DNA of 36,403 nucleotides from Candidatus Zambryskiibacteriota bacterium (GTDB taxonomy: Bacteria; Patescibacteriota; Minisyncoccia; Phycocordibacterales; WO2-35-19), in assembly GCA_003233455.1 (NCBI GenBank), contig QILQ01000014.1:1-36403 (forward strand). Direction: 5' to 3'. Of this stretch, positions 1 through 36,403 are shown one piece after another (the stretch's first letter is position 1; each line of letters starts with the position of its first letter). Under the pieces are notes generated by a model, which saw nothing but the letters and a program-made list of their open reading frames with translations, did no database searches and was not told the origin of the DNA. Made by a program: the position numbers and the translations under genes.

Positions 1-55
1 TAATGTTTATAAAGGTTTTATAATGTAATAGAATTATTAAAATAATAATTAAAAA

Positions 56-307
56 ATGAACAAATATATAACTATAAAAGAAGTTTCCAAAATACTAGGA
101 GTAACAAAACTAACCCTTAGAAATTGGGATAAATCCGGTAAACTTAAAGCTCACCGCCACCCTTTTAATAACTACAGAATTTATAAATTAGAAGATATTG
201 ACAAAGTCTTAGAAATGATTGAGAGTAATATTTTCATTGTAAAAAAGAAAAAAGATGAAATTCGTAAACTAGCAGTCCTTCATCTGGAAGAAAATGAATT
301 AAAATAA
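56..307 (+). CDS. Small MerR/excisionase-type helix-turn-helix DNA-binding protein
   Basis: ORF 83 aa; N-terminus YITIKEVSKILGVTKLTLRNWDKSGKLKAHRHPFNNYRIYKLEDI matches the MerR-like HTH pattern (as in IS607-type resolvase N-termini). Confidence 0.75.
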   Translation: MNKYITIKEVSKILGVTKLTLRNWDKSGKLKAHRHPFNNYRIYKLEDIDKVLEMIESNIFIVKKKKDEIRKLAVLHLEENELK

Positions 308-735
308 TTTTTTATTTTTTTAACAAAAAGAATAAAACCAGAAAGATTGACTCCTGTTTCTGATATCACTTCCTCTCTTCCTCTTTTTAAAATTCACATA
401 CTCTACTCCTTTCAAATACCCCCTACCCCTCTATTAAGAAAATTAAATTTTATAAAAAATATAAAAATCATTTAGATTAAAATAGCTGTTAAATTACATA
501 AAAATGAGACCTTTTAATCTCCTAATAATTAAGATAATATCTGTTTGCAAATTAACTTGGCATTGATTTTATTTTCCATTCCTTTTATTTAAAATTGAGT
601 AAAAAAATAGTTATGTAATTTAATAAAATTACAGTTCACATTATATCCGTATTATATCGCGTTTATGTCATATATTAAGCGTCTAGTTTTTAAAGTAAAT
701 TTATATATTTCACAACATATCTCAACAAAAATCTA

Positions 736-779
736 TACTAAACGCTCAGCGTCTAATATTAGACGCTGAGCGTTTAGTA
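736..779. repeat. 44-bp perfect palindrome upstream of the RAYT transposase
   Basis: tactaaacgctcagcgtctaat / attagacgctgagcgtttagta; arms are exact reverse complements; each arm also contains acgct-c-agcgt. Confidence 0.95.
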
Positions 780-854
780 GTTATCCACACCAAAAGTAGC
801 TTTAGATTTTAATTATTTATATAATAACTTACGTAATAATATAATAAAAATATA

Positions 855-1508
855 ATGAGATACGAAAATTTTGCCAAAGACGAATATTATCATGTATTTA
901 CCAGAGGAGTAAACAAAGAAAAAATATTTATTGATGAACGCGATAAAGCGAGATTTATATTTTTAATCACCCACCTTCAATCCCCTATTAAAATATATAA
1001 TATTTCTTGGTACACCAAAAATTTTCTTGAAAAAGGACACTTCACTACCAAAAAAGACAAAATAAACGAGATACTTAAAGAAAGAAGTATCAAACTTGTG
1101 GCCTTTGTTTTAATGTCAAATCATTTTCATCTTTTAATTCAAAATTTAGATGACAGTATATTGTCTGTTTATATGCACCGAGTTCTCACCGCTTACAGCA
1201 AATATTTTAACGCTAAATATCACAAAAAAGGTCATGTTTTTGAAGGTCCGTTTAAAGCGGTGCGTGTAAAAAATAATACTCAATTATTGCATCTATCCGC
1301 TTATATACACAAAAATCCAAAAGAAATAAAAGCTTGGGAAAATACTTACAACAAATATCCATACTCAAGTTATCAAGATTATATAGGTTTAAATAGGTGG
1401 GGTAATTTTCTCTCCACTGATATAGTTTTAAAACAGTTTAAAGACCAAGTAAAATACAAAGATTTTGTAATCACCAGTACCGCTAAAGAAAACTCAGATA
1501 GCTTTTAA
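855..1508 (+). CDS. REP-associated tyrosine transposase (Y1/IS200-like, RAYT) family protein
   Basis: 217 aa; YYHVFTRGVNKEKIF, FVLMSNHFHLLIQ (HUH motif), YHKKGHVFEGPFKAVRV, HLSAYIHKNP are typical of TnpA_REP/RAYT. Confidence 0.9.
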   Translation: MRYENFAKDEYYHVFTRGVNKEKIFIDERDKARFIFLITHLQSPIKIYNISWYTKNFLEKGHFTTKKDKINEILKERSIKLVAFVLMSNHFHLLIQNLDDSILSVYMHRVLTAYSKYFNAKYHKKGHVFEGPFKAVRVKNNTQLLHLSAYIHKNPKEIKAWENTYNKYPYSSYQDYIGLNRWGNFLSTDIVLKQFKDQVKYKDFVITSTAKENSDSF

Positions 1509-2948
1509 AATAAGCTCTTTTAGGACACTTGGATTAGCGGCGCCACCGGTAGCTTTCATACCTTGTCCCACTAGAAATTGAATCACTGAAAGTTTACCCG
1601 CTTTATATTCATCAACTATTTTTGGATTTTGAGTGATAATATTTTGAACTATCAGAGCAAGTTCTTCTTCATTGTTTTGCTGAATAAGACCCGCCTTTTG
1701 AGCAATTTGATGAGGATCCCCCCCTTTATCAATTAAAATTTGAATAGTATTTTTTGCTCCACGAGAAGACAACTCGCCAGAGATTATCATCTTTATAACA
1801 TCACTTATTGAGTTTGGTTCTATTTTTGAAACATCTGTAGCAAGACTAGAAATATCACTTACTATATAATTAGAGAGCAACTGAAAATCTTTCTTATCTA
1901 TATTAGATGAAGCACTTTCAAACAAATTCCCCAACTCAATATTTGAAATATAAAAATTAATATCATTTTCTTTTATACCATAGTCTTTTTTAAACCTCTC
2001 TCTTTTACCACTTGGTGTCTCATTTATTTCACTCCGCAAAGCACTCTCATCAAACTCTTTTATTTCACTCAATTTAAGTTTTGGTAAATCTGGATCAGGA
2101 AAATATCTATAATCATGAGAATCTTCTTTAGACCGTTGGGAAAAAGTGCTCTGTTTTTTCTCATCCCAACCTCTAGTTTCTTGACTTACCTTTTCTCCAT
2201 TTTCCAAAACTTCTGCCTGTCTTTTTATTTCATATTCTATCGCTCTTTCGGCGGCACGAAAAGAATTTAAATTTTTTATTTCCACCTTGGTTCCTAAAAT
2301 CAAGGTCAAACCTTTAAGATTTTTTCCAAGGTTCGACCTTGATTTAGCAACAGAAATGTTAGCCTCCAGTCTCATTTCCCCTTTTTCCATATTAGCTTCC
2401 GACACTCCCAAATATTGCAGGAGAAGTTGCAATTCTTCGCCAAACTTGACAACTTCAGCAGAAGAATGCATCACTGGCTCGGTTACTAATTCCATAAGTG
2501 GCACCCCCGCTCGATTGAAGTCAACCAAACTATATTTGTCTGCCAAGTCTCCTTTTTGATGAGCGGAACGAGCAGTATCTTCTTCTAAATGAATTCTGGT
2601 AATCTTAACTCCGCAAAGTTCTCCACCGATTACCAACGGATGTTTATATTGGCTTATTTGGTAGCCCTTGGGAATATCCGGATAAAAATAATTCTTGCGG
2701 TCAAACTCGGAAAAGTCCGCCAACTTACCCCCCACCGAAAGCCCCACTTTTAATACATATTTTATCGCCTTTTTGTTAATAACCGGTAAAGTCCCCGGAT
2801 GAGCCATACAAACAGGACAAATATTTATATTCGGTCTTTTTTCGTTCGCGTCATTTTTGCACGAACAAAACATTTTGGTTTTGGTTTTTAATTCCGCGTG
2901 AATTTCAAGACCTATAGTAGGTTTATATTCTGTGTTATTTTTTTGCAT
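1494..2948 (-). CDS. gatB: Aspartyl/glutamyl-tRNA(Asn/Gln) amidotransferase subunit B
   Basis: 484 aa; IGLEIHAELKTKTKMFCSC, NICPVCMAHPGTLPVIN, DFNRAGVPLMELVTEP, SFRAAERAIEYEIKRQ. Confidence 0.97.
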   Translation of the reverse strand: MQKNNTEYKPTIGLEIHAELKTKTKMFCSCKNDANEKRPNINICPVCMAHPGTLPVINKKAIKYVLKVGLSVGGKLADFSEFDRKNYFYPDIPKGYQISQYKHPLVIGGELCGVKITRIHLEEDTARSAHQKGDLADKYSLVDFNRAGVPLMELVTEPVMHSSAEVVKFGEELQLLLQYLGVSEANMEKGEMRLEANISVAKSRSNLGKNLKGLTLILGTKVEIKNLNSFRAAERAIEYEIKRQAEVLENGEKVSQETRGWDEKKQSTFSQRSKEDSHDYRYFPDPDLPKLKLSEIKEFDESALRSEINETPSGKRERFKKDYGIKENDINFYISNIELGNLFESASSNIDKKDFQLLSNYIVSDISSLATDVSKIEPNSISDVIKMIISGELSSRGAKNTIQILIDKGGDPHQIAQKAGLIQQNNEEELALIVQNIITQNPKIVDEYKAGKLSVIQFLVGQGMKATGGAANPSVLKELILKAI

Positions 2949-2976
2949 AACTTATAGTTTATATAGAAAATATAAA

Positions 2977-3897
2977 CTAAATAGACAAATTATGCAAAGC
3001 TTTGTTTGCCATTTCTATCGCTCCTTCTTTTGTTTTAGTAACAGCAAACCATCCTCCGTTTGTACAAAACTGAGCATCTTTAATACCAGAGACACTTCTT
3101 AGTTCGTCAGTCCTAAGACCCCACCAATTTTTAGGTAGGTTAGCCCTATCTGAATCATATTTTTCTAAATCATCTCTACCAGATTGAATATTCCAATCTT
3201 TACCATTTTTATTTAGATATACTACAAATTTTATATTTTTATTTTTAGAGACTGCTTCATACCACTCTATATTTTTCTCTAAAATTAAAACTTCAGGTTC
3301 ATTTTGTTTTTTTATAGCTTCTAATGTTTCTCTCTCCCCTTCAATAAAGTTCTTAGCCCAAACAATTTCTCTTTTTATTATCTCTTTAGCAAAAAAAATT
3401 ATTTTTTCAAATTGTTTATAAGATAATTTTTTATCTTCTTGTTGAGTGAGATTAAAAATGTCTATCATATCACTAGTTCGATAATCAATAACTCCAAATT
3501 CATTGACTGAAGAAATATTTACCCCATTATCCTTAGCATCAATAGGTATCACGAGATTTTTTTCTATTCTATTTGCAACTTTTTGATCATCACAAACTTT
3601 TGCTCCATATTTTTTCCAAACAAGTCCAAAAGATGCATAAGGAATCCCGTTTTCGTGAGTGCCAGCACCTTTTTTTTGATGATGGTCAAACCTATTTTTG
3701 TCTGGGTCATATTCCATTCCAACATCTACTACTATATCTGCTTTTTTTATAATTTCTTCTTCTCTACTACGGACTATATTTATTTTTTGATCAGTTTTTT
3801 CCGCCCACAGAGAAAATGTAGCACAAGCAAAAATATCATCTGCATGAAAAGTGCCACTATGGGTTACAACTGTAATTTTCTTTTTAAATAGACTCAT
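2977..3897 (-). CDS. MYG1 family protein (UPF0160, DHH-like metal-dependent hydrolase)
   Basis: 306 aa; VVTHSGTFHADDIFACATFSLW, RFDHHQ, GIPYASFGLVWKKYG are MYG1 hallmarks. Confidence 0.9.
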   Translation of the reverse strand: MSLFKKKITVVTHSGTFHADDIFACATFSLWAEKTDQKINIVRSREEEIIKKADIVVDVGMEYDPDKNRFDHHQKKGAGTHENGIPYASFGLVWKKYGAKVCDDQKVANRIEKNLVIPIDAKDNGVNISSVNEFGVIDYRTSDMIDIFNLTQQEDKKLSYKQFEKIIFFAKEIIKREIVWAKNFIEGERETLEAIKKQNEPEVLILEKNIEWYEAVSKNKNIKFVVYLNKNGKDWNIQSGRDDLEKYDSDRANLPKNWWGLRTDELRSVSGIKDAQFCTNGGWFAVTKTKEGAIEMANKALHNLSI

Positions 3898-5876
3898 CTC
3901 GTTAAAAGTTTATCAGTATTATTTTTTAAAGCATTAAAAGAATTCATTTTTTTATCATACTCAATAACAGTACGGACAAATTCAGAATGACTCCAAGTAA
4001 GGGGCACGGCTGATAATGACGCACCAGTATAAGGATTAAGCTGCTCGGAAAGCATACCGGATTTTGCGAATTTTGTCACCCACTCTATATCTTTGACTAC
4101 TTCTTGAAGTTCTGCCACAGAAGTGGCTACCGCTATTTTGTATTGAGTAAACCAAAGAGTGGTAACAAACCACGGGTTGCCAATTGAATTTCCTCCCTCC
4201 ACATAAGAATATCTGTCTCCTTCATAACGAGCAATGCCCCCGATATTGTTGCCTTTTGTTAATCTAGTTTTTAATATTTTAAAAGCTTCTTTCATTCTGG
4301 GGTCATCGGCAGACACCACTCCAAAACGAAATATTCCGTAAAAACTGCTGGCATCTAAATTTATATTTTTTTCTGATTTATCACCGGTTAGTTTGAAAAA
4401 ATATTTTTCATCTTCATTCCAAAGATATGTCATAATGGCCTTGCGTAAAGATTCAGCTTCTGAATAAAATTTACTGACATCATCATCTTTACCTAAAATT
4501 TTAGCAAAATTATGCGCCGCCATAAGACCTCCGTAAACAACCGAAGCGGTAAATGGCGAAATTTCATATTGTTCCTCCCATAAATCATAGCTAGGTAAAG
4601 GTAAACCGGTCTTAACATCTTTATATTGAATCAAAAAATCAGCCGCTTTTTTGATAAAATTATTATAAATACTTTCTATAAATCCAAGATCCTTAGTTCT
4701 TATATAATGTTCCCAAAGACCAACAAGTAAAATAGCCGTCTCATCTTCTTGAATCGCAAGTTGACTCTTACCATCCTTAACCCATGGATGCCAAGAACTG
4801 CCTAAAGAATGGTCCGGTTGATATTTATGCAACACATAACCCTCCTCTGTTAAAATATCATTAGCAAAAATATAAAATCTTTTAGAAATATCATGAAATC
4901 CGGCCAAATCAAAACTCCAAGCAGTAAAACAAGCATCTCTGGGCCAAACATAACCGTAAGTATCTCCCCCGTATTGAATATTGCCGGAATCAGCCGAAGC
5001 TAAAATCCCTCCACGATTGTCGCAATGAGCTCTCATTATCAAAAGCGAATCATAAAATAAATTTTTCGCTTTTTGAGATAGATTCGGGAAAGATAATTCA
5101 ATTTGACCGGTCCAAGCTTGCCAAAAATTTTTAGTTGATTTAAGCAAATGCTCCGGAGATTTTCCAAAAATATATTCACGCAATCCGCATACTTCCCGAT
5201 AAGTCTCACCAACCGCTATCCAATAATATAAAACAATTGAATTATTGGCGGCAATATCTTTTTGCCAACTGACAACCGAATCCACCATACCGTGCTCAAT
5301 GGGATTTTTTGATAAAGCCCCATCTTCAGCGTCTTTCCAAGTGCCTTCCTTCCCTTCAATGCCACAAAAACCGATACTGTAATCGTCAAAAGATTTGCCC
5401 TCACAAACCCCTCCAACTAAAAAAACTCTTCGGCCTTTGTAGTGAACTATGGAATCAATATTATTTGAAAAATAAGCGGTATCAGCGTGATTAGTATCTC
5501 CTATTTTAAATTGTTGATTTAAAAATATTTTTATATTGCGGGTTTTAGAATCTCTATTTGTCAATACTATTTTTCTCAAAAAAATATTTTTTTCATTATA
5601 GACGATATCAGTTGATTCCACCAAAATCTTAGCTTTTTCATTAAAAGCTTCCATATGAGAAACCATAGTGTTTCTTTCAAGCTTTATATCAATCTGCCAC
5701 TCTCCATTATCAATCCATCTGATTTTTCCATCAACAAAAATGCCAATTTTATGTTTCTGATTTACACCTATATGATTTTCTTGTCCGACATAAGGAAAAT
5801 AAAAATCCCTCATCTGTCCGAACTTATCAAGACAGATTGATGTATTGCCATTTCCTAAAACCATTGAGCGAGCCAT
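3894..5876 (-). CDS. Glycoside hydrolase family 15-like protein (glucoamylase/trehalase-like)
   Basis: 660 aa; GGDTYGYVWPRDACFTAWSFDLAG, PLPSYDLWEEQYEISPFTASVVYGGL are GH15 motifs. Confidence 0.9.
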   Translation of the reverse strand: MARSMVLGNGNTSICLDKFGQMRDFYFPYVGQENHIGVNQKHKIGIFVDGKIRWIDNGEWQIDIKLERNTMVSHMEAFNEKAKILVESTDIVYNEKNIFLRKIVLTNRDSKTRNIKIFLNQQFKIGDTNHADTAYFSNNIDSIVHYKGRRVFLVGGVCEGKSFDDYSIGFCGIEGKEGTWKDAEDGALSKNPIEHGMVDSVVSWQKDIAANNSIVLYYWIAVGETYREVCGLREYIFGKSPEHLLKSTKNFWQAWTGQIELSFPNLSQKAKNLFYDSLLIMRAHCDNRGGILASADSGNIQYGGDTYGYVWPRDACFTAWSFDLAGFHDISKRFYIFANDILTEEGYVLHKYQPDHSLGSSWHPWVKDGKSQLAIQEDETAILLVGLWEHYIRTKDLGFIESIYNNFIKKAADFLIQYKDVKTGLPLPSYDLWEEQYEISPFTASVVYGGLMAAHNFAKILGKDDDVSKFYSEAESLRKAIMTYLWNEDEKYFFKLTGDKSEKNINLDASSFYGIFRFGVVSADDPRMKEAFKILKTRLTKGNNIGGIARYEGDRYSYVEGGNSIGNPWFVTTLWFTQYKIAVATSVAELQEVVKDIEWVTKFAKSGMLSEQLNPYTGASLSAVPLTWSHSEFVRTVIEYDKKMNSFNALKNNTDKLLTR

Positions 5877-5900
5877 ATAAAAATTATATCATAAAAATAA

Positions 5901-5937
5901 CTCACCCCTACCCTCTCTTACAACAAGAGAGGGGAAA
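5901..5937. repeat. REP-like palindromic unit
   Basis: ctcacccctaccctctcttacaacaagagagggg; stem ccctctctt (5911-5919)/aagagaggg (5925-5933). Confidence 0.45.
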
Positions 5938-6058
5938 ACTTCCTTTTCCAGAGGGTGACCCTTAAAGACCCTGCCCCAAAGGGTTATCCTCAAAGTTTTT
6001 TAATGAGTTTTAATTCTTCTTCAAGAAAGTCTGCTAATTTTTATTCCCAGCTCTCAAC

Positions 6059-6086
6059 TTGACATCAAAATTAGCTTTGCTATACT
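6059..6086 (+). promoter_or_regulatory. Predicted sigma70-type promoter
   Basis: TTGACA (6059-6064), 16-nt spacer, tgcTATACT (6081-6086); extended -10. Confidence 0.6.
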
Positions 6087-6099
6087 AATACCATCCTTA

Positions 6100-6126
6100 G
6101 AAAAGGTCGCGCTTCGCGGCCTTTTC
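6100..6126. terminator. Hairpin terminator between the GH15 and NYN genes
   Basis: gaaaaggtcgcg-ctt-cgcggccttttc; 12-bp stem with one G.U pair, T-rich flank. Confidence 0.65.
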
Positions 6127-6128
6127 CT

Positions 6129-6764
6129 TTATATACCCTTCTTTATTTTAACCTTTAAGTTATTAATATTCAAAAAATCAACTGGATTACCTTTTTCCTG
6201 AGTTAAATTTCTTAATTTTGTTGAAAACCTAGAAGTAGAATAACGAGGACCGCTTTTTATTCTTTTAGCACTAGATACTATATGAGCAATAGTGCCTTTC
6301 TTTACAACCTTCTTAATTAAATACTCGAAATCGCCGTCACCCGTGAAAATATAAAACTCGGTATTTTCACCAGAATATTCCATAGCATCAACAGTTAAAT
6401 CCACATCACAATTTGATTTTCTATTGTAACCCATATCAACAATTTCATTAAATTTATAGTCACATTTAGGACACTTTATTTTTATATTTTTATTTCTATT
6501 TTTGTATGAAAAAACTACTTTTGACCTAACTACACCGCCACCTTCAATCAATAATTCAAATTCTTTCTGGGTTTCTAAATCGCCAGCATCTATTCCTGTG
6601 TAAAAAAATACCTTCTCACATTTCCAATCATCTTTAAGAAATTTATATAATTTCATCCAATCCACTAAAAATCCTAAAACTCTGCGAGTAGTAGTTTCAG
6701 TATTTTGCACATCTATAAAAGCAAATCTCCTTTTGTTGTTCATTGATATTAATTTACACTTCAC
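6129..6764 (-). CDS. NYN (PIN-like, LabA/DUF88) domain protein, putative RNase
   Basis: 211 aa; FAFIDVQN, KSNCDVDLTVDAM, FTGDGDFEYLIKKV match NYN acidic motifs; CPKC inside. Likely start at the internal MNNKRRF. Confidence 0.8.
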   Translation of the reverse strand: MKCKLISMNNKRRFAFIDVQNTETTTRRVLGFLVDWMKLYKFLKDDWKCEKVFFYTGIDAGDLETQKEFELLIEGGGVVRSKVVFSYKNRNKNIKIKCPKCDYKFNEIVDMGYNRKSNCDVDLTVDAMEYSGENTEFYIFTGDGDFEYLIKKVVKKGTIAHIVSSAKRIKSGPRYSTSRFSTKLRNLTQEKGNPVDFLNINNLKVKIKKGI

Positions 6765-8013
6765 TAAACCTCAACGGTCGCATTTTATGGAGAGAAATAT
6801 TATGTTCCTGTTTTTTCTTAGCCACCTCCAAACGCAAACGCATATCTTGCATCACATTCATATAAGCAATAAAAGCTTCATACGGAGATTCATACGGAGA
6901 GAAATATTTATGAACATCGCCATCATTCCAAAATTTAGTGCACATATAATAGAAATGGTCGGAAGTTTGCAGTCTTCGCCAATCTTCTATAAGTTTCTGG
7001 TCATCAATATGAATTATTTCTTTACCTAAAGCGTAAAGAGTGTTTAAGGCTTCCTTTTGAAGGTCATTGCCAGTCCAAGCGGACAAATCCCTTTCTATAT
7101 CGGCCCAAGAAACATAATAAGGAACATCTAACTCCCCCTTTGTCTCATAACGATCTATAATTTCAGATGGAGTGGCAAAATTATTATCTGGATTTTTTAA
7201 AATTTCTTCTGGTAAATAATGTAAAAATTCAAATATGCCGGTGTCTTCCCATTGGTGTTCCCCGAAAGTTTCGTAATCCATAAAAAGATTTATGGTATCG
7301 CCATTGCCATTGTGAGAAGAAACCCAATCAGCAAATTTTGGTGCTGTCAGTGGCCAACTTTTCCAACTTTGTTGAGAAAACCTAAAAGCGATATCATCAG
7401 AAAGACGATAATGTTTCAACAGCAATTTTATATTTTCAACGCCTGCCGGTTTATAAACGAAAGCCGGACTTCGCCAACCTAAAATATGGTCGGCTCCCTC
7501 GGCTAAAATACCTTTGTAACCCATTTTTCCCGCCATCTTCGCTATTTCATTTGAGTAGATAAGTTCGGTATTACGAAAAACCGAAGGAGTAACCCCAAAA
7601 ATATCTTGAATTTTTTTACGATGAAGATTAACTTGATTAACAAATTCTTCTTCAGAATAAATAGAAGCTAAAGAATGATAATAAGTTTCTGAAAGAAGTT
7701 CCACGTTGCCGGTATTCATTAAATTTTTAAAAGACTCAATCACTTCCGGCGCGTATTTTTCAAATTGTTCCAAAGCAACACCAGAAATGGAAAAACTGAC
7801 TTTAAATTCCGGATTATTTTTTATATTTTCAAGCAGGGTGGCATTGGCGGGCAGATAACATTTACCGGCCACTTTCTCAATAATCGCTTTATTGTCCAAA
7901 CTGGTGCCACTTTCATCATTGAAGTAAGAACTATTTTGACCAACATCAAAAATTCGGTACTTGCGCACCCTTAAAGGTTGATGAACTTGGAAGTAAAAAC
8001 ATACTGAAGTCAT
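6754..8013 (-). CDS. Glycoside hydrolase family 57 (alpha-amylase-type)
   Basis: 419 aa; CFYFQVHQPLRVRKYRIFDVG N-terminus, FRNTELIYSNEIAKMAGKMGYKGILAEGAD, FMDYETFGEHQW. Confidence 0.93.
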   Translation of the reverse strand: MTSVCFYFQVHQPLRVRKYRIFDVGQNSSYFNDESGTSLDNKAIIEKVAGKCYLPANATLLENIKNNPEFKVSFSISGVALEQFEKYAPEVIESFKNLMNTGNVELLSETYYHSLASIYSEEEFVNQVNLHRKKIQDIFGVTPSVFRNTELIYSNEIAKMAGKMGYKGILAEGADHILGWRSPAFVYKPAGVENIKLLLKHYRLSDDIAFRFSQQSWKSWPLTAPKFADWVSSHNGNGDTINLFMDYETFGEHQWEDTGIFEFLHYLPEEILKNPDNNFATPSEIIDRYETKGELDVPYYVSWADIERDLSAWTGNDLQKEALNTLYALGKEIIHIDDQKLIEDWRRLQTSDHFYYMCTKFWNDGDVHKYFSPYESPYEAFIAYMNVMQDMRLRLEVAKKKQEHNISLHKMRPLRFSEV

Positions 8014-8035
8014 TGTCTAATGAATTATATAACGA
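7944..8035. repeat. Copy 1 of a 92-bp perfect direct repeat flanking the RM module
   Basis: catcaaaaattcggtacttgcgcacccttaaaggttgatgaac...tgaattatataacga, identical to 10189-10280. Confidence 0.97.
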
Positions 8036-8056
8036 AAGATTGCGCAGTATAAATTT

Positions 8057-9153
8057 GTGTATAGATTAAAACTTGAAAAATTTTTACAAAGATGCATAGT
8101 TATTGATATGAAATACAAACTTAAAAAAGAAGATTTTGAAAGAACTTTTAAATTTGGTGTTGAATACCATCTGGATCCCAGAAAATCTAGCTCTACTAGA
8201 ACAGCGGGATCAGCGAGGGGGCTTGGTGGTGTATTAGATAGTTTTATGCACGGGAAATTAGTAGAAACAGGCGTTATACAAATTATTAATGATCTTAATT
8301 TAAATAAAATTCTTTTAGCTGATTTTGACATAAAAGGAACTAACGAGGCAAAAGATGACCCCGATATAGTAAAAATTATAGAAAAGAAAAATGAGAGATT
8401 GCCAAAAATTTATGTAGAAATTAAAAACATATCTCAAGACGATCGCTACATTGGTCTTACGTATGAACAATTTAACACAGCTAAAAAGACAAGCAATAAT
8501 AGGGATATTTTTATTGTTGGTGCTCATCTGGAAAATTCATCAAAAAACTCCAGTAAAAAAATAAACGATGCACTTGGGGTTTATTTAAAAAAAAAATAAA
8601 AGATATATCTCTAGAAAATTTCGCAAATATAGGAGAAATAGAAGTTGTAATTGATTATGCAATATCAGGGAAAGAACTTGAAAGTAACGGTCTAAAATTT
8701 TCAAAAGGAGGTTTATTTTACGAAACCGAATTATTTATCGATTCTGGACCACAAGCAAAAAAATTAATAACTACTGGACTATTTAAAAAAATTTCATCAG
8801 GAGAAAATATAGAGATAGAACCATATATACAAAATCCAATGTATAAAATTCCAAAATTTATTAAACCTTTAAAAGCACAAGGAAAAATTGAAATATATGA
8901 AAAGAAAAATAATAAAAGTTTAAGAAGATATATAAAATGTAATTCTGATGTTGAGATAGAAGACAACAACCTTGGAATATTTAAACTTCAAAAAGGTAAA
9001 ATATATCTATTTAATATGACTACAGTTGGAAGAAATCCAGTATTAGCTAGAAATAATATTTGGATAGCAAAAAGAAACCTTTTTTACTTACAAAAGAAAA
9101 ACAAGATAAAATCGACAGAAGAAAACTTAAGAATTATTGCTAACAGTATCTAA
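8057..9153 (+). CDS. Putative type II restriction endonuclease, split by a frameshift at an A10 tract
   Basis: ORF 8057-8599 (likely start ATG 8108) has a PD-(D/E)XK-like DDPDIV...IYVEIKN. The open frame resumes at 8587-8596 and runs to 9153 with no stop; convergent with the adjacent C5 methyltransferase. Confidence 0.7.
8587..8596 (+). other. A10 homopolymer at the frame transition of the endonuclease gene
   Basis: ttattt AAAAAAAAAA taaaag; frame 2 stops at TAA 8597-8599, frame 1 continues as LFKKKIKDISLENFANIGEIEVV. Confidence 0.95.
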
Positions 9154-10161
9154 TAAACCTAATTTCATATTTATAGAATGTAAAGGTTTACCATCTATAG
9201 CATTAATTATATTTTTAGCAATCCTTTCTATAACAGATATTGTTACAGAATTTCCTATCTGTTTATATAATTTTGAATCAACTAAATCATTGGGTAATTT
9301 TATATCTTTAAATCCTTGAATTCTTGCACACTCTAAAGGAGTTAATTTTCTTATACCCTCAAAATCTCTAACCAGAGGTACATTGTGACCACCAGTACCC
9401 ATATTCGCAGTTAATGTTGGACATACCCCTTTTTTATTTGCTCTTACATATTGTCTTCTCCATTGATACACAGTGTCGTAAGTAAAAGTATAATCTTTTA
9501 TTTTTTCAAAAAGAGGCTTATTTTTATAATAATACTTTTCATCAATCTTATTTTCAGGTTCAAGTAATTTTCTAAAGTTAACATTAAGCTTAATTGGATC
9601 TGGAAATTTAAAACTATCTATATGTTTTCTTGACTTAAACCCGACTATATATATTCTTTCCCTATTCTGTGGAACATTACCATAATTCATACTATTTAAT
9701 ATTTTTGCGTCAATATAATAACCAAGATTTCTTAATGTTTCTAAAATAATTCTAAAAGTATTACCATTATCATGACTTTCAAGATTTTTTACATTTTCTA
9801 ACAAAAAACCCATTGGTTTATTTTTTTCTATAATTTCTGCAACCTTAAAAAATAAATTTCCTCTACCTTTTTTGTCTTTAAAACCTTGTCTATGTCCTGC
9901 AATCGAAAACGCTTGACACGGGAAACCTCCTAAAAGAAAATCGAAGTTTGGTAATTTTTTTATATTTACTTTATTTATGTCTTCAATATGAAGTTTTGTA
10001 CCACTAAAATTCTTATCATAAGTTAATTTACACGAAGGTTCAAAGTCATTTGCATAAACAGTTTCAAACCTACCAGTACTCTCAAAACCTTTTCTTATAC
10101 CACCTATTCCAGCAAATAAATCTATTGTTCTTATTTTTTTCATAAGTTTATTATATATCAT
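9127..10161 (-). CDS. DNA (cytosine-5-)-methyltransferase
   Basis: 344 aa; IDLFAGIGGIRKGFE, GGFPCQAFSIAG, GFLLENVKNL, NYGNVPQNRERIYIVGF, QIGNSV: canonical C5-MTase motifs. Confidence 0.97.
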   Translation of the reverse strand: MIYNKLMKKIRTIDLFAGIGGIRKGFESTGRFETVYANDFEPSCKLTYDKNFSGTKLHIEDINKVNIKKLPNFDFLLGGFPCQAFSIAGHRQGFKDKKGRGNLFFKVAEIIEKNKPMGFLLENVKNLESHDNGNTFRIILETLRNLGYYIDAKILNSMNYGNVPQNRERIYIVGFKSRKHIDSFKFPDPIKLNVNFRKLLEPENKIDEKYYYKNKPLFEKIKDYTFTYDTVYQWRRQYVRANKKGVCPTLTANMGTGGHNVPLVRDFEGIRKLTPLECARIQGFKDIKLPNDLVDSKLYKQIGNSVTISVIERIAKNIINAIDGKPLHSINMKLGLLDTVSNNS

Positions 10162-10188
10162 TTTTAGATACTTTCAGAAGTTTAATTT

Positions 10189-10280
10189 CATCAAAAATTC
10201 GGTACTTGCGCACCCTTAAAGGTTGATGAACTTGGAAGTAAAAACATACTGAAGTCATTGTCTAATGAATTATATAACGA
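10189..10280. repeat. Copy 2 of the 92-bp perfect direct repeat flanking the RM module
   Basis: Identical to 7944-8035; similarity resumes after an 8-nt gap (aagattgcgc at 8036-8045 and 10289-10298). Confidence 0.97.
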
Positions 10281-11483
10281 CGAAATCAAAGATTGCGCCG
10301 CCTTTTTCCAGTGGATTGTTTTCACTTCTTCCCGACCGCCAACCGAAAGATAATTTTTGAGTTTTTTGTGACACAAGACACTGATAACTTTATCAGCCAT
10401 ATCATCAATATCCCAAAAGTGAGATTTTAAAGCAGTGGAAAGAATTTCGCTTACTCCGGATTCTTTGGAAACTAAAACCGGCACTTCGGAAATCATAGCT
10501 TCCAGTGGCACCAAACCGAAAGGTTCCGAAACGCTAGGCATCACAAACATATCAGCAGCCTTATAAACTTGAGCTAATTCTTCGCCTCTCAAAAATCCGC
10601 AGAAAATAAATTTATTGGACAGACCGCGACGAGCGACAACCCTTATCATCTCTCCTTCCATATCGCCACTGCCAGACACGACAAAAAAAGTATTAGGTTG
10701 ACGCGAAAGCACTTTCTCCGCCATAGAGATAAAATAATCTGGACCTTTTTGTAAGGTGATACGACCAACAAACAAAACAATTTTGTTGCCGGATTTTTTT
10801 AACGCCTCTAAGTTGTGTTCAATAGTGGCGGAATTATTATTAAATTCAATCCCGTTGTAAACTACTTTTACTTTCGCCACCGGAATATTATATTTATTAA
10901 CTATTTTATTTTTAGTATGTTTAGAGACCGCCACAATAGCATCTGCTTGACGAAAACCTTCAAGCTCAATATTATAAATATCTTTATTCACTCTGTCACT
11001 GCCACTTCTGTCAAATTCAGTAGCGTGAACATGGACAATCAACGGCTTGCCAGACACTTCTTTAGCGGCAATGCCGGCTGGATAAGTAAGCCAATCATGT
11101 GCGTGGATAATAGAGTGTTTGTTTTTTTGAGCGATAACACCCGCTCTTAAAGCATAAGCTTTTACTCTTTCAATTAGATTTCCCGATATAGATTTCGGCA
11201 AGCCGTATTTTTTCACTTCAATGGAAGTGGAATGACTTTGATAACCGGCAAATAAACTTAACATTTGAACATCGCTTATCAAATCGGTATTTTCATTGGC
11301 AAAAACAAACTTGCACCAAGAAGCCGAAATTGGAATTTTAAAAGGCAAAACAAAAGTCAAGTCAACTCCACTTGAAGTCAGAGCTTTAGAAAGACCTTGA
11401 CAAGCAACCCCAAGACCGCCACTATTGAATGGCGGAAATTCCCATCCGAACATCAGAATACTTGGTGATTTTAAGTTTGCCAT
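10191..11483 (-). CDS. Glycosyltransferase, glycogen/starch-synthase-like (GT4/GT5 type)
   Basis: 430 aa; SPSILMFGWEFPPFNSGGLGVACQGLSKAL, IIHAHDWLTYPAGI, FVGRITLQKGPDYF, MPSVSEPFGLVPLEAM. Confidence 0.9.
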   Translation of the reverse strand: MANLKSPSILMFGWEFPPFNSGGLGVACQGLSKALTSSGVDLTFVLPFKIPISASWCKFVFANENTDLISDVQMLSLFAGYQSHSTSIEVKKYGLPKSISGNLIERVKAYALRAGVIAQKNKHSIIHAHDWLTYPAGIAAKEVSGKPLIVHVHATEFDRSGSDRVNKDIYNIELEGFRQADAIVAVSKHTKNKIVNKYNIPVAKVKVVYNGIEFNNNSATIEHNLEALKKSGNKIVLFVGRITLQKGPDYFISMAEKVLSRQPNTFFVVSGSGDMEGEMIRVVARRGLSNKFIFCGFLRGEELAQVYKAADMFVMPSVSEPFGLVPLEAMISEVPVLVSKESGVSEILSTALKSHFWDIDDMADKVISVLCHKKLKNYLSVGGREEVKTIHWKKAAQSLISSLYNSLDNDFSMFLLPSSSTFKGAQVPNF

Positions 11484-11501
11484 TTTTTAAATTTCATTTT
11501 T

Positions 11502-12548
11502 TTATAACGATTCATTTTTATAAAATATAATAAGAGGATAAATTTTCATCAAAGCGACAGCGGCACTTACCACTACCGGACCCACTAAGAATCCGATTGC
11601 TCCGAAAACTTCCACTCCGCCCAATATTGAAAAAAGAATAATTAAAGGATGCACTTTTATTTTATCTCTTAAAAAGATTACGGAAACAAAATTATCAACC
11701 AAACCGACAGCCAGAGCCGCCCAAACGAGAAGTCCTATGCCGGCACCAATTTGATGAGATAAAAATAAGTAAGCGACAGCGGGCAAAGTTATTACCGAAG
11801 TGCCCAATATTGGCACTAAAGAAGCAATACCGCCAACAAAACCCCAAAGAACCGGAGAACCGACACCAAAAATAACAAAACCGATACCGATAAAAACGCC
11901 TTGGATAACCGCGACCAAAGCACGCCCACGCAACACCGCGTCTACCGAAGCTCTCAATGTCTGAATAAATTCTTCATCATATTGGTCAGGCAAAGGACTC
12001 CAAGCTATCAAACCTTTTTTTATTTTTCTGCCAAAAATGAAAAAGTAGTGAAGCGAAATAAGCATCATTAAAAAATTTAAAATACCGCCAAAAACTGCCA
12101 TAAAAATGGAATCAAAATGGTTTATTATCCAATTCAACACATTGCGAGCATATAAACTTAAATCTATTTGAGAACTAAAAACACCGGATGGAAATAAAGA
12201 AGCAAATTGATGAATTAAATTATTAACACGGAAAATAAAACTTTGAGAACTATTACCAAAAGCTATCACATTATACAAACCGACAGCTTCTTTCAGCAAA
12301 AAAGCCGACATTATAATTACAGGAATAATAACAAAAATAAGAATAATCAAAGTGGTGGAAAAAGCGGCTAAATTTTTACTGCCTCTAAATTTATCTATCA
12401 ATTTTTCATACAAAGGATAAAAAGTAACAGCAAAAATTCCGGCCATAAATATGACTCCGAGATAAGGTTTCAGTATAAAAAAAAGGAGCACGAAAGTGCC
12501 TATGGTAAACACAGCAAAAAACGAAAGTTGTATATTTTTTCTAGACAT
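11502..12548 (-). CDS. AI-2E family transporter (PerM/UPF0118) membrane protein
   Basis: 348 aa polytopic; VLRGRALVAVIQGVFIGIGF, LWGFVGGIASLVPILGTSVITLPA, DKIKVHPLIILFSILGGVEVFGAIGFLVGPV. Confidence 0.9.
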   Translation of the reverse strand: MSRKNIQLSFFAVFTIGTFVLLFFILKPYLGVIFMAGIFAVTFYPLYEKLIDKFRGSKNLAAFSTTLIILIFVIIPVIIMSAFLLKEAVGLYNVIAFGNSSQSFIFRVNNLIHQFASLFPSGVFSSQIDLSLYARNVLNWIINHFDSIFMAVFGGILNFLMMLISLHYFFIFGRKIKKGLIAWSPLPDQYDEEFIQTLRASVDAVLRGRALVAVIQGVFIGIGFVIFGVGSPVLWGFVGGIASLVPILGTSVITLPAVAYLFLSHQIGAGIGLLVWAALAVGLVDNFVSVIFLRDKIKVHPLIILFSILGGVEVFGAIGFLVGPVVVSAAVALMKIYPLIIFYKNESL

Positions 12549-12570
12549 TATAAAAGTAAAATAATGATTT

Positions 12571-13224
12571 TTATCTTTTTGTTCTGCTCTTATATTTTAA
12601 CACAATAAAAATTCCAATAATTAAAATAGTGGATATTAAAACAATATTTTCAATAGAGGAAAAAACTTGAGTATACTTTTCATAAACATTGCCCACTTGC
12701 CAACCTAAAATACCCAAAATAATACCCCTAAAAAAAACGCCTATAAAAGTAATAAAGAAATATTTAATAACATTCATTTCCAAAATGCCACAAAAAGCCG
12801 ATATGGCAACACTCGGAATAAACGGCAAAATCCTCGCCCCTCCTATTATAAACTCGTCTTTTCTGGTGCCACTTAAACGATTTTGAAGTTTTTCTATATC
12901 GGTCCAATAAAGTCCTATAAATTTACCCCATTTTTCAATTACAAATCTGCCTCCAATTTTAGCTATAAAATAAACCATATAAGAGCCCAAAGTTACTCCC
13001 AAAGCCGCCGGTATGGCCACTTTAAAAATAAGAGCCAAAATTACTTTCATAGAAATCGGTCCAGTAACAAAAAGAAAACCCGCCATAGTCATAACGAAAG
13101 CCGACGGTATCGGAGCTATTACTTCTTCGGTGATTGAAGCCGCAAAAACTCCGAAAGCCCCCCAAGGCAACATAACTGTTTGTAAAAAATGTACTAAATA
13201 TTCAATCATAAAATTGTTGAACAC
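12571..13224 (-). CDS. DedA/SNARE-associated (VTT) family membrane protein
   Basis: 217 aa; GVFAASITEEVIAPIPSAFVMTMAGFLF, LGVTLGSYMVYFIAKIGGR, RILPFIPSVAISAFCGILEMN. Confidence 0.85.
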   Translation of the reverse strand: MFNNFMIEYLVHFLQTVMLPWGAFGVFAASITEEVIAPIPSAFVMTMAGFLFVTGPISMKVILALIFKVAIPAALGVTLGSYMVYFIAKIGGRFVIEKWGKFIGLYWTDIEKLQNRLSGTRKDEFIIGGARILPFIPSVAISAFCGILEMNVIKYFFITFIGVFFRGIILGILGWQVGNVYEKYTQVFSSIENIVLISTILIIGIFIVLKYKSRTKR

Positions 13225-13571
13225 CGAGTGTTTAACATATTCTTCATTGCTCTTAAAGCAAATGGATTAAAATAAGAATACATTTGATTACGATTTAAAA
13301 CATATTTTTTGTTTTCAAAAACAAATTTCTCAAGAGATTTTTTTAAAATATTCATTTCCGCAGTGGCACTCTTATTATCAAAATTTTTAATTCTATTAAT
13401 TATTAAAATTGCTCTTTGATAAGTGTTTTCCATAGCTTTTTTGTCTCCTTTTTCTTTCCAAGAAAAAACTCTTTGGACTTCGCTTCCCAGATTAGCCATA
13501 TAAAAACAATCTCTTTCAAATTCTTTTTTTTCTTTATTTGTCATTTCATCTTTAACAATTTTTATATTCAT
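13206..13571 (-). CDS. Hypothetical protein, predicted helical
   Basis: 121 aa ORF with colinear neighbours; no recognised family. Confidence 0.6.
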   Translation of the reverse strand: MNIKIVKDEMTNKEKKEFERDCFYMANLGSEVQRVFSWKEKGDKKAMENTYQRAILIINRIKNFDNKSATAEMNILKKSLEKFVFENKKYVLNRNQMYSYFNPFALRAMKNMLNTRCSTIL

Positions 13572-13652
13572 ATATTTATATAATTATATAATTTTTATAT
13601 TTATGCAATCATTCTAATTAAAATTCAATAAAAAAAGAAAGTAACATTGGAG

Positions 13653-14168
13653 TTAACCAATATTCCTAAGTTTTTTCACTTTTTTTAATAGTGTTGGTTT
13701 AATAATTGTTTTCTGATCTAATCCATGCCAAACCTCACCTGAAATCCATTCTCCAGTTAAAACAGTCCCTAACCATTCAGAGTCTGACGGCATCATTTCT
13801 TCAAAAGGTAATTTATCTATTTCCCAAAATGTCGGGTCTCTCATCTCTGAATTTGATTTTACTTTTCCAGTCCATTTTTTCAATAAAAACATGTGGACTT
13901 CCACATCAAATCTGCGTCCATCTGCTTTTTGATTATGAAAAGTAATTTCACCAACATATTCCAAATCTCTATCTTTTACTCTAATACCTGATTCTTCTAC
14001 AAATTCTCTAGAAGCAGTTTGCCTTATTGTCTCCCCTTCTTCAACCATACCTCCCCAACCATTCCATAACCCCATTCCTATCTTACGAGTTTTTCTAGCT
14101 AAAAGAACCTTGTCTCCTTTTATGGGAAACACGAGGGTAGCTGTTATTTTTTTCTTTCTCAAATCCAT
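13653..14168 (-). CDS. Nudix hydrolase (8-oxo-dGTP diphosphatase/MTH1-like)
   Basis: 171 aa; GGMVEEGETIRQTASREFVEESGI is an intact Nudix box. Confidence 0.95.
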   Translation of the reverse strand: MDLRKKKITATLVFPIKGDKVLLARKTRKIGMGLWNGWGGMVEEGETIRQTASREFVEESGIRVKDRDLEYVGEITFHNQKADGRRFDVEVHMFLLKKWTGKVKSNSEMRDPTFWEIDKLPFEEMMPSDSEWLGTVLTGEWISGEVWHGLDQKTIIKPTLLKKVKKLRNIG

Positions 14169-14250
14169 ATCTAATCTTACTAAAGTATATTCTATTCCTT
14201 TTTAATCAAAAAAGAAAAGTTCTAATTAAATTACACCATAAAAATTTTTA

Positions 14251-14277
14251 GGAAGAGGGGAACCCTCTTCCTTTTTT
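14251..14277. terminator. Intrinsic terminator downstream of secA
   Basis: ggaagaggg-gaa-ccctcttcc followed by TTTTTT. Confidence 0.8.
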
Positions 14278-14294
14278 AAAGTGTGTTGTAATTT

Positions 14295-16781
14295 TTACTT
14301 ACCATGACAATGTTTATATTTAATTGGAGTTCCATCTGGTTTTTTTGCTCCACAAGGGCAAGGATCATTTCTTCCCACATTTTTATATTCTGCCGGTATG
14401 GTTGAAAAATTATCTTGAGAATCTGTAATACCGGTAATTTTCAGAGCCTCATTTTCCACATCCCTTTGAGCGGTAAGATTAACCGCCGACTCATCTACTT
14501 TAGCAATAGTTCCTAAAATAGTATTTTCAATTGATTCTTCTGTTTCTCTAAAAAGTTTTAAACCTTCTTTTTTGTATTCCACTAATGGATCTCTTTGACC
14601 ATAAGCTCGCAAATTAACGGAACCTCTCAAATAATCCATCGCTTCCAAATGTTCCACCCAAAACATATCAAAAGTTTGAAGACTAAGCTCTCTAAAAGCT
14701 TTTACAAAATCATCCTCTCCCAAAGCCACTTTTTTGGCGATAATCGCCTCTTTAATTTCCGGCAGAGCATTTTCAGAAATTTTTTCCAAATAATCCAAAA
14801 CTGTTTTTTTGTCTCCCATCAAAATATTTCTTCTCCTATCATAAAAAGTTTTTCTCTGAAAATTCAAAACATCATCATATTCAAGAATGCTTTTACGAGC
14901 GTCAAAATTAAAACCCTCTATTTTTTCCTGAGCACTTTCCAAAGATCTGGTAATCAGTCGGTTTTCAATCGGTTCGTCTTCAGCAATACCAAGGCGACCC
15001 ATCATTTTTTTAACCGTGTCAGCGGCAAAAACTCTCATAATATGGTCTTCCATTGAAACAAAAAATTGAGTTTCTCCGGGGTCCCCTTGCCTGCCGGACC
15101 TGCCACGAAGTTGATTATCTATGCGTCTGGCATCGTGTCTTTCGGTGCCCAAAACAAAAAGACCTCCTAAATTTTTAACTTTTTCATAAGCCTCTTTTTC
15201 TAAAGGAGCACCACCAAGTTTAATATCAATACCGCGACCGGCCATATTAGTCGCCACCGTAACAGCTCCGGCCCGACCCGCTTGAGCCAGAATTTCCGCT
15301 TCTCTTTCGTGATTTTTAGCATTCAACATCTCAAAATTCACACCTTCTCTTTTTAAATACTCTCCCAATAGTTCATTTTTTTCAATAGAAATAGTACCAA
15401 TGAGTGCCGGCTGACCTCTTTTCTGAAGTTCTTTGATTTTCCGAGCGATAGCCAAGAGCTTGCCATTTTCCGTCTGAAAAATAAAATCATTTACATCTGT
15501 TCTTCTTGTTGGTTTATTGGTGGGTATAGCCACTGTATTAAGTCCATACACTTTGTAAAATTCTTCGCTTGAAGTAATAGCGGTGCCGGTCATTCCCGAG
15601 AGTTTTTCATACATTCTAAAATAATTTTGATAAGTGACCGAAGCAAAAGTTCTACTTTCTTTTTGAATGTCAACTCCTTCTTTGGCTTCTATCGCTTGAT
15701 GCAAACCTTCGGACCACCGTCTACCTGGCTGAAGTCTGCCTGTATAAGGGTCAACAATAACCACTTCCCCTTCTTTAACCACATAATCTTTGTCTTTATA
15801 ATAGAGAGCTTTGGCTTTAACCGCAGTTTCCAAATGATGAACCAGTTTTATTCCCCCATCGGTATATATATTTTGGAGACCCAAAATTTCTTCCGCTTTG
15901 CTGATACCTTCATCCGTTAAAAGCACCGCGTGCATTTTTTCTTCTAAAGTATAATGTTTTTCTTTTTCAAGTTTATTTGCTATAACCGCAAATTTTTTAT
16001 ACAAAGTGTCAGAATCCGCCGCCGGTGCGGAAATAATAAGAGGAGTTCTGGCCTCATCTATTAAAATAGAATCTATTTCATCAATCACCGCAAAATAATG
16101 TTTTTGCCTTACTTTTTCACTTTGATATTCCAGATTGTCGCGAAGATAATCAAAACCAAATTCACTGTTAGTGCCGTAAGTAACATCCGCTTCATAAGCT
16201 TCTACCCGATCGCAAGGTTTTAAAAATTCATGCACAATATGAAAAGAACCTTTTTCGTCTCTTTCCTCATCTTTATCGGTATGAGTGGGGTCATAAATAA
16301 AAGAAGATTCGTGAGCAATTACTCCCACTTTTAATCCAAGAGCGTCATAAATCTGACCCATCCAAACAGTATCGCGACGAGAAAGATAATCGTTGACAGT
16401 TACCACATGTGCCCCTTTGCCAACCAAAGCATTAAGATAAACCGGCATAGTAGCCACTAAAGTCTTACCTTCACCGGTTCGCATTTCAGCAATACCGCCC
16501 TGATGCATCACAATACCACCCAAAAGCTGAACATCAAAAGGTCTTTCTCCTAAGGTTCTCTTGGCCACTTCCCTAACGGTGGCAAAAGCTTCCGGCAAAA
16601 TATCGTCCAAAGTCTCCCCCTTTTTTAATCTTTCCTTAAATTCAGCGGTTTTAGCTTTAAGTTGTTCAAGAGACAGTTTAGAAACAGCTTCTTCAAAGCT
16701 GTTTATTACAGGAATTAAAGGTAATATTTTCTTTATATAATGCAAACTCCCATCGCCAAATATTTTGTTTAAAAATGACAT
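14295..16781 (-). CDS. secA: Preprotein translocase subunit SecA
   Basis: 828 aa; MRTGEGKTLVATMPVYLNAL, HVVTVNDYLSRRD, YGTNSEFGFDYLRDN, DEIDSILIDEARTPLIIS, C-terminal NDPCPCGAKKPDGTPIKYKHCHG. Confidence 0.99.
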   Translation of the reverse strand: MSFLNKIFGDGSLHYIKKILPLIPVINSFEEAVSKLSLEQLKAKTAEFKERLKKGETLDDILPEAFATVREVAKRTLGERPFDVQLLGGIVMHQGGIAEMRTGEGKTLVATMPVYLNALVGKGAHVVTVNDYLSRRDTVWMGQIYDALGLKVGVIAHESSFIYDPTHTDKDEERDEKGSFHIVHEFLKPCDRVEAYEADVTYGTNSEFGFDYLRDNLEYQSEKVRQKHYFAVIDEIDSILIDEARTPLIISAPAADSDTLYKKFAVIANKLEKEKHYTLEEKMHAVLLTDEGISKAEEILGLQNIYTDGGIKLVHHLETAVKAKALYYKDKDYVVKEGEVVIVDPYTGRLQPGRRWSEGLHQAIEAKEGVDIQKESRTFASVTYQNYFRMYEKLSGMTGTAITSSEEFYKVYGLNTVAIPTNKPTRRTDVNDFIFQTENGKLLAIARKIKELQKRGQPALIGTISIEKNELLGEYLKREGVNFEMLNAKNHEREAEILAQAGRAGAVTVATNMAGRGIDIKLGGAPLEKEAYEKVKNLGGLFVLGTERHDARRIDNQLRGRSGRQGDPGETQFFVSMEDHIMRVFAADTVKKMMGRLGIAEDEPIENRLITRSLESAQEKIEGFNFDARKSILEYDDVLNFQRKTFYDRRRNILMGDKKTVLDYLEKISENALPEIKEAIIAKKVALGEDDFVKAFRELSLQTFDMFWVEHLEAMDYLRGSVNLRAYGQRDPLVEYKKEGLKLFRETEESIENTILGTIAKVDESAVNLTAQRDVENEALKITGITDSQDNFSTIPAEYKNVGRNDPCPCGAKKPDGTPIKYKHCHGK

Positions 16782-16818
16782 AACAAAGCCATACTACCAT
16801 AAAAAATCCAAAATATAA

Positions 16819-16851
16819 AAACAAAAACTCCATTTTATGGAGTTTTTGTTT
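16819..16851. terminator. Intrinsic terminator between secA and the lysine-rich ORF
   Basis: aaacaaaaactcca-tttta-tggagtttttgttt; 14-bp perfect stem. Confidence 0.75.
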
Positions 16852-16883
16852 AAGTGGGAAAAGATTATTATCTTTTCTCTTAA

Positions 16884-17024
16884 CTACCTTTTTTTTCTTT
16901 TTGTAGTTTTTTTCTTAACTACTTTTCTTTTCTTTGTAGCTTTTTTCTTTACCACTTTCTTTTTTGTAGTTTTTCTTTTTACTACCTTTTTTTTCTTAAC
17001 TACTTTCTTTTTCTTTACTGCCAT
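16884..17024 (-). CDS. 46-aa lysine-rich histone H1-like/nucleoid-type protein
   Basis: Not in the ORF track (too short). My translation: MAVKKKKVVKKKKVVKRKTTKKKVVKKKATKKRKVVKKKTTKRKKR*; GGAGG upstream of ATG at about 12 nt. Confidence 0.75.
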   Translation of the reverse strand: MAVKKKKVVKKKKVVKRKTTKKKVVKKKATKKRKVVKKKTTKRKKR

Positions 17025-17122
17025 TTTATTTATATCCCTCCCTTGCAAAAACAAGTTTAGGATGAGATTATTTTTTAAGCGCGCGCTTTTTCAAAATTTT
17101 TATTAAAAAAATTTTGGAGCGA

Positions 17123-17162
17123 TAACTTTATTTTTCTGTCAGCTGACAGAAAAATAAAGTTA
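17123..17162. repeat. 40-bp perfect palindrome nested in an outer inverted repeat (17117-17125/17180-17188)
   Basis: taactttatttttctgtcag|ctgacagaaaaataaagtta; outer gagcgataa...ttatcgctc. Confidence 0.93.
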
Positions 17163-17267
17163 CAATCGACCTACTACAATTATCGCTCTAAAAAAAAATT
17201 AGTAAACAATTTTTTATAAAAAAGTGTGGATAACTTAAATTTTTTTTAATAAAAAATTTAATTTTAA

Positions 17268-17310
17268 AATTAAAAAACATCCCAAGTTTTTGTGAGGATG
17301 TTTTTTAATT
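17268..17310. terminator. Intrinsic terminator hairpin
   Basis: aattaaaaaacatcc ... ggatgttttttaatt; 15-bp stem, 13-nt loop. Confidence 0.75.
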
Positions 17311-17392
17311 GGATACGGCGATGTGGATGGCGGGAGCTATCTCCAAACAAATGTCTATGTGAGTGCGAACCGCCACCCGCATCGCCGTATCC
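17311..17392 (-). ncRNA. Candidate structured small RNA (GC-rich hairpin), family unknown
   Basis: ggatacggcgatgtggatggcgg (17311-17333) pairs with ccgccacccgcatcgccgtatcc (17370-17392), 21 Watson-Crick + 1 G.U + 1 mismatch; loop contains GGAG-AUAG-CUCC. On the minus strand a TATTAT -10-like box precedes it and the 17268-17310 terminator follows. Confidence 0.5.
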
Positions 17393-17435
17393 ATTTATAA
17401 TACACTCACCTCTTTATAATTTCCAGTCAATGTTT

Positions 17436-17837
17436 TTATTTTTTTATTTTCTCTAATAATTCCTTAAACAAAACAAGATAATCAAATAATTTTATAAATA
17501 TTTTTTCCGCTTCTGATTCATTGTAAATATGAGACATCAAATTTCTATCATCAGTCATTTGAATCCATCCGTTTTCGCCATTAGAAATAATACCATTCAA
17601 AAACGCTTCTCTAAAACAAGTTTTAGGCGAAACGCAAACAATTCCTTTACTTTCTAATAAATACCCCTTTAAAGTTTTCCAAGAGAGATCAAAACAGATT
17701 TCAAATCTTTGGATAGCAGAATCCCTAAAAATTATTTTCATCTTCTCATCTTTTTCATTATGATATCCTCTAATAACTTCTTCCAAACGATCTATTGCTT
17801 TTTTTAGAGAAATTATTTTACTTTCTATCTTTGTCAT
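17436..17837 (-). CDS. HEPN/HI0074-type nucleotidyltransferase substrate-binding protein (HepT-like)
   Basis: 133 aa; IQRFEICFDLSWKTLKGYL, REAFLNGII, DDRNLMSHIYNE (RX4HXY pattern). Confidence 0.85.
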   Translation of the reverse strand: MTKIESKIISLKKAIDRLEEVIRGYHNEKDEKMKIIFRDSAIQRFEICFDLSWKTLKGYLLESKGIVCVSPKTCFREAFLNGIISNGENGWIQMTDDRNLMSHIYNESEAEKIFIKLFDYLVLFKELLEKIKK

Positions 17838-17843
17838 AATATT

Positions 17844-18146
17844 TTATAAATATAAAATCTTTTTCATCGCCACCGCGTAAAAATTTTCGGAAACATTTCT
17901 GAAATCAACAATATCTATTTTATAGAGAGTGGGCAAATTTTCAATTTCTTCTCTTATTTTACCAAGTTTTCTCATTGGGAGATCTTTAGTTGACATAATT
18001 CCTATATCATAATCCGACCTTTCTTGCGCACTACCATCAACTCTGGAACCAAATAGAAAAATCTTACATTCTTCACCTAAATGTTTTCTAATTATTTTTA
18101 CCACTTCTGATAGTATTTTTTTATCATTTTTTACTACCGCCACCAT
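17844..18146 (-). CDS. Minimal nucleotidyltransferase (MntA-like)
   Basis: FLFGSRVDGSAQERSDYDIGI (GSX10DXD). ORF track starts at 18323, but MVAVVKNDKK at 18146 fits domain length and the upstream promoter/terminator. Confidence 0.85.
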   Translation of the reverse strand: MVAVVKNDKKILSEVVKIIRKHLGEECKIFLFGSRVDGSAQERSDYDIGIMSTKDLPMRKLGKIREEIENLPTLYKIDIVDFRNVSENFYAVAMKKILYL

Positions 18147-18188
18147 AGGCAATATAATATCACATTTTTTATTTTTAATTTTAAATAA

Positions 18189-18218
18189 ACGAAAAGGCCA
18201 CTTAACAGTGGCTCTTTC
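18189..18218 (-). terminator. Hairpin upstream of the MNT gene (terminator/attenuator-like)
   Basis: Minus strand cgaaagagccact-gtta-agtggccttttcg followed by T-rich sequence. Confidence 0.55.
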
Positions 18219-18266
18219 GCAGACATTCATTTGTATGGAAAATCGCTTTCCCACACTCACCCTGAG

Positions 18267-18295
18267 AGTATAGCACAAACTCAAACCAATTGCAA
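18267..18295 (-). promoter_or_regulatory. Predicted sigma70-type promoter upstream of the MNT gene
   Basis: Minus strand TTGCAA - 17 nt - TATACT, with TGc extended -10. Confidence 0.6.
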
Positions 18296-18313
18296 GAAAT
18301 GGTGGATAAGTAA

Positions 18314-18341
18314 TAAAAACCAAGACTGTCCTTGGTTTTTA
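18314..18341 (-). terminator. Terminator at the 3' end of the O-antigen-ligase/TPR gene
   Basis: taaaaaccaag-actgtc-cttggttttta; overlaps the stop codon. Confidence 0.75.
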
Positions 18342-20555
18342 CGGATTGCGACCGGCTTTTATTTCTTTTATATAATATTCTCCTTGTTTCTTAAAAGAAG
18401 AATTTGATTTTATGATTTCTTCCAAAGTTTGCACCGCTTTCCCTCTTCTGTTTGCTTGAATATAAACAGCGACCAGAGTAATTCTATGTTGTAAATTCTT
18501 CGGGTCAAGTTGAATTCTTTTTTTAACTATATTTATCATTTTCGAATACCGTTTAAGATGAAGTAGCACATTTAAATATCTATTATCAAAAATCAATTTT
18601 GATTCCGGCACTTCTTTTAATATTTTTTCTGAAAGAGAAGTATTGCCGGAAGCCAACAAAGTCAAGCCATACATAAATCTGGCTTCTTGGTATGATGTCT
18701 CCAATTCATAAGCAGTTTTAGCCATTTTTAAAGCTTCTTTTGTTTTACCATCAAGAAGCAAGTTGCTTGATAACTCAAAATATATTTGCTGTTTTTTGGG
18801 AGAAAGTTTTTTGGCTTTTTCCAATTGTTTTATAGCTTTGCCATACCAACCAAACCTTGAAAGAAAAATCCCGTAAAAAAGTCTGTAACGAGCATCATTG
18901 GGGTCTATTTCTAATTGTTTTTTGAAAGCTCGGTCTATCATATTAAATAATTTTTGTTTCAATTCCGCCGGAGTTTTTGGACGTGCGGCAACAGTAATGG
19001 CGATTTGCGATATATGTTCCAAACTTTCAGAAAATCCCACATCATAATTGGAAAGAGGTTTGGCGTAAAGTTCAATGGTTCCCACTTTGCCTTCATTATT
19101 TATTTCCAAAACTTTCAACAAATTTTTATTTTGTTGCCAAGGCGTATAAATAACAAAATAAATAATCGCTATTGTTAAAATTAAAATTGAAGCTTCTATA
19201 ACAGGTTTTATCTTTTCATTTTCAAATATTTTTGTAGCTTTAGCCGAAACTTTTTCCCACCAAGAAAATGATGTTTCTGGCGCGCCAATATGAATATAAG
19301 CAAGAATGGTAAAAAATAATATATAACTGCTAATTTGGTCAAAAACAAAAAGATTGTTAAAAATGTAAGCGGATACGAGTCCAAGCATTACCGCTTTTTC
19401 ATTTTTGGATAAACCTTCTTCATTTTCCAATAAAGATAAGTCTTTAGATTTAAAGATATAAAAGAACAAGGCAAAAAGGATAGAGATATAAGAAAGAAAA
19501 CCTAAGGCACCTCCAGCAACCAACCAATCAAGTGGTGTACTATGAGCTCTATCAAACCATGACTCCTGATTATACATTCGCGGATTATAATATTTATTAA
19601 AAACAAAATTAAAACCCTCTTGACCCCAGCCTAAAATCGGTCTTTCTATAAACCCTTTAATTGCCATTGGCCAAACAAAATACCTACCCTGAGTTTTAAC
19701 TTCGGCAAATGAAAGTGAAGAAAAACGACTGAGAACGGGACTTTTTTTAACAAAATTAGTATTTTTAACTGCCAAAAATAATCCCACAAAAACAACAAGA
19801 CCCAAAAGACCTGAAATAGCGGTTTTTCTTATTTTATCACTTTTTTTTGACTTTAATAAAAGATATATAAAAGTGATTATCACCCCGCCGATAAAACCCA
19901 ATATCGCTCCCCTAGTGGCAGTGAAATACAAAACAATCAAATCCATTAACGCCACTATGCCAAGCAAAACTTTCTGCCATTTTTCTTTAAACCTGACAAA
20001 AAGCAACGCGGCAAAAAATATATGAAAGACCATATAAATTGCAAGATAAGAAGCGTTGCCTAAAGTGCCATCCACTCTTACTCCGCCCTGATTGATGGTA
20101 ATTTTGCCGGCAATTTGAAGAAAAGAATAAATGGCCATCATAAAAGAAACACCAAGACTGGTAGCTAAAAGCTTGTTCCATAATTCTCGTGTTTTCAATA
20201 CTGATATCATCACCACAAAAAAGGCTCCCAAATGCAGTAGAGTAATATAACCTTCCATCCTTTCAAAATTACTCCAAAAAGCCTTAAAAGGATTTTGAGC
20301 GAAAAAATCAGCTGCCGCTATCACCAATAAAAAAATAAAAATAGAACCCAATATCCAAGAAAATTTCGGTCTGTAAGATTTATCTCTCATAGCCAAAACC
20401 AGCCAAGCGGCGAAGATAATTTCAACAATCAAACGAAAAATAAAAGCCTTGCCAGTAATAAACGGGAAAAAAAGTGAAGGACTGACTATAAGAGGCACAA
20501 ACGGAATAGTAAAAAGTCCCGCCAATATAATGTATTTAAGTTGTTTATTGGTCAC
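18339..20555 (-). CDS. O-antigen ligase-like (Wzy_C) membrane protein with C-terminal TPR repeats
   Basis: 738 aa; many TM segments, GTLGNASYLAIYMV, RPILGWGQEGFNFVFNKYY, FDRAHSTPLDWLVAGG, TPR-like C-terminus. Confidence 0.9.
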   Translation of the reverse strand: MTNKQLKYIILAGLFTIPFVPLIVSPSLFFPFITGKAFIFRLIVEIIFAAWLVLAMRDKSYRPKFSWILGSIFIFLLVIAAADFFAQNPFKAFWSNFERMEGYITLLHLGAFFVVMISVLKTRELWNKLLATSLGVSFMMAIYSFLQIAGKITINQGGVRVDGTLGNASYLAIYMVFHIFFAALLFVRFKEKWQKVLLGIVALMDLIVLYFTATRGAILGFIGGVIITFIYLLLKSKKSDKIRKTAISGLLGLVVFVGLFLAVKNTNFVKKSPVLSRFSSLSFAEVKTQGRYFVWPMAIKGFIERPILGWGQEGFNFVFNKYYNPRMYNQESWFDRAHSTPLDWLVAGGALGFLSYISILFALFFYIFKSKDLSLLENEEGLSKNEKAVMLGLVSAYIFNNLFVFDQISSYILFFTILAYIHIGAPETSFSWWEKVSAKATKIFENEKIKPVIEASILILTIAIIYFVIYTPWQQNKNLLKVLEINNEGKVGTIELYAKPLSNYDVGFSESLEHISQIAITVAARPKTPAELKQKLFNMIDRAFKKQLEIDPNDARYRLFYGIFLSRFGWYGKAIKQLEKAKKLSPKKQQIYFELSSNLLLDGKTKEALKMAKTAYELETSYQEARFMYGLTLLASGNTSLSEKILKEVPESKLIFDNRYLNVLLHLKRYSKMINIVKKRIQLDPKNLQHRITLVAVYIQANRRGKAVQTLEEIIKSNSSFKKQGEYYIKEIKAGRNP

Positions 20556-20632
20556 AGGAACAAGTATATCAAATTTAAAAACAAAATAAAGATGCTAGAA
20601 AAAATCTGTTATTTCTGGTATTATTTTGGATT

Positions 20633-21451
20633 ATGGAACATACAGTTATAAAGTCTAGAAAAACTTTTAGCTTAAAGGATGTCAAGGAGCTCTGGCAATA
20701 TAGAGAGCTTTTATATTTTTTTTCATGGAGAGATTTAAAAGTGCGTTATAAACAAACATTTGTGGGGGTAGCTTGGGCTATATTCCAGCCATTTATTACT
20801 ATGGTTGTTTTTTCTGTTTTCTTTGGTGGCTTGGCTAAAATGCCTTCCGATGGGGTGCCTTATCCTATTTTTGTTTATGTCGGACTTTTATTTTGGCAAT
20901 TTTTTTCTGGCTCTCTTTCTGAAATCAGTGGTTCCCTTATAAACAATCAGGCTATCATTACTAAAGTTTATTTTCCTAGACTTATTTTACCGATATCAAG
21001 CGTGATTACAAAATTTGTAGATTTTTTGATTGCTACAGTAATACTTATTGGTCTGATGTTTTATTATGGATATATACCCCATCTTTCCGGGCTTTTGATT
21101 ATTCCACTTTTACTCCTTATTACTTTTATGGCTTCTATCGGTTTGGGTCTCTTTTTGGCTTCTATAAATGTTAAGTATAGAGATGTTAGATATGCTTTGC
21201 CATTTTTTATCCAAACACTTCTATTTCTTACCCCTGTTATTTACCCCGCTTCTATTGCAGGTAAATATTCTTATCTCTTAGCTATAAACCCAATAATGGG
21301 AGTTATTCAAAGTGCCAGAGCAGCTATACTCGGCACAACGCCAATTAATTGGTTGCTTATAGAAATTTCACTAATAGGCACTTTTATTCTCTTAATATTT
21401 GGGATATATGTTTTCAAAAAAACCGAGCGTTACTTCGCCGATATTATTTAA
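20633..21451 (+). CDS. ABC-2 type polysaccharide export permease (Wzm-like)
   Basis: 272 aa; ELLYFFSWRDLKVRYKQTFVGVAWAIFQPF, VYFPRLILPISSV, LTPVIYPAS. Confidence 0.93.
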   Translation: MEHTVIKSRKTFSLKDVKELWQYRELLYFFSWRDLKVRYKQTFVGVAWAIFQPFITMVVFSVFFGGLAKMPSDGVPYPIFVYVGLLFWQFFSGSLSEISGSLINNQAIITKVYFPRLILPISSVITKFVDFLIATVILIGLMFYYGYIPHLSGLLIIPLLLLITFMASIGLGLFLASINVKYRDVRYALPFFIQTLLFLTPVIYPASIAGKYSYLLAINPIMGVIQSARAAILGTTPINWLLIEISLIGTFILLIFGIYVFKKTERYFADII

Positions 21452-21454
21452 TAT

Positions 21455-22759
21455 ATGAAAAATATGCAAATTGATACGAAAAACAACAAAAATTTAAAAC
21501 CAATTATTGAAATAAGAAATATAGGAAAGAAATATAATATTGTGCATCAAAAAGGCGGTTATATTGCTTTGCGCGATATTTTGATGAATGTTTTGAAATC
21601 CCCTTTTTCTTTTTTAAAAACAAAAGCCAAACGGGCAATTGGGCTTGAGAAAAAAGAAGAATTTTGGGCATTAAAAAATATTAACCTCACTATTAAAAAA
21701 GGGGAGGTAGTGGGAATTATAGGAGCAAACGGCGCCGGCAAGTCCACACTTCTTAAAATACTCTCCCAAATCACTCCTCCAACCGAAGGCGAAATAGTTT
21801 TACGCGGGCGAGTTGGTTCCCTTTTAGAAGTTGGCACAGGTTTTCATCCAGAACTAACCGGACGCGAAAATATATTTTTAAACGGCGCCATTTTGGGGAT
21901 GAAGAAAAAAGAGATAGTAAAAAAATTTGATAAAATTGTAGCCTTTGCTGATATAGATAAATTTTTAGATACTCCTGTTAAATATTATTCAAGCGGTATG
22001 TATGTTCGACTGGCTTTTTCCGTAGCCGCTCATATGGAGCCTGATATTTTAATTATTGATGAAGTATTAGCAGTTGGCGATGCAGAGTTTCAAAAAAAAT
22101 GCCTTGGCAAGATGGATAACATTGCTAAAACACAAGACCGCACCATCATTTTCGTAAGTCATAATATGGAAGCAATAAAACGAATATGTTCAAAATGTAT
22201 TTATATAAACAAAGGTAAAATAATAAATATTGGCAATACTGAAGAGGTTATTACAAAATATTTAAGGAAAAACCAAACAGGTCAAATAGAATATACCAAT
22301 ACTAAAATAAAAAAAGATGAAGCAGAAATACTAAAAATGACCATAAAAGACTATGCGGGAAATATTAACTCAAATTTGGATATGTCAGAGTCATTTTTTA
22401 TTGAAATTGAATACCAACTTAAAGTTGAGCTTTCATGTTTTGTGGTATTAAAAATATTTAAATCATCTACACCAAATATTTTTATACTTTTTAGTTTGAG
22501 TAACGATAATAACCAAGAGTCACCAAAAAATCCAGGCTTGTATAAGGCGGTAGCAAAAATTGATCCCCTTTTGAATTCAGACTCATATTCGGTTCTTGTA
22601 GGTATTTCTACAAATACAACAAATTATTTAGATTACATTATAGAACATAATGTTATATCTATATATAATAGTGGCAAGTTTGCTTTCCCGGCTGTTGAAA
22701 CTATCAGGAAAAATTCGCTTACGGTTATACCGATTAAATGGGATATATCAGAAATGTAA
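21455..22759 (+). CDS. ABC transporter ATP-binding protein with Wzt_C-like C-terminal domain
   Basis: 434 aa; GANGAGKSTLLKIL, YSSGMYVRLAFSVAAHMEPDILIIDEVLAVGD, about 170-aa C-terminal beta-rich extension. Confidence 0.93.
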   Translation: MKNMQIDTKNNKNLKPIIEIRNIGKKYNIVHQKGGYIALRDILMNVLKSPFSFLKTKAKRAIGLEKKEEFWALKNINLTIKKGEVVGIIGANGAGKSTLLKILSQITPPTEGEIVLRGRVGSLLEVGTGFHPELTGRENIFLNGAILGMKKKEIVKKFDKIVAFADIDKFLDTPVKYYSSGMYVRLAFSVAAHMEPDILIIDEVLAVGDAEFQKKCLGKMDNIAKTQDRTIIFVSHNMEAIKRICSKCIYINKGKIINIGNTEEVITKYLRKNQTGQIEYTNTKIKKDEAEILKMTIKDYAGNINSNLDMSESFFIEIEYQLKVELSCFVVLKIFKSSTPNIFILFSLSNDNNQESPKNPGLYKAVAKIDPLLNSDSYSVLVGISTNTTNYLDYIIEHNVISIYNSGKFAFPAVETIRKNSLTVIPIKWDISEM

Positions 22760-22863
22760 TAGCAATAAAGCAACCTGTTCATAACTTTGCCAGAGGTTAG
22801 CCGAATTTAGAGCATTGGTAAGTTCTGATAATATAAATTATAAGCATTTTTTAAATTTAGTGC

Positions 22864-22869
22864 TATAAT
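22864..22869 (+). promoter_or_regulatory. Predicted -10 element (extended) before the cyclase gene
   Basis: tgcTATAAT; putative TSS near 22876; ATG at 22883. Confidence 0.45.
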
Positions 22870-22870
22870 C

Positions 22871-24022
22871 GTGATTACTCAAATGAAGAAAAACTTACTA
22901 TTACACAAAACTTATGATGTAAGGCTAGATAATAGCCGTTACAACATTCTAGTTGGAAAAAACCTATTGCCAACCAGTTTGATTGAAAATTTAAATCATA
23001 AAACTAATAACAAAAAAGTTCTCTTAATTTCCGATATATTTTTTAAAAATGAGATCTCTAGTAAAATATTTGATTCTCTAAAAAGTTCGGGGTATGAAAT
23101 ACATGCCTATTTTATGAAATCAGGAAAACATAATAAAACCCTAAACAAAGTTATTAATATTTATAAACTCCTTGAAAAAGAAAATTTTTCTCGTGATTCA
23201 ACTATTATAACTCTCGGAGGAGGTGTCATTGGCGATATGGCTGGTTTTGTGGCTAGCACTTATCTTCGTGGTATTAACTTCATACAAATTCCTACAACTC
23301 TTATGGCAATGATTGATAGTAGTATTGGAGGCAAAGTTGCTATAAATTTAGGTAAAACGATCAATGCAGTAGGTAATTATTACCACCCTATGATAAACAT
23401 AATCGATCTCAAATTTATAGAATCTTTATCGGAAAGAGACCTAAAATCTGGACTGGCTGAGATTATAAAATGTGCGATTATTTCTGACAAAGAATTGTTT
23501 CAATATCTTAATTCTAATGTTCAAGCAATACTTGGCAGAAAGGAAAAAGAGTTACTTCATATCATATGTCAAACCATTAAGATAAAAATAGACCATGTCT
23601 CTGGAGATGTCCATGAACAAAATAAACGTTTGAAATTAAATTATGGCCACACGATGGGTCACTCAATAGAGATCTCTACCGACCTGTCAAAGGAAGTTTA
23701 TAGACACGGCGAAGGAGTATCGCTTGGAATGGTCGGTGTAGCGTTTATAGCAGAAAAATATTTCCCAAAAAGTTCCGATATTTTAGATCAACACGAAGCA
23801 ATTTTGACCAAGTATAATTTGCCGATAACAGTTGATACCAAAAAAATAAAATTTAAGAGAAAACATTTGATTGAAGAGTGTTTAAAAAATATTTATAAAG
23901 ATAAGAAAAAGAAAAATAATCAATTAAGATTTGTGTTGACTGAAAAAATTGGGCAAAGTAGGGTCTACAGTGATATACCCGAAAAATATATAATAGATTC
24001 ATTTAATTACCTAATCAAGTAA
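22871..24022 (+). CDS. 3-dehydroquinate synthase-like sugar phosphate cyclase
   Basis: 383 aa; TLGGGVIGDMAGFVASTYLRGINFIQIPTTLMAMIDSSIGGKVAIN, LKSGLAEIIKCAII, LKLNYGHTMGHSIE. ATG at 22883 likelier than GTG 22871. Confidence 0.88.
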   Translation: MITQMKKNLLLHKTYDVRLDNSRYNILVGKNLLPTSLIENLNHKTNNKKVLLISDIFFKNEISSKIFDSLKSSGYEIHAYFMKSGKHNKTLNKVINIYKLLEKENFSRDSTIITLGGGVIGDMAGFVASTYLRGINFIQIPTTLMAMIDSSIGGKVAINLGKTINAVGNYYHPMINIIDLKFIESLSERDLKSGLAEIIKCAIISDKELFQYLNSNVQAILGRKEKELLHIICQTIKIKIDHVSGDVHEQNKRLKLNYGHTMGHSIEISTDLSKEVYRHGEGVSLGMVGVAFIAEKYFPKSSDILDQHEAILTKYNLPITVDTKKIKFKRKHLIEECLKNIYKDKKKKNNQLRFVLTEKIGQSRVYSDIPEKYIIDSFNYLIK

Positions 24023-24027
24023 ATTGT

Positions 24028-24792
24028 ATGCAACAAGAACAATTTTCATTAAAAGATAAAATCTGTATTATAACAGGAAGCGGAAAAGGTATCGGTCGAG
24101 AAACAGCAAAATTGTTTTATGCATCTGGCGCAAAACTTGCATTGATAACAAGAGACAATAACGATTTTCAAACACTAAAAAAAGAGGTAAAATTTAAAAA
24201 CGACCGTGTTTTATTTTTTTGCGGTGATGTGTCTAATGAAAAAGAAGTTATTAGGTTTGTAAAAAATACTTTGGACAAATTTGGCAAAATAGACGTACTC
24301 ATAAATAATGCTGGTATGCGGTTTCGAAAAGATTTTCTTGATATAACAACTGAAGAATGGAATAGAGTTATTAACAATAACCTAAACAGCGTATACTATT
24401 TTTGCAGAGAAGTAGGACAACACATGGTCGCCACAAAAAGAGGTAAGATTGTTAATATTGCTTCAATTGTAGGAACATTAGGGTTAGGGGGGTTGACTGC
24501 TTACGGAGCATCTAAAGGAGGAATGATCACCTTAACAAAATGTTTAGCTATAGAGTGGGCTAGGTATAACATAAACGTCAACACTATTGCTCCTGGTTTT
24601 TGCGAAACATCATACGCCGAAAAATTCAAGAAAAAAACTGATTTATATAAATTTACCATAGATAGAACACCGCAGAAAAAATGGGGATCTTCTTTTGATA
24701 TAGCCAATGCCTGTCTTTTTCTTTCAACAGAAGCTTCAAAATACATAACGGGAGAAACCTTGAGTGTTGATGGAGGGTGGAGTGCTTGGTAA
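24028..24792 (+). CDS. Short-chain dehydrogenase/reductase
   Basis: 254 aa; TGSGKGIGRETAKLF, NNAG, YGASKGG, VDGGWSAW. Confidence 0.95.
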   Translation: MQQEQFSLKDKICIITGSGKGIGRETAKLFYASGAKLALITRDNNDFQTLKKEVKFKNDRVLFFCGDVSNEKEVIRFVKNTLDKFGKIDVLINNAGMRFRKDFLDITTEEWNRVINNNLNSVYYFCREVGQHMVATKRGKIVNIASIVGTLGLGGLTAYGASKGGMITLTKCLAIEWARYNINVNTIAPGFCETSYAEKFKKKTDLYKFTIDRTPQKKWGSSFDIANACLFLSTEASKYITGETLSVDGGWSAW

Positions 24793-24858
24793 AACCATCC
24801 TTGAAATATAATGATTTCATTGCAAAATATGAAAATCACGTTAAACTGCTTATATTAA

Positions 24859-25632
24859 ATGCCACGGAGTAATATGAAAAATAAATCTAAAAAATTAAAA
24901 ATACTCGGAGTAATCCCAGCAAGATACGCTTCAAGTCGTTTCCCTGGAAAACCCTTAGCTGATATTTGTGGCAAACCAATGATTTGGTGGGTCTATAAGC
25001 AAGCTAAAAAATCTAAACTACTTACGAGTGTAATAATAGCAACCGAAGATGACAGGATAACAGAGGTTTGTGAAAAACTAAAAATACCTTACATAATGAC
25101 TTCCAAAACTCATCCTACAGGCACAGATCGCGTAGCCGAAACAGCAACCAAAATTCCAGCTGATATTTATGTTAATATCCAAGGTGACGAACCACTAATA
25201 GACCCTAAAGTTATTGACGCTGCAATTAAACCCATGATCTCTGACCCTTCAATCCAAGTTGTTCATCTAATGTCAGAAATTACAAAAATGCATGAATTAG
25301 TTAGTACCACCGTTCCAAATGCAGTGGTTAATCATAACAATGAAGCAATATTTTTTTCCAGATTCCCCGTTCCTTATCCGAGAAATCCTGTTTCAAAATA
25401 TTTTAAAATAGTAGCAGTATATGGTTTTCGACCCAAAGCTTTAAAGAAATTTGCCTCGCTCCCCAAAGGTCTGCTAGAACATAATGAAGAAATAGAATCT
25501 CTGCGATTTATTGAAAATAAAATACCTGTAAAAATGATTGAAGTAAAAAGTGATAACATAGCCGTAGATACTCAATCTGATCTTAAACTAGTGCAAGAAA
25601 TAATGAGAAAAAAACTTAAAGGAAAAGCTTAA
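24859..25632 (+). CDS. KdsB-family (3-deoxy-manno-octulosonate) cytidylyltransferase
   Basis: 257 aa; GVIPARYASSRFPGKPLADICGKPMIWWVY, TGTDRVAE, VNIQGDEPLI. ATG 24874 after GGAG may be the true start. Confidence 0.9.
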   Translation: MPRSNMKNKSKKLKILGVIPARYASSRFPGKPLADICGKPMIWWVYKQAKKSKLLTSVIIATEDDRITEVCEKLKIPYIMTSKTHPTGTDRVAETATKIPADIYVNIQGDEPLIDPKVIDAAIKPMISDPSIQVVHLMSEITKMHELVSTTVPNAVVNHNNEAIFFSRFPVPYPRNPVSKYFKIVAVYGFRPKALKKFASLPKGLLEHNEEIESLRFIENKIPVKMIEVKSDNIAVDTQSDLKLVQEIMRKKLKGKA

Positions 25633-25646
25633 GTAAGTAGTAAAAA

Positions 25647-27074
25647 ATGCAATATAAAGAAATAATAAAAGTACTGAATAGTATTGAAGAAAATGTTCCT
25701 ATATCTAAGATAAAATATAATGGTTTAAAAATATGGCCAATTATAAGATTGGAAATATGGAAAACACTTCATTCAAACTTAAAATATTCCTCTACTCAAG
25801 AAATTGTTAACAAACCATCACTTAAAAAAAAGCTAAAAAAATACTGGAATATAGTATTTTATCAATTAAATAAAAATGATTACAGAAAATCCAAAGCTGT
25901 TTTTTTGATAGCCCGTTATGACAGAACCGTCCAAGTTGATGGTAAATATTACAGTCGTTTTTCAAATAGCCTTCAAGAAGTTTTGAGAGAGATAAATATA
26001 GACTCAGTTACCCTTGATCTTTCCAGAAAAAAACAACCAGTCTATGGAGAAACATATTTTATAGATAGAGAAATACCCAGTTTTTATAATTGGATATTTA
26101 GGAGGAAAAATATTAACAAAATAAAGCATTGGGAAAATTTAGAAAATTATTTGAATAAAAATTTTCCAAACATAAAATTAGATAAAAATTTTATAATAAA
26201 AAATACAGAGGCAGTATTAAATTATCAAAAAATTTTTGAAAGAATTTTAAAAAAGATAAAACCTAAAGTCTGTTTTTTGGAGTGTTACTACCACCCCACC
26301 GCCTTTGGATATATATTAGCTTGCCGAAAACTTGGTATCAAAACAGTAGAAATTCAGCACGGAGAACAACATGGTATGTATAGAGATTGGATCAATATAC
26401 CAAAAGATGGATATGAAATAATGCCTAATTTATGGTGGTGTTGGGGAGAAGAGTCAGCAAGAAAAATCAATGAATGGTCAAAAAGTGCTTATCCAGAACA
26501 CAAAGCATTTGTAGGTGGTAATCCTTGGATATCAAAATTCGTGTCAAATATAAATGAAAATAACCACCAAGAGAATAGTAAGAATGTTTTGATAGCACTA
26601 CCAAATAAAGATTTTTCCATACAGCACTTACTTGAAGCAATTAAAAATTCTCCTCCAAATATTAATTGGCAAGTAAGACTTCATCCCATGAGACTTCAAG
26701 ACAAAACAATAAAAGAAAAAATTCAAATAGAATTTAAAAATACTGGAAATAAAAATATAGAAATTGAAGAAGCTTCTTCCTTACCACTTTTTGATATTCT
26801 TTTAAAAGTAGATTTTCTCATTACTCCTTGGTCAACTGTGGCTTATGAGGCGCTAACTTTTGGAGTGCACCCCATAATTATAAGTATAGAAGATAAAGTA
26901 GTATTTGAAAATTATGTAAATAAAGGGCTTTTTAGCCTTGCTGATACATCAGAAAAAATATTAAGTATAATAAACAAGAACAAAAGTAAATTTAATTTTA
27001 AAGAGGAAATTCCATATATAGAAACAGATAAAGAAAAAATGAAAAATATTCTTTCAAACATAATAAAACAATGA
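25647..27074 (+). CDS. Capsule-type GT-B glycosyltransferase-like protein
   Basis: 475 aa; VEIQHGEQHGMY, VRLHPMRLQ, FLITPWSTVAYEALTFGVHPIII. Confidence 0.65.
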   Translation: MQYKEIIKVLNSIEENVPISKIKYNGLKIWPIIRLEIWKTLHSNLKYSSTQEIVNKPSLKKKLKKYWNIVFYQLNKNDYRKSKAVFLIARYDRTVQVDGKYYSRFSNSLQEVLREINIDSVTLDLSRKKQPVYGETYFIDREIPSFYNWIFRRKNINKIKHWENLENYLNKNFPNIKLDKNFIIKNTEAVLNYQKIFERILKKIKPKVCFLECYYHPTAFGYILACRKLGIKTVEIQHGEQHGMYRDWINIPKDGYEIMPNLWWCWGEESARKINEWSKSAYPEHKAFVGGNPWISKFVSNINENNHQENSKNVLIALPNKDFSIQHLLEAIKNSPPNINWQVRLHPMRLQDKTIKEKIQIEFKNTGNKNIEIEEASSLPLFDILLKVDFLITPWSTVAYEALTFGVHPIIISIEDKVVFENYVNKGLFSLADTSEKILSIINKNKSKFNFKEEIPYIETDKEKMKNILSNIIKQ

Positions 27075-27718
27075 AAAAAATTGAAAAAGAAATAAAAAAA
27101 TTCAGAGGGAAATTAAACTATTACTTAATAAAGTGGGGACTTTTTGGATTTGGAGAAAAATATAAGAAAATAAATCTCTGCGGTGGTGGAGTTGTAATCC
27201 CAGAATATGTAGATGTTGATTTATATTCCACTGCAGATATAAATATAGATCTTGAAAAAAAACTTTTACCTTTCAGGTCTAATTCTGTTGATGCGGTAGT
27301 TTGCGTTTCGGCTATAAATTATTTCACCAGAGATAGGGGTCAAAAAATAATAAAAGATGTCTTTAGGATTTTAAAAAGTGGTGGTATTGCAAGATTTGCA
27401 AGCCAAGATCTGCGAAACATTGCAGAAAAATATGTCAAAAATGATAAAGATTTTTTCTTCCAAAAACTTTCAAACGGTAGGGAACGCTTTCAAGGCAAAA
27501 CAATGGCTGATAAAATAAATTCTTGGTTTTATGGATATAAAACGACTGGAGAAAAATCTTGCAAATATTTTTACGATTTTGAAACTTTAGCTATTATTTT
27601 TAAGGAAATAGGGTTTTCAAAAGTAGTTGAGAAAAAATATAAACAAAGTGATATTTCAGAAATAAACAAAATAGATAATAGACCAGAACAAATGTTTTTC
27701 TTGGAAGCCACCAAATAA
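27071..27718 (+). CDS. SAM-dependent methyltransferase-like protein
   Basis: 215 aa; INLCGGGVVIPEYVDVDL, LLPFRSNSVDAVVCVSAINYF, VFRILKSGGIARFA. Confidence 0.75.
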   Translation: MKKIEKEIKKFRGKLNYYLIKWGLFGFGEKYKKINLCGGGVVIPEYVDVDLYSTADINIDLEKKLLPFRSNSVDAVVCVSAINYFTRDRGQKIIKDVFRILKSGGIARFASQDLRNIAEKYVKNDKDFFFQKLSNGRERFQGKTMADKINSWFYGYKTTGEKSCKYFYDFETLAIIFKEIGFSKVVEKKYKQSDISEINKIDNRPEQMFFLEATK

Positions 27719-27727
27719 AGTGATAAA

Positions 27728-28453
27728 ATGATTTCTCAAATTAAAAAAATATTGAAAAGAATTAACCCGTTTCGCTTTTTAGCTAAAACTTACCTAAACA
27801 AAATAAATTATAAAGAATACAAAAAACCAACATTTGGAACATTTAACGAACGACCAATAGAATATCGTTTTGTGTTTGAACAAATATCAGAATTTTATCC
27901 AAAAAAAATACTTGATGTAGGTACTGGAATAACAGCCTTACCTAGTCTTATGGCAAATTGCGGATGCGAAGTAACAGCTATAGACAATATAAAAGATTAT
28001 TGGATTTTTGGCATGTTTAACAGGCATTATCATATAATAGATGATGATATAACTAAAACAAAATTAAATGAAAAATTTGATATGATAACCTGTGTAAGCA
28101 CTCTTGAACATATTGAGAAGTACAACCAAGCTGTAGACAATATGTTTAAATTACTAAAAAAAGGAGGTTATTTAATACTCACTTTTCCATATAATGAAAA
28201 CAAATATATAGAAAATATTTACAAATCACCAAAATCAAACGTAAAAAAGATACTTTCTTACAAAACTAGTGTCTATTCAAGAAGTAATTTAGAATATTGG
28301 TTAAATAATAATAATGCGAAAATAATCAAACAAGAATACTGGCAATTTTTTACTGGTGATTATTGGACAGAAGGAAAAATAATTTTACCACCCCAAAAAA
28401 CTACTGCCAAAGATAAACATCAAATTTCTTGCATATTATTACACAAAAAATAA
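27728..28453 (+). CDS. Class I SAM-dependent methyltransferase
   Basis: 241 aa; KILDVGTGITALPSLMANCGCEVTAID, DMITCVSTLEHI, LLKKGGYLILTFPY. Confidence 0.85.
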   Translation: MISQIKKILKRINPFRFLAKTYLNKINYKEYKKPTFGTFNERPIEYRFVFEQISEFYPKKILDVGTGITALPSLMANCGCEVTAIDNIKDYWIFGMFNRHYHIIDDDITKTKLNEKFDMITCVSTLEHIEKYNQAVDNMFKLLKKGGYLILTFPYNENKYIENIYKSPKSNVKKILSYKTSVYSRSNLEYWLNNNNAKIIKQEYWQFFTGDYWTEGKIILPPQKTTAKDKHQISCILLHKK

Positions 28454-28456
28454 AAA

Positions 28457-29632
28457 ATGTTGCGAAAAGTAATTTACAAAGCAAAAAAAATAAAAGAAGA
28501 ATTTTTTGTTTATCAAACATTTCCAGAATTGAAAAAAAAACAATTAATTTATGAAGATAAGGTGCATCTTGAAGCAGCGATAAATTGGTTATGTACTGCT
28601 CAAAAGACATCAAATTGTGATGGAGTCTTGGCTTTATATAATCTTCTCAAAAAAAAATGGGGAGAGCCTTATAGAGAAACTACTGGATATATCATTCCAA
28701 CTTTTATCAATTACAGCAAAATCACTGGTAATAAAGAATTTGAAAGAAGAGCTTTGGCTATGGGTGAATGGTTGTTTAAAGAACAATTATCCGACGGAGC
28801 CTACGGTGAAAAAACAAAAAATAGTTCCATAAGAAAAAAAGTGTTTAATACGGGACAAATAATGCTTGGATTATGCAACTTATATGATTATACAAAAGAG
28901 GAAAAATTCCTTTTAACTACGATTAGATCGGCTAATTGGCTCATTTCCATTCAAGAAAAGGACGGGAGATGGGAAAAAGACACGACAAAAGGGGCAAAAA
29001 CTTACCATTCACGAGTAGCTTGGCCACTCCTTGAGCTATATAAAAGAACAGGAGATATAAAATTTAAAGTTGCCGCAGAAAAAAATCTTGAATGGGTTTT
29101 GAAACAACAAAACAAAAATGGTTGGTTTGAAAATTGTAGTTTATCAGAACCAACAAAACCATGGACTCACTTGATAGCCTACACAATACGTGGGTTGATT
29201 GAGAGCTCTACCCTACTTCAATCAGAAGAAATATTTGAAAAAGGATATGAAGCGGCTTCTGCAATGCTTTCTTTTTATAAAAAAAACAAAAATAATGATT
29301 TCGATTTTTTACCAGGAACTTTTGATGCATATTGGAATTCAACAGACAATTACAGTTGTTTGACAGGTGATGCTCAAATTGCAATAATATGGCTAAAGAT
29401 TTGGAATATAACGAATGAGAAGCGTTTTAAAAATGGAGCTAATCATATGATAAACCAAATAAAAGAAACCCAAATTATAAATTCACCACACGAGGAAATA
29501 GTTGGAGGTATAGCAGGTTCTTACCCATACCACGGAGAATACGCTAGATTCTCTATGCTAAATTGGGCAACAAAATTTTTTATTGATGCGTTAATATTAA
29601 AAACAAATAAAAATATTCAGCTTCTCTCTTAA
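28457..29632 (+). CDS. (alpha/alpha)-toroid protein of unknown function
   Basis: 391 aa; repeated helical-hairpin motifs ALAMGEWLFKEQLSDGAYGE, SANWLISIQEKDGRWEKDT, NLEWVLKQQNKNGWFENC. Confidence 0.6.
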   Translation: MLRKVIYKAKKIKEEFFVYQTFPELKKKQLIYEDKVHLEAAINWLCTAQKTSNCDGVLALYNLLKKKWGEPYRETTGYIIPTFINYSKITGNKEFERRALAMGEWLFKEQLSDGAYGEKTKNSSIRKKVFNTGQIMLGLCNLYDYTKEEKFLLTTIRSANWLISIQEKDGRWEKDTTKGAKTYHSRVAWPLLELYKRTGDIKFKVAAEKNLEWVLKQQNKNGWFENCSLSEPTKPWTHLIAYTIRGLIESSTLLQSEEIFEKGYEAASAMLSFYKKNKNNDFDFLPGTFDAYWNSTDNYSCLTGDAQIAIIWLKIWNITNEKRFKNGANHMINQIKETQIINSPHEEIVGGIAGSYPYHGEYARFSMLNWATKFFIDALILKTNKNIQLLS

Positions 29633-29640
29633 ATTTTCTA

Positions 29641-31530
29641 ATGGTACCTAAAATATTTAAAAAAATTATTCCTATCTATATCAAGATAAAAGTCTTGGAA
29701 TTTTTAATCCAAATAAAACAAATACCAAAAATTATAACAGCCAAAAAACTTGGTATAAAATTTGTTCGCCCAAACTATCTCTTTAAAGATGTTTTTGATA
29801 ATAATAGCGTCATAGTTGACGTTGGTTGTGGTTCCGATGCAGATTTCTCAATATATATGATAGAAAAATATAACCTTAAATCAATCGCCATTGACCCCAC
29901 CATAAAACATAAAGATAGTTTGGCGAAAATATCAAAAAATAATAATGGTTTATTTAGACATATTTTAGCCGCTATAAGTTCAAAAGACGGAGAAATAAAT
30001 TTTAATGAAAGTATTGAAAATATGAGTGGTTCACTTCTAAAAAGCCACAGAAATATAAAAAATGGAACAAGTAAACAATATCCAGTTAAATCAATCAGTT
30101 TAAAAATGTTGCCAAGTGTTTTGAGTTTAGACAAAATTAAGTACATTAAACTTGACTTAGAAGGAGCTGAATATGATTTAATTAAAAATCTTAAAAAAGA
30201 AGATGTGGAAAAATACAATCAGATTTTTATTGAATTTCATCACCATTGTCTGCCACAATATTCAAAAAAAGATACATTCACCTGTGTACAAAACATCATT
30301 TCTCTTGATTTCAATTCTTTCACTTTGGATAATCATAATTTTTTGTTTTATAGAAGCAAAAAAATAAAACATTCTAAGACAGAAAGATTTAAAGTTGTTC
30401 TTGAACAATATGTTATTCCTCATTATCGAGTATCAGTTTATAGAGAACTTTCAAAACAAGTTGATCTTGTGATAGTGGCGAGTAAAAATAAGAAAGTCGA
30501 CGGTTTACATAATGCAAAAGAAAATCTACCATTTCAAAGTGTTTATCTAGAAGCAAAACCAGAGACAAATCTTTATCATCCAGAAATATTTAAAGTGATT
30601 GAAGATTATAATGCAGATGTATTGATATCTTTAAGCTCTTCTTTAGACCTAATGCTTAATAATAAAGATGCTTTAGACATAATAAAACACAAACAATTAA
30701 ATATAATATGGACAGGGTGTGATGGTTATGCAGTCAGATATTTTAAGCTAAATCTCATTCTTAATCTTATTCATCCAAAGAGAATTATAAGGACTCTAAA
30801 AGAAATTAGAGCTAAATCAAGAGTTGATCATTTTCTTCCCTATTCTAGTCATTCATCAGAATATTTACAAAAAAGACTTTTTGTGCCTAAATACAAAATT
30901 ACAGTTGCTCATAATGCTATAGATACCAGTATTTTGCGGAAAGAATTTATAGAGTGGCAAAAAAATGATTCAAAGAGAGTACCTTATAGAATAGTTTTTG
31001 TTGGAAGATTAGTACCAAGGAAAAATATTGACCTACTCATAGAAGCATTCAAAAATATTTTAAATATTTATCCGAAGGCAAGTTTGAAAATCATTGGGGA
31101 AGGTTCTGATATGGATAATCTAAAAAACATTGCAGAAAAACTTGATGTTGCAGAAAAAGTAAATTTTATTGGTGGTATATATGACGATAAAATACTAGCT
31201 AATCATCTACTAAAAGCTTCTCTTTTTGTAATGCCTTCTGTTGGAGGTTTGGGATTTAATAGTGCCATGGCCTGTGCCCTACCTATCATATACACCCATG
31301 CAGATGGTACAGAAAAAGATATTTTTAAAGAAGGAGTAAATGGGTGGTTTTTTAATGGAAGTTTAAGAGATCTTACTGAAAAAATAAAATTAGCTTTTAA
31401 AAATCCTGAAAAACTTCTAAAAATGGGGCTTTATTCAGAAAAACTAATAACAGAAGAGATTACGATTAAAAATATGGTTAAAAACTATATGAAAGCCATA
31501 AACAAAGTTTCTAAAAATAAAAGGAAATGA
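29641..31530 (+). CDS. Fusion: N-terminal FkbM-type methyltransferase + C-terminal GT4 glycosyltransferase
   Basis: 629 aa; N-term VIVDVGCGSDADFSIYMIEKYNLKSIAIDP...IKLDLEGAEYDLI; C-term RIVFVGRLVPRKNIDLLIEAF...FVMPSVGGLGFNSAMACALPII. Confidence 0.88.
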   Translation: MVPKIFKKIIPIYIKIKVLEFLIQIKQIPKIITAKKLGIKFVRPNYLFKDVFDNNSVIVDVGCGSDADFSIYMIEKYNLKSIAIDPTIKHKDSLAKISKNNNGLFRHILAAISSKDGEINFNESIENMSGSLLKSHRNIKNGTSKQYPVKSISLKMLPSVLSLDKIKYIKLDLEGAEYDLIKNLKKEDVEKYNQIFIEFHHHCLPQYSKKDTFTCVQNIISLDFNSFTLDNHNFLFYRSKKIKHSKTERFKVVLEQYVIPHYRVSVYRELSKQVDLVIVASKNKKVDGLHNAKENLPFQSVYLEAKPETNLYHPEIFKVIEDYNADVLISLSSSLDLMLNNKDALDIIKHKQLNIIWTGCDGYAVRYFKLNLILNLIHPKRIIRTLKEIRAKSRVDHFLPYSSHSSEYLQKRLFVPKYKITVAHNAIDTSILRKEFIEWQKNDSKRVPYRIVFVGRLVPRKNIDLLIEAFKNILNIYPKASLKIIGEGSDMDNLKNIAEKLDVAEKVNFIGGIYDDKILANHLLKASLFVMPSVGGLGFNSAMACALPIIYTHADGTEKDIFKEGVNGWFFNGSLRDLTEKIKLAFKNPEKLLKMGLYSEKLITEEITIKNMVKNYMKAINKVSKNKRK

Positions 31531-32636
31531 AAGGAAAAATAAAAATTATCAATATTGTCGGAGCAAGACCTAATTTTATGAAGATTGCCCCTCTTTTTCG
31601 CACCTACAAAAAATATCCACAAATAGATCCAATACTTGTACATACCAACCAGCACTCGGATAAAAAAATGTCTGGAAATTTCTTCAAGTCTCTTTCAATA
31701 CCTACCCCTAACTATACATTGAAAATTGATAAGACTTCTCCTGTTTCTACTATAGCAACCATAATGCAAAATCTTGAATCTATATTTAAAAAAATCAAGC
31801 CTGATTTGGTAATTGTTGTTGGAGACGTAAATTCAACTTTAGCAGCCGCTCTTACAGCAAATAAGATGCAAATAAAAGTAGCTCATGTAGAAGCAGGTCT
31901 TCGAAGCAAAGATTGTAGTATGCCAGAAGAGATAAATAGAATATTAGTAGATCATATTTCTGATATGCTTTTTGTTACTGAAGAAGCAGGAGTTACAAAT
32001 CTTAAAAAAGAAGGTGTAGAAAAATCAAAAATATTTTTTACCGGAAATGTAATGATAGATAATCTAATATCTATGATGCCTCAAATAGATTCACCCCCAA
32101 CAAAACAAACTAAACTTATGAGTAAACCTTATATAGTGGTAACTATACATCGACCAATAAACGTAGATACAAGAGAAAAATTGCTTCTTCTCAAAAAAAT
32201 ATTCGAGAAAATCATAAGCTTAACCGGATTGGAAATTATATTTCCTATACACCCTCGCACTAGGAATAATCTAAAAAATCATAATCTTTTAGATGATATA
32301 CTTACCATAAAAAGACTTACTTTAGTAGAACCTATGAACTATGTAAATTTTGTAAAACTTGTAAAAAATAGCTCTCTGGTTCTTACAGACTCTGGAGGAA
32401 TTCAAGAAGAAGCAGCTTACCTTAAGATACCAACCATAACTCTTAGAGACTCAACAGAAAGACCCTCTACAATTAAGTGTGGAGCTAATATTCTCCATTC
32501 TGTTAAGGATATTAATGATCTCATAAAGAAAATAAAATTAATAATAAATAAAAACCATGATTCAATAAAAGATATACCCCTTAATGACGGCAAAGCCAGC
32601 CAGAGAATAGTAAATGCTATAATTCACTCTTTTTAA
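31527..32636 (+). CDS. wecB: UDP-N-acetylglucosamine 2-epimerase (non-hydrolysing)
   Basis: 369 aa; GARPNFMKIAPLFRTY, VVGDVNSTLAAALTA, HVEAGLRS, EEINRILVDHISDMLFVTEE, LTDSGGIQEEAAYL. Confidence 0.96.
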   Translation: MKGKIKIINIVGARPNFMKIAPLFRTYKKYPQIDPILVHTNQHSDKKMSGNFFKSLSIPTPNYTLKIDKTSPVSTIATIMQNLESIFKKIKPDLVIVVGDVNSTLAAALTANKMQIKVAHVEAGLRSKDCSMPEEINRILVDHISDMLFVTEEAGVTNLKKEGVEKSKIFFTGNVMIDNLISMMPQIDSPPTKQTKLMSKPYIVVTIHRPINVDTREKLLLLKKIFEKIISLTGLEIIFPIHPRTRNNLKNHNLLDDILTIKRLTLVEPMNYVNFVKLVKNSSLVLTDSGGIQEEAAYLKIPTITLRDSTERPSTIKCGANILHSVKDINDLIKKIKLIINKNHDSIKDIPLNDGKASQRIVNAIIHSF

Positions 32637-32641
32637 ATAAA

Positions 32642-33598
32642 ATGAAAATACACATAACTTCACTTTTTGATAAAAATTACTTAGTCAGAGCTCTAGCTCT
32701 GTACAACTCTCTTATAGCATTCGAGCCTAAATTACAATTTTGGTTTCTTTGTCTTGATGATGATTCATTGAAAGTTTTAAAATTGATGAATTTAAAAAAT
32801 GTTTCAGCCATATCTCTTGATGAGCTAAAAGATCAAGAACTTTTAGAGACAAAAAGTAGTCGTAATGCAGGAGAATTTGCTTTTACTTCAAAATCAGCTT
32901 TTATCTATTTCTTATTTCAAAGCAATCGGGTGGAAGAAAATGATGGTCTTGTATTTTCAGATGCTGATATTCTCTTTTTTTACTCTCCATATATAATCTT
33001 CAATAAAATGTCAAACGGAAACTACTCAATAGGAATCACTCCCCACAAATTCCCCAGAAAGAAAAAATATTTAAATAAAAAAGTTGGGAAATACAACGCT
33101 GGTCTTATTTTTTTCATAAATACAACTGAATCAAGAAAATGTGTTGCTAGATGGAGAACCCAATGTATAGAATGGTGTTACTTGCGTTACGAAAACGGTA
33201 GATTAGGAGATCAAATGTATCTAAATGATTGGATAAAAAAATATGTGGGTGTTTATGAAATAAAGGAAAAAGGTGTAAATCTCGGCTCTTGGAATGTAGG
33301 AAATTATTCAATCTCTAAAAAAACTTCTGGTAACATAATGGTTGATAATGAACCACTAGTATGTTATCATTTTCATGGTTTGGGAATGTATCTTAAAAAA
33401 AATTCCTCTATATCTTTTCTTCCTATAAGTGTATATAATGACAGGATATACGCTCTATATGTAGAAGCAATAAAGAAATCGCTCCTGCAAGTGCGGGAGG
33501 TTTGGCATGATTGGCAACTAGGATTTATAAAAAACCCTGGTTTGCTTCGGCTTGTTAAGCAAAAAATTCAAAAAACTCTAAGAGAAACCCTAAAATGA
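32642..33598 (+). CDS. GT-A-type glycosyltransferase
   Basis: 318 aa; LVFSDADILFFYSP (DXD), YNAGLIFF, GDQMYLNDW. Confidence 0.75.
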   Translation: MKIHITSLFDKNYLVRALALYNSLIAFEPKLQFWFLCLDDDSLKVLKLMNLKNVSAISLDELKDQELLETKSSRNAGEFAFTSKSAFIYFLFQSNRVEENDGLVFSDADILFFYSPYIIFNKMSNGNYSIGITPHKFPRKKKYLNKKVGKYNAGLIFFINTTESRKCVARWRTQCIEWCYLRYENGRLGDQMYLNDWIKKYVGVYEIKEKGVNLGSWNVGNYSISKKTSGNIMVDNEPLVCYHFHGLGMYLKKNSSISFLPISVYNDRIYALYVEAIKKSLLQVREVWHDWQLGFIKNPGLLRLVKQKIQKTLRETLK

Positions 33599-34503
33599 GA
33601 AATCGAATTGTAATAACAGGAGGATCTGGTTTTATTGGATCACATCTCGTTGAAAACCTTATAAAAGCAGGCTTTGACGATATAGTGGTTCTTGATAAAA
33701 AATGTTCAAAAATCAAAACAAAAGGAGTAAAAAGAGTAAATTGCGATATTTTTGAGAACACAAGACAACTTCAGACCCATATTCATAATAAAGATATCGT
33801 CGTTCATCTAGCATGTTCTAGTATGCCGGCAAGCTCATCTGAAGAAGTTCAACAAAATCATAGCGAAATTGCCCATTCCTTGCTACAAATATGTGCTAAA
33901 AAGGGAGTTCGTAAGTTTATTTTCTCATCTTCTGGTGGTACAGTTTATGGGGAAGGATTAAACAAGGATCATCTTGAATCGGACTACCTACTACACACCA
34001 CAAACCCATACGCAACAGCAAAAGTAGCTATGGAAAAACTGGTAGGAATGTATGATATTAATGGCATGACCACAGTGATTCTTAGAATTGCAAATCCCTA
34101 CGGCAGAAAACTGCTTGCAAACGAACAACTTGGAGCAGTAGATGTATTTCTTCGTCGCGCCATGATGAATAAACCTATTATGATATGGGGGGATGGCAGT
34201 TTGATTCGTGATTACATCCATATTGACGATGTTGTATCATTCTTCTTGAGAGCAATCAAAGGAGAAAATGTCCATCACGGCATTTATAATGTGGGTTCTG
34301 GAACTGGAACAAGTCTCAAAGAAATCGTAAAACTTGTTGAGATGGTAACTCGCCACAAGGTTTGCGTTGAGTATTTACCGGCACGTTTTGTTGATGTTTT
34401 ACGAAATGTCTTGAATATAGAAAAAGCCTGCTCCACAGGTTGGAGACCTGTTTACGACCTCACAACGGGTATACAAAAGTTGTATGAAGATTTAAGGAAA
34501 TAA
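33595..34503 (+). CDS. NAD-dependent sugar epimerase/dehydratase (GalE-like SDR)
   Basis: 302 aa; ITGGSGFIGSHLVENL, SSSGGTVYGE, NPYATAKVAME, RDYIHIDDVV. Confidence 0.93.
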   Translation: MRNRIVITGGSGFIGSHLVENLIKAGFDDIVVLDKKCSKIKTKGVKRVNCDIFENTRQLQTHIHNKDIVVHLACSSMPASSSEEVQQNHSEIAHSLLQICAKKGVRKFIFSSSGGTVYGEGLNKDHLESDYLLHTTNPYATAKVAMEKLVGMYDINGMTTVILRIANPYGRKLLANEQLGAVDVFLRRAMMNKPIMIWGDGSLIRDYIHIDDVVSFFLRAIKGENVHHGIYNVGSGTGTSLKEIVKLVEMVTRHKVCVEYLPARFVDVLRNVLNIEKACSTGWRPVYDLTTGIQKLYEDLRK

Positions 34504-34544
34504 TATGGCTTTCTTTTAATCACTCCAGCTATTATACTAAAAAT

Positions 34545-35243
34545 ATGAACCCAATAAGAAAAACTATTCAAAAAACGGGATTTGATTTACATCGGTATAG
34601 ACCCCAGATAGATAAACTTTCTTACTTACAGACTTTTGACCTTCAGACCATTTTAGATATAGGAGCTAATGTTGGACAGTTTGCATTGGAAATCAGGCAA
34701 ACATTACCCGAAGCTCAAATATATTCCTTTGAACCAATCAAAGAATGTTTTAAAAAACTTGAAGAAATTATAGAGAGTGATAAAAATTTTAAGGCTTTTA
34801 ATTTTGCTTTGGGAGATAAAAATGAAAATTTAAAAATGAATAAAAGCTCTTATACTCCAAGTTCTTCAATTTTAGAAATGGCTGAAAGCCATAAAACTTT
34901 TTTTCCTCATACCAAAGAAAATAAACCAGAAAAAATAGAAATAAAAAGATTGGATGATATTGCCCATTCTCTATCTTTATCAAAAGAGCTTTTAATAAAA
35001 GTTGACGTGCAAGGTTTTGAAGACAAAGTGATTGCTGGAGGCATAAAAACATTCAAAAAAGCTAAAGTTGTTTTAATTGAAAATTCTTTTGTAGAGTTAT
35101 ACAAAGGTCAACCTCTTTTTGATGATATTTATCAGAAATTAAAATTTTTAGGTTTCGTTTACAAGGGCAGTTTGCAGGAAAAATTAAGTAAAAAAACAGG
35201 TCAGATAATATCTGAGGATTCCTTATTTATTAAACTTCTATAA
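34545..35243 (+). CDS. FkbM family methyltransferase
   Basis: 232 aa; TILDIGANVGQFALEIRQTLPEAQIYSFEP, LLIKVDVQGFEDKVIAGG. Confidence 0.92.
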   Translation: MNPIRKTIQKTGFDLHRYRPQIDKLSYLQTFDLQTILDIGANVGQFALEIRQTLPEAQIYSFEPIKECFKKLEEIIESDKNFKAFNFALGDKNENLKMNKSSYTPSSSILEMAESHKTFFPHTKENKPEKIEIKRLDDIAHSLSLSKELLIKVDVQGFEDKVIAGGIKTFKKAKVVLIENSFVELYKGQPLFDDIYQKLKFLGFVYKGSLQEKLSKKTGQIISEDSLFIKLL

Positions 35244-35257
35244 TGTTTATAGTTTAG

Positions 35258-35282
35258 GCAGAATAACCTTCTGCTGCTTTTT
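35258..35282 (+). terminator. Putative terminator closing the plus-strand glycan operon
   Basis: gcagaa-taacc-ttctgc followed by a T-run. Confidence 0.55.
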
Positions 35283-35326
35283 TTACTTGTTTTAATTGTT
35301 CAGCAAATAACTTAAATATAATATAG

Positions 35327-35839
35327 TTATACTGTTAAAAAAGTTTTTTTTAGTTTCTTTATAATTGGTAATTGATGGTGCATAATATTTTTAGGTAATT
35401 TCCTCAATGGAAAAAATTTAGCAATATCATTTTCTTCAATCTTTTGTCTTGATTTGATTATAAACACTAAAGAGAATTCATGACCCCTAGAGGATTGTTC
35501 TTTGTTTTTTCCTGAAGTTCTCTCAAACCAATCAAAAAAAATTGCTTTATTAGGGGGTATTTGTATTTCTTTTTTTAATACCCTATTTATTGTATTCTCT
35601 ATTCTCTCTGTTGGTAAATGAACGCACCCGGGTATATGCCAACCATCAAAAAATTTATCTTTACGATATGTAAGAAATATTTCTGGTTCCTGATCTCCAT
35701 TTTTTAAGACTACTATTTCAGCGCATACTGTCCCAAAGACTTTACACCAAATCTCAAATACAGGAAGTGGTGTTGGAAAAGAAATTTTGTTCATTAATTT
35801 TATAAGATCTTTCTGTTCTTGATTTGTTAAAGAATTCAT
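35327..35839 (-). CDS. Nudix-like protein with degenerate Nudix box
   Basis: 170 aa; FLTYRKDKFFDGWHIPGCVHLPTERIENTINRVLKKEIQI has the Nudix layout without a canonical GX5EX7REUXEEXGU. Confidence 0.55.
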   Translation of the reverse strand: MNSLTNQEQKDLIKLMNKISFPTPLPVFEIWCKVFGTVCAEIVVLKNGDQEPEIFLTYRKDKFFDGWHIPGCVHLPTERIENTINRVLKKEIQIPPNKAIFFDWFERTSGKNKEQSSRGHEFSLVFIIKSRQKIEENDIAKFFPLRKLPKNIMHHQLPIIKKLKKTFLTV

Positions 35840-35919
35840 TGCATATAATATAAATAGAATAGTCCTTTAATTATAACCAAATACTAAAATTGGGCAAATT
35901 ATACAAAAACGGGGCTGAC

Positions 35920-36403
35920 TTATTTTTTATTCACTATATTTTGGACTAAATTTTTAGGAGTAAATTTTTCTTGATATAATTTATATCCACTCTCCCCTAT
36001 TTTGTTAGTTAAATCTGGATTGTTTTTTAAATATAATATTTTTTCCGCTAAATCTTTTGGGTCAGCCAGATTGGTAAAAATAACACTCTTATTATTTTCT
36101 AAAATTTCAGAAATAGGTTTAGTCCTAGCGGTAACATAAGGTAAACCCATCGCTAAAGATTCAAAACATTTATGTGGGATGGTTCTCTTTAATCTTTTAT
36201 GATTTTCAAATTGACCGAGAGAAATATGGCATTTGAGCATTTTTTCTCTTAATTCATTAAAGGATAAACTTTCTGATATGAGTTTTAAATTTTTCAATTT
36301 CAAATTTGAAATTTGAAATTTAACATCTTTCTCTAAAAAACCATTTCCTATAATTATAAAATTTATATTTTTATCTTTCAGAATATTAGCCGCTTCAATA
36401 ATA
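35920..36403 (-). CDS. GT4 glycosyltransferase, 5'-truncated by window end
   Basis: ORF track starts at an internal TTG (36303). The frame is open to the window edge (...NFIIIGNGFLEKDVKFQISNLKLKNLKLISE); CFESLAMGLPYVTARTKPISEIL. Confidence 0.85.
   Translation of the reverse strand, partial: IIEAANILKDKNINFIIIGNGFLEKDVKFQISNLKLKNLKLISESLSFNELREKMLKCHISLGQFENHKRLKRTIPHKCFESLAMGLPYVTARTKPISEILENNKSVIFTNLADPKDLAEKILYLKNNPDLTNKIGESGYKLYQEKFTPKNLVQNIVNKK

Follow-up and report, generated by a model that had tools for sequence, protein, structure and literature searches.

The window, the whole 36,403-bp stretch of DNA that was analysed, comes from a single assembly, a 736-kb draft in 52 contigs. It includes host genes for a GH57-family glycoside hydrolase (GH57) and a glycosyltransferase (GT) that are separated by a restriction-modification (RM) gene pair, with one copy of a direct repeat on either side of the pair (Table 1). 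Orthologues of both host genes were found in six congeners, with identities of 77–87 % for GH57 and 63–79 % for the GT. The GT is weakly glycogen-synthase-like, scoring under the NCBIfam cut-offs, and its relatives with names include those of Yonathbacteria, Nomurabacteria, Kaiserbacteria and other Parcubacteria, which places the host most likely within the CPR/Patescibacteria. Together with a GH15-like gene located downstream of GH57, the two genes look like a small putative carbohydrate operon on the minus strand.

Table 1. Coordinates of the genes and features at the GT/GH57 locus (numbering of the window)
Feature	Position	Strand	Details
GH15-like gene, downstream of GH57	3894–5876	-	
GH57-family glycoside hydrolase gene, host	6754–8013	-	PF03065, E 7.3e-80
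Repeat copy 1	7944–8045		102 bp; 5' part of GH57 and dead 3' fragment of GT
Unique inserted segment	8046–10188		2143 bp, counted without the 10-bp resumed homology
Endonuclease-like gene, N-terminal part	8108–8599	+	163 aa; stop just past A10 tract
A10 tract, frame break of endonuclease-like gene	8587–8596	+	
Endonuclease-like gene, C-terminal part	~8588–9153	+	open in next frame (-1); stop 9151–9153
C5 cytosine DNA methyltransferase gene	9127–10161	-	344 aa; PF00145 8.1e-85; TIGR00675 1.4e-95; PADLOC MTase_II 9.6e-118
Vestigial GH57 start in copy 2	10151–10258	-	35-codon ORF running from copy 2 into insert
Repeat copy 2	10189–10298		110 bp; 3' end of GT and dead 5' fragment of GH57
Glycosyltransferase (GT) family 4/5-like gene, host	10191–11483	-	PF00534, 9.2e-32
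GCCGC site	10297–10301		outer duplication edge 10298/10299 falls at GC^CGC

The repeat comprises 92 bp that are 100 % identical between positions 7944–8035 and 10189–10280, and a search of the whole assembly found this sequence in exactly these two places. Beyond eight extra bases present in the right copy only, homology picks up again for a further 10 bp (8036–8045 and 10289–10298), so the two copies are of unequal length (Table 1). The runner-up among direct repeats in the window was 47 bp at 85 % identity, and an exact repeat of 92 bp with its copies 2.2 kb apart cannot have arisen by chance. The insert abuts both copies without any additional host sequence. With a G+C content of 26.8 %, compared with 36–39 % in the two flanking genes and a window median of 32 %, it is the lowest-G+C stretch of its own size within the window. 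No transposase was found among the ORFs of the insert, and the ORF list contained no substantial genes in 8046–10188 other than the methyltransferase and endonuclease-like genes. The insert also has no terminal inverted repeats, as the best end-to-end inverted match (9.0) was no better than the mean for shuffled sequence (9.3), ruling out a transposon of that type.

The GH57 start codon and the first 70 bp of the gene sit within copy 1, and the GT stop codon (10191–10193) lies within copy 2, 2 bp from its edge. Given that the GH57 start (8011–8013) corresponds to bases 10256–10258 of copy 2, an ancestor with a single copy would have had a 68-bp out-of-frame overlap of the two genes. The duplicated segment takes in this entire overlap and extends 2 bp beyond the GT stop codon on one side and 40 bp upstream of the start of GH57 on the other. 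An initial annotation of the sequence had recorded the 92-bp identity and the resumed 10-bp homology, had arrived at the 68-bp overlap by removing one repeat, and had noted that each gene has its own intact copy (copy 2 completing the GT and copy 1 completing GH57) and that the duplication coincides with the overlap; all of this holds to the base. Its unique interval of 2153 bp (8036–10188) did correctly capture the insert, with the strictly unique part starting 10 bp later. It had also correctly listed an endonuclease-like gene and a C5 methyltransferase gene as the only cargo and had overlooked a frame break in the former.

The vestigial GH57 ORF in copy 2 stops 7 bases ahead of an ATG within the methyltransferase gene (10143), and through this ORF the methyltransferase might now benefit from the translational coupling that used to link GT and GH57. 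A promoter-like site for GH57 spanning the junction of the insert and copy 1 (8053–8024) was discarded as equally frequent in shuffled sequence.

The methyltransferase scored above the curated cut-offs of the PF00145 and TIGR00675 families. Its best plasmid relatives were 50–54 % identical, and some of these adjoin genes for Bsp6I-type or NgoFVII-type endonucleases, while the methyltransferase of genome G051, which is 68 % identical, adjoins a gene with an NgoFVII C-terminal domain. Nearly all of these relatives have the variable-region block YQWRRxYVRxNKxxxxPTLTANMGTGGHNVP in common. Enzymes of the Bsp6I type recognise GCNGC and those of the NgoFVII type GCSGC. The neighbouring endonucleases of the relatives and the common block thus point to a GCNGC/GCSGC-like specificity, and the methyltransferase is predicted to belong to this group. 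Although it resembles the methyltransferases of Bsp6I/NgoFVII-type RM systems (51–68 % identity and the same variable-region block), the Pfam models of Bsp6I and NgoFVII both failed to match the partner endonuclease here. The G051 methyltransferase, the closest in the order, appeared by eye to be fused to a LexA-like N-terminal part (L139:2692–8859, G051:C8), and its cluster also includes a Vsr endonuclease, the NgoFVII-type gene and a large AAA ATPase. A second C5 methyltransferase in the genome under study (L146:3659–4618, G000:C11), 39 % identical to the first, lies beside LexA-like reading frames, and no flanking duplication was found there.

The endonuclease-like gene is convergent with the methyltransferase gene and its last 27 bp overlap the latter tail to tail. 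A PD...EIK motif in the N-terminal part (DDPDIV...YVEIKN) fits the PD-(D/E)XK pattern by eye, and it is on this motif and the position of the gene that we call it endonuclease-like. It had no family match in Pfam, NCBIfam or PDB, and no relatives were found in 380 other Patescibacteria genomes, plasmids or phages. The predicted structures of the two parts, with mean pLDDT of 33 and 43, were too poor to use. The frame break at the A10 tract could represent phase variation, rescue by slippage, decay or an assembly error. In Mycoplasma agalactiae, which has a Bsp6I-type enzyme, a poly(A) frame break has been reported in hsdR, encoding an RM endonuclease subunit (PMC9465063). Both cases combine an endonuclease frame broken at poly(A) with an intact methyltransferase, but here the tract length is that of one assembly, rather than a length varying from cell to cell. 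Should slippage or strain variation restore the frame, the two genes would probably function as a normal RM system with GCNGC-like methylation; as assembled, the pair may provide methylation alone.

Seven other genomes of the genus were examined, and the GT and GH57 genes are adjacent in six. The comparison covers these six; in the remaining genome (G007), the search recovered no GH57, and a contig end cuts the GT match short. Four of the six (G001, G002, G004 and G006) carry a single copy of the segment, with the GT stop exactly 68 bp inside GH57, and have no RM genes at this site. This is the empty site that had been predicted for relatives lacking the RM genes, and in no congener were RM genes seen in place without the duplication. 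A close methyltransferase was not found in the congeners, where the best matches were 33–39 % identical and at other loci. The nearest congeners belong to other species, with 82 % protein identity across GT and GH57, and it is at this distance that the empty sites are known.

In G003, the earliest branch, the two genes do not overlap and are 6 bp apart. G005 has lost the overlap and has a 145-bp gap that contains a palindromic repeat, as well as a different GT tail. With its GT tail changed and its overlap gone, it may exemplify the opposite outcome to that in the window, namely what happens when an overlap is hit without being duplicated. The palindromic repeat in this gap (L140:11215–11416, G005:C36), AAAGTGTCAAAGGGCGCCTTTGACACTT, recurs near 6999 in the same contig, and the GH57 start codon there is GTG. 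In a tree built from GT and GH57, with some weak nodes (45–74 %), both the window and G005 fell within the group of genomes that have the overlap, so the overlap is most likely the ancestral state around these two and most likely predates the insertion. In relatives further away, GT and GH57 are separated by gaps or overlap by no more than 4 bp, and the long overlap is therefore particular to the genus.

No substitutions were found between copy 1 and copy 2 in 102 aligned bases, whereas the same stretch differs at many positions in the congeners, so the duplication event was recent on the species scale. The 8-base difference in length had been taken as a loss of 8 bp from copy 1. The difference itself stands. 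However, three of the eight extra bases are missing in all five of the congeners that align here (G001, G002, G003, G004 and G006), so copy 2 has likely gained 3 bp in frame and copy 1 has likely lost 5 bp. Two indels, one frame-breaking in copy 1 and one in-frame in copy 2, are thus the more likely account. The ancestral sequence probably read TTTGATTTCGTTATATAAT, with CGT added to copy 2 by slippage and 5 bp lost from copy 1 between two TTT runs. Alternatively, the 3 bp may have been gained before the duplication and 8 bp then lost from copy 1, which takes the same number of events (two) but calls for an 8-bp deletion nearly without microhomology. Under either route, the change was in frame in the GT-coding copy and out of frame in the non-coding part of copy 1.

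We consider it very likely that a horizontally acquired Type II RM pair was inserted into the 68-bp GT/GH57 overlap with a target duplication of about 110 bp. The pair would have arrived by horizontal transfer and entered without a transposase, via the repair of a long-staggered break or via a one-sided homologous or illegitimate join of foreign DNA, with about 110 bp of the target, overlap included, being copied in the process. Since copy 2 completes the GT and copy 1 GH57, both proteins are left intact, and from the insertion onwards both copies would have been released from double coding. At any point of the 68 bp, an insertion free of duplication would cut the GT short or part GH57 from its start. 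Purifying selection would remove such insertions, and this could explain why duplication and overlap coincide; selection alone can account for the coincidence and targeting is unnecessary. The genome encodes ComEC and DprA, making DNA uptake plausible, and uptake followed by one-sided homologous joining is a possible insertion route.

A more specific origin for the break is suggested by the outer edge of the duplication, which falls at GC^CGC. This is the cut position predicted for the GCNGC enzyme group, to which the system is assigned from its relatives. Such positions make up 0.19 % of the bonds in the window, and a chance match at one of the two edges has a probability of about 0.4 % in what was a post hoc test. 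With a predicted specificity and a test of this kind, the GC^CGC edge is a lead only. It seems unlikely that the nuclease of the RM system, or another enzyme sharing its specificity, made the initial cut there, with the insertion beginning at a restriction break and becoming fixed because both genes were spared. Integration of the Campbell type, in which an RM circle carrying one copy of the GT/GH57 junction is excised from an occupied genome and recombines into a single-copy site, would account for the identical copies and the absent transposase, and direct repeats permit such an excision. However, the first insertion would still have to be explained, and a donor of another species should have given diverged copies rather than 92 identical bp, making this quite improbable.

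The order of events could also have been reversed, with the 110-bp segment first doubled in tandem and the RM pair inserted between the copies later. The end product would be identical, and insert edges that abut the copies fit either order, but two events are required, with the insertion falling exactly at the copy boundary, and no congener has a tandem duplication at the GT/GH57 site, so we regard it as very unlikely. That the assembler made the second copy is scarcely credible, despite this being a single draft in 52 contigs: the copies are unequal (102 and 110 bp) and each has unique flanks, a single copy would leave one gene truncated by the RM insert, and the congeners show precisely the site that a real insertion predicts.

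Earlier work describes some RM systems as inserting with long, variable target duplications of about 100 bp (PMC3874152) and RM insertion with long target duplication in genome comparisons (PMC3031569, PMC1643837). For such insertions in Helicobacter, a parallel that the initial annotation had also drawn, these papers cite Nobusato et al. 2000 and Furuta et al. 2010. The present case fits this pattern, sharing with the Helicobacter insertions a cargo of RM genes only, an empty site in relatives, a flanking duplication of about 100 bp and the lack of a transposase. It differs in its Patescibacteria (CPR) host and may also differ in its target, a gene overlap fully covered by the duplication. 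Both the host lineage and the position make the placement less usual, since at an overlap both genes stay whole only if the insertion duplicates its target.

A screen for flanking duplications at 34 other Patescibacteria loci that encode a related C5 methyltransferase found a long near-identical pair at none of them, ruling out that this methyltransferase family habitually lies between long duplications. Diverged flanking repeats were present at three of the 34 loci, namely L181 and L202 (three-copy repeats) and L192 (about 50 bp, 86 % identity). The direct repeats at L192 (L192:5214–7694, G374:C1) enclose a convergent RM pair, with an endonuclease-like gene on the plus strand and a C5 methyltransferase gene on the minus strand that overlap by 56 bp at their tails. 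This locus may be an insertion of greater age that likewise duplicated its target.

RM genes are regarded as mobile selfish units, and it is mainly by comparing Helicobacter strains that their insertion with long target duplications has become known. The finding reported here is real, and the explanation put forward in the initial annotation is supported with small corrections. It provides a clean and recent example in a reduced-genome CPR lineage, with the empty sites placed on a phylogeny, and offers a simple reason for the persistence of such duplications, namely that they allow insertion inside a gene overlap while both genes survive. In this way, a duplicating insertion separates two genes that were formerly locked together by their overlap.
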